A stretch of DNA of 64,000 nucleotides, from the NCBI RefSeq assembly GCF_001697225.1, contig NZ_CP014671.1, positions 1,798,001 through 1,862,000 of the forward strand, written 5' to 3'. Both the position numbers and the translations under genes were made by a program. Below are positions 1 to 64,000 of this stretch, one piece after another. The first letter of the stretch is position 1. Every line of letters starts with the position of its first letter. This DNA is from Immundisolibacter cernigliae (GTDB lineage: Bacteria; Pseudomonadota; Gammaproteobacteria; Immundisolibacterales; Immundisolibacteraceae). The notes under the pieces were generated by a model that was given only the letters and a program-made list of their open reading frames with translations, ran no database searches and was not told the origin of the DNA.

Positions 1-682
1 CGGAGTGCTCGATCAGGTCCAGGAAACTGTCCTTGGGGCTGAAGATGCCGGTGTCGTCCGCAAACAGACAGAACAGCAGCCGCACCAGGTACAGCTGCAA
101 GCCGTGGCCGGCGCGGCCGGTGGCCGGGTCCACGCCGTAGCCGTCGCGGCGCAGCGCGTCGTGCAGGGCGCCCAGCAGTTCGACGGCGCGAATGTTGAGC
201 GGGTCTTCGTCGCGCACGCGCACGTCGGCGTAGCCGGCGATGAAGCCGAAGCGCTCGATGTGGCGCGCCAGCGCGCCGAGCGGGAATTCGTCCTGGCGGC
301 CGGTTTCGAGGTCGTACAGGCGGATGCGGGCGAAGTCCGACACCACCACGTAGCGCGGCAGCTCGTGGTCCGGGATGCCGGCGAAGTAGTCGGTGGCCTG
401 CGTGTAGGCGGCGGCAAGATCCGCCCCGGCGCTCTTGTGCTCACCCAGCAGCAGACCCGGCCAGAACACGTCGATGCGCCCCATGCCGGGCCGGCCGAAG
501 CGTGCCGCGGCGCGCTCGAACACCACCTGCGCGCGCCGCCGGTGCACGCCGAACACGGCCAGGAACTCGTTCCAGAAGGTCTGCGCCTCGGCCCGCTCGG
601 AGCCGGCATCCGCCCAGTCGCGGGCAAAGGCCACGGCGCGGGCGCGGATGTCGGCCCAGGTGAGGCGGGTGGGGGCGTTCAT
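1..682 (-). CDS. MmeI-type (type IIL) restriction-modification enzyme, N-terminal part
   Basis: Partial gene; about 227 N-terminal residues are visible and the C-terminus lies beyond position 1. The reading frame starts at ATG 682 and stays open to the edge. Residues about 70-92 carry an Asp, then GEHKS, the D-x(n)-E-x-K signature of the PD-(D/E)xK nuclease domain that begins MmeI-family enzymes. In that family it is followed by a helicase spacer and an N6-adenine methyltransferase; those parts cannot be seen here. The role is therefore inferred as a single-chain restriction/modification protein. Its ATG overlaps the stop of the upstream fic gene (ATGA), so the two are probably translated together. 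Confidence 0.8.
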   Translation of the reverse strand, partial: MNAPTRLTWADIRARAVAFARDWADAGSERAEAQTFWNEFLAVFGVHRRRAQVVFERAAARFGRPGMGRIDVFWPGLLLGEHKSAGADLAAAYTQATDYFAGIPDHELPRYVVVSDFARIRLYDLETGRQDEFPLGALARHIERFGFIAGYADVRVRDEDPLNIRAVELLGALHDALRRDGYGVDPATGRAGHGLQLYLVRLLFCLFADDTGIFSPKDSFLDLIEHS

Positions 683-1839
683 AGCGGCTGGGTGTCCTCG
701 GACAGGATGTCCAGACAGGCCGTGTAGACGAACACGCGGTTGCGCTGGCGGCCGGGCAGCTCGCGGACCATGCCCAGTTCGACGAGGCGACGAAAGACCG
801 CAGTGACCGTGGTGCGGTTGATGCCGGTGGCGGCGACGGCCTCGGCAACGCGGCTCACGGGGCGCTGCTGCAGGTGACGGTGCACTTCCAGTGCGGACGT
901 GGCGATGCGTCCCAGGCCGCGGATGCGCTCGCGATCCTGTTCGAACAGGCCCAGCAACCGACGCGCGGCATCCACTGCCTGCTGCGCAGTCTCGGCCACG
1001 CCTTTGAGATAAAAGCCAAGCCAGCCTTCCCAGTCGCCGTGGGTGCGCACGCGCTGCAGGCGGTCGTAGTACTCCAGCCGGTGCACCTTGAAATACAGGC
1101 TCAGGTACAGCAATGGCTGGCGCAGCACGCCGGCATCCACCAGCATCAGGATGATCAGCAACCGCCCGAGGCGGCCGTTGCCGTCCAGAAAAGGGTGAAT
1201 GGTTTCGAACTGCACGTGCGCCAGTGCCGTCTTGACCAGCACCGGCAGGCCGCCGTCATCGCCGTGCAGGAAGCGTTCCAGGGCGTCCAGGCATTCGGCC
1301 AGCCGCTCGGGCGGTGGCGGCACGAAGGCGGCATTGCCCGGCCGCGTGCCGCCCAGCCAGTTCTGACTGCGCCGAAACTCGCCCGGTTGCTTGTGCGCGC
1401 CGCGGCCGTGGGCAAGCAGCACGCCGTGAATCTCGCGCAGCAGGCGCAGGCACAGCGGAAAGTCCCCGGCCAGGCGCTTGAGGCCATGGTCCAGCGCGGC
1501 CACGTACTGCGAAACCTCCGCCACGTCATCCAGCGGGGCGCCGGGGGCTTCCGCAAGCTCGAACAGCAACAAATCGGACAGGGACGACTGCGTGCCCTCG
1601 ATCTGCGAGGACACCACCGCCTCGCGCCGCACGTACTGGTACAGGAACAGGTTGCGGTCGGGCAGCAGATCGGCAATGCCGTCCAGGCGACCGAGCGCAC
1701 GGTTGGCCTGTTCGAGCAGGGTCAGCAGGTCGGCATCGATTGCCAGCGGCGGGTCCGGCGGCAGCGGCGCCGGGACATGGGCCCGGTAGGTTTCGCCGGC
1801 CGTGGCGCAGTGCACGTACTGGCCGCTGTTTCGCTCCAT
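679..1839 (-). CDS. Fic family AMP-transferase with C-terminal winged helix
   Basis: 386 residues. The Fic core motif HPFLDGNGRLGR lies at residues 215-226 with the catalytic His at 215; family members usually transfer AMP from ATP to a protein hydroxyl. Residues 77-82 (SSQIEG) fit the (S/T)xxxE(G/N) inhibitory helix, and its N-terminal position marks a class II self-inhibited Fic with Glu81 blocking ATP. The C-terminal 70 residues (ATGINRTTVTAVFRRL) look like a winged helix-turn-helix, so it may bind DNA and regulate its own operon. It overlaps the downstream MmeI-type gene by 4 bases. Target protein unknown. Confidence 0.9.
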   Translation of the reverse strand: MERNSGQYVHCATAGETYRAHVPAPLPPDPPLAIDADLLTLLEQANRALGRLDGIADLLPDRNLFLYQYVRREAVVSSQIEGTQSSLSDLLLFELAEAPGAPLDDVAEVSQYVAALDHGLKRLAGDFPLCLRLLREIHGVLLAHGRGAHKQPGEFRRSQNWLGGTRPGNAAFVPPPPERLAECLDALERFLHGDDGGLPVLVKTALAHVQFETIHPFLDGNGRLGRLLIILMLVDAGVLRQPLLYLSLYFKVHRLEYYDRLQRVRTHGDWEGWLGFYLKGVAETAQQAVDAARRLLGLFEQDRERIRGLGRIATSALEVHRHLQQRPVSRVAEAVAATGINRTTVTAVFRRLVELGMVRELPGRQRNRVFVYTACLDILSEDTQPL

Positions 1840-1863
1840 GGGCGGTCCCGCAAGGCCACTAAA

Positions 1864-1950
1864 GTTGCGTAACGCTAAGCCCGGCTCGGCGCTTATGCAA
1901 CCTTATCGGCTGAACGTTGCATAAGAGGCTGGCGTGGCGCGCCTTATGCA
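1864..1950. promoter_or_regulatory. Four TTATGCAA-type operator-like sites upstream of fic
   Basis: Copies read GTTGCGTAAC (1864-1873), CTTATGCAAC (1892-1901), GTTGCATAAG (1916-1925) and CTTATGCA (1943-1950). Orientation alternates, and copies two and three are perfect inverted repeats of each other. Starts are 24-28 bases apart. A possible minus-strand promoter for fic, TTGCAT (1895-1900) and TAGCGT (1872-1877) with a 17-base spacer, overlaps copies one and two. I infer binding by the Fic winged helix or another regulator. Confidence 0.6.
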
Positions 1951-2028
1951 GTGCCCGCGGCGTATCGGGCCCACGAGGTCAAATCTCGGTGTGGCGCTGA
2001 GCTCGGCCAGGCATGCCCGCCGCGCCGC

Positions 2029-3540
2029 TCAGGCCAGCTCGGTATCCCAGAATGCGTGCTCGGCCTCGGCGCTGGGCAGGTAATCGTCGGGCAAGGGAAA
2101 GGTGTCCAGATCACTGGCGATGGCGGCTTCCAGAAAACCGTTGACCCAGCGGAACACGTTCTGTCGGCTCACCGCGCGTCGCAGCAGTTGCATGCGTTTA
2201 CGCCGTTCGGCCGCGGCCATCGAACAGGCCTGGTGGATGGCGTCGGCGGTGCCTTCCAGATCGTACGGATTCACCAGCAGCGCCCCGTGCTGCAGCTGCG
2301 CCACCGCGCCGGCGAACTCGGACAGGATCAGCACGCCGTCGCTGTCCACCGAGCAGGCGCAGAACTCCTTGGCCACCAGGTTCATGCCGTCCTTGAGCGG
2401 GGTCACCAGCGCGATGTGCGCGGCCCGGTAATAGGCCACCAGATCCAGGCGGTCGAGCGCCCGGTAGACGTAGTGGATCGGCACCCAGCCGCCGGGGCGG
2501 GTGAACTCGCCGTTGATCTCGCCGACCAGCTGCTCGATGCGCGTTTTAAGGTCCCGGTACTGCGGGATGTCGTCGCGGCTGGGCACCACCACCTGGATCA
2601 GGGTGACACGCTCCTGCAGTTCCGGGTGCCGGTGCAGGGCGGTGCGAAACGCCTCCAGGCGCTGCGGGATGCCCTTGGTGTAGTCCAGCCGGTCCACGCC
2701 CAGGATCAACTCGCGGTTGGGCAGCTCGGCGCGCAGGGCATCGGCCGCGGCGAGCACCGTCGGCGAGCGCGCCTGGCGCTGGAAGGCTGCCGCATCGATG
2801 CCGATCGGAAAGGCGCCGATGCGCACCTGCCGCCCATCCGGCAGGCGTGCCCGACTGCCACGGTGCGTGAGGCGCAGCTCCGGCAGCAGCGCGCGCACGC
2901 ACTGGGTGAAGTTGCGCTGATCGTGCAGGGTCTGGAAACCGATCAGGTCGTACTCCAGCAGCGCCCGCAGCAGCGTGAAGCGCCACGGCAGCTTCAGGTA
3001 GATGTCCAGCGGCGGGAACGGAATGTGCAGAAAAAACCCCAGCGGCGCGGTCAGTCCGCCGCGGCGCAGCTCGGCTCCCAGCAACAGCAGCTGGTAGTCG
3101 TGCACCCACACGAAATCGTCCTGCCGCGCCTCGGCCAGGACCGCCTGTGCATAGTTGTGGTTGACCGCGCAGTAACTGCGCCAGTAGGCGGGATCGAAGT
3201 TGCACAGCGACTGCAGGTCGTGGAACAACGGCCACAGCACCTGGTTCGAGAAGCCGAAATAGAAGCCGGCCTGGTCCTCGGCGCTCAGTGCCACCGGCGC
3301 CAGGCGGTAGCCGGCCTTGCCGGCGGCACTGGCCAGGGCCGCTTCCAGGTCGGCTTCGTGATCGACCAGGCCGGGCCAACCGACCCACACGCCGCCGCGG
3401 TCGCGCAGTACCGGCAGCAGTGCGGTCACCAGCCCGCCGCTGCCGGGCCGGCTGACCAGACTCCCATCGGCGGCAGGCGTGATGACGAACGGCAGCCGGT
3501 TGGAGACGATCACCAGCCGTCGTGGCCGCGACTCAGCCAC
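2029..3540 (-). CDS. otsA: Trehalose-6-phosphate synthase OtsA
   Basis: About 503 residues, GT20 family. It joins UDP-glucose and glucose 6-phosphate to trehalose 6-phosphate in the cytoplasm, the substrate of OtsB three genes upstream in the operon order. Seen in the sequence: VIVSNRLP near the start, a glycine-rich loop (GSGGL), WVHDYQL, HIPFPP and the donor-site stretch GVDRLDYTKGIPQR, then TPLKDGMNLVAKEF. The start chosen is GTG 3540, which overlaps the mscS stop by 8 bases and has GGAG seven bases upstream. ATG 3579 is an alternative adding 13 residues. Last gene of the trehalose operon. Confidence 0.93.
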   Translation of the reverse strand: MAESRPRRLVIVSNRLPFVITPAADGSLVSRPGSGGLVTALLPVLRDRGGVWVGWPGLVDHEADLEAALASAAGKAGYRLAPVALSAEDQAGFYFGFSNQVLWPLFHDLQSLCNFDPAYWRSYCAVNHNYAQAVLAEARQDDFVWVHDYQLLLLGAELRRGGLTAPLGFFLHIPFPPLDIYLKLPWRFTLLRALLEYDLIGFQTLHDQRNFTQCVRALLPELRLTHRGSRARLPDGRQVRIGAFPIGIDAAAFQRQARSPTVLAAADALRAELPNRELILGVDRLDYTKGIPQRLEAFRTALHRHPELQERVTLIQVVVPSRDDIPQYRDLKTRIEQLVGEINGEFTRPGGWVPIHYVYRALDRLDLVAYYRAAHIALVTPLKDGMNLVAKEFCACSVDSDGVLILSEFAGAVAQLQHGALLVNPYDLEGTADAIHQACSMAAAERRKRMQLLRRAVSRQNVFRWVNGFLEAAIASDLDTFPLPDDYLPSAEAEHAFWDTELA

Positions 3541-4651
3541 CGGCCGGCTCCGCGGTTGCGGTGGGCAGGGTTTCGACATGTACGGTGCGCGTCGGGAAAG
3601 CGAACTCGACGCCCGCCGCCGCGAACCGGTTGACCAGCTCCAGGTTGATGGCTTGCTGGATGTCCATGTAGCGGTTGTAGTCGGGGTCGAGCACGAAGTA
3701 AACCACTTCGAAATCCAGCGACGAGGCGCCAAAGCCCTTGAAGTGGGCCCGATCGAAGCGCGTGCCGACTTGCCCGGTGATGATCTCGCGCACCATCTGC
3801 GGTATGGCGGCCAGTTGCTCGGGCGACGTGCGGTACGGCACGCCGAAGCCGAACAGCACGCGCCGCTCGTACAGGCGCTTGTAGTTGTGGATGCGGCTCT
3901 TGAGCAGGTCGGCATTGGCGAACACGATCTGTTCGCCGGACAGGCTGCGCACGCGGGTGGTCTTCAGACCCACGTGCTCCACCGTGCCGGCGATTTCGTC
4001 CACGACGATGAAATCGCCGATCACGAACGGCTTGTCGAGCGCGATCGACAGCGACGCGAACAGGTCACCGAGGATGTTCTGCACCGCCAGCGCCACCGCC
4101 ACGCCGCCAATGCCCAGGCTGGCCACCAGGGTCGTGACGTTGAAGCCCAGGTTGTCCAGGATCATCAACAGCGCCACCGACCACAGGGCGATGCGGCCCA
4201 CGAAGCCGAGCATGCCAACGGTGGTGGCAGCGGCGACATCGGTGGTGCGGGCCCGGTCCAGGCGCCGCTGCAGCCACACATCGAGCGCGCGCTGCGCCCA
4301 CAGCGCAACCTGCAGCAGCAGGGCCACGGCCGTGATGCTGGCCAGCGCGGCGTCGATCTTCGGCGACAGGCTTACCGCCCGCGCGCCGACGAACAGGGCC
4401 ACCAGCCACATCACGCTGCGCCGCGTGCCGCCGACGATTTGCGCCGTGTATCGGCTCAGCTGCGCACCGTCACGCCCGGCCCGCGCATGAAGGCGTCGTC
4501 CGATCTGACACTTGATCAGCGGCAGCACCATGGCCACGACGACCATCAGGCCGAGCGCCACCAGCCAGGCGGCCAGCGGGTTGCCGAACACCGGCACCTG
4601 CAGCCATTGCGTCCAGCCGCTCGCGGTCCAGTCGATTCCGCCGAAGCTCAT
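3533..4651 (-). CDS. MscS-family small-conductance mechanosensitive channel
   Basis: About 372 residues. Hydrophobic segments fill the N-terminal half, and the pore-lining helix plus beta domain is recognisable from the Gly/Ala-rich ASLGIGGVAVALAVQN followed by LGDLFASLSIALDKPF and IGDFI. The family forms a heptameric inner-membrane channel that releases osmolytes on hypo-osmotic shock. ATG 4651 overlaps the otsB stop (ATGA). Placement between otsB and otsA suggests that release and synthesis of trehalose are expressed together. The exact MscS subfamily cannot be settled by eye. Confidence 0.92.
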   Translation of the reverse strand: MSFGGIDWTASGWTQWLQVPVFGNPLAAWLVALGLMVVVAMVLPLIKCQIGRRLHARAGRDGAQLSRYTAQIVGGTRRSVMWLVALFVGARAVSLSPKIDAALASITAVALLLQVALWAQRALDVWLQRRLDRARTTDVAAATTVGMLGFVGRIALWSVALLMILDNLGFNVTTLVASLGIGGVAVALAVQNILGDLFASLSIALDKPFVIGDFIVVDEIAGTVEHVGLKTTRVRSLSGEQIVFANADLLKSRIHNYKRLYERRVLFGFGVPYRTSPEQLAAIPQMVREIITGQVGTRFDRAHFKGFGASSLDFEVVYFVLDPDYNRYMDIQQAINLELVNRFAAAGVEFAFPTRTVHVETLPTATAEPAGG

Positions 4652-5448
4652 CGAGCCCGCTCCCGGATATCCGCCCAGCGACCGAGAAACTCCCGCAGCC
4701 CGTCCGGCGGGCGCAGCCACACGTCGGCCGCCGTGGTGTGCCATTTGGGTCGCACCAGCACGCGCAGTCCACGTCCCTGCAGGGCGCGGAAGGCATCCTC
4801 GTCGGTGTGGTCGTCGCCCAGGTAGGCCACGCAGCCGGCTGATCCGGCATCCAGTTCCGCCAGCACATGACTGACCACCTGCCCCTTGTCGCAGCCGGCG
4901 GCGCGCAGCTCGATGCCGCCATCGAAGTCGTGCCAGACCACTTCGCGCGCCTGCGTCAGCGCTGCGAAGCGCCCTTCCAGATCAAGTTGCAGGGACCGCT
5001 GCTGTCCCGGTGCGAGCCCGCGCCAGTGAAACGCCAGCGACCCGGGTTTGCGCTCGACCCGCCCGCCGAGCGCGCACACGGTCGCCGCCCAGCTATCGGC
5101 CTCGGTCAGTGCCTGCACGGCCGCCTCGGACAGCGGCACCAAGCTGTGCCGACCATCCGACAGGCGCCGCTCGCGGCCGTGGCAGCCCCACATTTCGGGT
5201 TCGAAATCGAGCGTCAGCAACGGCCGCAGGTCCTGCAGCCAGCGTCCGGAGACGATCACCAGCCGGTCATTTGGCAGGCGGCCGATGCGATTGAGCAGCG
5301 GTTCCACGCCCGGATAGGGGCGCGCCTGCGCGGGGTCGATATGGAACGGCGCCAGTGTCCCGTCGTAATCGAGCAGCAGGACGGCCCGGGGGGCGGCGAC
5401 CAATGCGGACCAGAAACTTTCCAGAAAAATCGAATCAGGCAAGCGCAA
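4648..5448 (-). CDS. otsB: Trehalose-6-phosphate phosphatase OtsB
   Basis: 266 residues, HAD superfamily. Motif I DYDGTLAP (nucleophile Asp near residue 27), motif II (VIVSGR) and the metal-binding GDDHTDEDAF motif are all present. It dephosphorylates the OtsA product to trehalose. The start is a TTG at 5448: no ATG lies near, and GGGAGAAG sits six bases upstream of the TTG, inside the 3' end of treT, which it overlaps by 14 bases. An unusual start codon, but well supported by the ribosome-binding site and overlap. Confidence 0.93.
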   Translation of the reverse strand: MRLPDSIFLESFWSALVAAPRAVLLLDYDGTLAPFHIDPAQARPYPGVEPLLNRIGRLPNDRLVIVSGRWLQDLRPLLTLDFEPEMWGCHGRERRLSDGRHSLVPLSEAAVQALTEADSWAATVCALGGRVERKPGSLAFHWRGLAPGQQRSLQLDLEGRFAALTQAREVVWHDFDGGIELRAAGCDKGQVVSHVLAELDAGSAGCVAYLGDDHTDEDAFRALQGRGLRVLVRPKWHTTAADVWLRPPDGLREFLGRWADIRERAR

Positions 5449-6676
5449 TACGGTCTTCTCCCGGGTGCAACAGGCCGGTCATGAGGGTGAGGTAATCACG
5501 CAGCTGGCGCGTGAGCAGAAAGTTCTGGCGCACGAACTCGCGCGCCTTGATGCCCATCTGCTCACGCAGTTCCTGGTGCTGGTGCAGGTAGCGCACGCGC
5601 AGTGCGGCGCCCTCGGGCGTGCTCACCAGAAAACCGGTGTGATGGTTCACCACCTGCAGGCGAATGCCGCCGGTGTCGCCGCCGATCACCGGCTTGCCCT
5701 TCCACATGGCCTCGGTGACCGTCAAGCCGAAGCCTTCCCGCAGTGACTTTTGCAATACGAAATGCGCCGCCCGCTGCAGGGCGTTGATGGTGGCGTGGGC
5801 GTCGGAGGGCAGCAGCAGCACCTTCAGGTCGTCGTCACCCTCGGCGGCGCGGTTGACCTCGGCCAGTACCGCCTCGCCCTCGGGGTCGTCGTCGGCGCCG
5901 CCGCCGGCCAGCACCAGTTGCAGACCCGGCATGAAGGTCCTGGCCAGGCGGTAGGCGGCGATCACGCCCAGCGGATCCTTGAAGCGGTCGAAGCGCGACA
6001 CCTGCAGCATCAGCGGCCGGTCCGGATCGACCTCGAAACGCTGGCAGGTTTCCAGCACCTGCCAGGCCGCCAGTTCGCTGTTTTTCTCGGCCAGCGGGTC
6101 GATGCTCGGCGGGATCAGGTAGACCGGGTGCGGCAGGCGCTGTGCGAAATCGGCCAGCGAGAACACGCTGGCGTCGTAGTCGGCCACGAAACCGCGCAGG
6201 TAGCGCCACACGCCGCGCTGCGGGTGGCTGGCGTCGATGTGGCAGCGCCAGACCCACTTGCCCTGGCGATCCGTGACGTGCCGGATCAGCGCCGCCGGCT
6301 GCGGATCGTGAATGAACACCAGGTCCGCCTCGCGCAGCACCGGACCGAGCGTCTCGGCGGTGCGGGCGTTGGCGTCCTCGTAGGCCTTGATCAACACGTC
6401 CGACAGCGGCGCCGGCTGGCCCTGCAAGGCGTTGTGCATGGCCTTGGTGCACTGGTAGAACGGCCCGTCGCCGGTGATCGTCTCCCAGCGCGTGTCCAGC
6501 TCCAGCGCCTGCATCAGCGGCACCAGCTTGTGCAGGATTTCCGCCACGCCGCCGCCGGCGCGGGTCGAGTTCACGTGCACCACCTTCATGCCGCGCAGCG
6601 GCGCGGCCAGTTGGATCAGGTGCTGCACGGCATCGGCGCCGGCCACCTCGGCGTAGGCTTCCAGCAGCGCGTTCAT
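5435..6676 (-). CDS. treT: Trehalose synthase TreT-type glycosyltransferase (GT4)
   Basis: 413 residues with two Rossmann lobes typical of GT-B enzymes. Visible features are HVNSTRAGGGVAEIL near residue 35, the HIDASHP segment, QVSRFDRFKDP in the donor lobe, and the retaining-GT4 motif SLREGFGLTVTEAMWKGKPVIG with its catalytic glutamates. TreT couples NDP-glucose directly to glucose, giving trehalose in one reversible step. With otsA/otsB in the same operon the cell carries two trehalose routes. Starts at ATG 6676, overlapping the upstream DUF5752 stop by 4 bases. Reaction inferred from family resemblance. Confidence 0.87.
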   Translation of the reverse strand: MNALLEAYAEVAGADAVQHLIQLAAPLRGMKVVHVNSTRAGGGVAEILHKLVPLMQALELDTRWETITGDGPFYQCTKAMHNALQGQPAPLSDVLIKAYEDANARTAETLGPVLREADLVFIHDPQPAALIRHVTDRQGKWVWRCHIDASHPQRGVWRYLRGFVADYDASVFSLADFAQRLPHPVYLIPPSIDPLAEKNSELAAWQVLETCQRFEVDPDRPLMLQVSRFDRFKDPLGVIAAYRLARTFMPGLQLVLAGGGADDDPEGEAVLAEVNRAAEGDDDLKVLLLPSDAHATINALQRAAHFVLQKSLREGFGLTVTEAMWKGKPVIGGDTGGIRLQVVNHHTGFLVSTPEGAALRVRYLHQHQELREQMGIKAREFVRQNFLLTRQLRDYLTLMTGLLHPGEDRIALA

Positions 6677-7338
6677 GCCGGCACCCCCGCGAAGTGGGCG
6701 CCGATCGCGGCGGCGTACTGGTCGCGCAGCTGCGGCAGCGACACGAAGTAGGGATCGATCTGCGCCAGGCGCTCGATCAGGCCCTCGTGTCCGTCGTCGA
6801 GGTCAACCAGCCAGGCGTGGAAATCGTCCTGCCCTGCCGGCGCGCGCCGACGCGCGTCGATGGCGTGGTAGAAGACGCTGCCCGGCGACAGCTGCGGCAG
6901 CAGTTCCACCAGCTCGCGCGGCTCGCGCACCCGTCTTTCGGTGTCGAACACCACCAGCTGCCCGCGCATGAAATGAAACTGCCGGTCGCGCGCCGCCCAG
7001 GCCGGGGCCTCGATTTCGTCCAGACGCTGTTCGACCACCTCCAGCACCTCCTGGCGCAGCGCCTCGGCGTCGGCGAAGTCGGCCGGATCGATCACCGCCA
7101 GGCGTTCGGCCAGCGGCAGGTCGTGCAGGGCGTGGCGCACCCACACGGCAAAGTCGTTGTTGAACTCCGGATCGTCGAAGCGGGCGCGCAGCAGGCCGCC
7201 CCAGAAATGGTGATAGACGCTGTTGGCCGGCACTGCCAGCAGCCCCTCGCGCAACTCCGGCAGGCTTTGCGCGCGCACCCCGGTGGCCAGCGACACCAGG
7301 GCACAGTCCTTGATTGCAAAGTCTTGGTGGTTCGGCAT
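6673..7338 (-). CDS. DUF5752 family protein
   Basis: 221 residues, soluble, acidic, no signal peptide or membrane segment. It looks like the DUF5752 family, which I recall accompanying treT-type genes; no reaction is known. Notable segments are YHHFWGGLLRARF near residue 43 and SVFYHAIDARRR near residue 154, two similar Tyr-His elements suggesting an internally duplicated fold. It opens the trehalose operon, with AGGAG nine bases before ATG 7338, and overlaps treT by 4 bases. I infer an accessory or regulatory role for TreT. Confidence 0.75.
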   Translation of the reverse strand: MPNHQDFAIKDCALVSLATGVRAQSLPELREGLLAVPANSVYHHFWGGLLRARFDDPEFNNDFAVWVRHALHDLPLAERLAVIDPADFADAEALRQEVLEVVEQRLDEIEAPAWAARDRQFHFMRGQLVVFDTERRVREPRELVELLPQLSPGSVFYHAIDARRRAPAGQDDFHAWLVDLDDGHEGLIERLAQIDPYFVSLPQLRDQYAAAIGAHFAGVPA

Positions 7339-7498
7339 GGATGACGTCTCCTGGGCTCGGCGCCAATCTCAGGCATCCGCCCATGCTGATCGGCCTCGGT
7401 TGGTCAGACCCGCGTCCGGCGCCGGAAGTTCATGCTGGCCCGCAGGGCAAGCCACCGGTACCCTGCCGCCTGCCTGTCGCCCCGGAGCCACATTCCAA

Positions 7499-9394
7499 AT
7501 GTCCACCGCCAGCATTGAATCGCCCGCCCCCGGCCACCGCAGTCCACTGCCCCTGCTGGCACTGGGGGCGCTGGGCGTGGTGTTCGGCGACATCGGCACC
7601 AGCCCGCTGTATGCGCTCAAGGAATGTTTCAGCGGCGCCCACGGCGCGCCACTGACGCCGGCCAACCTGATGGGCGTGCTGTCACTGCTGTTCTGGGCGC
7701 TGGCGCTGGTGGTGTCCACCAAGTACGTGGCGTTCGTGATGCGGGCCGACAACGGCGGCGAGGGCGGCATCCTGGCGCTGCTGGCGCTGGTGCAGCGACT
7801 GACGGCCGACCGACCGCGGTTCAGCCACGCGCTGGCGATTCTGGGTGTGTTCGGGGCCACGCTGTTTTACGGCGACGCCATCATCACGCCGGCCATCTCG
7901 GTGCTGTCGGCGGTGGAGGGCGTGGGCGTGCTGGCGCCGGCCCTGTCGCACTACGTGGTGCCGGTGACAGTGGGCGTACTGACGGGGCTGTTTCTCATCC
8001 AGCGCCACGGCACGGCCCGCGTCGGGGCGCTGTTCGGCCCGCTGACGCTGGTGTGGTTCCTGACGCTGGGTACGCTGGGCGCGATCGGCGTGGCGTCCAA
8101 CCCGGCCGTGCTGGCGGCGCTCAATCCGCTGTACGGCATCGCCTTTTTGTATCAGCAGCCCGGGTTGGCCTTCGTGGTGCTGGGCGCGGTGGTGCTGGCG
8201 GTGACCGGCACCGAAGCGCTGTATGCCGACATGGGCCACTTCGGGGCCGGGCCGATACGCCTGGGCTGGTTCGCGGTGGTGTGGCCGGCGCTGACGCTGA
8301 ACTACTACGGCCAGGGCGCGCTGCTGCTGGCCGACCCGGCGGCGGTGCAAAATCCGTTCTACCTGCTGGCGCCGGATGGGCTGCGGCCGGCCCTGGTAGT
8401 GCTCGCCACGGCGGCCACGATCATCGCCTCGCAGGCGGTGATCTCGGGTGCCTTCTCGCTGACGCAGCAGGCGATTCGTCTGGGCTATCTGCCGCGCCTT
8501 CGCATCCGCCACACCTCGGCCAGCGAGCGCGGCCAGATCTACATCCCGATGATCAACTGGATGTTGCTGGCCGGCGTGCTGCTGCTGGTGCTCGGATTCC
8601 GCTCCTCGTCGGGTCTGGCGGCAGCCTACGGCATCGCCGTGACCGGCGCCATGCTGGTCGACAGCCTGCTGATCGCGGTGGTGATGGTGCTTGGCTGGCG
8701 CTGGCCGGTGCCGGTCGTAGGCGCGCTGCTGGCCGGGTTTCTGATCATCGATCTTGGCTTCCTGGGCGCCAACGCGGTCAAGGTGGTCTCCGGCGGCTGG
8801 CTGCCGCTGGGAATCGCGCTTCTGCTGTTCGTGGCGCTCACCACCTGGCGGCGCGGGCGACAGATCCTGGTCGCGCGTCTACAGGCCGAAACGCTCGGCA
8901 TGAACGAGTTCCTGCGCACGCTGCAGCCGGAGGTGAGGCGCGTGCCCGGCACGGCCGTTTTCATGACCGGCAACCTGGCGTCGGTACCCAGCGCCCTGCT
9001 GCAGAACCTGGTCCACAACAAGGTTCTGCACGAGCGCGCAGTGCTGGTGCACATGCGCACCGCCGATGTGCCGTGGGTACACGCGGCCGGGCGCGTGCAG
9101 GTGCAGGATCGCGGGCGCGGGTTCTGGGAGGTGCAGGTGAATTACGGCTTCATGCAGCGGCCGGACATTCCGCGTGCCCTTGCGCTGTGCGCATTGCAGG
9201 GGCTCGCGTTCGATCTCGACGACACCACGTTCTTCCTCGGTCGCGAGACCATCATTCCGACCCGCCTGCCGGGCATGGCGCTGTGGCGGGAATATCTGTT
9301 CGCCTGGATGATGCGCAACGCCGGCCCGGCGGCGGAGTTCTTTCGCCTGCCCTCGGCGCGGGTGGTGGAGTTGGGCAGCCAGATCGATATTTAG
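7499..9394 (+). CDS. kup: Kup-type low-affinity potassium transporter
   Basis: 631 residues, close to the 622 of E. coli Kup. The family signature [16 protein letters not shown] lies near residue 28; about twelve hydrophobic segments follow to about residue 460, then a hydrophilic cytoplasmic domain of about 170 residues. It is a K+/H+ symporter of the inner membrane. It diverges from the trehalose operon, and K+ uptake is the first response to hyperosmotic stress before compatible solutes accumulate, so this arrangement makes sense. ATG 7499 was chosen because the family's N-terminal homology begins just after it. Confidence 0.93.
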
Positions 9395-9456
9395 GCCGCC
9401 CCGGCTGTGCCAATCTGCTTCAATGGAGCACACGGCCCCAAACCACAGGTGATGCC

Positions 9457-9858
9457 ATGACCGACGAGTTACCCAAGGACGACGCCCAGTGGCGTCAGCG
9501 CCTGAGCCCCGATCAGTATCGCGTGTGCCGGCAGAAAGGCACCGAGCCGGCCTTCACCGGCGCCTACTGGAACGACAAAACGCCCGGCGTGTACCGCTGC
9601 GCCGGCTGCGGCGAGGTGCTGTTCGACTCCGCCACCAAGTACGACTCCGGCAGCGGCTGGCCGAGCTTTTGGCAGCCGGCCGATCCTGCCGCCGTGGCCA
9701 CCGAAACCGACATCAGCCACGGCATGCGGCGGGTCGAAGTGCACTGCGCGCGCTGCGGCTCACACCTGGGCCACGTGTTCCCGGACGGGCCGCGCCCGAC
9801 CGGCGAGCGCTACTGCATCAACTCGCTGTCGCTGACCCTGGAACCGCGCGGCGAGTAG
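9457..9858 (+). CDS. msrB: Peptide-methionine (R)-S-oxide reductase MsrB
   Basis: 133 residues, a stand-alone MsrB domain. Two zinc-binding CxxC pairs (CAGC, CARC), the SGWPSFW substrate loop, the GSHLGHVF segment and the catalytic Cys in RYCINS are all present. It reduces methionine-R-sulfoxide in oxidised proteins. No signal peptide, so cytoplasmic. It follows kup by 62 bases and is followed after 6 bases by an exonuclease gene, so the two may share a transcript. Confidence 0.95.
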
Positions 9859-9864
9859 GCCGCC

Positions 9865-10425
9865 GTGGCGGAGGTCTACGTCAGCACCGACATCGAGACC
9901 GACGGCTTCCTGCCGGGCGACAACTCCATGCTGAGTCTGGGCTCGGCGGCCTTCCTGGCCGACGGGCGCCCGGTCGGCACCTGGAGCGCCAACTTCGAGA
10001 CCCTGCCCGGCGCGCACGCGAATCCCCGCACGGCGCAGTTCTGGGCCGCGCAGCCTGCCGCCTGGGCCGCCTGCCGGCAGAACCTGCGCCCGCCGCAGCA
10101 GGCCATGCCCGAATACGCCTCCTGGCTGCGCGCCCTGCCCGGCCGGCCGGTGTTCGTCGGCTACCCGGTCACCTTCGATTTCAGCTTCGTGGCCTGGTAC
10201 CTGGCCCGTTTTGCCGGCGACAACCCGTTCGGCTTCTCGGCGCTGGACATCAAGAGCTTCGCCATGGCGGTACTGGGCTGCGAATTTCGCCAGACCACCA
10301 AGCGCCACATGCCGCGCGAGTGGTTCGATCCGGACCTGCCGCACACGCACGTGGCGCTGGACGATGCTTTGGAGCAGGGGGCGCTGTTTCTGAACCTGCT
10401 GCGGGCGAGCAGGCCACATCGGTGA
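9865..10425 (+). CDS. DEDD-family 3'-5' exonuclease
   Basis: 186 residues with a GTG start 6 bases after the msrB stop. The DEDD motifs are STDIETDG at about residue 7 (Asp, Glu), TFDFSFVAW in the middle, and [11 protein letters not shown] near residue 163 (His, Asp), the DEDDh arrangement of RNase T/DnaQ-type nucleases. It should cleave single nucleotides from DNA or RNA 3' ends using two Mg2+ ions. Sequence alone does not identify the substrate; it is neither canonical DnaQ nor RNase T. Confidence 0.82.
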
Positions 10426-10489
10426 CGGCGCGCGGGCGCCGTGCGTGCCCAACGAGGCGCATGACGGCTGCCCATTTCTGAGGGCGGGT

Positions 10490-10566
<77 letters not shown>

Positions 10567-10579
10567 ATGTTCGACAAGT

Positions 10580-10610
10580 CCGGCCGTGTGCCCGCGGCAC
10601 GCACGGCCGG
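10580..10610. terminator. GC-rich hairpin between rpoD and tRNA-Ile2
   Basis: CCGGCCGTG (10580-10588) pairs with CACGGCCGG (10602-10610), extended by a further TGCC/GGCA pairing. No T-run follows on either strand, so it is either a weak terminator for rpoD or a processing structure ahead of the tRNA. Confidence 0.4.
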
Positions 10611-10624
10611 TGGCCGTACGCGGC

Positions 10625-12484
<1,860 letters not shown>

Positions 12485-12535
12485 GGGACACCTCGATGCG
12501 ATTTGGGCGGAACCGGTGATTGTAGTTCATTGCGG

Positions 12536-14278
12536 TCAAGTCGGGGCGCCGCCGCGTTGTTTCAAGAGCGCCAGCACCTCGGCCCGCTGCTGGGCATCGA
12601 GCTGGCTGGGTGGCACGCCGTGCATCAACGCCTTGCGCCGCTGCGCCTGCGCTGCCTGCGACAATAAGCGCTCGATGATTTCGTGCAGTTCGCGCTGCGC
12701 CGACGCGAGTTCCTCCGGCACCAACTCGCTGTGGGCCAATATGCTTGACAGGGCAGCGCCGTCGTCGGTGTCGCGCCAGTGCTCCAGCAACAGATCCAGA
12801 CGGGGCTGGCGAAGCTCGCGCAGCGTCGCAAGCAAGCGCAGCAGCAGATCGACGCCGTCAGAATGCGTGTCGGTCAGAAGCGTCAAATCCCCGACGTGGC
12901 CCACCAGTTGCGGGTAATGCGCCAGCAACAAGATGGCACGCCACACCGGCGATGGTCGCTGTCCAGCTATCCTGGGAATCGCCGGCGAGGCACGCCCGGC
13001 GGGTGCAGGATTCAGCCCGCTACGGCCGACAAAGCCGGTTATTTTTTCTACGATCAGATCCCGGTAGGTTCCTGCCGGCAGCTTTTGCAGCAATGGTTTT
13101 GCCAATTCAGCGAGTTGGGCACGCCCCTCCACGGTGGCTATGTTGGCGCTATTCCTCAAGCGGTCGACCAGATGTTGTGAAACCGGCACTGCCTGGCCGG
13201 CGAGCTCCAGAAACGCCTCCTTGCCGATGCGGCGCACCAGCGAGTCCGGGTCTTCGCCCTCGGGCAGGAACAGCAGGCGCAGGTCGCGCCCGTCGGCCAG
13301 TTCCGGCAGGGCATTGTCGACCGCCCGCTCGGCCGCCCGTCGCCCGGCGTTGTCACCATCGAAGCACAGCACCAGCCGCGGCGTGATGCGAAATGCGGCC
13401 CGCAGGTGCTCTGCCGTCAGCGCGGTACCGAGCACGGCGACGGCGTGGTCGATGCCATGCTGGGCCAGCATCACGACGTCCATGTAGCCTTCGACCACCA
13501 ACAGCAGGTGCGGGTTGCGTGCCTGCCGGAGCACGTTGGGCAGGCCGTACAGTTCGCGGCCCTTGTGAAAAACGGGGGTTTCGGGCGAATTGAGGTATTT
13601 GGGCTCGCCCTGACCGATGATGCGCCCACCGAATCCGATCACCCGGCCGCGACGGTCCTCGATCGGGAACATCACCCGCCCGCGAAAACGGTCATGGCCG
13701 CGGCCGTCTTCGTCACCGGCCAGCAGGCCGGCCCGGCGCAGCAAATCAGCTCCGTACCGCTCGCCCAGCGCGCGGCCCAGGCCATCCCACCCGTCCGGCG
13801 CGAAGCCCAGGTGAAAACGCGCCGCGGTCTTGCCGTCCAGGCCGCGATTTTTCAGGTACTCGACCGCGCCAGCTGCGGCCGGGTGATGGCGCAGTTGCTT
13901 GCGGTAGAAGGCACTCGCCGCGGCCAGCACCTCGTACAGCGCCGCCAGCGAGGTCCCTGATTCGTGCCCCTGCGGGCTCTCCTCCGGCAGCGTCATGCCG
14001 GCGCGCTGGGCAAGCTCCGCGATGGCCTCGCGAAAGTCGAGCCGGTCGATGGCCATCAGGAAGCCGATCACCGTGCCGTGCGCGCCGCAGCCGAAGCAGT
14101 GATAGAACTGCTTTTGCGGACTGACGGTGAACGATGGCGTTTTTTCTTCGTGGAACGGGCAGCGGCCGGCCAGCTCACGGCCGCTGCGGCGCAGCGGCAC
14201 GCGCGCGCCGATGACCTCGGCGATGTCGGTGCGCGCCAGGACAGCGTCGATGAAGTCTTCGGGTATCCGGCCGCTCAT
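12536..14278 (-). CDS. dnaG: DNA primase DnaG
   Basis: 580 residues from ATG 14278 (a GTG nine bases upstream is possible). The zinc-binding CHC2 motif (CPFHEEKTPSF, then FYHCFGCG) begins near residue 37. TOPRIM residues follow: VVEGYMDVV and CFDGDNAGRRAAERA. The C-terminal 150 residues should bind DnaB helicase. It makes RNA primers at the replication fork. rpsU, which often precedes dnaG, is absent; a dioxygenase gene lies upstream instead. Confidence 0.97.
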   Translation of the reverse strand: MSGRIPEDFIDAVLARTDIAEVIGARVPLRRSGRELAGRCPFHEEKTPSFTVSPQKQFYHCFGCGAHGTVIGFLMAIDRLDFREAIAELAQRAGMTLPEESPQGHESGTSLAALYEVLAAASAFYRKQLRHHPAAAGAVEYLKNRGLDGKTAARFHLGFAPDGWDGLGRALGERYGADLLRRAGLLAGDEDGRGHDRFRGRVMFPIEDRRGRVIGFGGRIIGQGEPKYLNSPETPVFHKGRELYGLPNVLRQARNPHLLLVVEGYMDVVMLAQHGIDHAVAVLGTALTAEHLRAAFRITPRLVLCFDGDNAGRRAAERAVDNALPELADGRDLRLLFLPEGEDPDSLVRRIGKEAFLELAGQAVPVSQHLVDRLRNSANIATVEGRAQLAELAKPLLQKLPAGTYRDLIVEKITGFVGRSGLNPAPAGRASPAIPRIAGQRPSPVWRAILLLAHYPQLVGHVGDLTLLTDTHSDGVDLLLRLLATLRELRQPRLDLLLEHWRDTDDGAALSSILAHSELVPEELASAQRELHEIIERLLSQAAQAQRRKALMHGVPPSQLDAQQRAEVLALLKQRGGAPT

Positions 14279-14363
14279 GCCGTCCACGATAGCGCGGGCG
14301 AGCGGGCCGGGGAAGGCAGGCTCCCGGCCGCCACGGCGACCGGGAGGTGCAACGCGGTTTCGA

Positions 14364-14840
14364 TCAGATCGGATACACGATGTAGCGCGGCGCCACGTTG
14401 GTATCCATCACCGCGCGGCGGGACTTGAGCTTGGCGCCGCCGCTGCCGAGCACGATCTGGTCCACGTAGCGGCCGCAGACCAGGGTGCCGGTGTTGCCGG
14501 CCGAATCGGTATAGAACACGGTGAAGTTGCTCACCGTCTCGTACAGGTCGCCGCCCTTCGGAGTGCAGGCGATGCGCTGCACGAAATGACGGGTCTGGTA
14601 GTCCTCGAAGGTGCCAGCCCAGACCTTGGTCACGTAGGTGACGCGGTCTTCCAGGCGCTCGTGGCAGTCGTCCATCATCAGCGCCAGCGGCAGGCCGCTT
14701 TCCTCGTTTTCGTTGGCGATGCAGACGTACGAGCCATCGCTGGCGAAGGTGTCCAGCCAGGCGGCCATGTCCTTGCTGTCCAGCGCGGCGATGTAGCGGG
14801 TCTGCAGCGCGTCGATCTGCTGCAACGCTTCCTGGGTCAT
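14364..14840 (-). CDS. Aromatic-ring-hydroxylating dioxygenase, beta (small) subunit
   Basis: 158 residues, NTF2-like fold of the small dioxygenase subunits. YIAALDSKDMAAWLDTFA near residue 16 and ESGLPLALMMDDCHERLEDRV resemble the family's helical opening and active-region loop. The subunit has a structural role in the alpha3beta3 oxygenase. It follows the alpha subunit gene by 3 bases, so the two form one transcriptional unit. The substrate cannot be read from this subunit. Confidence 0.87.
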   Translation of the reverse strand: MTQEALQQIDALQTRYIAALDSKDMAAWLDTFASDGSYVCIANENEESGLPLALMMDDCHERLEDRVTYVTKVWAGTFEDYQTRHFVQRIACTPKGGDLYETVSNFTVFYTDSAGNTGTLVCGRYVDQIVLGSGGAKLKSRRAVMDTNVAPRYIVYPI

Positions 14841-14843
14841 TGA

Positions 14844-16031
14844 TCAGCTCTCCTCTCGTATGAAGCCCATGACGCGCCGGTAGTACTCCCATTTGGGCAG
14901 ATTGCCGGCCTCGTCGTTTTGTTTGAAATCGAACCACATGCCGTGTTCCTGCTTGACGCCCTTCTGGAACACGGCGTTGCCCGGCGTGCGATTGCCCTGC
15001 TGCACGCGCAGGAAAATCGACGCGTCCTCCATCGACACCATGCCGCACGGCCCGAGCATGTTCGAGGACTGGCGCAGACGGTGGCGCACCATGTCCGCGT
15101 CGTCGTCGACGTGCGCGAAATAGGCGTAGTGCACTTCGGTCTTGAGCAGCGAGCGAGCCACCGCGAAGCGCACGTTGATCATGTCAAGGTGCTTGGTCAT
15201 CACCGTCAGCGGGTTCAGGCCGACGATGACCGAACCCTTGGAGGTGTGCGAGCCCTTGAAGGCGATCAGCGACGGGTCCCGCAAGAAGCCATTGTTGGTC
15301 GGCACCTTCAGTTCCGACTCGAACGCGATGTGCCCGTTCTCAGTGGCGTATTGCGAGCCCTTGCCGCCCTGCCAGTTCAGCATCTTGAAGGCCAGGTGCA
15401 ACAGCGGGGCGTGGTAGCCGTCGTTGTCGACGTAGGCCTTCCAGTTGCAGTCGTAGCTGACCTTCTGGTAGCCGAGCAGTTTCAGACGTCCGTCGCCGCC
15501 CAGCAGCTGCATCAGCGCCGGCTGCGTGCGACCCAGCCAGGTGTCGATGTCCGGCGTGGCATCGTGCAGGGTGGCGAAGATCAGGCCGCCGACGATGGCG
15601 CTGCGCACTTGCGCCAGCCCCGAACCTTCCATGGTGAAGCTGGGTGAGAAGTCTTCCTTGCCCGGGCAGCCGCGCAGGGCGCCCGTGCTGTCGAACAGCC
15701 AGCGATGGTAGGGGCACTCGAACTCGGCCTTGTTGCCGCGGTTGTTGGTTTCAAGCAGCGTGCCGCGGTGCGCGCAGGCGTTGTAGAACACCCGTACCTG
15801 GCCGTCCTGGCCGTGCACGATCAGCAGCGGCCGCTCGCCTATATGAAAGGTCTTGAAGTCGCCGATGCTCGGGATTTCGCCGGTGTGGGCAACCGGGTGC
15901 CATTCGGGACCATAGAAGATGCGTTCCAGTTCGAGCCGGAATACGTCCTCGCGGTCGAAAATGTCTTTCGGTACTTCGTTGATCTTGGCCGGCCAGTGGA
16001 CCGGCGCGCCGAAAACGGTGGGGGCGTTCAT
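14844..16031 (-). CDS. Rieske aromatic-ring dioxygenase, alpha (large) subunit
   Basis: 395 residues. Rieske [2Fe-2S] ligands are C86/H88 (CAHRG) and C106/H109 (CPYHRW). The mononuclear-iron motif D-x2-H-x4-H is at D204, H207 and H212. The start at ATG 16031 has GGAG eight bases upstream; a TTG at 16046 is less likely. The enzyme adds O2 across an aromatic ring to give a cis-dihydrodiol, taking electrons from a ferredoxin and reductase not encoded nearby. It is somewhat shorter than biphenyl or naphthalene dioxygenases. A BphB-like dehydrogenase lies just upstream. Confidence 0.92.
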   Translation of the reverse strand: MNAPTVFGAPVHWPAKINEVPKDIFDREDVFRLELERIFYGPEWHPVAHTGEIPSIGDFKTFHIGERPLLIVHGQDGQVRVFYNACAHRGTLLETNNRGNKAEFECPYHRWLFDSTGALRGCPGKEDFSPSFTMEGSGLAQVRSAIVGGLIFATLHDATPDIDTWLGRTQPALMQLLGGDGRLKLLGYQKVSYDCNWKAYVDNDGYHAPLLHLAFKMLNWQGGKGSQYATENGHIAFESELKVPTNNGFLRDPSLIAFKGSHTSKGSVIVGLNPLTVMTKHLDMINVRFAVARSLLKTEVHYAYFAHVDDDADMVRHRLRQSSNMLGPCGMVSMEDASIFLRVQQGNRTPGNAVFQKGVKQEHGMWFDFKQNDEAGNLPKWEYYRRVMGFIREES

Positions 16032-16072
16032 GGCGGCACTCTCCAAAACGTGAGGATAGACGTTACCGAATG

Positions 16073-16078
16073 ATTGTA
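16073..16078 (-). promoter_or_regulatory. Possible -10 element (TACAAT) upstream of the dioxygenase alpha gene
   Basis: TACAAT on the minus strand, 42 bases before the alpha-subunit ATG. No good -35 is visible, which would fit an activator-dependent promoter. The same GATTGTA context (plus-strand reading) recurs at 16984-16990 upstream of the dehydrogenase gene. Confidence 0.35.
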
Positions 16079-16110
16079 TACGCCGGCGTGCCGGCGATGG
16101 CCACGGCTCT

Positions 16111-16926
16111 CTACAAGTCCTCGCCGCCGGCCATCTTGGTGAAACCGCGTGCGCCCAGGCCGCCGTCGGTATTGATCACCACGCCGGTCATCGGCGCCGA
16201 GTTGGCACGCGAGGCGAGCAACACGTACGGGCCGCAGTAGTCGTCGGGTACGGCCGCGATCTGAAGGGGCGAGATGCTGCGCATCATGTCTTCCAGCCCG
16301 TCCATCTGGCTGAGTTTGACCCCGGCGGTGCCGGTGGCGGCCAGGCCGCCAAGTTCGGTCTTCATGCCGCCGGGGGCGACGCCGTTGACGCGCACCTTGG
16401 GGGCCAGTTCATAGGCCAGCTCCCGTACCAGGCCGACCACGGCATGCTTGGATGCCGTGTAGATCGGCCCGCCGCCGGCCGGATAAAAACCGGCATTGGA
16501 GATGGTGTAGATGATGCTGCCGCGCGTCTTGAGCAGCTGCGGCAGGGCCGCCTTGGCGCCCAGCAGGTAACCTTTGACGTTGACCGCGAACAGCTCGTCG
16601 AAGGCGGCCGAAATCCGCTCGGCGTCAATCTGCGGCAGGGTCTGGAAGTAGTCGAACACGCCGGCGTTGCCGATGAAGGTGTCGAGTTTGCCAAAGCGCG
16701 CCACGGTGTCCTGCACCACGCGCGCGTTGTCGGCGTAGGTGGTGACGTCGCCGGTGACGGCCAGCACGCGGTCGCCGAAGTCCTGCGTCAGCTGCGCCGC
16801 CTTGGCCGGATCGCGCTCCAGCACGCCCACGCTGGCGCCCTCGGCGATGAAGCGCTGCACCAGCGCCCGGCCCAGGCCCGAGCCGCCGCCTGTGACGATT
16901 GCAACCGTATTGTCCAGCCAGCCCAT
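16111..16926 (-). CDS. cis-dihydrodiol dehydrogenase (BphB-like SDR)
   Basis: 271 residues, short-chain dehydrogenase. NAD-binding TGGGSGLGR at 12-20, NAG near residue 89, and the catalytic Ser/Tyr/Lys set in SNAGFYPAGGGPIYTASKHA. Resemblance runs throughout to cis-2,3-dihydrobiphenyl-2,3-diol dehydrogenase, including the NVKGYL, LVRELAYELAP and GGLGARGF segments. It would oxidise the dihydrodiol made by the adjacent dioxygenase to a catechol. The two genes share strand and are separated by 79 bases. The actual ring substrate is unknown. Confidence 0.88.
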   Translation of the reverse strand: MGWLDNTVAIVTGGGSGLGRALVQRFIAEGASVGVLERDPAKAAQLTQDFGDRVLAVTGDVTTYADNARVVQDTVARFGKLDTFIGNAGVFDYFQTLPQIDAERISAAFDELFAVNVKGYLLGAKAALPQLLKTRGSIIYTISNAGFYPAGGGPIYTASKHAVVGLVRELAYELAPKVRVNGVAPGGMKTELGGLAATGTAGVKLSQMDGLEDMMRSISPLQIAAVPDDYCGPYVLLASRANSAPMTGVVINTDGGLGARGFTKMAGGEDL

Positions 16927-17010
16927 CGGTGCCTCCTTGCTTGTGTTGGTCGAGCAGCGGCGCCGCCGGGCGGCGCAGCACGCGATTGTACAAGCGGCGG
17001 CCTTGTGCGA

Positions 17011-17039
17011 TTGCGGCCATCCCTACCCATCGTTAAGAT
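17011..17039 (+). promoter_or_regulatory. Candidate sigma-70 promoter for the plus-strand dioxygenase operon
   Basis: TTGCGG (17011-17016) and TAAGAT (17034-17039) with a 17-base spacer. Transcription would begin near 17046, about 85 bases before the first ATG. It lies in the 204-base gap between divergent catabolic genes. Confidence 0.5.
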
Positions 17040-17130
17040 GACAAATCACCTCGCACGCCCGCCGCCGCCGAACCAGCGGGCGTGCCCACACCGAATCCCA
17101 GCGGCGCAATGCCGAACCGGAGGCTCCCCC

Positions 17131-18456
17131 ATGAAACCCTTCGAATCCATCAACCTCGATGCCTATCTGGACGAGCGTCCCGCCGAGGGCGTGATCCGCG
17201 TCGACCGATCCATCTTCACTGACCCGGCCATCTTCGAGCTGGAGATGGAGCGCATCTGGGAACGCAGCTGGTTGTACGTCTGCCACGAAAGCCAGATTCC
17301 GAATCATGGCGATTTCCTGACAACCCACTTGGGACGCCAGCCGGTCGTCGTGATTCGAGGCGCCTCGGGCAAGGTCAATATCTTCATCAATGCCTGTGCC
17401 CACCGCGGCTCGCAGCTGGTGCACGAAGAGCGCGGCAACAAGACCGACATGACCTGCTTCTTCCACGGCTGGTGTTTCGATACCGATGGCAAGCTGATGT
17501 CGGTCACGCGCGAGAAGGGCGGCGGCTATCCGGATCAGTTCCGCAAGGAGAATTTCCACCTCACCGCCGCGCCGCGGGTGGAGTCGTACCGCGGCTTCGT
17601 GTTCGCGTCCCTGAGCGACGAGGCGCCGACGCTGGCCGAGCACCTGCGCGACGCGCGGGTGATGATCGACCTGATGGCCGACCAGGGCGGCGAGCAGGGT
17701 CTGGAGGTCCTGCGCGGGCATTCGACCTACACCTATGACGGCAACTGGAAGCTGCAGGCCGAAAACGGCGTCGATGGCTACCACGTGCACGGGCTGCACG
17801 TGAACTTCGCGCTGACCACGCAGAACCGCGAGCGTATCCGCGCCGGCGCCAACCAGATCAAGTCCATGGACGTGTCGCAGCTGGGCAACCTGGATGCCGG
17901 CTTTTTCGACTTCGGCAATGGCCACGTGGTGCTGTGGGGCGACTGGCCTAACCGCGGCGACCGCCGGCCGAATTTCCACATGTACGGCGAGTGGACGGAA
18001 AAGTTTGGCGAGGTTTACGCCGAGTGGATGATCGGCAAGCTGCGCAACACGCTGATCTACCCCAACGTGTTCCTGATGGACCAGATGTCGTCGCAGATTC
18101 GCGTGTTCCGGCCGGTCGCCGTGGACAAAACCGAGGTCACCATCTACGCCATCGCGCCCAAGGGCGAGCCGCCGAAGATGCGCGCCCACCGCATTCGTCA
18201 GTACGAGGATTTCTTCAACGCCTCCGGCATGGCCACGCCCGACGACCTGAGCGAATTCGCCTACGCGCAGAACGCCGCACAGGGCCGCCTGGCGCGCTGG
18301 AATGACCTGACGCGCGGCGTGAAGTTCCTGACCAAGGGTGCCGACGCCCGCGCCGCGGCGCTAGGCGTGAAGCCCGACTACTGCGGCGGCAAGGTGGAGG
18401 ACGAGGGCATTTTCCTGGCCCAGCACCGCCACTGGCTGAATGCGATGCAGAAATAA
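17131..18456 (+). CDS. Rieske dioxygenase alpha subunit, benzoate/toluate type
   Basis: 441 residues. Rieske ligands C89/H91 (CAHRG) and C109/H112 (CFFHGW); catalytic-iron motif D215-x2-H218-x4-H223 in VDGYHVHGLH. Overall length and the N-terminal pattern (RVDRSIFTDPAIFELEMERIWE) resemble alpha subunits of benzoate, toluate and anthranilate 1,2-dioxygenases. The start has GGAGG nine bases upstream. Paired with the beta subunit 45 bases downstream. No reductase (BenC type) or diol dehydrogenase (BenD type) is in this operon, so the physiological substrate remains open. Confidence 0.9.
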   Translation: MKPFESINLDAYLDERPAEGVIRVDRSIFTDPAIFELEMERIWERSWLYVCHESQIPNHGDFLTTHLGRQPVVVIRGASGKVNIFINACAHRGSQLVHEERGNKTDMTCFFHGWCFDTDGKLMSVTREKGGGYPDQFRKENFHLTAAPRVESYRGFVFASLSDEAPTLAEHLRDARVMIDLMADQGGEQGLEVLRGHSTYTYDGNWKLQAENGVDGYHVHGLHVNFALTTQNRERIRAGANQIKSMDVSQLGNLDAGFFDFGNGHVVLWGDWPNRGDRRPNFHMYGEWTEKFGEVYAEWMIGKLRNTLIYPNVFLMDQMSSQIRVFRPVAVDKTEVTIYAIAPKGEPPKMRAHRIRQYEDFFNASGMATPDDLSEFAYAQNAAQGRLARWNDLTRGVKFLTKGADARAAALGVKPDYCGGKVEDEGIFLAQHRHWLNAMQK

Positions 18457-18501
18457 TCGGCCGGCGCCCCACTATCTCGCACAGTTTCAAAGGCATAGAC
18501 C

Positions 18502-18990
18502 ATGGACGACGTCGCGCGCTGCGCCGACCTGCTGTACACCGAAGCCCGGCTGATCGACCAGAAGGCCTGGGACGACTGGCTGGCTCTTTACCTGCCGGAT
18601 GCCGAGTTCTGGGTGCCGGCCTGGGAGTCAGAGCACAGCTACACCAGCGATCCGCAAAACGAGATCTCGCTGATCTACTACGCCGACCGCAGCGGCCTGG
18701 AAGACCGCGTGTTCCGCCTGCGCACCGGCATGTCGTCGGCCTCGGTGCCGCTACCGCGCACCAGCCACCTGGTCGGCAACGTGCAAGCCAGCGAGCAGGC
18801 CAATGGGGATTTCGAGGTCCACGCCAACTGGCAGGTGACCTACTTCAAGCACAAGGAAACGCACTTCTTTGCCGGCCAGTATGAGTACACGCTGCGCCCG
18901 CAGGATGACGGCAGCCTGCGCATCGCGCGCAAGAAGATCATCGTCATCAACGACCTGATCCCGCAGGTACTGGACTTCTATCACGTGTGA
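18502..18990 (+). CDS. Aromatic dioxygenase beta subunit, benzoate/anthranilate type
   Basis: 162 residues, NTF2-like. LLYTEARLIDQKAWDDWLALYLPDAEFWVPAW is the characteristic opening of BenB/AntB-like small subunits, and the C-terminus ends RKKIIVINDLIPQVLDFYHV. It is much closer to benzoate-type beta subunits than the other beta subunit in this window (14364-14840), so the two pairs were acquired or diverged separately. Follows its alpha partner directly. Confidence 0.88.
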   Translation: MDDVARCADLLYTEARLIDQKAWDDWLALYLPDAEFWVPAWESEHSYTSDPQNEISLIYYADRSGLEDRVFRLRTGMSSASVPLPRTSHLVGNVQASEQANGDFEVHANWQVTYFKHKETHFFAGQYEYTLRPQDDGSLRIARKKIIVINDLIPQVLDFYHV

Positions 18991-19019
18991 CGGCGGCCGC
19001 CCGGCCGCGGGAGTTCGCC

Positions 19020-19913
19020 ATGGATACCGTCAACTGGGGGACGCCGCCGGTCGGCCTGTTCAACTTCCCGATCGAACTGTGGCAGACGACCGGCCGGTTT
19101 GCCGAGCGCGGCCTGGATCTGAAGCTCTCCAGCCACCTCACCGGCGAGGAATACGGCGCGCGCATCCGCGCCGGCGCCTATGACATGGGCCAGATCGGTA
19201 CGCCGGTGTTCCTGCCGGCCGCCGTCGGCTCGCGCGAGTACGCCGTCGTCAGCGTGGGGTTTTGCGACTTCGCACCCTTCTATCTGGTGGCTGCGCCGGG
19301 CGTGAACCGGCTGTCCGACTGCCGTGGCGAGCAGGTCGTCATCAACAAGCGCATGACCTGCCCGGGCAGCCTGCTGGAGTGGCATGCGCGCCAGGAGGGG
19401 CTGACGATCGACGATTTCAAGGTCGTCGAGCTGATGCAGGACAGCCGCTTCGACAACTACGGCCAGGCCTTCGCCGACGGCATCGAGCGCGCCGCGTTTC
19501 GCATCGGCATCCTGTACGAGCCCTACGTCAGCCTGGTGGAGCGCCGCTTCGGCTGGCGCGTGCTGGCCGACTATGCCGACCTGCTGCGGCCGGCCAATTA
19601 CGGCATCCTGCTGTATGCCCGCCGTCGCTGGATCGCCGAAAAGCCTGAACTTGTTCGGCGCATGGTGCAGGCCTATTTTGCCGCTGCGACGTATGGCGTT
19701 GAACATCCGCAGGAGCTGCGGCCATTCGCGGCGCAATTGCCCTTCGTCAGCGAGGACGACATCGAGCGCGCCATGCGCCGCGACGGCCCGCACTGGCTGC
19801 GCGAGCCCAGCCTCGACTGGGCCTTCCAGGAACGGGTGGAGCAGGAACTGAAAACGCAGCGCCGTGTGCCGGCCGACTACAACATTCGCGACTACGTCGC
19901 CGCCACTTACTGA
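19020..19913 (+). CDS. Periplasmic-binding-fold protein (NMT1/SsuA-like) without signal peptide
   Basis: 297 residues. GLFNFPIELWQTTGRFAERGLDL and ADGIERAAFRIGILYEPYV are typical of NMT1/THI5/SsuA-like type 2 binding proteins. The start ATG 19020 has GGGAG seven bases upstream; an in-frame GTG at 18987 adds only 11 residues. Neither start gives a signal peptide or lipobox, and no ABC permease or ATPase is adjacent. Known family members without a signal include cytosolic enzymes such as 4,5-dihydroxyphthalate decarboxylase and thiamine-precursor synthases. I therefore infer a cytoplasmic enzyme or binding protein in the aromatic pathway. Confidence 0.75.
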   Translation: MDTVNWGTPPVGLFNFPIELWQTTGRFAERGLDLKLSSHLTGEEYGARIRAGAYDMGQIGTPVFLPAAVGSREYAVVSVGFCDFAPFYLVAAPGVNRLSDCRGEQVVINKRMTCPGSLLEWHARQEGLTIDDFKVVELMQDSRFDNYGQAFADGIERAAFRIGILYEPYVSLVERRFGWRVLADYADLLRPANYGILLYARRRWIAEKPELVRRMVQAYFAAATYGVEHPQELRPFAAQLPFVSEDDIERAMRRDGPHWLREPSLDWAFQERVEQELKTQRRVPADYNIRDYVAATY

Positions 19914-19941
19914 CCGTTGGTCGACATTGCCGGAGAGCGTC

Positions 19942-20832
19942 ATGCAGCTTGGATTCGTCGGCGTCGGCACCATGGGCGCGCCCATCGTCGGTCATCTGGT
20001 GGCCGCCGGGCACACGGTCAAGGCCTTCGACCTGTCGGCCGACGCGCTGGCCAAGGCGCAGGCAGCCGGCGCGCAGGCGGCAGGCTCGGTCGGCGAGGCC
20101 GCCGCCGGGGCACAGGCGGTGTTCGTCGCCGTCTCCAATCAGGACGTGCTGGGTGAAGTGCTGCGACAGCCAGGGGGCATATTCGAGTGCGCCGCGCCGG
20201 GTGCGATCGTGGTCGATCTTGGCACCACCGCGCCGCCGCGTTGCCGCGCCTTCGCCGCCGAGGCACGCGCGCGGGGCATGGATTACGTGGACGCCCCGCT
20301 GAGCGGCTCCACGCCGTGGGCGCAGGCCGGCTCGCTGGCCGTCATGGTCGGCGCCGAGCAGGCCGCCTGGGACACCGTGCTGCCGCTGCTGCAGACCTTC
20401 GGCGGCAGCATTTTTCATCTGGGCCCGGTCGGCAGCGGCCAGACCGCCAAGCTGTGCCACCAGCTGGCCTTCATGGGCACGCTGCTGGGCCTGAGCGAAG
20501 CCGTGGTGCTGGGCGAGCGCTGCGGCATCGACGGCGTCAAGCTCATGGACGTGCTGGGCGCCTGCGTGTCACCGCGCCACGTGATCGATTTTTTCAAACC
20601 CCGGCTGGCCGCCCGCCCGCTGGGCGAGGGGCCGACCGGCCTTGGCATCTTCTACAAGGATCTGAAGGCCGTGCAGGAACTGTCGCAGCAGGATGCCGGC
20701 ATCACGCTGCCGCTGGGCGAGGCGCTGCTCGGCCTGTTCCAGCAAGCGATGGACGCCGGCTACCGCAATTTCGATCCGTTCGGCCTGAGCGAGCTGATCG
20801 ACCGCGGCGTGATCAGGCCCCGCGCAGGCTGA
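19942..20832 (+). CDS. 3-hydroxyisobutyrate dehydrogenase-family oxidoreductase
   Basis: 296 residues. N-terminal Rossmann motif GFVGVGTMGAPIV, substrate-binding DAPLSGSTPWAQ near residue 118, and the catalytic-lysine segment GSGQTAKLCHQ near residue 168 place it in the beta-hydroxyacid dehydrogenase family (3-hydroxyisobutyrate, tartronate semialdehyde and relatives). The substrate cannot be named. As last gene of the dioxygenase operon, 28 bases after the binding-fold gene, it may handle a ring-derived hydroxyacid or diol. GGAG lies upstream of ATG 19942. Confidence 0.85.
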   Translation: MQLGFVGVGTMGAPIVGHLVAAGHTVKAFDLSADALAKAQAAGAQAAGSVGEAAAGAQAVFVAVSNQDVLGEVLRQPGGIFECAAPGAIVVDLGTTAPPRCRAFAAEARARGMDYVDAPLSGSTPWAQAGSLAVMVGAEQAAWDTVLPLLQTFGGSIFHLGPVGSGQTAKLCHQLAFMGTLLGLSEAVVLGERCGIDGVKLMDVLGACVSPRHVIDFFKPRLAARPLGEGPTGLGIFYKDLKAVQELSQQDAGITLPLGEALLGLFQQAMDAGYRNFDPFGLSELIDRGVIRPRAG

Positions 20833-20874
20833 AAGCAGCGCTTGCTCGACCGGGCCGCGCCGGTCAGTGGTCGG

Positions 20875-21971
<1,097 letters not shown>

Positions 21972-22346
21972 TCAGTCGTTGGTGAAGGCATTGCGCAGCC
22001 AGTCCAGGTGCCCGCCATCGACCGCGCCGGTGATGCTGACGATGTCGAAACGGCACGGCGGCGGCGTGCGCTGGTCCAGGCTCTGCAGATAGTGCTGGGC
22101 GGCCAACAGTATGCGGCGGCGTTTGGCCGGGGTGACCGATTCGGCGGCAGTCCCGAAAGCGGCGCTGCGCCGACTGCGCACTTCCACGAACACCAGCTCT
22201 GCGCCGTGGCGGGCGACCAGATCGATCTCGCCGCCGCCGACGCGGTAATTACGCGTCAGGATCTGCAAACCCTGCGCCGTGAGGTGCGCCGCGGCCCGGT
22301 CTTCGGCCGCCCGTCCGCGCTGCAGATGCGGCGCGCCGGTGCTCAC
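21972..22346 (-). CDS. yraN: YraN/UPF0102 family nuclease-like protein
   Basis: 124 residues. RGRAAEDRAAAHLTAQG followed by NYRVGGGEIDLVARHGAELVFVEVRSR shows the E...D...ExR pattern of the UPF0102 family, which has a Holliday-junction-resolvase-like PD-(D/E)xK fold. Cellular role not established. GTG 22346 overlaps the lpoA stop, and the gene lies between lpoA and the SIS-domain gene, the usual gammaproteobacterial order. Confidence 0.9.
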   Translation of the reverse strand: MSTGAPHLQRGRAAEDRAAAHLTAQGLQILTRNYRVGGGEIDLVARHGAELVFVEVRSRRSAAFGTAAESVTPAKRRRILLAAQHYLQSLDQRTPPPCRFDIVSITGAVDGGHLDWLRNAFTND

Positions 22347-23956
22347 GGCGATCCGCCGGGCATCAGCGGCACCGGCACGCCGCCGCTGAAACGGGCGCAG
22401 GCGAGCACGCGCCTGTGCAGGGTGCCGTCGGCGTCCAGGCCCAAGGCACCGGTCAGGCCCTCGGGCAGGGCATCGACCGTGTGCCCCAGGCGAAGCTCCC
22501 GGCCCACTGCGTAGGCATCGGCGCCCAGTGCCACCAGGCGCGGCGGTTCGCGGTCCAGTTGCGGCCAGGCCTGCCGTGCAGCGGTCAGAAATCCGCCGTC
22601 GCCGGAAAGAGTCTGTCTGTTCAGCGCCCACGGGCTGTCGCAGAACACGACGCTCTGGAGGTCGGCATCGGCCGGCTCCGGACTGCCACTCCATACCTGC
22701 GAGGTGGTCAGCACCGGCAGATCGAACAGGCCCACGTAGGCCAGCTGCGGCACGATCTGGCGGGCGTCGGTAGCGCTCGCGATGACGATCAGCGCCTGCG
22801 GGCCAGGGAGTGTCGGCGCGGCCGCGGACGATACGCCCGGCGCATCCGGCGCGGCCGGCACCGTGGCTGCCAGACGCGCGCCAAACAGGCCGCGCAGGGC
22901 GGCCGCAAAATCGGTGTCGCCAGCGTCGAAGGGAACGGCTCCCGACAGCCGCCCACCCTGCCCGCCCAGGGCCGCGCTGTACAGGTCGCGCAGGCGCCTG
23001 CCCCAGGCATCGTCCACGTACAGCATGGCCACGTCACGATAGCCGGCAGCCGCCAGCCACTGCGCGCCGGCGGCGGCCTCGTCGGCCGGATCCAGCGACA
23101 GGCGGTACAGGTTGACCTGGCCGACGGCCGGTTCGGGATTGTTCAGCGCCAGGGTCGGACGCGGCAGGGGGGCTTTGGCCAGCGTCGCCACCTCGGCCTT
23201 CTGCAGCGGGCCGATGACCGCGGCCGCCCCGTCCGCCAGCGCCTGCCGATAGCTTGTGACCACGTCGTTGCCGCTGGCGTAGAAACGCAACTCGGGCCCG
23301 CTGCCGTCGTGCAGGCGCGCCGCGATGATGCCGGTCGTGATGGCCTGCGCCGCGCTGTCGAGGCTGCCGCCGTACGGCAGCAGCACCGCCAGGAAATCAC
23401 CGCCGGTCAGCGCCGGGCCAGATGTCGGAAAGCTGCCGGGCGGCAGTCGCTGCACGAGCGCATCGCGCTCGGCGGCCAGATCGGCCGGCGGGTGGAGCTC
23501 GAGGGTCGGCGCCAGCGCCGCTGCGGCAGCGACCGGATCACCCCGTCCCAGCGCCAGGCGGGCCAGCAGGAGCTGCTTTTGCGTGATCAGCCCATCGCCC
23601 AGGGGCGCCACGTCGATCTGGCCGAGCAGTGCCTGACTGCTGGTGGTGTCGCCGGCCGCCAGCCACGCAGCGGCGGCGCGCAGTTGATATGCTTCGCGCC
23701 CCGGCGACGGGCGGCTGGCCGCCAAGGCCTGCCAGGCCTGCGCCGCGGCACCATAATCGCCCCGCGCCTCGGCCTCGCGGGCCGGCTGTTCAGGGTCGAC
23801 GGCCACCGGCGCCGGCGGGGGTGCCGGGGTCGGCGGCGGGCTGGCGCAGCCACCGCCGACTACCAGCAGCAACGCGGCGGCCGCAAGCTTCAGAAGCAGA
23901 ACGTTCAAGGGACGGGCCGACCGGCTCCCGGACACAGGCAATGGAAACCAGGACAT
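22343..23956 (-). CDS. lpoA: LpoA-like penicillin-binding protein activator (outer-membrane lipoprotein)
   Basis: About 537 residues. A basic N-terminus, hydrophobic stretch (NVLLLKLAAAALLLVV) and GGGC resemble a lipoprotein signal with Cys at about residue 37, although the lipobox is weak. A helical repeat region of about 150 residues is followed by a periplasmic-binding type 1 fold, as in LpoA. It should activate PBP1A from the outer membrane. ATG 23956 overlaps the divergent rsmI start by 16 bases and has no clear ribosome-binding site; GTG 23935 would avoid the overlap and keep the signal. Confidence 0.87.
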   Translation of the reverse strand: MSWFPLPVSGSRSARPLNVLLLKLAAAALLLVVGGGCASPPPTPAPPPAPVAVDPEQPAREAEARGDYGAAAQAWQALAASRPSPGREAYQLRAAAAWLAAGDTTSSQALLGQIDVAPLGDGLITQKQLLLARLALGRGDPVAAAAALAPTLELHPPADLAAERDALVQRLPPGSFPTSGPALTGGDFLAVLLPYGGSLDSAAQAITTGIIAARLHDGSGPELRFYASGNDVVTSYRQALADGAAAVIGPLQKAEVATLAKAPLPRPTLALNNPEPAVGQVNLYRLSLDPADEAAAGAQWLAAAGYRDVAMLYVDDAWGRRLRDLYSAALGGQGGRLSGAVPFDAGDTDFAAALRGLFGARLAATVPAAPDAPGVSSAAAPTLPGPQALIVIASATDARQIVPQLAYVGLFDLPVLTTSQVWSGSPEPADADLQSVVFCDSPWALNRQTLSGDGGFLTAARQAWPQLDREPPRLVALGADAYAVGRELRLGHTVDALPEGLTGALGLDADGTLHRRVLACARFSGGVPVPLMPGGSP

Positions 23957-24897
23957 GTGGCGGCCGATTGTACGTGGTGGCCACACCGCTCGGAAATCTG
24001 GCCGATCTGAGCCCGCGCGCGGCGCAAACCCTGGCGGCGGTGGCGGTCATTGCTGCCGAGGACACCCGCCACAGCCGGCCGCTGCTGAATCATTACGGCA
24101 TCCGCACGCCGCTGCTGGCGCTGCACGAGCACAACGAGGCGGCGCAGACCGGCCGCCTGATCGAGCGTCTGCGACAGGGCGAAGACGTGGCTCTGATCAG
24201 CGATGCCGGCACGCCGGCCATCAGCGACCCCGGCCAGCGTCTGGTGGCCGCGGCGCATGCGGCGGGCGTCAGTGTGGTGCCGCTGCCCGGACCCTGCGCC
24301 GCCGTGGCGGCGCTCAGTGCCAGCGGCCTGCCGTCGGTGCGCTTCGCCTTCGAAGGCTTTTTGCCGGCGCGCGCGGCGGCCCGGCAGGCGGCGCTGGCGG
24401 CGCTCGTGGAGGAACCGCGCACGCTCATCTTTTATGAAGCGCCGCATCGCCTGCTGGCCCTGCTGGATGACATGGCTGCCGTATTCGGCGATCGCCCGGT
24501 GGCGCTGGCCAAGGAATTGACCAAGATCCACGAGGCGGTGATCAGCGGCGATGCCGAGAGCCTGAAAGCCTGGCTGCGGGCCGAGCCGGGGCGCGAGCGG
24601 GGCGAGTTCGTGCTGGTCGTGCAGGGCGCGCCCGAGCGCCCACAGGCCACCGACGACATCGACGCGCTGCTGGGCCGGCTGCTGGCCGTGCTGCCGCTCA
24701 AGCAGGCCGTGACCGCCGCGGTGGCGGTGAGCGAGGCGCCGCGCAACCGGGTCTACCGGCGTGCGCTCGCCTTGCAGGCAGCGCCGGCGCAGCCCACACT
24801 TGCGCCCGCGGGGAGCCGGACAGGCAATCGCGCCCCCTTGGATGAAGTCCACGGGGGCGAGGAAAGTCCGGGCTCCACAGGACGGGGTGCCAGGTAA
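23941..24897 (+). CDS. rsmI: 16S rRNA C1402 ribose 2'-O-methyltransferase RsmI
   Basis: 318 residues; E. coli RsmI has 286. Tetrapyrrole-methylase fold with YVVATPLGNLAD at the start, EDTRHS, LISDAGTPAISDPG and PLPGPCAAVAALSASGL. Uses S-adenosylmethionine to methylate C1402 in the ribosomal P site. The family's usual end (RNRVYRRALAL) falls near 24777. The frame continues about 40 residues and stops only at 24897, 90 bases inside the RNase P RNA gene, so the tail is unlikely to be conserved. Confidence 0.93.
   Translation: METRTCGGRLYVVATPLGNLADLSPRAAQTLAAVAVIAAEDTRHSRPLLNHYGIRTPLLALHEHNEAAQTGRLIERLRQGEDVALISDAGTPAISDPGQRLVAAAHAAGVSVVPLPGPCAAVAALSASGLPSVRFAFEGFLPARAAARQAALAALVEEPRTLIFYEAPHRLLALLDDMAAVFGDRPVALAKELTKIHEAVISGDAESLKAWLRAEPGRERGEFVLVVQGAPERPQATDDIDALLGRLLAVLPLKQAVTAAVAVSEAPRNRVYRRALALQAAPAQPTLAPAGSRTGNRAPLDEVHGGEESPGSTGRGAR
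24772..24800 (+). promoter_or_regulatory. Candidate rnpB promoter inside the rsmI coding region
   Basis: TTGCAG (24772-24777) and CACACT (24795-24800), 17 bases apart. Initiation 7-8 bases downstream coincides with the first base of RNase P helix P1 at 24808. Confidence 0.55.
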
Positions 24898-25190
24898 CGC
24901 CTGGGGGGCGCAAGCCTACGGAAAGTGCCACAGAAAACACACCGCCGATGGCGTCGCAAGGCGCACAGGCAAGGTTGAAAAGGTGCGGTAAGAGCGCACC
25001 GCGCGGCTGGTAACAGACGTGGCAGGGTAAACCCCACCCGGAGCAAGACCAAATAGGGGGACGGTTGGCCGAAAGGTCACGACGCGTGGTCCGCGCGGTC
25101 CCCGGGTAGGTCGCTAGAGGCGGTCGGTGACGGCCGTCGCAGACGAATGATTGCCCTCGACAGAACCCGGCTTATCGGCCGGCTCCCCGC
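24808..25190 (+). ncRNA. rnpB: RNase P RNA (type A)
   Basis: About 383 nt. The ends form a perfect 12-bp P1 helix: GCGGGGAGCCGG (24808-24819) with CCGGCTCCCCGC (25179-25190). The conserved core is plain: GAGGAAAGTCCGGGCTCC at 24858-24875, the CRIV segment near ACAGA, GGTAAACCCC around 25027, and GACAGAACCCGGCTTATC near the 3' end (25159-25176). It is the catalytic subunit that matures tRNA 5' ends with protein RnpA. Location between rsmI and mraZ is as in Pseudomonas. No U-tract terminator is visible after P1. Confidence 0.97.
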
Positions 25191-25210
25191 CTGAATTCTT
25201 GTCGGCCCGG

Positions 25211-26350
25211 TCAGAACCCCTGAAAGCGCAGCTTCAGGTCGGTCACGTTGGTGGCGTTGCCCAGCGCCGTGTCCTGGCTGATGTGACCGGCCTCGGCCAG
25301 GTCGTACAGGTAGTCGTCGAAGGAGATCATGCCGTGCTGGCGGCCGGTCTTGATGACCTCGATGATGTCCGACTGGCGCTGCGGGTCCTCGATCATGTCG
25401 GCGATGGTCGGCGTGACCACCATCACCTCGAAGGCTGCCACGCGACTGCTGCCATCGGCCCGCGGCAGCAGCCGCTGGCTGATCACGCCGCGCAGGTTGG
25501 CGGCGATGGCCTTGCGCTGGGTGTCCTGCTCCTCGGGCGGGAAGTACGACACCAGGCGGCTGATGGCGTCGTAGCAATTGGGCGCGTGCAGGGTCGACAG
25601 CACCAGATGGCCGGTTTCGCTGGCGCGCACGGCGGTGGTGATGGTCTCGGCGTCGCGCAGCTCGCCGATGAAGATCACGTCCGGATCCTGGCGCAGGGCG
25701 GCGCGCATGGCGCTGCCGAAATCCGGCGTGTCGATACCCACCTCGCGCTGGTTGACGACCGACAGCTTGTCCTTGAACAGGTACTCGATCGGATCCTCGA
25801 TGGTGACGATGTGGCGGCGATCGCGAAGGTTGATCATCTCGATCAGCGCCGCCAGGGTGGTCGACTTGCCGGAGCCGGTGGCGCCGGTCACCAGCACCAT
25901 GCCGCGCTTTAGCTGGCTGAACATCTCGATCGTCGGCGGCAGGTTCAGGTCCGCCGGGGTGGGGATCTGCATCGTGATTGTCCGCAGGGACATGGCGATG
26001 GTGCCGCGCTGGCGATAGATGTTGGCGCGCACCCGGGCGACGCCCGAGAAGCCATGCGACAGGTCCACTTGATGGCGATCGGCGAACACCGCGCTCAGGC
26101 GCTCGTCCAGCAGGGCCTTCGACAGGATGTCCATGTCCTCGCCACTGAGCATGGCCTGGTCGGCCATCGGCTCGAGCTCACCCAGGCGCCGCCAGTACGG
26201 TGGTGCGCCGGACTTGAAGTGCAGATCGGATACCCGCTCGGCCACTGCCAGGGTGACCAGATGACGCAAGTACGCATCCCCGTCACGAGCCGTGAGCGGC
26301 CTGCCGGCAGCGGCATTGGACGGTTCCGGAGCGGTGAATTGGTCGGACAT
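25211..26350 (-). CDS. pilU: PilT/PilU-family twitching-motility ATPase, PilU-like
   Basis: 379 residues. Walker A GATGSGKST at 156-164, Asp-box TIEDPIEYLF, Walker B IFIGELRDAET and His-box TGHLVLSTLHAPNCYDAI are intact. Length and the segment YFPPEEQ match PilU, the PilT-dependent retraction ATPase of type IV pili, rather than PilT. No other pilus gene is near, so it is an isolated copy between rnpB and mraZ. ATG 26350 has GGGAG upstream; a longer frame to 26407 lacks support. PilT itself is an alternative identity. Confidence 0.85.
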   Translation of the reverse strand: MSDQFTAPEPSNAAAGRPLTARDGDAYLRHLVTLAVAERVSDLHFKSGAPPYWRRLGELEPMADQAMLSGEDMDILSKALLDERLSAVFADRHQVDLSHGFSGVARVRANIYRQRGTIAMSLRTITMQIPTPADLNLPPTIEMFSQLKRGMVLVTGATGSGKSTTLAALIEMINLRDRRHIVTIEDPIEYLFKDKLSVVNQREVGIDTPDFGSAMRAALRQDPDVIFIGELRDAETITTAVRASETGHLVLSTLHAPNCYDAISRLVSYFPPEEQDTQRKAIAANLRGVISQRLLPRADGSSRVAAFEVMVVTPTIADMIEDPQRQSDIIEVIKTGRQHGMISFDDYLYDLAEAGHISQDTALGNATNVTDLKLRFQGF

Positions 26351-26462
26351 CGTGTTCGGACTCCCGTAACTGGTATGCAAGGAACGCAGTTTAGCCAAGC
26401 CGGACACAGGCTGCTGTACCGAAGGTCATAAAAAGCCCCGGGGCGATGCGCGAATTCCTGCC

Positions 26463-26492
26463 TTGACAGGCCGTGAGCGCAGTTCCTATAGT
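26463..26492 (+). promoter_or_regulatory. Strong sigma-70 promoter of the dcw cluster
   Basis: A perfect TTGACA (26463-26468) and TATAGT (26487-26492) with an 18-base spacer. Transcription would start near 26499, just before the MraZ boxes and 66 bases before mraZ. Confidence 0.85.
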
Positions 26493-26503
26493 GGCCACTC
26501 AAG

Positions 26504-26539
26504 TGGGGATTAGTGGGTCACTTTGGTTGAAATGTGGGG
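26504..26539 (+). promoter_or_regulatory. MraZ-binding repeats
   Basis: TGGGG (26504), TGGGT (26514), a degenerate TGGTT (26524) and TGGGG (26535) recur about every 10 bases, the TGGGN-N5 pattern bound by MraZ. Lying at the start of the transcript, they should allow MraZ to repress its own operon. Confidence 0.85.
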
Positions 26540-26564
26540 GCTGCACCCATAACCCGAGGGGAGC

Positions 26565-27023
26565 ATGTTTCGCGGTATCACGGCGCTCAATCTGGACGCC
26601 AAGGGTCGGATGGCCATTCCGAGCCGTTACCGTGAGCGCCTGCAAACCGACGCACAAGGCCAACTGATCCTGACCCTCGACCACCGCGGCCAGTGCCTGC
26701 TGCTGTATCCGCTGCCGGTGTGGGAAGCGATCGAGCGCGAACTGATCGGCGCCCCCAACCTGCTGGAAGTCGTGGATCAGCTCAAGCACACCCTGATCGG
26801 CCACGCCACCGAGTGCGAGCCGGACGGCCAGGGGCGCATCCTGCTGCCGACGATGCTGCGCGAGCTGGTCGGCATCGATCGCCAGGTGACGCTGGTGGGT
26901 CTTGGCAACAAATTCGAACTGTGGGACGAGCAGGCCTGGGATCAGCGCCGCAAGGGTTGGCTGCGGGCGGCGCAGGACGGTGCTGTGAACCTGCCGGAGC
27001 AGCTCAGCCGGCTGGCGTTTTGA
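26565..27023 (+). CDS. mraZ: Transcriptional regulator MraZ
   Basis: 152 residues, two AbrB-like swapped-hairpin halves: LDAKGRMAIPSRYRERL near residue 10 and DGQGRILLPTMLRELVGI near residue 88, each with the DxxGRhxhP signature. It forms a ring that binds the TGGGN repeats just upstream (26504-26539) and represses the dcw operon. First gene of the cluster; its stop TGA shares one base with the rsmH ATG. Confidence 0.96.
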   Translation: MFRGITALNLDAKGRMAIPSRYRERLQTDAQGQLILTLDHRGQCLLLYPLPVWEAIERELIGAPNLLEVVDQLKHTLIGHATECEPDGQGRILLPTMLRELVGIDRQVTLVGLGNKFELWDEQAWDQRRKGWLRAAQDGAVNLPEQLSRLAF

Positions 27024-27961
27024 TGAGCCATACAGGCGCCGGTACCCACCGGCCGGTCATGCTGGACGAGGTAATGCAGGGCCTGGCAATCCAAACGAGC
27101 GGCTGCTATGTCGACGGCACCTACGGTGGCGGCGGGCATGCGCGCGCGCTGCTGGCGGCGCTGGGACCGAATGGCCGGCTGCTGGCCATCGACAAGGATC
27201 CGGCGGCCGCCGAGCGGGCGCGGGCCGAATTCGCCGGCGATGCGCGCGTCAGCATCCACCACGGCAGCTTTGCACGCCTGGGCGAGTTCGTGGACGCGCA
27301 CGGTCTGCGCGGGCAGATCGCCGGGGTACTGCTGGACCTTGGCATGTCGTCGATCCAGCTTGACGATGCGCAGCGCGGTTTCAGCTTCATGCGCCCCGGG
27401 CCGCTGGACATGCGCATGGACACCAGCCGCGAGCCGACCGCCGCGCAGTGGCTGCAGGACGCCGACCAGGCGCAGATCGAACAGGTCCTGCGCGAATTGG
27501 GCGAGGAGCGCTACGCGCGCCGCATCGCCGCCGCCGTGGTGGCGCGCCGCGCGCAGGCGCCGATCGCCACCACCGACGATCTGGTCAACGTGGTGCGCGG
27601 CGCCATGCCGCGGCGCGAGCAGCACAAGCACTTTGCGACGCGCACCTTCCAGGCGCTGCGCATGGTCGTCAATCACGAGCTGGACGACCTGGCCACCGGT
27701 CTCGATCAGGCGCTGTCGGTGCTGGCGCCCGGCGGGCGGCTGGTGGTGCTGAGCTTCCATTCCCTCGAAGACCGGCCGGTCAAGCAGTTCATGCGCCTGC
27801 ACGCCGGGCGCTTCGAGGGCGCGCACGAACCGCCCGTGCTGCGCCTGGTGCGGGTGCCCAAGAAGGCCGGCGCGGCCGAACTGGCGGTCAATCCGCGCGC
27901 GCGCAGCGCCATCCTGCGCGTGGCCGAGCGCCTGCCCGATCCGGCGCCCGCCCATGATTGA
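27023..27961 (+). CDS. rsmH: 16S rRNA N4-methylcytidine-1402 methyltransferase RsmH
   Basis: 312 residues. HRPVMLDEVMQGL opens the protein, VDGTYGGGGHARALL is the AdoMet-binding motif, and LLDLGMSSIQLDDAQRGFSF plus SFHSLEDRPVKQFM are RsmH signatures. It methylates N4 of C1402 in 16S rRNA; RsmI, encoded 2 kb upstream, adds the 2'-O-methyl to the same nucleotide. Overlaps mraZ by one base and ftsL by 8 bases. Confidence 0.96.
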   Translation: MSHTGAGTHRPVMLDEVMQGLAIQTSGCYVDGTYGGGGHARALLAALGPNGRLLAIDKDPAAAERARAEFAGDARVSIHHGSFARLGEFVDAHGLRGQIAGVLLDLGMSSIQLDDAQRGFSFMRPGPLDMRMDTSREPTAAQWLQDADQAQIEQVLRELGEERYARRIAAAVVARRAQAPIATTDDLVNVVRGAMPRREQHKHFATRTFQALRMVVNHELDDLATGLDQALSVLAPGGRLVVLSFHSLEDRPVKQFMRLHAGRFEGAHEPPVLRLVRVPKKAGAAELAVNPRARSAILRVAERLPDPAPAHD

Positions 27962-28229
27962 GCGCATCGGCCATCTGCTGCTGGCGGCGCTGCTGCTGGT
28001 CTGCTTCGCCTGCGCGCTGGGGGTGGTGCATATCAAGTACCGCGAACGCCGCCTGGTGACCGAGCTGAGCGAGCTGCGCGAGAGCCGTGACCGTCTCGAC
28101 AGCGAGTGGAGCCGCCTGCTGCTGGAAGAGGCCACGTTGACCACGCATGCGCGGGTCGAGGGCAAGGCGCGCGACGAGCTGGGCATGGTCCTGCCGCAGC
28201 CGCAGGAAATGGCGCAGGTGCGACGATGA
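27954..28229 (+). CDS. ftsL: Cell division protein FtsL
   Basis: 91 residues: short N-terminus, one membrane helix (about residues 7-26, LLLAALLLVCFACALGVV), then a periplasmic leucine-zipper-like coiled coil (LVTELSELRESRDRLDSEWSRLLLEE). The family forms a divisome complex with FtsB and FtsQ that activates FtsWI. Position between rsmH and ftsI, with overlaps on both sides, fixes the identity despite low sequence conservation. Confidence 0.92.
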   Translation: MIERIGHLLLAALLLVCFACALGVVHIKYRERRLVTELSELRESRDRLDSEWSRLLLEEATLTTHARVEGKARDELGMVLPQPQEMAQVRR

Positions 28230-29959
28230 GCGCCGTGTTCTCGCGTCCGCGTCACTACCTTGTGCTGGTCCTGCTCCTGCTGGCCGGTGGCGCGCTGATG
28301 GCGCAGGCCGTGTACCTGCACACGCTGCGCACGCAGTTCCTGAAAGGCCAGGGTGATGCGCGCGCCCTGCGCACCGTGTCCATCAATGCCCATCGCGGCA
28401 TGCTGCTGGACCGCAACGGTGAGCCGCTGGCCATCAGCGCGCCGGTCGATTCGGTATGGGTGGTGCCGGAGGATTTTCGCAAGGCGCGGCAGCGCTGGCC
28501 CGAACTGGCGCATGCGCTGGGGCTGGACCCGGCGCAACTGTCGGCCACCGTGGCGGCGCGGGCCGACACCAGATTCGCCTATCTGCGCCGCGCGGTGCCG
28601 CCGGAAATGGCCGATGCCGCCCTGGCACTGAAGCTGCCCGGCGTCTACCGCCAGCGCGGCTACCGCCGTTACTACCCGCTGGCCGAAGCCGCCGGCCACG
28701 TGGTCGGCTACACCGATATCGACGACAACGGCCAGGGCGGGCTCGAAGCCGCCTATGACGGCCACCTGCGCGGCACGCCGGGCAGGGAGCGCATCGTGCT
28801 CGACGCTCGGCGTCAACGCGTCGCCCTGCTCGAAACCATCGCCCCGCCGCGACCGGGCAAGGATCTGAAGCTGTCCATCGACCGGCGCATCCAGTACCTG
28901 GCCTATCGCGAGCTGAAAGCCGCCGTGCTGCGCCACAAGGCGGCCTCCGGCATGGCGGTGATGCTGGATGTGGCCAGCGGCGAGGTGCTGGCCATGGTCA
29001 ACCAGCCGACCTTCAACCCGAACGATCGCGCCGATCAGGATCCGGACCGCCGCCGCAACCGGGCCGTCACCGATCCGTTCGAGCCGGGCTCCACCATCAA
29101 GCCGTTCACCGTGGCCGCCGCCCTGGCGCACCACAGCTTCGATCCGCACCGCGTGATCGACACCTCCCCCGGCTACCTGCGCGTGGCCCGGCATACCGTG
29201 CGCGATGTACACAACTACGGCGCGCTGGACATGGCCGGCGTGATCCGCAAGTCGAGCAACGTCGGCGCGGTACAGATCGGCCTGTCCATGAGCCCGGCGC
29301 AGATGTGGGAGAGCTTCGCCCGCTTCGGCTTTGGCGTGCCCACCAGCACCGGCTTTCCGGGCGAAGCCAGCGGCCTGCTGCGCGCCGCGCAAAGCTGGCG
29401 ACAGGTCGAGCAGGTGACCATGGCCTTCGGTTACGGTGTGTCGGGCACGGCCCTGCAATTGGCGCGTGCCTATGCTGCGCTGGCCAGCGGCGGCCTGCTG
29501 CGGCCAGTCAGTTTTCTGGCCGTGCCGGCCAGCGAGCAGCCAGCCGGTGAACGCGCCCTGCCGGCGGATGTCGCGGCCGAGGTCAACGCCATGCTCGAAG
29601 GCGTGGTCGGGCCGGGCGGCACGGCCACCAAGGCGGCCATCGCCGGTTACCGGGTGGCCGGCAAGACCGGCACCACGCACATCGCGGCCGGCGGCAGCTA
29701 CGACCGTCGCCGCTATCTAGCCACCTTCGCCGGCTTTGCGCCGGTCAGCAATCCGCGTCTGGTGCTGCTGGTCAGCCTGCGCGACCCGCAGGGCGCCTAT
29801 TACGGCGGCGAAGTGGCCGCGCCGGTGTTCCAGAGCGTGATGGCCGGCGCCCTGCGCATGCTCGGCGTGGCGCCGGACGCCCTGCCGGCGGCGCCGCTGA
29901 TCCCGCCGACGCCGGCTGCGACACCGAACCTGCTGCAGGCGGCGGAGCGCCGCCTGTGA
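28226..29959 (+). CDS. ftsI: Peptidoglycan transpeptidase FtsI (PBP3)
   Basis: 577 residues. A single N-terminal membrane helix (about 11-27) anchors a periplasmic dimerisation domain and a transpeptidase domain with the three penicillin-binding motifs: STIK in EPGSTIKPF (active Ser near residue 290), SSN in RKSSNVGA, and KTG in AGKTGTT. It crosslinks septal peptidoglycan with FtsW and is a beta-lactam target. ATG 28226 overlaps the ftsL stop (ATGA). Confidence 0.97.
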   Translation: MSAVFSRPRHYLVLVLLLLAGGALMAQAVYLHTLRTQFLKGQGDARALRTVSINAHRGMLLDRNGEPLAISAPVDSVWVVPEDFRKARQRWPELAHALGLDPAQLSATVAARADTRFAYLRRAVPPEMADAALALKLPGVYRQRGYRRYYPLAEAAGHVVGYTDIDDNGQGGLEAAYDGHLRGTPGRERIVLDARRQRVALLETIAPPRPGKDLKLSIDRRIQYLAYRELKAAVLRHKAASGMAVMLDVASGEVLAMVNQPTFNPNDRADQDPDRRRNRAVTDPFEPGSTIKPFTVAAALAHHSFDPHRVIDTSPGYLRVARHTVRDVHNYGALDMAGVIRKSSNVGAVQIGLSMSPAQMWESFARFGFGVPTSTGFPGEASGLLRAAQSWRQVEQVTMAFGYGVSGTALQLARAYAALASGGLLRPVSFLAVPASEQPAGERALPADVAAEVNAMLEGVVGPGGTATKAAIAGYRVAGKTGTTHIAAGGSYDRRRYLATFAGFAPVSNPRLVLLVSLRDPQGAYYGGEVAAPVFQSVMAGALRMLGVAPDALPAAPLIPPTPAATPNLLQAAERRL

Positions 29960-31446
29960 TGGTCGCTCGCAAAGCCAACCCGACGACGGTGCCACTGGCC
30001 ACGCTGCTGGCCGGCTGGCTGGACGACGAAGCGAGCGCCGGCCCGGTCGGCGAGCTCGCCATCGGCGGCCTGTGCAACGACAGCCGCCTGGCGCAGCCGG
30101 GTGACCTGTTCCTGGCCGTGCCCGGGCGGCGCACCTCGGGGGCCCGGCACCTGGAGCAGGCCATCGCGGCCGGCGTCGCGGTGGTGCTGATCGACGCCTC
30201 CCTGCCGCTGCCGACCGGCTTGCCGGTGCCCGTGCTGACGCTGGCGGACCTGGCCGCCCGGCAGGGCATCATCGCTGCGCGCTTTCATGGCGAGCCGTCC
30301 AAGGCGCTGGCCGTGATCGGCATCACCGGCACCAACGGCAAGACCTCGGTCAGCCATTTCCTGGCCCAGTGCCTGCCCCGCTGCGGCATCCTGGGCACCG
30401 AGGGCAACGGCTTTCCGGGGCATCTCGAACCGGCCACGCACACCACGCCCGATCCGCTGGCCCTGCAGGCCTGGCTGGCCCGGCTGCGCGGCGAGGGCGC
30501 CCGCACGGTCGCGATGGAAGTCTCCTCGCACGCCCTGCACCAGCAGCGCACCGCCGGCGTGCGCTTCGACACCGCCGTGTATACCAATCTGGGCCACGAC
30601 CACCTGGACTATCACCGCGATCTGGACGACTACGCCGCCGCCAAGGCCGGCCTGTTCGCCAGCCCCGGCCTGCGCGCGGCGGTGCTCAACGCCGACGATC
30701 CCTACGTCGAGCACATGGCCGCGGCGCTGGCGCCCGGCGTGCGCGTGCTGCGCTACGGCCTGCGACACGGCGAGCTGCGCGGCAGTGCCGATGCCCGGCC
30801 GGGCGGCCTGCTGATCGATATCGACAGCCCGTTCGGGCAGACACGCTTCGCCAGCCCGCTGCTGGGCGAGTTCAACCTGTACAACCTGCTGGCGGTGCTG
30901 GGCGCCTTGCTGCTGGCGGACGTGCCGTTTGCCGACGCCGTCGAGAAACTGCAGGCGCTCGCGCCGGTGCCGGGGCGCATGCAGGCCCTGCGCCGGCCCG
31001 GCGCGCCGCTGGTGGTGATCGACTACGCCCACAACCCGCCGGCGCTCGAATCAGTACTGACGGCGCTGCGTGCCCACGTGCCGGCCGGCGGGCGCCTGTG
31101 GTGCGTGTTCGGCTGCGGCGGCGAGCGGGATGCCGCCAAGCGGCCGGTGATGGGCGAGCTGGCCGTGCGCCTGGCCGACCGCGTGGTCGTCACCGACGAC
31201 AACCCGCGCGGCGAGGCGCCGGCGGACATCGCCGCCGCCATCCTGGCCGGCATGCCGCAAACCGCCGGTGTGGAGCTGATACACGACCGCGCCGCGGCCA
31301 TCAGCCATGCCATCGCGGCCGCCGATGTGCGCGACGTGGTGCTGATCGCCGGCAAGGGCGCCGAGCGCTTCCAGATCGTCGGCACCGAACGCCGGCCGTT
31401 CAGCGATTTCGACTGCGCGCAGAACGCGCTCAAGGGGCGACCGTGA
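29959..31446 (+). CDS. murE: UDP-MurNAc-tripeptide synthetase MurE
   Basis: 495 residues from ATG 29959, which shares a base with the ftsI stop. ATP-binding ITGTNGKTS near residue 115, the MEVSSHAL segment and the DNPR motif (VVTDDNPRGE) near residue 413. DNPR in this position is the mark of enzymes adding meso-diaminopimelate, so the peptidoglycan is expected to be DAP type. Cytoplasmic; third amino-acid addition to UDP-MurNAc-L-Ala-D-Glu. Confidence 0.97.
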   Translation: MVARKANPTTVPLATLLAGWLDDEASAGPVGELAIGGLCNDSRLAQPGDLFLAVPGRRTSGARHLEQAIAAGVAVVLIDASLPLPTGLPVPVLTLADLAARQGIIAARFHGEPSKALAVIGITGTNGKTSVSHFLAQCLPRCGILGTEGNGFPGHLEPATHTTPDPLALQAWLARLRGEGARTVAMEVSSHALHQQRTAGVRFDTAVYTNLGHDHLDYHRDLDDYAAAKAGLFASPGLRAAVLNADDPYVEHMAAALAPGVRVLRYGLRHGELRGSADARPGGLLIDIDSPFGQTRFASPLLGEFNLYNLLAVLGALLLADVPFADAVEKLQALAPVPGRMQALRRPGAPLVVIDYAHNPPALESVLTALRAHVPAGGRLWCVFGCGGERDAAKRPVMGELAVRLADRVVVTDDNPRGEAPADIAAAILAGMPQTAGVELIHDRAAAISHAIAAADVRDVVLIAGKGAERFQIVGTERRPFSDFDCAQNALKGRP

Positions 31447-32795
31447 TGTCCCTGGCACAGGCCGCCGTCATCGTCGGGGCCGGCAGCCGGCCGGCCGGCG
31501 ACTTCAGCGGCGTCAGCACCGACAGCCGCACCCTGCGCCCCGGCGAGCTGTTCGTGGCGCTCGAAGGTCCGCATTTCGACGGCCACGATTATCTGCCGGC
31601 GGTGGCTGCCGCCGGCGCCGCCGGCGCGCTGGTGCGCCGTGCCCATCCATCGCTGCCGTGCCTGGAAGTGGCCGACCCGCTGACGGCGCTGGGCCAGCTT
31701 GCCGCCGCCTGGCGGGCACGCTTCGACATTCCCGTCCTGGCCGTCACCGGCAGCAGCGGCAAGACCACGGTCAAGGAACTGCTGGCCGCCGCCCTGGCCG
31801 GTCTGGGTCCGGTGCTGGCCACGCACGGCAACCGCAACAACCACATCGGCGTGCCGCTGACGCTGCTCGAACTGCGGGACACCCACCGTGCGGCGGTGGT
31901 CGAAATGGGCATGAACCACGCCGGCGAGATCGCCCACCTGGCCGATCTGACGCGCCCGACGCTGGGCCTGATCAGCAACGCCGGTCCGGCGCACCTGGAA
32001 GGCCTGGGCAGCGTGGCGGCCGTGGCCCGCGCCAAGGGCGAGCTGATCGAGCGCCTGCCGCCGGACGCCGTGGCAGTGCTCAACGCCGACGATGCGCACT
32101 TCCCACTGTGGCGCCGGCTGGCCGGCAATCGCCAGATCATCACCTTCGGGCTCGATCAGACCGCCGATGTGACGGCCGACTGCCGGATGGCGGCCGACGG
32201 TACCGACGTTGAACTGCGCACACCCAGCGGTACCGTCAGCACCCGCCTGAGTCTGCTCGGCCGGCACAACGTGCAAAACGCACTGGCAGCGACGGCTGCC
32301 GCGCTGGCGGCCGGCGCCCGTCTGGCGGATGTCGCGGCCGGCCTGCGCACGGCCCGGCCGGTGCCGGGGCGGCTGTATCCCCTGCCGGCGCAGCAGGGCG
32401 CCCGGCTGATCGACGACAGCTACAACGCCAACCCCTTGTCGGTGCAGGCGGCCATCGCCGTGCTGGCCGGCCTGCCCGGTGAGCGTGTGCTGGTGCTCGG
32501 CGACATGGGCGAACTGGGCGCCGACGCGGCGGCACTGCACGCGCAGTGCGGCGCCGCCGCGCGGGCGGCCGGAATCGAGCACCTGATCACGCTGGGGCCG
32601 CTGTCGGCACACGCGGCGGCGGCATTTGGCGCCGGCGCTGTCGCCTGCCGTGAACTGGCGCAGCTTGTGGACGTCGCCGGCCGCCTGCTGCGACCGGACC
32701 TGACCGTGCTGGTCAAGGGCTCGCGCAGTGCCGGCATGGAGCGGGTGGTGCAGGCGCTGGCCGCGCATGGCGCGGACGCGGGCGGGCTGCACTGA
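31446..32795 (+). CDS. murF: UDP-MurNAc-tripeptide:D-Ala-D-Ala ligase MurF
   Basis: 449 residues. N-terminal domain with [21 protein letters not shown] loop [13 protein letters not shown] near residue 103, [26 protein letters not shown] and the C-terminal [10 protein letters not shown] segment are diagnostic. It attaches D-Ala-D-Ala, made by the Ddl encoded downstream, to complete the pentapeptide. ATG 31446 shares a base with the murE stop. Confidence 0.97.
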
Positions 32796-33877
32796 TGCTG
32801 TACCACCTGTTCGATGCCCTGAGCGATCAAATCAGCGGCTTCAACGCCTTTCGCTACATCACCCTGCGCGCCATCCTGGCGGCACTGACGGCGCTGGTCA
32901 TCTCGCTGGCCGCCGGCGGACCGGTAATCCGCTACCTGACGGCGCTGCGCCTTGGCCAGCAGGTGCGCACGGACGGTCCGCAGACGCATCTAGGCAAGGC
33001 CGGCACGCCAACCATGGGCGGCGCGCTGATCCTGCTGGCGATCGCCATCACCACACTGCTGTGGGCGGACCTGCGCAGCGCCAAGGTGTGGATCGTGTTC
33101 GCCGTGGCGCTGGCCACCGGCCTGATCGGCTGGCTGGACGATTACCTCAAGGTCACGCGCCGCAACTCGAAGGGCCTCAAATCACGCCACAAGTTCCTGG
33201 GGCAGCTGGTGGTGGGCATGGCCGCCGCACTGGCCATCTACAGCCTGGTGCGGGTGCCGGCCGAGACCCTGTACATCGTGCCGTTCATCAAGGACGCCAC
33301 CTTCCATCTGGGCTGGCTGTTCGTGCCGGCAAGCCTGCTGGTGATCGTCGGCTCCAGCAACGCGGTGAACCTCACCGACGGCCTGGACGGTCTGGCCATC
33401 CTGCCCACCGTGATGGTGGCCGCCGCGCTGGGTGTGTTCGCCTACGTGGCCGGCCATCAGGTGTTCGCCCGCTATCTGGGTCTGCCGTTTGTACCCGGTG
33501 CCGGCGAACTGGCCATCGTGTGCGGCGCCATGGTCGGCGCCGGACTCGGCTTCCTGTGGTTCAACACCTACCCGGCGCAGGTATTCATGGGTGATGTCGG
33601 CGCGCTGGCGCTGGGCGCCACGCTGGGCACGGTGGCGGTGCTGATCCGTCAGGAACTGGTGCTGTTCATCATGGGCGGCGTGTTCGTGATGGAAACCGTG
33701 TCGGTCATGCTGCAGGTGGCCTCGTTCAAGCTCACCGGCAAGCGCATCTTCGCCATGGCGCCGCTGCACCACCACTTCGAGCTGAAGGGCTGGCCGGAGC
33801 CGCGCGTGATCGTGCGCTTCTGGATCATCACCTTCATCCTGGTGCTGGTCGGTCTCGCCAGCCTGAAGATTCGCTGA
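32795..33877 (+). CDS. mraY: Phospho-MurNAc-pentapeptide translocase MraY
   Basis: 360 residues, the same length as E. coli MraY, with about ten membrane helices. Family motifs: [10 protein letters not shown] near residue 71, the DDYLKV cytoplasmic loop, [13 protein letters not shown] with catalytic aspartates, and [11 protein letters not shown] near the C-terminus. It makes lipid I from UDP-MurNAc-pentapeptide and undecaprenyl phosphate. Starts on the last base of the murF stop. Confidence 0.98.
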
Positions 33878-33881
33878 CGGC

Positions 33882-35270
33882 ATGCACGCGGTGGCTGAGC
33901 AACTGAAAAAACGCGCGCTGGTGGTCGGGGCCGGTGCCACGGGCCTGTCCTGCGTGCGCCACCTGCTGGCGCAGGGCTACGAGGTGCGGGTGCTCGACAC
34001 GCGCCAGATTCCGCCGGGCCTGGCCGAATTGCGGCAGTTGGTGCCGGTCAGCGATATCCATCTTGGCGACTGGCCGGCGGCGGCATTTGCCGGCGTGGAC
34101 GAGATCGTCGTCAGCCCCGGCGTCGGTCTGGACGCCCCGCCGCTGGTCGATGCCGCCGCGCGCGGCCTGCCGCTGCTGGGCGACATCGAGCTATTCGCCC
34201 GCGCCGTCACGCGGCCGGTGCTGGCGATTACCGGCTCGAACGGCAAATCCACCGTTACCACGCTGGTCGGGCAGATGCTGACCGGTGCCGGACGCACGGC
34301 GGCGGTGGGCGGCAACCTGGGCCCGCCGGCACTCGACCTGCTGGCGGGCGCGCTGCCGGATGCCTACGTGCTCGAACTGTCGTCGTTCCAGCTGGAACGC
34401 ACCGCGAGCCTGCGCCCGGCTGCCGCCTGCGTGCTGAACCTCAGTCCCGACCACATCGACCGCCACGGCAGCTTCGCCGCTTATGCCGCCGCCAAGGCGC
34501 GGGCGCTGGACGGCGCCGCGGTGGCGGTGCTCAGCCGCGACGATGCGGGCGTCGCCGCACTGGCCGGCGGGCTTGGCGCTACCCAGCGGGTGGTCTGGTT
34601 CGGACTCGGCGCGCCGACCGGCGCCAGCGATTTCGGTCTTCTCGAACGCGATGGCGCGCCGTGGCTGGCGCGCGGCGACGAGGCGCTCCTGCCGGCGGCA
34701 GCGCTGCGCCTGCCCGGCCGTCACAACATCGCCAATGCGCTGGCCGCGCTGGCATTGGTCGACGCGCTGGGCGTACCGCTGGCGCAGGCGCTGCCGGCGC
34801 TTCGCGAATTTCCCGGCCTGCCGCATCGCACGCAGTGGCTGGGCGAACATGGCGGCGTGGCCTGGTACGACGATTCCAAGGGCACCAACGTCGGCGCCAC
34901 GCTGGCCGCCATCGAGGGTCTGGCGCCGACCCGGCCCACTGGCCGGCTGGTGCTGATCCTGGGCGGACAGGGCAAGGGCCAGGATTTCGCGCCGCTGCGC
35001 GGGGCGCTGGCCGCGCATGGCCGGGCGGCGGTGCTGATCGGCGAGGATGCCGCGTTGATCGCCGACGCCCTGGGCGACGCCGTGCCGATCCAGCGCGCCG
35101 CCGACATGGCCGCCGCGGTGGCGGCCGCCGCCACGCTGGCCGAGCCGGGCGATGGCGTGCTGCTGTCCCCGGCCTGCGCCAGTTTCGACATGTTCAGCGG
35201 CTACGCCGCCCGGGGCGAGGCCTTCGTTCGCGCCGTGCGGGCGCTCGTCGGGGTGATCACCGATGAGTAG
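33882..35270 (+). CDS. murD: UDP-MurNAc-L-Ala:D-Glu ligase MurD
   Basis: 462 residues. GAGATGLSCVRHLL N-terminal UDP-binding loop, PGVGLD, ATP-binding ITGSNGKSTVTTLV near residue 115, ELSSFQLE, NLSPDHIDRHG and DDSKGTN in the C-terminal domain. It adds D-glutamate to UDP-MurNAc-L-Ala. Four bases after mraY; its end overlaps ftsW by 8 bases. The order murE-murF-mraY-murD-ftsW is standard. Confidence 0.97.
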   Translation: MHAVAEQLKKRALVVGAGATGLSCVRHLLAQGYEVRVLDTRQIPPGLAELRQLVPVSDIHLGDWPAAAFAGVDEIVVSPGVGLDAPPLVDAAARGLPLLGDIELFARAVTRPVLAITGSNGKSTVTTLVGQMLTGAGRTAAVGGNLGPPALDLLAGALPDAYVLELSSFQLERTASLRPAAACVLNLSPDHIDRHGSFAAYAAAKARALDGAAVAVLSRDDAGVAALAGGLGATQRVVWFGLGAPTGASDFGLLERDGAPWLARGDEALLPAAALRLPGRHNIANALAALALVDALGVPLAQALPALREFPGLPHRTQWLGEHGGVAWYDDSKGTNVGATLAAIEGLAPTRPTGRLVLILGGQGKGQDFAPLRGALAAHGRAAVLIGEDAALIADALGDAVPIQRAADMAAAVAAAATLAEPGDGVLLSPACASFDMFSGYAARGEAFVRAVRALVGVITDE

Positions 35271-36471
35271 TGTCGGCACCACCGCCCGCGCGCCGGCGCC
35301 GGTCGCCGCCGGCCTGCGCGGGCCGGCCGAGTGGGACTGGGCGCTGCTGGCCGTGGCAGCCCTGCTCGCCGCGGTGGGATTGGTTGCCGTGTATTCGGCT
35401 TCGATCACGGTCGCCGCCCGCAGCGTCGGCGACAGCGAGTATTACCTGCAGCGGCAGGCCATGTATCTGGCTCTGGGCGTGCTGGGCGGGTATTTCTTCA
35501 CCCAGACCCGGCTGGTGTTGTGGCATCGCCTGGCCGGTTTTGCAGTGCTGGGCGCCACCGTGCTGCTGGTGCTGGTACTGCTGCCGGGCGTCGGCATCGA
35601 GGTCAATGGCGCCGCCCGCTGGCTGGGCGGCGGTGGCCTGCGCCTGCAACCGTCGGAACTGGCCAAGCTCGCCTTTCTGATGTTCGCCGCCGCCCGTCTG
35701 TCGGAGGCCGACACGCCCGAGCTGCTGCGCGAGCGCATGCTGGTGATCCTGGTCAGTCTTGGCCTTATCGGCGCTCTGTTGCTGGCGGAGCCGGATTTCG
35801 GCAGTTTCGTGGTGCTGGCGGCGGCCACCGGCGGCTTGCTGTTCCTGTACGGCGTGCGCTGGCTGTATTTCATCGCCCTGGGCGCTACCGGCCTGGCGGC
35901 GCTGGCGGCGCTGGCGGTCGCCTCGCCCTACCGCCTGGCGCGGCTGACCAATTTCCTGCACCCCTGGGACGACCCGTTCGGCGCCGGCTTTCAGCTCACG
36001 CAGGCGCTGATCGCCTTCGGGCGCGGCGGCTGGTTCGGCGTGGGACTTGGCAACAGCGTGCAGAAGCTGTTCTACCTGCCCGAGGCGCACACCGATTTCC
36101 TGCTCGCCGTGCTGGCCGAGGAACTGGGCCTGTTCGCGGTGCTGGGCGTGATCGGTCTGTTCGGCTTTCTGGTAGTGCGGGCGTTTGCCATCGCCCGGCG
36201 CGCGGCCGCCAACGGCGACGGCTTCGCCGCGCTGCTCGGCTACGGCCTGGGCCTGACGATCGGTTTTCAGGCCTTCGTGAACCTGGGCGTGAACATGGGC
36301 GTGCTGCCGACCAAGGGCCTGACATTGCCGCTGATGAGCTACGGCGGCACCAGCCTGGTGGTCAGCTGCCTGCAGATCGCGCTGCTGCTGCGTATCGACC
36401 ACGAGCAGCGGATGCGTCGTGGTGTCAACGGCGCGCCGGCCATGACGGCGCAGCGCCGGGGGCGGCACTGA
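35263..36471 (+). CDS. ftsW: Septal peptidoglycan glycosyltransferase FtsW
   Basis: 402 residues, SEDS family with about ten membrane helices. Conserved segments include GAARWLGGGGLRLQPSELAKL near residue 112, EPDFGSFVVL with the catalytic Asp region, and PTKGLTLPLMSYGGTSLV near the end. It polymerises lipid II at the septum together with FtsI. A hydrophilic N-terminal tail of about 25 residues precedes the first helix. Overlaps murD by 8 bases and murG by 1 base. Confidence 0.97.
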   Translation: MSSVGTTARAPAPVAAGLRGPAEWDWALLAVAALLAAVGLVAVYSASITVAARSVGDSEYYLQRQAMYLALGVLGGYFFTQTRLVLWHRLAGFAVLGATVLLVLVLLPGVGIEVNGAARWLGGGGLRLQPSELAKLAFLMFAAARLSEADTPELLRERMLVILVSLGLIGALLLAEPDFGSFVVLAAATGGLLFLYGVRWLYFIALGATGLAALAALAVASPYRLARLTNFLHPWDDPFGAGFQLTQALIAFGRGGWFGVGLGNSVQKLFYLPEAHTDFLLAVLAEELGLFAVLGVIGLFGFLVVRAFAIARRAAANGDGFAALLGYGLGLTIGFQAFVNLGVNMGVLPTKGLTLPLMSYGGTSLVVSCLQIALLLRIDHEQRMRRGVNGAPAMTAQRRGRH

Positions 36472-37541
36472 TGCAGGTGCTGATCATGGCCGGCGGCACC
36501 GGCGGGCATGTGATGCCGGCGCTGGCGGTGGCCCACGAGCTGCGCACGCAGGGCCACGACGTGCGCTGGCTGGGTACCGCGACGGGCCTTGAGGCGCGCG
36601 CCGTGCCGGCGGCCGGCATCGAGCTGTTCACCTTGCCGGTGGCCGGCCTGCGCGGCACTGGCGTGCTGCGCTACCTGTCGGCGCCGGTCGGCCTGCTGCG
36701 GTCGCTGGCGCAGGCCATGGGACTGCTGCGCCGGCTACGCCCGGATGCGGTGCTCGGCCTGGGTGGGTACGCCTCCGGACCCGGCGGCGTGGCGGCCTTC
36801 CTGCTGCGCCGGCCGTTGTTGATCCACGAACAAAACGCCCGTCCGGGCCTGACCAACCGCCTGCTGGCGCGTCTGGCGCAGCGTGTCCTGGCCGGCTTTC
36901 CGGGCCTGCGCCTGGCCGGCCGACCGGCCGAGTTCACCGGCAACCCGGTACGTGCCGAGCTGCTCGACCTGCCGCCGCCCGGCGAACGCCTGAGCACTGC
37001 GCCGCGCCTGCTGGTGCTGGGCGGCAGCCAGGGCGCGCAGGCCATCAATGCGGTCGTGCCGCAGGCGCTGGAACTGCTCAAGCAAAGCGGCGTGCCGCTG
37101 CCGCAGGTGCGCCACCAGGCCGGACGGCAGCACGCCGAAGCGGTGACGGCCGATTACCGCGCGCGCAGTTTGACGGCCACGGTCGATGGCTTCATCGACG
37201 ACATGGCAGCCGCCTACGGCGCGGCGGATCTGGCCATCTGCCGGGCCGGCGCGCTGACCGTGGCCGAGCTGTGCGCGGTCGGCCTGGGCGCGCTGCTGGT
37301 CCCCTTCCCGCACGCGGCCGACGATCACCAGACCGCCAATGCCCGCCATCTGGCCGGCGCCGGCGCCGCCGTGCTGCTGCCGCAGGCGGACCTGACGCCG
37401 CTGCGCCTGGCCGAGCTGCTCGGATCGCTGCTGGCCGATCCGGCGCGGCGCCTGGCGATGGCCGAGGCGGCGCGCCGCCTGGCGCGGCCCGACGCCGCGC
37501 GGCGCGTGGCGGCGGCCTGCCTGGAGGTGGCCCATGCGTGA
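36471..37541 (+). CDS. murG: UDP-GlcNAc transferase MurG
   Basis: 356 residues, GT-B fold (GT28). [17 protein letters not shown] at the N-terminus, [42 protein letters not shown] and the donor-site stretch [36 protein letters not shown]. It converts lipid I to lipid II on the inner face of the membrane. Shares one base with the ftsW stop and overlaps murC by 8. Confidence 0.97.
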
Positions 37542-38931
37542 TCGCGTGCGGCACATCCACCTGGTCGGCATCGGCGGCTCGGGCATGAGCGGCATCGCCG
37601 AGGTGCTGCTGAACCAGGGCTACCGGGTCTCCGGTTCGGACCTTGGCCCGAGCGCGGCGGCCGAGCGGCTGCAGGCGCTCGGCGCACAGGTGCAGCGCGG
37701 TCACGCGGCCGGCAACATCGACGGCGCCGACGTGGTGGTGGTGTCGACCGCCGTTCCGCCGGACAACGTCGAGATCACTGCCGCCCGCGCCCGCGGCGTG
37801 CCGGTGGTGCCGCGCGCCACCATGCTGGCCGAGCTGATGCGCCTGAAGGACGGCATCGCCATCGCCGGCACCCACGGCAAGACCACCACCACCAGCCTGG
37901 TGGCACATCTGCTGGCGCAGGGTGGGCTGGATCCGACCTTCATCATCGGTGGGCGGGTGAATGCGCTCGGCTCCGGGGCGCGCGTGGGCGCCGGGCGCTA
38001 CCTGGTGGTCGAGGCCGACGAATCGGACGCGTCCTTTTTGCACCTGAACCCGATCCTGGCGGTGGTCACCAACATCGACCAGGACCACATGGACACCTAC
38101 GGCGGCGACCCGGCGCGCCTGCGCCAGGCCTTCGTGGAGTTCCTGCAGCGCCTGCCCTTCTACGGCCTGGCCGTGCTGTGCCAGGACGATGCCGGGCTGA
38201 TGGCCCTGCGCGAGCGCATCGGCCGGCCGGTGCTGACCTACGGCCTGAGGCCGGATGCCGACCTGCACGCAGACGAGGTCACCCAGGACGGCCTGCGCAT
38301 GCATTTCACCGTCCGTGCCGCCGGCCGCTCGCCGCTGGCGGTGACGCTGAACCTGCCTGGGTTGCACAACGTGCAAAACGCCCTGGCGGCAATCGCCATT
38401 GCCCGCGAGGTGGGCGTGGACGATGCCGCCATCGCACGGGGACTGGCGAGCTTCGAGGGCATCGGCCGGCGCCTGCAGCACCTTGCCGACGGCGCGCTGG
38501 ACGGCAAGCACCTCACCCTGATCGACGACTACGGCCACCACCCGCGCGAACTGCAGGCGACGCTGGACGCCGTGCGCGGCGCCTATCCGGGCCGGCGCCT
38601 GCTGACCGTGTTCCAGCCGCACCGCTACAGCCGCACGCGCGATCTGCTGGACGATTTTGCCGCCACGCTGTCGGCCGGCACCGACGCGCTGCTGCTGTGC
38701 GAGGTCTACGCCGCCGGCGAGGCGCCGATCGCCGGCGCCGACGGCCGCGCCCTGGCGCGTGCCATCCGCGGCCGCGGGCGCATCGAGCCGGTGTTCGTGG
38801 AGCACTTGGCCGACCTGCCGCACAGCCTGGCGGCGGTGCTGCAGGACGGCGACGTGGTGCTCACGCTGGGCGCCGGCAGCATCGGCCAGGCCGCGGCGGC
38901 GCTCGCCAGCGGCCTCGCGGGGGGCGTATGA
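37534..38931 (+). CDS. murC: UDP-MurNAc:L-Ala ligase MurC
   Basis: 465 residues. [18 protein letters not shown]-terminal Rossmann loop, ATP-binding [13 protein letters not shown] near residue 110, [22 protein letters not shown] and the C-terminal [10 protein letters not shown] and FQPHRYSRT motifs. It makes the first peptide bond of the stem peptide. Overlaps murG by 8 bases, and its stop overlaps the murB start (ATGA). Confidence 0.98.
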
Positions 38932-39821
38932 ACGCCGCCGCTTACGCCGACCGGCCGGCCGTGCGTCGCCACGAGCCTATGGCCCGGCACACCAGCTGGC
39001 GCGTTGGCGGTCCGGCCGACGTGTATTGCGAGCCGCACGACCTGCCCGAGCTGCAGGCTTTCCTGGCCGAACTGCCGGCCGATGTGCCGCTGCTGTGGAT
39101 CGGCCTTGGCAGCAATCTGCTGGTACGCGACGGCGGCTTTCGCGGCGCGGTGGTGTGCCTGGGCAAGGGCTTTGCGCAGATCGAAACGCTGCCCGATGGC
39201 GGACTGCGGGCCGGCGCCGGCCTGCCCTGCGCCAGGCTCGCCCAGCATTGCGGGCGCGCGGGCCTGGCCGGCGGCGAGTTCCTGGCCGGCATTCCCGGCA
39301 CCGTCGGCGGGGCGCTGGCCATGAACGCCGGCGCCCACGGCGGCGAGACCTGGCAGCGCGTCACTGCCGTGCAGACCATCGACCGTGCCGGCACGCTGCA
39401 CCGTCGCCTGCCGGAGGCTTACCGCATCGCCTACCGCAGCGTCAGCGGCCCGCCGGGCGAGGGTTTCGTGGCGGCCGAGTTCGCCTTCGAGGCCGCGCCC
39501 GTCGAACAGGTGCAGGCGGCCATCCACGCCCTGCTGCGCCGCCGCGCCGCGACCCAGCCCCTGCGACTGGCCAATGCCGGATCGGTGTTCCGCAACCCGC
39601 CGGGCGATTTCGCCGCCCGGCTGATCGAAGCGGCGGGCCTGAAGGGTCTGACCTGCGGTCGGGCGCAGGTATCCGAGCTGCATGCCAATTTCATCGTCAA
39701 CCTCGGCGGCGCCTGCGCGGCCGACATCGAAACCCTGATCGACACCGTGCAGGCGCGGGTCGAGGCCGCCAGCGGCGTGCATCTGGAGCCGGAAGTGCGC
39801 CGCGTCGGGGAGGCCAGCTGA
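38928..39821 (+). CDS. murB: UDP-N-acetylenolpyruvoylglucosamine reductase MurB
   Basis: 297 residues. [15 protein letters not shown] flavin-binding start, [38 protein letters not shown] and the C-terminal [23 protein letters not shown] with [10 protein letters not shown]. It reduces the enolpyruvyl group to lactyl using NADPH and FAD. The catalytic Ser (GSVFRNP) and Glu (LEPEVRRVG) are present. The length and compact loop resemble type II MurB. Coupled on both sides to murC and ddl. Confidence 0.95.
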
Positions 39822-40792
39822 TGCGCGCGCCACAGAATTACGGACGGGTGGCGGTGCTCTACGGCGGCCGTTCGGCCGAGCGCGAGGTGTCGCTCAAGAG
39901 CGGCGCGGCGGCCCTGGCCGCCTTGCGGCAGGCCGGCGTGGACGCCATCGGCGTCGATGCCGCGGCGCCGGATCTGCTGGCGCAGCTGACCGCTGGCGGA
40001 TATGCACGCGCCTTCATCGCCCTGCACGGGCGCGGCGGCGAGGACGGCACCCTGCAGGGCGCGCTCGACTGGCTGGGCCTGCCCTACACCGGCTCCGGCG
40101 TGCTCGGCTCGGCACTGGCCATGGACAAGCAACGCGCCAAGCAGGTGTGGCAGGGCTGCGGCCTGCCGACTGCGCCGTTTGCGCTGGCCGGACCGGACAG
40201 CGATTGGGACGCGCTGGCGGCGCGCCTGGGCCTGCCGCTGATGGTCAAGCCCTCCCGTGAGGGCTCGAGCATCGGCATGAGCAAGGTCGAGCGCGCCGCC
40301 GACCTGCCGGCGGCCGTGGCAGCGGCGATGGCGCACGATCCGCAGGTGCTGATCGAACGGTTCATCGGCGGCGGCGAGTACACCGTCGGCATCGTCGGCA
40401 ACCGCGTGCTGCCGGCCATCAAGCTCGAGACGGATCGCGCCTTCTACGACTACGAAGCCAAGTACCTGCGCGACGACACCCGCTATCTGTGCCCGTGCGG
40501 TCTGCCGGTGGCGCAGGAACGCGCCCTGCAGCAGCTGGCGCTGGACGCGTTCGCGGCGCTGGACTGCCACGGCTGGGGCCGGGTCGACCTGCTGCTGGAC
40601 GACAGCGGCGCGCCGTACCTGATGGAGGCCAACACCGTGCCGGGCCTGACCGACCACTCGCTGGTGCCGATGGCGGCGCGCGCGGTGGGCATGGATTTCG
40701 GCCAGCTGATGCTGGCGATCCTGGACACCAGCCTGCACCAGCCGCAGGCCACGCCGCGGCTGTTGGCGGCCGGGGAGCAGGCGGATGTTTAG
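39821..40792 (+). CDS. ddl: D-alanine--D-alanine ligase
   Basis: 323 residues, ATP-grasp. VLYGGRSAEREVSLKSGAA at the N-terminus, LHGRGGEDGTLQGAL, TGSGVLGSALAMDKQRAKQ, the lid KPSREGSSIGMSKV and the metal-site MEANTVPGLTDHSLVP with Glu/Asn ligands. It makes the D-Ala-D-Ala dipeptide consumed by MurF. The usual DdlB position between murB and ftsQ. Overlaps murB by 1 base and ftsQ by 8. Confidence 0.96.
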   Translation: MRAPQNYGRVAVLYGGRSAEREVSLKSGAAALAALRQAGVDAIGVDAAAPDLLAQLTAGGYARAFIALHGRGGEDGTLQGALDWLGLPYTGSGVLGSALAMDKQRAKQVWQGCGLPTAPFALAGPDSDWDALAARLGLPLMVKPSREGSSIGMSKVERAADLPAAVAAAMAHDPQVLIERFIGGGEYTVGIVGNRVLPAIKLETDRAFYDYEAKYLRDDTRYLCPCGLPVAQERALQQLALDAFAALDCHGWGRVDLLLDDSGAPYLMEANTVPGLTDHSLVPMAARAVGMDFGQLMLAILDTSLHQPQATPRLLAAGEQADV

Positions 40793-41666
40793 GGCACCGC
40801 CTCCGCCGCGCCCGCTGTACCAGTCCATCGGTGCGGCCTCGCTGCCGCGTCACGCCGCCCGGCCGCAGCGGCGCGGCGCCCGCCTGCGCCCACCGACGCT
40901 GCGCGAGCAGGCGGCGGCGTGGCTGGCGACGGCGCGCCAGATCGGGCGCTGGGCGTGGCGCTTGGGTCTTGCCGCGTTGCTGCTGGCGGCGGCGGTCGGT
41001 GGCGCCCGGGGCCTGGCGTGGGTCACCGACCCGGCGCGTTTTCCGCTGACCACGGTGGAGATCACCGGCGATCTGGATCACGTCGATCGCAAGGCGCTGG
41101 AACAGCGCCTGCTGCCGGCCGCCGCGGGTGGCTTCTTCAGCGTGGACGTGGCGGCCGTGGCCGAGGCTGCGCGGCGTCAGCCGTGGGTCAAGCGCGCCCT
41201 GGTGCGCCGCGTATGGCCGGACAAACTGGTGGTGGAAATCGTCGGCCACCGGGCCATCGCCCGCTGGGGTGACGGCGGCCTGCTCAGCGACAGCGGCGAG
41301 GTCTTCGCAGTCGCAGGACCGCTGCCGGACGCCCTGCCCCTGCTCAGCGGCCCTGGCGGCGCACGGCCGCAGCGGGTGTTTGCCGACTACCAGCGCTTCT
41401 GTCGCCTGCTGGAAGGCTTGCCGCCGGTGCGCGAGGTGCGTCAGGAGGCCCGCGGCGCCTGGCACATCGGGCTTGCCAACGGAATGACCATCACCGCCGG
41501 CCGCAAGGATGTGGCCGGCCGCCTGAAGCGCTTCGCGGCCGTCTACCGCAGCCGCCTGGCCGGCGTTGCACCGCCGCTGGAAAGCGTGGACCTGCGCTAC
41601 AGCGACGGCTTTGCGGTGCGCTTCAAACCGCCCTCCGAACCCGACCGCAAGGTCATGGATTTATGA
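40785..41666 (+). CDS. ftsQ: Cell division protein FtsQ
   Basis: 293 residues. An unusually proline/arginine-rich cytoplasmic tail of about 55 residues, one membrane helix ([21 protein letters not shown], about 60-80), then the POTRA domain beginning [16 protein letters not shown] and a beta domain with [19 protein letters not shown]. It recruits FtsL/FtsB to the divisome. Overlaps ddl by 8 bases and ftsA by 4 bases. Confidence 0.94.
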
Positions 41667-42898
41667 GCAAGAAACAGGACAAGCGGCTGATCGCCGGCAT
41701 GGACATCGGCACCTCCAAGATCGTCACCCTGGTCGGCGAGGTGACGCCCGAGGGGGCGCTCGAAATCATCGGCCTGGGCACGCACCCGTCGCGCGGGCTC
41801 AAGAAAGGCGTGGTGGTGAACATCGAGTCGACGGTCGCCTCCATGCAGCGGGCGGTCGAGGAAGCCGAGCTGATGGCCGGCTGCCAGATTCATTCGGTCT
41901 ATGCCGGCATCGCCGGCAGTCACATCCGCAGCATCAACTCGAACGGCATCGTCGCCATCCGCGACCGGGAAGTCACGCAGGCCGACGTGGACCGGGTGCT
42001 GGACGCCGCCAAGGCGGTGGCCATCCCCATGGACCAGCGCATCGTGCACGTGCTGCCGCAGGAGTTCGTGATCGACGAGCAGGAGGGCATCCGCCAGCCG
42101 GTGGGAATGTCCGGCGTGCGCCTGGAGGCGCGCGTGCACATCGTCACCGCCGCTGTCAGCGCCATGCAGAACATCGTCAAGTGCGTGCGCCGCTGCGGCC
42201 TGGAAGTGGACGAGCTGGTGCTCGAGCAGGTCGCCTCCAGCCATTCGGTGCTGACCGACGACGAGATGGAACTGGGCGTGTGCCTCGTCGACATCGGCGG
42301 CGGCACCACCGACATCGCGGTGTTCATCGGCGGGTCGATCGCGCACACGGCGGTGATTCCGATTGCCGGCGATCAGGTCACCAACGACATCGCCGTGGCG
42401 CTGCGCACACCGACCCAGTTCGCCGAGGAAATCAAGGTCAGGTACGCCTGCGCGCTGCGCCAGCTGGCCGGCGCCGACGACACCATCGAGGTACCCAGCG
42501 TCGGCGACCGGGCGCCGCGGCGCCTGTCGCGCCAGACGCTGGCCGAGGTGGTCGAGCCGCGCTACGAGGAGCTGCTGCGCCTGGTGCAGGCCGAACTGCG
42601 GCGCAGCGGCTTTCAGGACCTGATCGCCGCCGGCGTGGTGCTGACCGGCGGCAGCTCCAAGATGGAAGGCGTGATCGACCTGGCAGAGGAAATCTTTCAC
42701 ACGCCGGTGCGGCTGGGTCTGCCGCACCGGGTCAGTGGGCTGGTGGACGTGGTGCGAAATCCGATCCACGCCACCGGCGTCGGACTGCTGCTGTACGCGC
42801 TCGAACAGCGCGCCACGCAGGAGCCGTCGCGGCGCAGTTTGAGCAGTTTCAACGGTATTTGGGCGAAGGTCAAAACCTGGTTTCAGGGGGGCGTATGA
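41663..42898 (+). CDS. ftsA: Cell division protein FtsA
   Basis: 411 residues, actin-like ATPase. Phosphate-1 loop [17 protein letters not shown], phosphate-2 [13 protein letters not shown] near residue 210, adenosine loop [13 protein letters not shown]. The C-terminal amphipathic helix ([15 protein letters not shown]) is the membrane-targeting sequence. It tethers FtsZ to the membrane. The stop overlaps an ATG at 42895 that is in frame with ftsZ. Confidence 0.97.
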
Positions 42899-43014
42899 CG
42901 ATTCTGGGCGACAGAGGCAAGGGCAAAGGCAGGGGCGAGGCACGCGACACGATTCTTGGCCGGGGACCGGGCGGTTCCCGCGGTAAGCTACTGGACACCG
43001 GGGGCAGCACGAAC

Positions 43015-44172
43015 ATGTTTGAACTTATGGAACCAACCGAACAGAACGCCATCATCAAGGTCATCGGCGTGGGTGGCGGGGGCGGCAACGCCATCGAACA
43101 CATGCTGCAGCAGCAGATCGACGGCGTGGAATTCATCGTCGCCAACACCGACGCGCAGGTGCTCGGGCGCACGTCTGCACGGACCGTGCTGCAACTGGGT
43201 ACCGGCCTGACCAAGGGCCTTGGCGCCGGCGCCAACCCGGCCATCGGCGCGCAGGCGGCGATGGAAGACAAGGAACGCATCGCCGACGCGCTCGACGGCG
43301 CCGACATGGTGTTCATCACCGCCGGCATGGGTGGCGGCACCGGCACCGGCGCGGCGCCGATCATCGCGCAGATCGCGCGTGAGCTGGGCATCCTGACGGT
43401 GGCGGTGGTGACCAAACCGTTCGGCTTCGAGGGCCGCAAGCGCCTCGACATCGCCAACGAGGGCATCGCGGCGCTGGGCAAGCACGTCGACTCGCTGATC
43501 ATCATCCCGAACGACAAGCTGATCACCGAACTGGACCGCAACTTCCGCCTGACCGAGGCCTTCAAGGCCGCCAATCAGGTGCTGCAAGGCGCCGTGCAGG
43601 GGATTGCCGAGCTGATCACCCGGCCGGGTCTGATCAACGTCGACTTTGCCGACGTGCGCACCGTGATGTCCGAGATGGGCATGGCCATGATGGGCTCGTC
43701 CAGCGCCAGCGGCGACGGGCGGGCGCGGATGGCCGCCGAGGCGGCCGTCAGCAGCCCGCTGCTGGAAGACATCAACCTGTCCGGTGCGCGCGGCATCCTG
43801 GTCAACATCACCGCCGGTCCGGACATGTCGATCGGCGAATTCGAGGAAGTCGGCAACGTGGTGCGGGAACTGGCCTCGGCCGACGCCTGCGTGGTGATCG
43901 GCACCGTGATCGATCCGGACCTGAGCGACGAGATGCGCGTCACGGTGGTCGCCACGGGCCTTGATCGCAAGCCCGCGCGCACGACCCAGGAACGCCCGCT
44001 GGAGCGCCCGATGGAGGTGGTGCGTGCTGCCACCGGCACCGATCCGTACAAGCGTTACGAGCAGCCGACCGTGATTCGGCAGGAACGCAAGCGTGACCCG
44101 GTGCAGGCGTTTCGCGACAGCGACATGGAGTATCTGGAAATCCCGGCCTTCCTGCGCCGACAGGCCGACTGA
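43015..44172 (+). CDS. ftsZ: Cell division GTPase FtsZ
   Basis: 385 residues from ATG 43015, where family homology begins (MFELMEP). GTP-binding [13 protein letters not shown], the tubulin signature GGGTGTG at 106-112, the T7 loop [11 protein letters not shown] and the C-terminal peptide [16 protein letters not shown], which binds FtsA and ZipA. It polymerises into the Z-ring. An in-frame ATG at 42895, overlapping the ftsA stop and preceded by AGGGGGG, would add a 40-residue Gly/Arg/Lys-rich extension with no intervening stop; which start is used is open. Confidence 0.97.
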
Positions 44173-44264
44173 CTGCGCGGCCGGGCTGTCGGCCAGCGAT
44201 GTAGACTGTGTTACCGGCGCGTGACTGGCGCCGGTGTCACCCCATTCCCAGGACCGGCGACGAC

Positions 44265-45176
44265 GTGATCAGGCAACGCACCCTCAAGAACAGCATCCGC
44301 GCCACCGGAGTCGGCCTGCATACCGGGGCGAGGGTTCAACTGGCCCTGCATCCGGCGCCGGTCGATAGCGGCATTCGTTTCCGGCGTGTCGATCTGAATC
44401 CGCCGGTGATCATTCCGGCGCGCGCCGACACAGTCGGCGACACCCGCCTGTCGACCACGCTGGAATCCGGCGGTGCGCGGGTTGGCACAGTCGAGCACCT
44501 GCTGTCGGCCCTGGCGGGGCTGGGTATCGATAACGCCCTGATTGATGTCGATGCTCCGGAAGTGCCGATCATGGATGGCTCGGCCGGACCGTTCGTGTTC
44601 CTCATCCAGTCGGCGGGCATCTGCGAGCAGGACGCCCCGAAATCGTTCCTGCGGGTGCTGCGATCCATCGAGGCGCTCGACGCTGACCGCTGGGTACGTC
44701 TGGACCCCTACGAGGGTTTTCGGGTCAGCTTCGAGATCGAGTTCAGCCATCCGGCCTTCGACGCCAAGCCGGCGCAGGCCCTGGTCGATTTTTCGTCGAC
44801 GGCCTTTCTGCGCGAGATCAGCCGCGCCCGTACCTTTGGTTTCATGCATGAGATCGAGGCCCTGCGCGCCCAGGGGCTGGTGCAGGGCGGCAGCATGAAG
44901 AACGCCGTGGTGGTCGACGGGACACGCATCCTGAACGAGGACGGGCTGCGGTATAGGGACGAATTCGTCAAGCACAAGGTTCTGGACGCGATCGGCGACC
45001 TGTACCTGCTCGGCTGCAGCCTGATCGGCGCCTTCTCCGGCTACAAGTCGGGTCATGCGCTGAACAACAGGCTACTGCGCGCGCTGCTGGCCGACGCTGC
45101 CAATTACGAGATCGTCACCTTCGACTCTGCGCAGGATCTGCCGATTTCCTACATCGAGGCCGCGGCCGCCGCCTGA
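44265..45176 (+). CDS. lpxC: UDP-3-O-acyl-N-acetylglucosamine deacetylase LpxC
   Basis: 303 residues (305 in E. coli). [20 protein letters not shown] at the N-terminus, [32 protein letters not shown] with the zinc-binding first His, [30 protein letters not shown] with the second His and Asp, and GHALNN with the catalytic His. It commits UDP-acyl-GlcNAc to lipid A. GTG 44265 was chosen because it aligns with the family start; the frame is open further upstream to 44208. The gap after ftsZ is 92 bases. Confidence 0.96.
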
Positions 45177-45184
45177 ACTGATGC

Positions 45185-45205
45185 GGGCGCCGGATTCGGG
45201 CGCCC
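45185..45205. terminator. Hairpin between convergent lpxC and the DsbA-like gene
   Basis: GGGCGCC (45185-45191) pairs with GGCGCCC (45199-45205) around a 7-base loop. There is no clear T-run on either strand, so termination here is plausible but weakly supported. Confidence 0.4.
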
Positions 45206-45220
45206 CACAGGCGCGCTGGC

Positions 45221-45898
45221 CTAGAACCGCCCGGTCTGCCGGGCGCGGGCCAGATCCGCGTACCAGGCATCCAGCCGTTCGGCGGTGATGCGATACCCGA
45301 AGGTCGACCACGGATCGCCATGCAGTTGGGCTCGTCCATCGGCGATCAGGATCGGCACCCGCACCACGCCGTAGGCCTTGGCAAGGCCAAGGTCCATCCC
45401 GATTTCGATGTCCCGCTGCGAATCCTCGAAATCGCGCAGCCAGGCGTTCACGTCCAGACCCACGTCCCGCGCACAGCGGGTCAGCACATCCGGATCGGCG
45501 ACGTTGTCGCAGTCGCTCAGGTGGGCCTGCTGCGCCCGATCGAAATAATCCCAGTGGCCCTGCTGGCCAGCCTGTTTTTCGGCCGCCTTGCAGCCACGTT
45601 GCGCCGGCATCGAGTACGGGTAATCGAAATCGCGGCTCATCATCAGCTCCGGCCGGATGCGGTGCTCGTGCTCGACCCGCACCGCGTCGCCCCAGTGCTG
45701 CAGCACGATTTCGTGTTTTGCGGCCTTCGGATCCGGAAACAAACGCGTGAACAAGGTGCGGTCTGTACCCAGCGGCCAGGCGCGATGAATCACCTCCACC
45801 TGAGGATGGGCCGACACAAATGTCCGCAGCCGCTCGGAAGCGTTGAAACACCAGCATGACAGGACGTCATGGAAAAACTCGATCCGCATCGCAAGCAT
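45221..45898 (-). CDS. DsbA/FrnE-like thioredoxin-fold oxidoreductase
   Basis: 225 residues, cytoplasmic (no signal). FFHDVLSCWCFNASERL near residue 8 is the position of the usual CPWC active site, but here it reads SCWC, a Cys-Trp-Cys arrangement with Ser in place of the first Cys. The cis-Pro loop YGVVRVPILI and FrnE-like helical insert are present. Function is likely thiol-disulfide exchange or glutathione-linked isomerisation. ATG 45898 has AGGAG six bases upstream; a second ATG lies 9 bases on. Confidence 0.8.
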   Translation of the reverse strand: MLAMRIEFFHDVLSCWCFNASERLRTFVSAHPQVEVIHRAWPLGTDRTLFTRLFPDPKAAKHEIVLQHWGDAVRVEHEHRIRPELMMSRDFDYPYSMPAQRGCKAAEKQAGQQGHWDYFDRAQQAHLSDCDNVADPDVLTRCARDVGLDVNAWLRDFEDSQRDIEIGMDLGLAKAYGVVRVPILIADGRAQLHGDPWSTFGYRITAERLDAWYADLARARQTGRF

Positions 45899-45994
45899 CG
45901 AAGGCTCCTTCGGGTCGCCGGGCTGAAGATGCCGGTGATAGTGGCCCCCTGAGCCGCTGCGCACAAGAACTGTGGAGTCAGGCCACACCCGCGG

Positions 45995-46023
45995 TTGAGG
46001 CATTACCCCCAGCCGCATACAAT
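45995..46023 (+). promoter_or_regulatory. Sigma-70 promoter of infA
   Basis: TTGAGG (45995-46000) and TACAAT (46018-46023) are separated by 17 bases. Transcription would begin near 46030, 26 bases before the infA ATG. Confidence 0.75.
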
Positions 46024-46055
46024 CCGGCGTTTACCGAAAGGCTGTCGAGAACTGA

Positions 46056-46274
46056 ATGGCAAAGGAAGAAGGCATTGAAATGCAGGGGACGGTGGTGGAA
46101 ACCCTGCCGAACACGACCTTTCGTGTGCGATTGGAGAACGGCCACGTCGTCACCGCCCACATCTCCGGAAAAATGCGCAAGCACTACATCCGCATCCTCA
46201 CCGGCGATCAGGTGACCGTATCGCTGACGCCCTACGACCTGAGCAAGGGCCGCATCACCTACCGGGCGCGCTGA
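46056..46274 (+). CDS. infA: Translation initiation factor IF-1
   Basis: 72 residues, the family's standard length. An OB-fold (S1-like) with [22 protein letters not shown] and [19 protein letters not shown]. It binds the 30S A site during initiation with IF-2 and IF-3. Its location convergent to clpA is as in E. coli. A good promoter lies just upstream (45995-46023). Confidence 0.98.
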
Positions 46275-46330
46275 CCAGCCTCAGCCGGTCCCACACCCGC
46301 ATACGCCGAACGCCTGCGTTCCGGCCCAGC

Positions 46331-46353
46331 AAAATGGCCGGCGCATACCGGCC
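46331..46353 (-). terminator. Terminator after clpA
   Basis: GGCCGG (46336-46341) pairs with CCGGCC (46348-46353) around a 6-base loop. On the minus strand the stem is followed by ATTTTG, a short U-tract, 12 bases beyond the clpA stop. Confidence 0.55.
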
Positions 46354-46364
46354 GCCAAACGCCG

Positions 46365-48647
<2,283 letters not shown>

Positions 48648-48648
48648 G

Positions 48649-48969
48649 TCAGGCTACTTCCATATCGCATTGCAGGGGATGTTCGTTCTCGCGTGAGTAC
48701 TGCACAACCTGTGCCACTTTGGTCTCCGCAATCTCGCGTGTATAGACGCCACAGACGCCCTTGCCGCGGGTGTGGACGTGCAGCATGACCTGCGTGGCGC
48801 GCTCGCGGTCCAGGCCGAAGAAGCGCTCCAGCACGTGCACCACAAACTCCATCGGCGTGTAGTCGTCGTTGAGCAACACCACCGTGTACAGCGGTGGCTG
48901 GGCCACTTTGGGCTTGGCTTCGCGGACGTCGAGTGCGCCGTCGTTGCCGCGTCGTTCCCCGTTACTCAT
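48649..48969 (-). CDS. clpS: ClpA adaptor protein ClpS
   Basis: 106 residues. [42 protein letters not shown] contains the N-degron pocket residues (Asn-Asp-Asp, His). It delivers N-end-rule substrates to ClpA. The flexible N-terminal tail (about 25 residues) is as usual. Only one base separates it from clpA. Confidence 0.97.
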
Positions 48970-49110
48970 TCGAAATCACTGCCACGTATTGCAGCGGATG
49001 GCGCCGCCACGCTGTTATCGCCCCGGCTGCGCCGCCGACACGGCAGCACGTTTCGAAAATGGGCCTCGACGCAATGCTGAAGTCGCGCCTGCGCCTTGTC
49101 AACACAGCGT

Positions 49111-49146
49111 TTGAAAGCCTTGTCAAGGAAAATATGGTGCTAGACT
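49111..49146 (+). promoter_or_regulatory. Candidate argD promoter
   Basis: Two overlapping solutions: TTGAAA (49111-49116) with TATGGT (49133-49138), spacer 16; or TTGTCA (49120-49125) with extended TGCTAGACT (TAGACT at 49141-49146), spacer 15. CCTTGTCAA is directly repeated at 49094 and 49118. Initiation would fall near 49145-49153, before a hairpin. Confidence 0.5.
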
Positions 49147-49160
49147 TTTGGTTTCTCAAG

Positions 49161-49184
49161 ACAGCCGCTTTGTCGGCTGTTTTT
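49161..49184 (+). terminator. Intrinsic-terminator-like hairpin in the argD leader
   Basis: ACAGCCG (49161-49167) pairs with CGGCTGT (49174-49180) around loop CTTTGT, followed directly by TTTTT. It lies between the candidate promoter and the argD ATG at 49203, where it could attenuate argD or end a short transcript. Confidence 0.65.
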
Positions 49185-49202
49185 GCTTTCTGGGGTAGTG
49201 AA

Positions 49203-50390
49203 ATGTCTGGCCAGGATGCGGCCCTGATGGCCACCTATGCTCGCCAGCCGGTGGCGTTCGACCGCGGCGCCGGCGTCTGGTTGTGGGACACGCACGGCGA
49301 GCGCTATCTGGACGCCCTGTCCGGCATTGCGGTGTGTGGACTCGGGCACGCCCATCCGGAAGTGGCGCGGGCCATCGCCGAGCAGGCCGCCACTTTGGTG
49401 CATACCTCAAACCTCTACCAGGTGCCGCTTCAGGCACGACTGGCCGAGCGCCTGACCGCGCTGTCCGGAATGCAGCAGGCATTCTTTTGCAATTCCGGCG
49501 CCGAGGCCAACGAAGCGGCGATCAAGATCGCCCGCAAATATGGGCACGCACGCGGCGTAGCCGTGCCGACGGTCGTGGTGGCCGACGGCAGTTTCCACGG
49601 CCGCACGCTGGCCACGCTGAGCGCCACCGGCAGCCGCAAGGTGCAGGCCGGCTTCGAGCCGCTGGTGCAGGGTTTCACCCGCGTGCCGTATGACGATCTG
49701 GACGCGCTGCGCCGGGTGGCCGAGCACCAGCGCGATGTGGTGGCAGTACTGCTCGAACCGGTGCAGGGCGAAGGCGGCATCCGTCTGCCGTCGGCCGACT
49801 ATCTGGCCGGCGTGCGCGCCCTGTGCGATCAGCATGACTGGCTGCTGATGCTGGACGAAATCCAGACCGGCATGGCGCGCAGCGGCCGCTGGTTCGCCTT
49901 TCAGCACACCGGCATCCGGCCGGATGTGATGACCTTGGCCAAGGGCCTGGGCAATGGCGTGCCGATCGGTGCCTGCCTGGCCGGCGGCAAGGCCGCCGAC
50001 GTGCTGCAGGCGGGCAATCACGGCAGCACCTTCGGCGGCAACCCGCTGGCCTGCCGGGCAGCGCTGACCACGCTGGACATCATCGAACGCGACGGGCTTG
50101 CCCAGCGCGCTGCGCAGTTGGGCGCGTATTTGCTTCAGGCACTGCGCGAGCGGCTGGCCGCTTGTCCCGGGGTGGTCGAGGTGCGCGGCCTGGGGCTGCT
50201 GATCGGCATCGAGCTCGACCGACCATGCGCCGCACTGGTGCGACAGGCGCTCGAAAAACACCTGCTGATCAATGTCACCGCCGAGCGGGTGGTGCGCCTG
50301 CTGCCGCCGCTGGTGATGAGCGACGACGAGGCTGAGCTGCTGCTGGACACCCTGTGCCCGCTGATCGTCGAGTTCTGTGCTGAGAATTGA
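49203..50390 (+). CDS. argD: Acetylornithine aminotransferase ArgD
   Basis: 395 residues, class III PLP aminotransferase. FFCNSGAEANEAAIKIARKY near residue 95, SFHGRT, LEPVQGEGGI, MLDEIQTGMARSGRWFAFQH and the PLP-binding lysine in TLAKGLGNGVPIG near residue 245. It transfers an amino group from glutamate to N-acetylglutamate semialdehyde in arginine synthesis. It is followed after 11 bases by argF, which supports argD over ornithine or GABA aminotransferase. Start ATG 49203 is where homology begins. Confidence 0.95.
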   Translation: MSGQDAALMATYARQPVAFDRGAGVWLWDTHGERYLDALSGIAVCGLGHAHPEVARAIAEQAATLVHTSNLYQVPLQARLAERLTALSGMQQAFFCNSGAEANEAAIKIARKYGHARGVAVPTVVVADGSFHGRTLATLSATGSRKVQAGFEPLVQGFTRVPYDDLDALRRVAEHQRDVVAVLLEPVQGEGGIRLPSADYLAGVRALCDQHDWLLMLDEIQTGMARSGRWFAFQHTGIRPDVMTLAKGLGNGVPIGACLAGGKAADVLQAGNHGSTFGGNPLACRAALTTLDIIERDGLAQRAAQLGAYLLQALRERLAACPGVVEVRGLGLLIGIELDRPCAALVRQALEKHLLINVTAERVVRLLPPLVMSDDEAELLLDTLCPLIVEFCAEN

Positions 50391-50401
50391 GAAGCTTCGT
50401 C

Positions 50402-51304
50402 ATGGCCGCACGGCATTTCCTGACCCTGACCGATCTGACGCCGGCCGAGCTGGCCACGCTGATGGCCCGTGCCGCCGAGCTGAAGGCTGCCCACCGCCGC
50501 GGCGAGCGCGCCACGCCCTACGCCGGCAAGGTGCTGGCGATGCTGTTCGAGAAGTCCTCGACCCGCACCCGGGCCTCGTTCGAGGCCGCCTGGACGCACC
50601 TTGGCGGGCACACCATGTTCCTGTCGCCTCGCGACATCCAGCTCGGTCGCGGCGAGACGGTCGAAGACTCGGCCCGCGTGCTGTCGCGGATGGTGGACGT
50701 GCTGGTGGTGCGCACCTTCAGCCACGAGCGCCTGGAGCTGTTCGCCGCCCACTCGGCGGTGCCGGTCATCAACGCGCTGACGGACCGTTTTCACCCCTGC
50801 CAGCTGCTGGCCGACATCCTGACCTGGATCGAACGCCACGGCGACGTCCGCGGTCGCAGCGCGGCCTTCGTGGGCGATGGCAACAACGTTTGCCAGTCGT
50901 GGATGGAAGCGGCCCGGCTGTTCGGTTTCAACCTGCGCGTTGCGGCACCGGCCGGCTACCAGCCGGAGGCCGCACTTCAGGCCGCCTACACCGACTGCGT
51001 ACAGGTGCTGGACGACCCGCCCGCAGCCGTGGCCGGCGCCGACGCCGTCATCACCGACGTGTGGGCCAGCATGGGCCAGGAAGACGAGGCCGCCGCGCGT
51101 GTGCAGGCATTCGCGGGCTTCCAGGTGAATGCGCCGCTGCTGGCGCAGGCGGCGCCGGGAGCGATCTTCATGCACTGCCTGCCGGCACACCGCGGCGAGG
51201 AGGTCAGCGCCGACGTGATCGACGGGCCGCAAAGCGTGGTCTGGGACGAGGCGGAAAACCGCCTGCACGCGCAAAAGGCGCTGCTGGAACTGCTGCTGGG
51301 TTGA
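50402..51304 (+). CDS. argF: Ornithine carbamoyltransferase ArgF
   Basis: 300 residues. Carbamoyl-phosphate site SSTRTR near residue 52, HPCQLLAD near residue 130, and ornithine-site HCLPAHRGEE near residue 255. It forms citrulline from ornithine and carbamoyl phosphate. ATG 50402 has GAGAAG eight bases upstream; an in-frame TTG at 50387 overlapping the argD stop is less likely. Converges with moaC 13 bases later. Confidence 0.97.
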   Translation: MAARHFLTLTDLTPAELATLMARAAELKAAHRRGERATPYAGKVLAMLFEKSSTRTRASFEAAWTHLGGHTMFLSPRDIQLGRGETVEDSARVLSRMVDVLVVRTFSHERLELFAAHSAVPVINALTDRFHPCQLLADILTWIERHGDVRGRSAAFVGDGNNVCQSWMEAARLFGFNLRVAAPAGYQPEAALQAAYTDCVQVLDDPPAAVAGADAVITDVWASMGQEDEAAARVQAFAGFQVNAPLLAQAAPGAIFMHCLPAHRGEEVSADVIDGPQSVVWDEAENRLHAQKALLELLLG

Positions 51305-51317
51305 GACGCCCTCGGCC

Positions 51318-51809
51318 TTATTCCCCCGCCGATTCCACCCGGCGCCAGACCCCGGACTTGCCGCCGTGCTTCTCGATCAGGCCGATGTCGGTCAGGGTCA
51401 TGCCCCGGTCGACCGCCTTGCACATGTCGTAGATCGTCAGCAGCGCGATCTGCACCGCCATGAGTGCCTCCATCTCGACGCCGGTCTGCCCGCCGGTGCG
51501 CACCTTTGCGCGGCATATCACCGCCGGCGGCGTGTCCTGCAGCTCGAAGTCGATGCTGACGGCGGTCAGCGACAGCGGATGGCACAGCGGAATCAGTTCG
51601 GCGGTGCGCTTGGCGGCCATGATGCCGGCGACGCGGGCGATGCCCAGCACGTCGCCTTTCCTGTGATCGCCGGCCCGAATCCGCGCCAGCGTGTCCGCCT
51701 GCATCAGGATGCGCCCGCCGGCCACTGCCTCGCGCTGTGTGACCGGCTTGTCGCCGACGTCGACCATGTGCGCCTCTCCGCGCCGGTTGAAGTGCGTGAG
51801 CTCACTCAT
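51318..51809 (-). CDS. moaC: Cyclic pyranopterin monophosphate synthase MoaC
   Basis: 163 residues. [11 protein letters not shown] near residue 14, ELIPLCHPL near residue 72, [28 protein letters not shown] and the C-terminal HGGKSG contain the catalytic Lys/Asp and substrate-binding residues. It converts the MoaA product to cPMP, the first stable molybdopterin intermediate. moaA is not nearby. Overlaps moaB by 8 bases, suggesting co-translation. Confidence 0.97.
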
Positions 51810-52311
51810 CGACGAGCAACCCTGCCAGGCTGCACGGGCGCGTGGTGCTGTCCAGCTGCGGGATGACCAAGCGCTGCATCGCCAGCCGGCTGCCGTTTTC
51901 CGAACCCGGCAGCAGGAACAGCAGCTTGCCGCCGGCCAGTCCGGCGCTGGCGCGCGACAACATGCCGGAGCTGCCGATCTCCTGCAGCGACAGCACCTGA
52001 AACAGCGCGGCGAAACCGGGGATGTCGTGCCCGATCAGCGGTGCCGCGGCCTCCGGCATGCAGTCGGTGATGCCGGTGCCGCCGTTTGAAATCACCACGT
52101 CGATGGCCGGATCGGCAAGCCAGCCGTGCAGGAATTCGCGCATGAGCGGCGCGTCGCCGTGGCGGATGGCGGATGCGCCGATGCGGTGACCGGCAGCGAG
52201 CAGCTGCGCGCGGATCAGGTCGCCGGTGCTGTCATCCGCGCGAGTGCGGCGGTTGGAGTAGGTGAGGACCGCCACGCGCAGGCTGCGCGCGGTATCGCTG
52301 GCTTTGCTCAT
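51802..52311 (-). CDS. moaB: Molybdenum cofactor biosynthesis protein MoaB
   Basis: 169 residues. MogA/MoaB fold with [21 protein letters not shown] near residue 14, [17 protein letters not shown] near residue 76 and [24 protein letters not shown] at the C-terminus. Members bind and may adenylylate molybdopterin; the exact role of MoaB varies. ATG 52311 is 66 bases from the divergent moaD start, so the two moa operons share a promoter region. Confidence 0.93.
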
Positions 52312-52377
52312 GACAGGACGAACGCGATCGGTAAGCGGGTCGCTATTATGGTGTGCCCTGCCCCGGACGTTTCGACC

Positions 52378-52611
52378 ATGACCATCCAAGTGCGCTTTTT
52401 TGCCAGTCTGCGCGAGGCGCTCGGCCGCGACGGCGCCGACATCGCCCTGCCGGCCGGCGCCCGGATTGCGGACGTATGGTGCGCGGTGACGGGCACCCAG
52501 GCCTTGCCGGCCGGCATCCTGTGCGCGGTCAATCACGATTACGCCGCCCCGGATGCGGCGGTGCGCGACGGCGACGAAGTGGCGTTTTTCCCGCCGGTCA
52601 CCGGAGGCTGA
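52378..52611 (+). CDS. moaD: Molybdopterin synthase small subunit MoaD
   Basis: 77 residues, ubiquitin-like beta-grasp. IQVRFFASLREALGR at the N-terminus and the required Gly-Gly end (FFPPVTGG), whose thiocarboxylate donates sulfur to cPMP. Partner of MoaE, encoded one base downstream. Confidence 0.95.
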   Translation: MTIQVRFFASLREALGRDGADIALPAGARIADVWCAVTGTQALPAGILCAVNHDYAAPDAAVRDGDEVAFFPPVTGG

Positions 52612-52612
52612 G

Positions 52613-53053
52613 GTGAGTGTCGAGCTGGTCGCAGGAGCATTCGATCCGTGGGCGCGCCTGGCCGCCCGGCAGGCGGCCCACAGCGGTGCGGGCAGCGGCG
52701 CCTGCGCGGTGTTCGTCGGCACGATGCGCGATTTCAACGACGGCGACAGCGTGCGCACCATGACGCTCGAACACTATCCGGGCATGACCGAGCGGGCGCT
52801 GGCCGGCATCGCGGACGAAGCCCGGACGCGCTGGTTGCTGAACGATGTGCTGATCGTGCATCGCGTGGGGCCGATCGAGCCTGGCGATGCCATCGTGCTG
52901 ACCGCCGCCTGGTCGGCGCACCGCGAGGCGGCGTTTACCGCTTGTCGCTACCTGATCGAGGAGCTCAAGCACCGGGCGCCGTTCTGGAAGAAGGAATCCC
53001 TGGCTGATGGCGGCAGTCGCTGGGTGGCGCGCAATACGCCGGCCGGGGGTTGA
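52613..53053 (+). CDS. moaE: Molybdopterin synthase large subunit MoaE
   Basis: 146 residues. GACAVFVGTMRDFNDGDSVRTMTLEHYPGM near residue 28, IVHRVGPIEPGD and the active-site Lys segment ELKHRAPFWKKE. It forms a heterotetramer with MoaD and converts cPMP to molybdopterin. GTG 52613 has GGAGG seven bases upstream, inside moaD, and follows the moaD stop by one base. Confidence 0.96.
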   Translation: MSVELVAGAFDPWARLAARQAAHSGAGSGACAVFVGTMRDFNDGDSVRTMTLEHYPGMTERALAGIADEARTRWLLNDVLIVHRVGPIEPGDAIVLTAAWSAHREAAFTACRYLIEELKHRAPFWKKESLADGGSRWVARNTPAGG

Positions 53054-53072
53054 CGCGCCCGGGCCAATCAGC

Positions 53073-53615
53073 TCAGGCGTGGCCGGGGGTGTTCGTGTAA
53101 CGCTGCAGGGCCTCGGTGATGAGGGTCTTTGCCGCCGCCGCGTCGTCCCAGCCGTCCAGCTTCACCCACTTGCCTTTCTCCAGGTCCTTGTAGTGCTCGA
53201 AGAAATGGCCGATGCGCTCGAGCCAGTGCGGCGAAACCTGGGCGATGTCGTGAATGTGCGAGTAGCCGGCAAACACCTTGTCGTCGGGCACCGCCAGAAT
53301 CTTCTCGTCCGCGCCAGCCTCGTCGGTCATGCGCAGCACGCCCACCGGCCGGCAGCGGATCACGGAGCCTGGAATCAGCGTCAGCGGCAGGATCACCAGC
53401 ACGTCCGCCGGATCGCCGTCGCCGCACACGGTGTGCGGGATGTAGCCGTAGTTACACGGGTAGCGCATGGGCGTGGACAGGATGCGGTCCACGAAGATCG
53501 CGCCGGAAGCCTTGTCGACCTCGTACTTGACCGGCTCGGAATCCTTGGGGATTTCGATGATGACGTTGATGTTGTGCGGCAAATCGCCGCCGGCGGGGAC
53601 CAGATCCAGGCCCAT
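53073..53615 (-). CDS. ppa: Inorganic pyrophosphatase, soluble family I
   Basis: 180 residues. VIIEIPKDSEPVKYEVDK near residue 19, YGYIPHTVCGDGDPADVLVI with the metal-binding aspartates near residue 56, and DEKILAVPDDK. It hydrolyses PPi to phosphate in the cytoplasm. AGGAG lies seven bases before ATG 53615. A terminator separates it from the membrane pyrophosphatase gene upstream, so it probably has its own promoter. Confidence 0.97.
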   Translation of the reverse strand: MGLDLVPAGGDLPHNINVIIEIPKDSEPVKYEVDKASGAIFVDRILSTPMRYPCNYGYIPHTVCGDGDPADVLVILPLTLIPGSVIRCRPVGVLRMTDEAGADEKILAVPDDKVFAGYSHIHDIAQVSPHWLERIGHFFEHYKDLEKGKWVKLDGWDDAAAAKTLITEALQRYTNTPGHA

Positions 53616-53706
53616 TGCGTACTCCTTGCAGGTAGCGGGGGACATCGAAGGGGGCGCAAGGATACTGGCACGGCGGTTACGGTGCTGCGTCCGGCCGTAT
53701 GAAACG

Positions 53707-53741
53707 AAAACGCCCTCGCCCCCTATGGAGGGGCGAGGGCG
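53707..53741 (-). terminator. Rho-independent terminator of hppA
   Basis: CGCCCTCGCCCC (53711-53722) pairs perfectly with GGGGCGAGGGCG (53730-53741). On the minus strand the 12-bp stem is followed by TTTTCGTTTC. It lies 24 bases after the hppA stop. Confidence 0.9.
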
Positions 53742-53765
53742 CGTCAAGACACCCTGGCTGTTGGC

Positions 53766-55799
53766 CTAAAGCAACGGCACCAGCAGCAGGGCCACGATAT
53801 TGATGATCTTGATCAGCGGGTTGATGGCCGGACCGGCGGTGTCCTTGTAGGGATCGCCCACGGTGTCGCCGGTGACGGCCGCCTTGTGGGTTTCCGAACC
53901 CTTGCCGCCGTAGTGGCCTTCCTCGACGTACTTCTTGGCATTGTCCCAGGCGCCGCCGCCGGTGCACATCGAGATGGCCACGAAAAGACCGGTCACGATG
54001 GTGCCGATCAGCAAACCGCCCAGCGCCTTCACGCCGGCACCGGGCCCCATCAGGTAGTTCATGCCAAAGCCGACCAGCACCGGCACCAGGATCGGCAGCA
54101 GCGAGGGCACGATCATTTCCTTGATGGCGGCCTTGGTCAGCATGTCCACGGCCCTGGAGTAGTCCGGCTTGGCCGTGCCCTCCATGATGCCGGGGATTTC
54201 CTTGAACTGGCGGCGCACTTCCACCACCACCGAACCGGCCGCGCGGCCGACCGCTTCCATCGCCATGGCGCCGAACAGATACGGCACCAGGCCGCCGATG
54301 AACAGGCCGATGATGACTGCCGGATCCGACAGGCTGAACACCTGCAGCTTGCCGATCGCGTCGAGGTTGGCCGTGTAGTCGGCAAACAGCACCAGCGCCG
54401 CCAGGCCGGCCGAGCCGATGGCGTAACCCTTGGTCACCGCCTTGGTGGTGTTGCCGACGGCGTCCAGCGCGTCGGTGATGGTGCGCACGTTGCCGGGCAG
54501 ACCAGCCATCTCGGCGATGCCGCCACCGTTGTCGGTGATCGGGCCGTAGGCGTCCAGCGCCACGATCATGCCGGTCATCGACAGCATGGCGGTGGCGGCG
54601 ATGGCGATGCCGTACAGGCCGCCCAGCTGATACGAGGCGCCAATGGCGACGCACACGGCCAGCACTGGCAGTGCCGTCGAGCGCATGGACACCGCAAGAC
54701 CGGCAATGACGTTGGTGCCATGGCCGGTCTGCGAGGCCGCGGCGATACCGCGCACCGGCCCGTACTCGGTCGCCGTGTAGTACTCGGTGATGACCACCAT
54801 GGCGGCGGTCAGCGCCAGACCGATCAGGGAGCAGTAGTAAAGACTCATCGCCTGCTCGCCCAGTAGCGCGGTGGAAATCGGATAAAACGCCACGGCAGCG
54901 AGCACGCCCGACACGGCCACGCCCCGGTACAGCGCGTTCATGATCTTGCCGCCGTCGCTGACCTTGACGAAGAACGTGCCGGCGACCGAGGCGACGATGG
55001 AAACGGCGCCCAGCAGCAGCGGGTACAGGACGGCGTTGATGCCAAGCGCCTGCATGGTCAGGCCGGCCAGCAGCATGGTCGCCACCAGCGTCACGGCGTA
55101 GGTCTCGAACAGATCCGCCGCCATGCCGGCACAGTCGCCGACGTTGTCGCCGACGTTGTCGGCGATCACCGCCGGGTTGCGCGGATCATCCTCGGGGATG
55201 CCGGCCTCGACCTTGCCCACCAGGTCGGCGCCCACGTCCGCGCCCTTGGTGAAGATGCCGCCGCCCAGCCGGGCAAAAATCGAAATCAGCGAGCCACCAA
55301 AGGCCAGGCCCACCAGCGAATGCAGCGCGTGGTCCGCGTCCGTCACCTGCAGCATCGCCAGGTAGTAGCCGGCCACGCCCAGCAGGCCCAGGCCGACCAC
55401 CAGCATGCCGGTGATGGCGCCGCCGCGAAACGCCACCTGCAGCGCCGGATTGAGGCCGATGCTGGCGGCGTGCGCCGTGCGCACATTGGCGCGCACCGAT
55501 ACGTTCATGCCGATGTAGCCGGTCAGGCCGGACAGCACCGCACCGACCGCGAAGCCGCCCGCGGTCGGCCAATCCAGGGCCAGGCCCAGCACCGCGAACA
55601 GCACCACGCCGACCACCGCGATGGTCGTGTACTGGCGGTTCAGGTAAGCCTGCGCACCGGCCTGGATGGCGGCGGCGATTTCCTGCATGCGCGCATTGCC
55701 GGCCGGCTGCGCGACGATCCAGCGCACGGCCAGCAGGCCGTAGACGATGGCCACTGCGCCCGCTGCAATCGCGAGCCACAGAGCGAGGTCGATGGTCAT
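53766..55799 (-). CDS. hppA: Membrane-bound H+-translocating pyrophosphatase (K+-independent type)
   Basis: 677 residues with about sixteen membrane helices. Substrate-site motifs [39 protein letters not shown] and [21 protein letters not shown] are complete. It couples PPi hydrolysis to H+ export. [24 protein letters not shown] has Lys where K+-dependent enzymes have Ala, and Thr three residues on, which marks the K+-independent subfamily. AGGGGGGAAG lies before ATG 55799. Transcribed alone. Confidence 0.96.
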
Positions 55800-55874
55800 G
55801 AACTTCCCCCCTTTATGATGTATCAAGGTCCAGGCAGGCCCGCCGCGGCAGGCACTGTGCACAAAAGGCGCCGG

Positions 55875-55880
55875 ATTATA
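55875..55880 (-). promoter_or_regulatory. Candidate hppA -10 element
   Basis: A perfect TATAAT on the minus strand, about 75 bases before the hppA ATG. No good -35 is visible at the proper distance. Confidence 0.5.
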
Positions 55881-55910
55881 GCCTCAAGCCCCCGCCGCAC
55901 CGGCGCGCGT

Positions 55911-55939
55911 TTGACGTCGCGCCGACCGATACCTTAGCT
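55911..55939 (+). promoter_or_regulatory. Candidate adk promoter
   Basis: TTGACG (55911-55916) and TTAGCT (55934-55939) with a 17-base spacer; initiation would be near 55946, 70 bases before the adk ATG. Confidence 0.45.
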
Positions 55940-56015
55940 TTCCCCGGCTTGATGTCCATATCCCGCCCGATGCGGCGGTGTGTGCCTCCCTTCACTGCGT
56001 CTTAAAGGATTTCTC

Positions 56016-57672
<1,657 letters not shown>

Positions 57673-57673
57673 C

Positions 57674-58486
57674 ATGGACCGCTACGCCGTGTTCGGCCAC
57701 CCGGTCGGCCACAGCAAATCGCCGCAGATTCACGCCGCGTTTGCCGCCCAGACCGGGCAGAGCCTCAGCTACGAGGCGATCGACGCGCCTCCGGATGGCT
57801 TCGCCGAGGCGCTGCGGGACTTCATCGAGCAGGGCGGGCGGGGCTGCAACGTCACGGTGCCGTTCAAGGACGAGGCCTATCGTCTGGCGGACCGCTGCGA
57901 TGCATTGGCCGGGCAGGCGCAGGCGGTCAACACGCTGCGGGTCGAGCCGGGCGGGCGCCTGGCCGGCTTCAACACCGACGGCATCGGACTGCTGCGCGAC
58001 CTGACGCAGAACCTCGGTCTCGTGCTCGCCGGCCGGCGCGTGCTGCTGGTCGGTGCCGGCGGTGCTGCGGCCGGCATCGTCGGTCCGCTGCTGGCCGCGG
58101 GCATCGCGCAGCTGGTGATCGTGAACCGCACGCCGCAGCGGGCCGGCGACCTTGCACGACGCTTCGCCGCCCACGGGCCGGTCCGCGCCGCGCCCCTGCA
58201 GGCGCCCGGCAGCGGTTTCGATCTGGTACTGAACGCCACCGCCGCCGGTCTTGGCGGTCGGGCGCCCGATTTGCCTGTGGCCGTGTTCAGCCCGGAAACG
58301 GTGGCCTACGACCTTGTTTACGGCCCCGCCGCCGGGCCGTTTCTGGCGCTCGCCCGGCAGGCCGGGGCAGGTGCCTGCCACGACGGCCTCGGCATGCTGG
58401 TTGAGCAGGCGGCGGAAGCCTTCTGGCTGTGGCGGGGTGTGCGCCCCGCCACAGCGCCGGTCATCGCCGCCTTGCGCGGCGCCTGA
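57674..58486 (+). CDS. aroE: Shikimate dehydrogenase AroE
   Basis: 270 residues. Shikimate-binding GHPVGHSKSPQIH, NVTVPFKDEAY with catalytic Lys near residue 65, NTDGIGL with catalytic Asp, NADP-binding GAGGAAAGIV and VNRTPQRA, then DLVYGP and GLGMLVEQAAEAF. It reduces 3-dehydroshikimate in aromatic amino-acid synthesis. One base separates it from the hemB stop. Confidence 0.97.
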   Translation: MDRYAVFGHPVGHSKSPQIHAAFAAQTGQSLSYEAIDAPPDGFAEALRDFIEQGGRGCNVTVPFKDEAYRLADRCDALAGQAQAVNTLRVEPGGRLAGFNTDGIGLLRDLTQNLGLVLAGRRVLLVGAGGAAAGIVGPLLAAGIAQLVIVNRTPQRAGDLARRFAAHGPVRAAPLQAPGSGFDLVLNATAAGLGGRAPDLPVAVFSPETVAYDLVYGPAAGPFLALARQAGAGACHDGLGMLVEQAAEAFWLWRGVRPATAPVIAALRGA

Positions 58487-58547
58487 GGAATCGCTGCATC
58501 AGTCCGGGTTGCCCGGCGCGCCCGCCAAAAGCGGTAGACGCCGGCCT

Positions 58548-58895
58548 TTAGCCTTCGGCCACCGCAGCGCCGTTGGGGCCGTGGTGGTCCTGCGTGCGGT
58601 CCATATGCTCGCGCAGCTGCCGCGCGGCGGCGTCGAAAGCGTCGCGCAGCGCGACGTACAGGTCCTCGTTCGGCTCGCGCTTGACCACCAGTTCTGCGCC
58701 CGGCACGGTCAGGTCGATGTGCACGTTGTACAGCACGCCCTTGTGGTGGTGCTTGTGTGGGCATTCGATCACCACCCGGCAGGCCATGATCCGGTCGCTG
58801 AACTGGTCGAGTTTTTCGGCCTTCTTGCGCACGGCCGTTTCGATGGCCTCGGTCAGCTCGATATCGCGGGCGGTGATCTGAAGCGGTAAACGCAT
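58548..58895 (-). CDS. hpf: Ribosome hibernation promoting factor, short HPF/YfiA family
   Basis: 115 residues. LQITARDIELTEAIETAVRKKAEKL opening, VHIDLTVPGAELVVKREPNEDLYVALRDAFDAAARQL in the beta-alpha half; the rest is a short acidic tail with DRTQDHHG. Short-form HPF binds the 30S decoding centre and helps form 100S dimers in stationary phase. It is isolated here, without rpoN next to it. Converges with aroE. Confidence 0.93.
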   Translation of the reverse strand: MRLPLQITARDIELTEAIETAVRKKAEKLDQFSDRIMACRVVIECPHKHHHKGVLYNVHIDLTVPGAELVVKREPNEDLYVALRDAFDAAARQLREHMDRTQDHHGPNGAAVAEG

Positions 58896-59013
58896 GGAGT
58901 TCTCCTTGGAATGACTTCGACAGGGCGGCGCCGCGGTTTCCCCATCCACAAGGCACGCGCCGGTTTTCAATCTACGCCCTGCCCACGACATCGGCAAACG
59001 CATCGCCGCCGCG

Positions 59014-59055
59014 TTGACAGGGCACCCCGTAGCAGGGGTAAGGTGCCTCTTTTTC
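59014..59055 (+). promoter_or_regulatory. Promoter-like TTGACA followed by a terminator-like hairpin before the NUDIX gene
   Basis: TTGACA (59014-59019) and TAAGGT (59039-59044) are 19 bases apart. GGCACC (59021-59026) pairs with GGTGCC (59042-59047), with CC/GG pairing inside and a TAA bulge, followed by TCTTTTTC. The region could be promoter, attenuator or terminator; overlap of the -10 with the stem makes the reading ambiguous. Confidence 0.45.
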
Positions 59056-59068
59056 TTGCATTCAGGCC

Positions 59069-59737
59069 ATGATCAGCCTCAGTTCACTGTCCCCACCGTC
59101 GCTGCGGGAACGGCTGCTCGCCGCGTTGAGCGGGCCGCTGCCGGGGCGCAGCGGTCAGGCACGCATGGCACCGGCACCCTACTTCGGCAGTATGGATGAG
59201 CGCTGGCTGGCCATCCCGCAGGATCACCGCGAGGCCGCCGTGCTGCTGCTGCTGTACCCAGGTGCGGGCGGCCACCCGGCGCTGGCGCTGATCCGCCGTC
59301 CCGACTACGACGGCCCGCACAGCGGCCAGGTTGCCCTGCCGGGCGGTCGGCGCGAGGGCGACGAGGCGCTGGCGCACACGGCGCTGCGCGAAACCCAGGA
59401 GGAACTGGGCGTCGACCCGGCCGCGCTCGATCTGCTGGGCGCGCTCTCGCCGCTGTACGTGCGGGCCAGCAATCATCTGGTCTATCCGTTCGTGGCCAGC
59501 GCGGCGGCGCGGCCGGATTTCGTGCCCTGCGCGCGCGAGGTGGCGGCAGTCATCGAAACCCCGCTCGAGCGCCTGCTGAACCCACGTTACCGCGGCTTCG
59601 AGGTGGTGCGCTTCGAGTCGCTGGGCCGCGTGCGCGTGCCCTATTTCGCGCTGCCGGGCACGCGCATCTGGGGCGCCACCGGCATGATCCTGGGCGAATT
59701 CCTGACCGTGCTGGAGCAGACCCATGACGCCGCCTGA
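59069..59737 (+). CDS. NUDIX hydrolase, CoA pyrophosphatase family
   Basis: 222 residues. HSGQVALPGGRREGDEALAHTALRETQEELGV contains the UPF0035 signature and the NUDIX box GxxxxxExxxxxxxRExxEExG near residue 101. Members split coenzyme A or dephospho-CoA diphosphate bonds, so a role in CoA turnover is expected. First gene of an apparent four-gene operon; overlaps the next gene by 14 bases. Confidence 0.92.
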   Translation: MISLSSLSPPSLRERLLAALSGPLPGRSGQARMAPAPYFGSMDERWLAIPQDHREAAVLLLLYPGAGGHPALALIRRPDYDGPHSGQVALPGGRREGDEALAHTALRETQEELGVDPAALDLLGALSPLYVRASNHLVYPFVASAAARPDFVPCAREVAAVIETPLERLLNPRYRGFEVVRFESLGRVRVPYFALPGTRIWGATGMILGEFLTVLEQTHDAA

Positions 59738-60707
59738 GGTTGCCAGCGCCTGCATCGATGCCTGTCAGGTGGCGGCCGATGCATGCAGCGGCTGCGGCCG
59801 GCGCCTGGACGACATCGCCGCCTGGCCCGGCGCCGGCAGTGGCGAACGGATCGGCATCCTCCTGCAGGCCGCGCGCCGGCTGGCCGACGGGGCGCCACGG
59901 CCCTGGCCGCGGCGCGTGCGCGACGGGCTCGGCAACGAACTGCTGCTGGCCGGCCCGCCGCAGCGCATCGTCTCGCTGGTGCCCTCGCAGACCGAGCTGC
60001 TGTTCGATCTGGGCGCCGGCGAGCGGGTGGTCGGGGTAACAAAGTTCTGCGTGCATCCGGCGCAGGCGCGCGCCAGTCGGCGCAGCGTCGGCGGCACCAA
60101 AACGCCAGATATCGAGCGCATTCGGGCGCTCACCCCGGATCTGGTGCTGGCCAACCGCGAGGAGAACCGCGCCCAGGACGTGGCCGCCATCGCCGCCTTT
60201 GCGCCAGTGTACGTGACCGAAGCCAACACCGTGGCGCAGGCGCTGGCCATGGCCCGCGCGGTGGGCTTTGCACTGGGCGCCGAAGCCGCCGCCGCGCGTA
60301 TCGCGGCCGACGTCGAGGCGGCTTTCAGTGAGCTGCCGCGGCTGGACGGCCTGCGCTGCGCGTACCTGATCTGGCGCCGGCCGTGGATGGCTGCCGGTGG
60401 CGGCAGCTTCATCGACGATGTGCTGCGGCGCCTGGGTCTTGCCAACGTGTTCGCGGGCCGCCCGCGTTACCCGGAAGTGACGGCCGCCGACCTGGCCACC
60501 GCCGCGCCGGACGTGGTGCTGCTGTCGTCGGAGCCGTATCCGTTCAAACCGGCGCATGCGCAGGAACTGGCGGACGTGTTGCCGCAGGCGCGCATCCTGC
60601 CGGTCGACGGCGAGATGTTCTGCTGGCCGGGCAGCCGCCTGCTGGCGGCGGCCGGTTATTTTCATGAACTGTTGCCGCACCTTGCCGGCAATGCAGGGGT
60701 GCAATGA
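59724..60707 (+). CDS. Fusion of DUF1289-like Cys domain and BtuF-like metal-receptor domain
   Basis: 327 residues. Residues about 8-50 (ACIDACQ...CSGCGRRLDDIAAW) carry four cysteines spaced as in DUF1289. From about residue 75, RIVSLVPSQTELLFDLGAGERVVGVTKFCVHP begins a helical-backbone (BtuF/FhuD-type) binding domain that runs to the end. There is no signal peptide or lipobox, so it is not an ordinary periplasmic corrinoid or siderophore receptor. I infer a cytoplasmic ligand- or metal-binding protein; function unknown. Overlaps the NUDIX gene by 14 bases. Confidence 0.85.
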   Translation: MTPPEVASACIDACQVAADACSGCGRRLDDIAAWPGAGSGERIGILLQAARRLADGAPRPWPRRVRDGLGNELLLAGPPQRIVSLVPSQTELLFDLGAGERVVGVTKFCVHPAQARASRRSVGGTKTPDIERIRALTPDLVLANREENRAQDVAAIAAFAPVYVTEANTVAQALAMARAVGFALGAEAAAARIAADVEAAFSELPRLDGLRCAYLIWRRPWMAAGGGSFIDDVLRRLGLANVFAGRPRYPEVTAADLATAAPDVVLLSSEPYPFKPAHAQELADVLPQARILPVDGEMFCWPGSRLLAAAGYFHELLPHLAGNAGVQ

Positions 60708-60708
60708 C

Positions 60709-62058
60709 GTGCCGAGCGAAACCTTCGACTATCTGGTGATCGGCGGCGGCAGCGGCGGCATCGCGTCCGCACGGCGGGCGGCGCAGTACGGCGCCCGCGT
60801 GGCGGTGGTGGAAGCCGCCCGCCTGGGCGGCACCTGCGTCAACGTCGGCTGCGTGCCCAAAAAGGTCATGTGGAGCGCCGCGGGCATCGCCGAGGCGCTG
60901 CACCTGGCCGCCGACTACGGCTTTCAAGTGGACGGCGTGCGCCTGGACTGGCCCCGGCTGGTACAGGCCCGTAACGCCTACGTGGCGCGTCTGAACGGCA
61001 TCTACAAGGACCTGCTCGACGGCTCCAGGGTCACGCTGCTGCGCGGCCACGCCCGGTTTGCCGGCCCGGATGCCGTGACCGTGAACGGCGACACTTGGCG
61101 CGCCCGCCACATCCTGATCGCCGCCGGCGGCCGGCCGCTGGTGCCGGACCTGCCCGGGGCGCAGCTGGGCATCGACAGCGACGGCTTTTTCGCGCTCACC
61201 GAGCAGCCGCGCCGGGTGGTGGTGATCGGCGCCGGCTACATCGCGGTGGAGCTGGCCGGCGTGCTGCGGGCGCTGGGCAGCGAGGTGGCGCTCGCCATCC
61301 GCGGGCAGACGGTGCTGCGCAGCTTCGACACGCTGGTGCAGGAAGCCGTCACCGGGCACCTGGAGGCCGCCGGCATCGCCCTGCAGCGGGGTTTCGTACC
61401 GGCCGGCGTCGAGCGCCGCGACGATGGGCTGGCCGTGCTGGCAGCTGACGGGCGGTCGCTGGCCGGTTACGACTGCGTCCTGTGGGCGGTCGGCCGCGCG
61501 CCGTGCAGCGACGAGCTGGCCCTGGAACTGGCCGGCGTAGGCGTGGACGCGGACGGCCACATCCCGGTCGATGCCTTCCAGGACACCACGGTGCCCGGCA
61601 TCCACGCGGTGGGCGACATCACCGGCCGGGCGCCGCTGACGCCGGTGGCGATCGCCGCCGGGCGGCGGCTGGCGGATCGTCTGTTCGATGGCCAGAGCGA
61701 ACGCCGGCTCGATTACGACAACATCCCGTCGGTGGTCTTCGCCCACCCGCCGGTCGGCAGTGTTGGACTGACGGAAGCCCAGGCCCGCGCCGCGCACGGC
61801 GAGGCGGTGCGCGTCTACACCACACGCTTCACCGACATGTACTACGCGCTGGGCAGCCACCGGCCGCAGACCGTCGCCAAGCTGGTGTGCGTGGCCCCCG
61901 ACGAACGGGTAGTCGGCGTGCACGTGGTCGGGCGCGGTGCGGACGAGATGACGCAGGGCTTTGCCGTGGCGGTCAAAATGGGTGCCCGCAAGCGCGATCT
62001 GGATGACACCGTGGCCATTCACCCGACCGCCAGCGAAGAGCTGGTGCTGATGAGGTAA
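60709..62058 (+). CDS. gor: Glutathione-disulfide reductase
   Basis: 449 residues (E. coli 450). FAD loop IGGGSGGIASARRAA, redox-active disulfide GGTCVNVGCVPKK, NADPH-binding GAGYIAVELAGVL, FAD motif AVGDITGRAPLTPVA and C-terminal active-site HPTASEELV. It regenerates GSH with NADPH. GTG 60709 is preferred: AGGGG lies upstream and the homology starts at once; ATG 60691 would add 6 residues. Follows the fusion gene by 1 base. Confidence 0.95.
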   Translation: MPSETFDYLVIGGGSGGIASARRAAQYGARVAVVEAARLGGTCVNVGCVPKKVMWSAAGIAEALHLAADYGFQVDGVRLDWPRLVQARNAYVARLNGIYKDLLDGSRVTLLRGHARFAGPDAVTVNGDTWRARHILIAAGGRPLVPDLPGAQLGIDSDGFFALTEQPRRVVVIGAGYIAVELAGVLRALGSEVALAIRGQTVLRSFDTLVQEAVTGHLEAAGIALQRGFVPAGVERRDDGLAVLAADGRSLAGYDCVLWAVGRAPCSDELALELAGVGVDADGHIPVDAFQDTTVPGIHAVGDITGRAPLTPVAIAAGRRLADRLFDGQSERRLDYDNIPSVVFAHPPVGSVGLTEAQARAAHGEAVRVYTTRFTDMYYALGSHRPQTVAKLVCVAPDERVVGVHVVGRGADEMTQGFAVAVKMGARKRDLDDTVAIHPTASEELVLMR

Positions 62059-62060
62059 GC

Positions 62061-62591
62061 ATGAACCTGCGCAGTTTCGGCGGACATATGCCGCGCCTTG
62101 GCGCGCGCGCCTGGGTGGACCCGGCGGCATTGGCGATTGGCAACGTGGAACTGGACGACGACGTGTCCGTGTGGCCGTTTTCCGTGCTGCGCGGGGATGT
62201 GAACCGCATCCGCATCGGCGCGCGCACCAACATCCAGGACGGCTCGGTGCTGCACGTGAACCAGCCGACGCCGGACAAGCCGGCCGGCGATCCGCTGACC
62301 GTCGGCGCCGATGTGACCATCGGCCACCAGGTCATCCTGCACGGCTGCACCATCGAGAACCGCTGCCTGGTCGGCATGGGCTCGCTGGTGATGGACGGCG
62401 CGCTGCTGCGCAGCGGCGTGTTGTTGGCGGCCGGCTCGCTGGTATCACCCGGCAAGGAGCTGTACGGCGGCTGGCTATGGGCCGGCCGGCCGGCCAAGCC
62501 GGTGCGCGAGCTGCGACCCGAGGAGCTGGAGTTTTTCGTGCACTCGGCGGCGCACTACGCCGAGCTCAAGGACGCCTATCGGGCTGGCTGA
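62061..62591 (+). CDS. Gamma-class carbonic anhydrase-like protein (YrdA/PaaY family)
   Basis: 176 residues, left-handed beta-helix built of hexapeptide repeats. DDDVSVWPFSVLRGDVNRIRIGARTNIQDGSVLHVN and IGHQVILHGCTIENRCLVGMGSLVMDGA contain the three zinc-type histidines (after IQDGSVLH, and two in IGHQVILH). Family members include active carbonic anhydrases and thioesterases such as PaaY. Ends the NUDIX-gor operon, 2 bases after gor. Confidence 0.92.
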   Translation: MNLRSFGGHMPRLGARAWVDPAALAIGNVELDDDVSVWPFSVLRGDVNRIRIGARTNIQDGSVLHVNQPTPDKPAGDPLTVGADVTIGHQVILHGCTIENRCLVGMGSLVMDGALLRSGVLLAAGSLVSPGKELYGGWLWAGRPAKPVRELRPEELEFFVHSAAHYAELKDAYRAG

Positions 62592-62640
62592 CGCGCGATT
62601 TGGCAGGAGCGGCCATGACCGAGAATCCTGAAGCTGCGGT

Positions 62641-62705
62641 GTGGGAGGCCCGCCGTCGGGCCGAATGCACGATTCCGGAGTTCGCGGCGCGGGCGCCGCT
62701 CCCAT
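62641..62705. repeat. Pair of inverted REP-like palindromes
   Basis: GTGGGAG followed by hairpin GGCCCG-CCGT-CGGGCC (62641-62662) on plus; on minus, TGGGAG followed by GCGGCG-CCCG-CGCCGC (62705 down to 62686). The head-plus-hairpin layout and opposite orientation resemble Pseudomonas-type REP/BIME elements. Other copies were not seen elsewhere in the window. Confidence 0.55.
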
Positions 62706-62753
62706 AAGGGCGCGTGTACCAACCCCAATCAGTCGTCGGCACATGCGCCGGGC

Positions 62754-62797
62754 TGTGGAATCTCTCCCACAACGGGCCTGCCGACGGTCGTCGGCAG
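62754..62797. other. Further hairpins downstream of phoU
   Basis: TGTGG/CCACA flank AATCTCTC (62754-62771), whose minus-strand reading starts GTGGGAG like the REP heads nearby. CTGCCGAC (62778-62785) pairs with GTCGGCAG (62790-62797). There is no T-run, so termination of phoU here is possible but not evident. Confidence 0.4.
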
Positions 62798-62801
62798 CGG
62801 T

Positions 62802-63545
62802 TCAAACCGTCGGCGGCTGTGCGGGCATATCGCCCTGCACCTGCCGCTCGCGCTCCTCGATGCTGACGTGGCGCACATCCTTGCCCTGCACCAGATAGAT
62901 CACGTACTCGGCGATGTTCTTGGAGTGATCGCCGATGCGTTCCAGGGCGCGCGCCGCCCAGATCAGGTTCAGCGCCCAGGTGATGGTGCGCGGGTCTTCC
63001 ATCATGTAGGTCATGAGTTGGCGCAGGATGGCCTCGTATTCCTTGTCGACCGCCAGATCCTCGCGCTCGACTTCCAGCGCCGCGGCCACGTCCATGCGGG
63101 CGAAGGCATCGAGCGCCTTGTTCAGCAGCCGGCGCGCCAGATCGCCCATGTGCCGCATGGTCGGCCGCGAGCGGCCGGGCTCGACATTGGCCAGTTCCAG
63201 CACCGTGCGCGCCACCCGCTCGGCCTGATCGCCAATGCGCTCCAGGTCGGTGACGGTCTTGATGACGGCGAAAATGAGCCGCAGGTCACCCGCGGCCGGC
63301 TGGCGGCGCGCCAGGATGCGGCTGCACTCCTCGTCCAGGTTCAGTTCGAGCGCGTTGACCTGCAGGTCGCCGCCGACCACCGAAGCGGCCAGCTGCGTGT
63401 CGCCGTCTTCCAGCGCGCTGATGGCGTCGGCGATCTGCCGCTCAACCACGCCGCCCATGTGCAGCACGTGGCTGCGCAGGTTCTCCAGCTCCTGGTTGTA
63501 CTGCTGCGAGATGTGATGGCCGATGTCGTCCTTGCCCAATGTCAT
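62802..63545 (-). CDS. phoU: Phosphate signalling protein PhoU
   Basis: 247 residues, two repeats of a three-helix bundle. Opening QYNQELENLRSHVLHMGGVVERQI, the metal-binding-type segment VIKTVTDLERIGDQAERVA near residue 95 and its repeat LIWAARALERIGDHSKNIAEYVIYLV near residue 198. It connects the Pst transporter to the PhoR/PhoB sensor system and restrains uptake. It follows pstB by 15 bases in the usual pstSCAB-phoU order. Confidence 0.96.
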   Translation of the reverse strand: MTLGKDDIGHHISQQYNQELENLRSHVLHMGGVVERQIADAISALEDGDTQLAASVVGGDLQVNALELNLDEECSRILARRQPAAGDLRLIFAVIKTVTDLERIGDQAERVARTVLELANVEPGRSRPTMRHMGDLARRLLNKALDAFARMDVAAALEVEREDLAVDKEYEAILRQLMTYMMEDPRTITWALNLIWAARALERIGDHSKNIAEYVIYLVQGKDVRHVSIEERERQVQGDMPAQPPTV

Positions 63546-63560
63546 GGCTTGCCCCCGCGC

Positions 63561-64000
63561 TCAGCCGTAACGGCCGGTGATGTAGTCTTCCGTCCGCTTC
63601 GATTTCGGATTGGTGAAGATCAGGTTGGTGTCGCCGAACTCCACCAGTTCGCCCAGATACATGAAGGCGGTGTAGTCCGATACGCGCGCCGCCTGCTGCA
63701 TGTTGTGCGTCACGATCAGGATCGTGACCTTGTCCTTGAGGCGGTGGATCAGCTCCTCGATGTTGGCAGTCGCGATCGGATCCAGCGCCGAGGTCGGCTC
63801 GTCGAACAGCATCAGCTCCGGCTCGGTGGCCAGCGCGCGGGCAATGCACAGGCGCTGCTGCTGGCCGCCGGACAGGTTGAAGGCCATGTCGTCCAGGCGG
63901 TCGCTGACTTCCTCCCAAAGCGAGGCGTCGCGCAACGCCACTTCGACTTTTTCTGCCATCACGCGCCGGCTGCGCTCGCCCCGCACCCGCAGGCCGTAAG
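63561..64000 (-). CDS. pstB: Phosphate ABC transporter ATPase PstB (C-terminal part)
   Basis: Partial: about 146 C-terminal residues; the frame stays open past the window edge, so the start and Walker A are not visible. ABC signature [15 protein letters not shown], Walker [15 protein letters not shown]-loop VTHNM, and the PstB ending [10 protein letters not shown] are present. It powers high-affinity phosphate import with PstA and PstC. Confidence 0.97.

Follow-up and report, generated by a model that had tools for sequence, protein, structure and literature searches.

The location of a gene encoding a Fic protein directly ahead of a gene encoding an MmeI-type restriction-modification (RM) enzyme in Immundisolibacter cernigliae raises the question of whether the Fic protein controls the operon that it heads, and how the two proteins would act together in defence. 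The original prediction had placed Fic in the part of the controller protein of an RM system or, in a different scenario, had it AMPylate a target in the host upon disturbance of the RM enzyme. We have addressed this question in a window of 64,000 bases (G000:C1:1798001-1862000), which is part of a genome consisting of one contig of 3.24 Mb, and in comparison with relatives of both proteins.

Organization of the locus and its two proteins

On the minus strand, fic is located first and is followed by mmeI, with an ATGA common to both reading frames (Table 1), which bears out the predicted four-base overlap between the stop of one and the start of the other gene. Via this overlap the translation of mmeI is likely coupled to fic, and the overlap together with the location of both genes in a single acquired block implies their cotranscription. 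The arrangement leaves no space between the two genes for an antitoxin gene of the AS1 kind.

The mmeI gene continues beyond the edge of the window, which covers its first 227 codons, and in its entirety (G000:C1:1795746-1798682, equivalent to positions 13746-16682 of the locus L004) encodes 978 residues. The domains MmeI_N, MmeI_hel, MmeI_Mtase, MmeI_TRD and MmeI_C were all detected above the Pfam cut-off, and the full methyltransferase that was to be sought past the first position of the window is complete. The protein aligns with MmeI (5hr4; PMC4833311) over almost its full length and shares with it all five domains, the D-X9-EXK nuclease motif and the motifs DPACGCGNF and NPPF, but it is 59 residues longer and predicted to be cotranscribed with fic. 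Its single chain, combining nuclease, helical spacer, methyltransferase, TRD and C-terminal domains, is that of a type IIL enzyme. The same genome contains a second complete MmeI-type gene, encoding 920 residues, on the plus strand at about 2.55 Mb (L005 8289-11051, G000:C1:2553289-2556051), which is solitary and has no fic neighbour.

The Fic protein contains Fic_N and Fic as its only Pfam domains and matches the PADLOC SoFic profile with an E value of 3.8e-121 over positions 5-360 of 361, which places it among the SoFic-type proteins. With a score of 174.1 bits it is far below the curated cut-off of 550 bits of the NCBIfam SoFic equivalog NF046030, and we classify it from its sequence as a SoFic relative of about 30% identity rather than as an equivalog. 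Class II Fic AMPylases are defined by a catalytic motif HPFx(D/E)GNGRxxR and an N-terminal inhibitory motif (S/T)xxxE(G/N), both of which are intact (HPFLDGNGRLGR and SSQIEG), in line with the inhibitory helix that had been anticipated. The equally anticipated winged helix is found at the C-terminus of an AlphaFold model (pLDDT 83.8, pTM 0.84), where it comprises helices at residues 310-325, 331-338 and 342-354 and strands at 359-361 and 369-371, with a pLDDT mostly above 90 across residues 310-360 and lower values in the wing. In this model, residues 342-354 likely constitute the recognition helix. A Foldseek comparison aligned the model with SoFic over 365 columns (TM 0.77, 30% identity), whereas CccR and CbFic2 match less closely.

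Table 1. Features of the fic-mmeI locus, in window coordinates.
Feature	Position	Strand	Description or basis
Window part of the acquired block	1-2026		comparison with congener G001
5' part of the MmeI-type (type IIL) restriction-modification gene	1-682	minus	Pfam; alignment with MmeI 5hr4
Endonuclease motif D71-X9-E81-H-K83 of the MmeI-type enzyme	434-472	minus	aligned with MmeI catalytic D70, E80, K82
ATGA overlap, fic stop/mmeI start	679-682	minus	sequence; likely translational coupling
fic gene	679-1839	minus	386 aa, SoFic-type class II Fic with C-terminal winged helix
Winged helix-turn-helix domain, about residues 310-380	700-912	minus	AlphaFold model
Likely recognition helix, residues 342-354	778-816	minus	AlphaFold model; covariation with operator sequence
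Fic catalytic motif HPFLDGNGRLGR, residues 215-226	1162-1197	minus	sequence
Class II inhibitory motif S77-S-Q-I-E81-G82	1594-1611	minus	sequence
Putative operator half-site 1, TTGCGTAA (TTACGCAA on the minus strand)	1865-1872	minus	site scan, composition-aware test
Putative operator half-site 2, TTATGCAA	1893-1900	plus	perfect inverted pair with half-site 3
Putative operator half-site 3, TTGCATAA (TTATGCAA on the minus strand)	1917-1924	minus	inverted pair with half-site 2
Putative operator half-site 4, TTATGCAG	1944-1951	plus	site scan, composition-aware test

Operator-like sites ahead of fic and its relatives

Upstream of fic, within its own promoter region as in the case of CccR, four sites alternate in orientation with steps of 28, 24 and 27 bases, the central two forming a perfect 10-base inverted repeat (1892-1925), all of which agrees with the predicted architecture. 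Sites of the same direction are separated by 52 bases (half-sites 1 and 3) and 51 bases (half-sites 2 and 4). Throughout the window, TTATGCAA-like sites with at most one mismatch are found nine times compared to 12 expected, four of the nine in the cluster ahead of fic. Among 457 blocks of 140 bases scored in a composition-aware test, this cluster ranks first, and it is more extreme than all of 400 shuffles. We no longer regard the mere number of four 8-mer sites as proof, since an unweighted count of any 8-mer family commonly finds four sites in 189 bases of shuffled sequence, and rely on the composition-aware test instead. The 10-mer CTTATGCAAC, which constitutes the perfect arms, exists in exactly two copies in the 3.24-Mb genome, both upstream of fic, and because it is absent from the rest of the genome we reject a wider regulon. 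A structured RNA is likewise rejected, as the region has no match in Rfam. Consensus scans around the sites found neither a terminator nor a sigma-70 promoter, and the possible promoter that the sites had been thought to overlap was thus not confirmed. We count this result against our preferred interpretation, in which the occlusion of a promoter is a proposal.

To place these sites in a wider context, fic homologues were collected from relatives in the same class and from two further sources, GTDB genomes and viral contigs, with 80 loci each. Alternating inverted sites precede most of them, in arrays of up to six, with sequences that differ between loci, while some homologues are without clear sites. 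Inverted arms matching at 10 of 10 bases were found in 34 of 98 fic promoters compared to 2.2% of shuffles, and arms matching at nine or more in 73 of 98 compared to 15.7%. Direct repeats peak sharply at a distance of 41 bases (47 of 96 loci, with 3.0 expected from composition-keeping shuffles), with additional peaks at 30, 31 and 40 bases. The pattern was replicated in 57 independent viral-contig loci, where repeats at 31 bases (22 observed, 2.2 expected), 41 bases (19, 1.9), 51 bases (8, 1.8) and 62 bases (15, 1.7) exceed expectation, and where the peaks at 31, 41-42, 51 and 62 bases correspond to three to six helical turns, accompanied by a small peak at 18. The 41-base repeats are present in 42.8% of fic promoters compared to 5.3% of control promoters of other genes at the same loci, and although these controls are higher in G+C, this caveat is answered by the shuffles of the 41-base and viral-contig analyses, which keep composition. 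The present locus belongs to a five-turn class that is rarer among fic loci. Upstream of a distant homologue (L025), AAACGCACTTATAA-like copies follow each other in 40-base steps, an arrangement that differs from the alternating arrays. The IMG/VR viral contigs contain at least 80 SoFic-type genes (L124-L203) that follow the same spacing rule, and phages or prophages thus seem to be carriers of the family. Of the conservation expected in relatives, the alternating architecture and its spacing have held, whereas the sequence TTATGCAA has not: 368 other genomes of the class all lack its 9-base inverted pair, and viral contigs with this pattern encode no Fic.

If Fic binds its sites, its recognition helix would be expected to covary with the operator, and such covariation was observed. 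The similarity of operators is correlated with that of the helices (r 0.45; partial r 0.37) more strongly than with that of the Fic domains (r 0.29). Scanning the protein with a 20-residue sliding window, after removing rest-of-protein identity and G+C, produced a single peak at residues 333-357, which contain the recognition helix of the winged helix (permutation p 0.001, in a test that takes loci as exchangeable and with covariates that remove shared ancestry only in part). Sampled windows outside the winged helix reach at most 0.14, and shuffled promoters are close to zero. The recognition helix of the present protein has no near relative among the compared loci that would permit a direct check of the code. 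The presence of paired promoter sites with differing sequences but one spacing rule, across relatives in many phyla, suggests that these Fic proteins control their own gene and the defence gene that follows it.

Acquisition of the block and the partners of fic

A congener (G001), in which 133 bases separate ppk from otsA, has an empty site and lacks MmeI_N in its genome. In I. cernigliae, the same two genes enclose about 5.3 kb (approximately positions 12690-18026 of L004) with a transposase-like gene, mmeI, fic and the operator-like sites. Judged from this comparison, the fic-mmeI operon is horizontally acquired together with its own regulatory region. The transposase-like reading frame (L004 12831-13622, in the region 12700-13700), named from its sequence alone as REP-associated tyrosine type, lies within this acquired block as well and is surrounded by repeated GGGCATGGCCCG and CGGGCCATGCCC elements. 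In a second congener (L123, G002:C163:17200-27200), the distance between ppk and otsA amounts to 9.4 kb, which is occupied by transporter-like and other genes, with neither fic nor mmeI between them.

Within the genomes and contigs searched, the pairing of fic with mmeI is unique to I. cernigliae. An MmeI gene is found near fic in none of the 80 nearest genome relatives and none of the 80 viral-contig relatives, and in 83 MmeI_N-bearing genomes (39 in the class and 44 more in the phylum) no Fic_N adjoins MmeI_N besides I. cernigliae itself. On plasmids, none of the three neighbourhoods of relatives that were read contains the pair, and no accession is common to Fic and MmeI among the 60 matches listed for each protein. 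We have thus discarded the idea of a conserved fic-MmeI module in unrelated genomes, for which the present locus is the single case among all genomes and contigs searched.

Most fic homologues stand alone and partners vary between loci, with restriction-type genes in the flanks of 18 of 109 genome loci. Genes following fic with a four-base overlap encode HsdR-like proteins (L015, L098) and HsdM (L107), and other partners include HsdS (L017, L070), a type IIG-like enzyme (L047), a DNA methylase (L079) and an OLD nuclease (L085). This recurrence indicates that the SoFic-type family tends toward restriction operons without a fixed partner. The pair of Fic and type IIG-like enzyme is nearly the same on a viral contig (L145) and in Rhodovarius (L047), with enzymes that are 93-98% identical, which is a sign of the recent transfer of a fic-RM pair.

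Proposed role of Fic and its relation to known systems

With a probability of roughly 0.7, we interpret fic-mmeI as a horizontally acquired defence operon in which Fic would act as autorepressor of both genes by means of the alternating half-sites. In such a mechanism, the SoFic-type Fic, probably as a dimer, would contact the half-sites of its own promoter through its C-terminal winged helix, with sites of the same direction separated by full helical turns, five in the present case. It would repress fic and the cotranscribed and translationally coupled mmeI, keeping both at a set level, and permit a burst of expression following the entry of the operon into a new cell or the loss of Fic; homeostasis and a burst upon entry are plausible gains of such control. 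The MmeI-type enzyme would restrict unmodified DNA, and Fic probably is a conditionally active AMPylating toxin that offers a second line of defence, a role that we infer from the report on Sofic (PMC12249575). The phased inverted sites ahead of homologues and the covariation of the recognition helix support a controlling role of Fic, which had been proposed at the outset, while the private pairing with MmeI and the lack of conservation of TTATGCAA do not; the singularity of the pair and the rarer 51/52-base spacing class count against our interpretation, as do the homologues without clear sites and the lack of a near relative of the recognition helix.

The two genes might also be neighbours by chance, as two pieces of defence cargo of which Fic regulates only itself while mmeI is merely read through. 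Although we consider this the less probable account, it is one to be taken seriously in light of the uniqueness of the pair among the genome, viral and MmeI-bearing relatives, the second MmeI-type gene without fic and the nearest plasmid relatives examined, which equally lack this neighbour. It has to contend with the ATGA overlap and the single acquired block, which imply cotranscription, and with relatives that recurrently are positioned tightly before other restriction genes, with overlaps of the same length. It is improbable that the TTATGCAA sites are targets of an unrelated regulator of the host or have clustered by chance: the composition-blind count would accommodate chance, but the restriction of the exact 10-mer to this promoter leaves no regulon for such a regulator, and the rank of the cluster in the composition-aware test, the similar architecture ahead of homologues and the helix covariation all argue for a link to Fic.

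Two further scenarios, both of which we hold to be unlikely, concern the activity of the toxin. As PrrC guards EcoprrI, Fic might guard the RM enzyme, staying silent as long as MmeI is intact and AMPylating an essential host protein once a phage disables it. Both the active site and the inhibitory helix of class II are intact, which together with the repeated coupling to type I subunits among relatives makes AMPylation of a host target upon RM disturbance possible, and Sofic has been reported to act by abortive infection (PMC12249575), but variable partners and the many homologues that stand alone offer no conserved contact. Alternatively, SoFic-type proteins could generally be operator-bound toxins, repressing and silent as dimers on phased arrays, from which the loss or occupation of DNA during infection would free active monomers and induce the following defence gene. 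For CbFic2, a shift toward a deAMPylating dimer on DNA has been suggested (PMC10628234). If true, infection would be sensed by the operator array itself, as part of a self-contained abortive-infection switch that has been inserted ahead of many restriction genes.

Our preferred reading, of Fic as autorepressor of the operon, has its closest functional precedent in CccR from Yersinia pseudotuberculosis (PDB 7xux), a Fic toxin that represses its own promoter through binding to AGATAATCAT-N26-ATGATAATCT, where its footprint covers two 10-base repeats in inverted orientation that are separated by 26 bases and located close to -35 and -10 (PMC9755527). Both are class II Fic proteins with a C-terminal DNA-binding helix-turn-helix and inverted repeats in their own promoter, autorepression being established for CccR and predicted here. 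They differ in sequence and fold (19% identity, TM-score about 0.55), and CccR, a T6SS effector for which no RM gene has been reported, binds a single inverted pair with a 26-base spacer as back-to-back dimer. The fold is instead shared over its whole length, including the winged helix, with SoFic from Shewanella oneidensis (3eqx, 3zcn), whose DNA binding was stated as not demonstrated (PMC10628234), and with the E. coli anti-phage protein Sofic (PMC12249575), despite the score far under the equivalog cut-off (174 vs 550 bits). In E. coli, Sofic is followed by the 47-residue antitoxin AS1, whereas here mmeI directly follows fic.

C proteins such as C.Esp1396I and C.Csp231I resemble the proposed Fic autorepressor as dimeric autoregulators with paired operators ahead of an RM gene, but they are small stand-alone helix-turn-helix proteins, whereas Fic is a 386-residue enzyme with a winged helix that probably only represses. 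The part of a C protein as such thus does not fit: Fic is outside that family, and a delay of the endonuclease behind the methyltransferase makes little sense for MmeI, which holds both in one polypeptide. The most likely function of Fic, by analogy to CccR, is that of a portable autorepressor-toxin at the head of a defence operon, with repression of fic-mmeI through binding to its own promoter. New in the present case are an operator rule of general scope and the partnership with MmeI, with support for the logic of a controller but not for a conserved fic-MmeI system. SoFic-type Fic proteins are widespread in defence against phages, and as far as we could locate in the literature, sequence-specific binding to the own promoter has been reported for CccR only. 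The shared operator grammar and helix covariation would account for the use of a single gene as autorepressor ahead of unrelated restriction genes, and they predict the DNA bound by each protein, which makes the proposal testable across many species at once.
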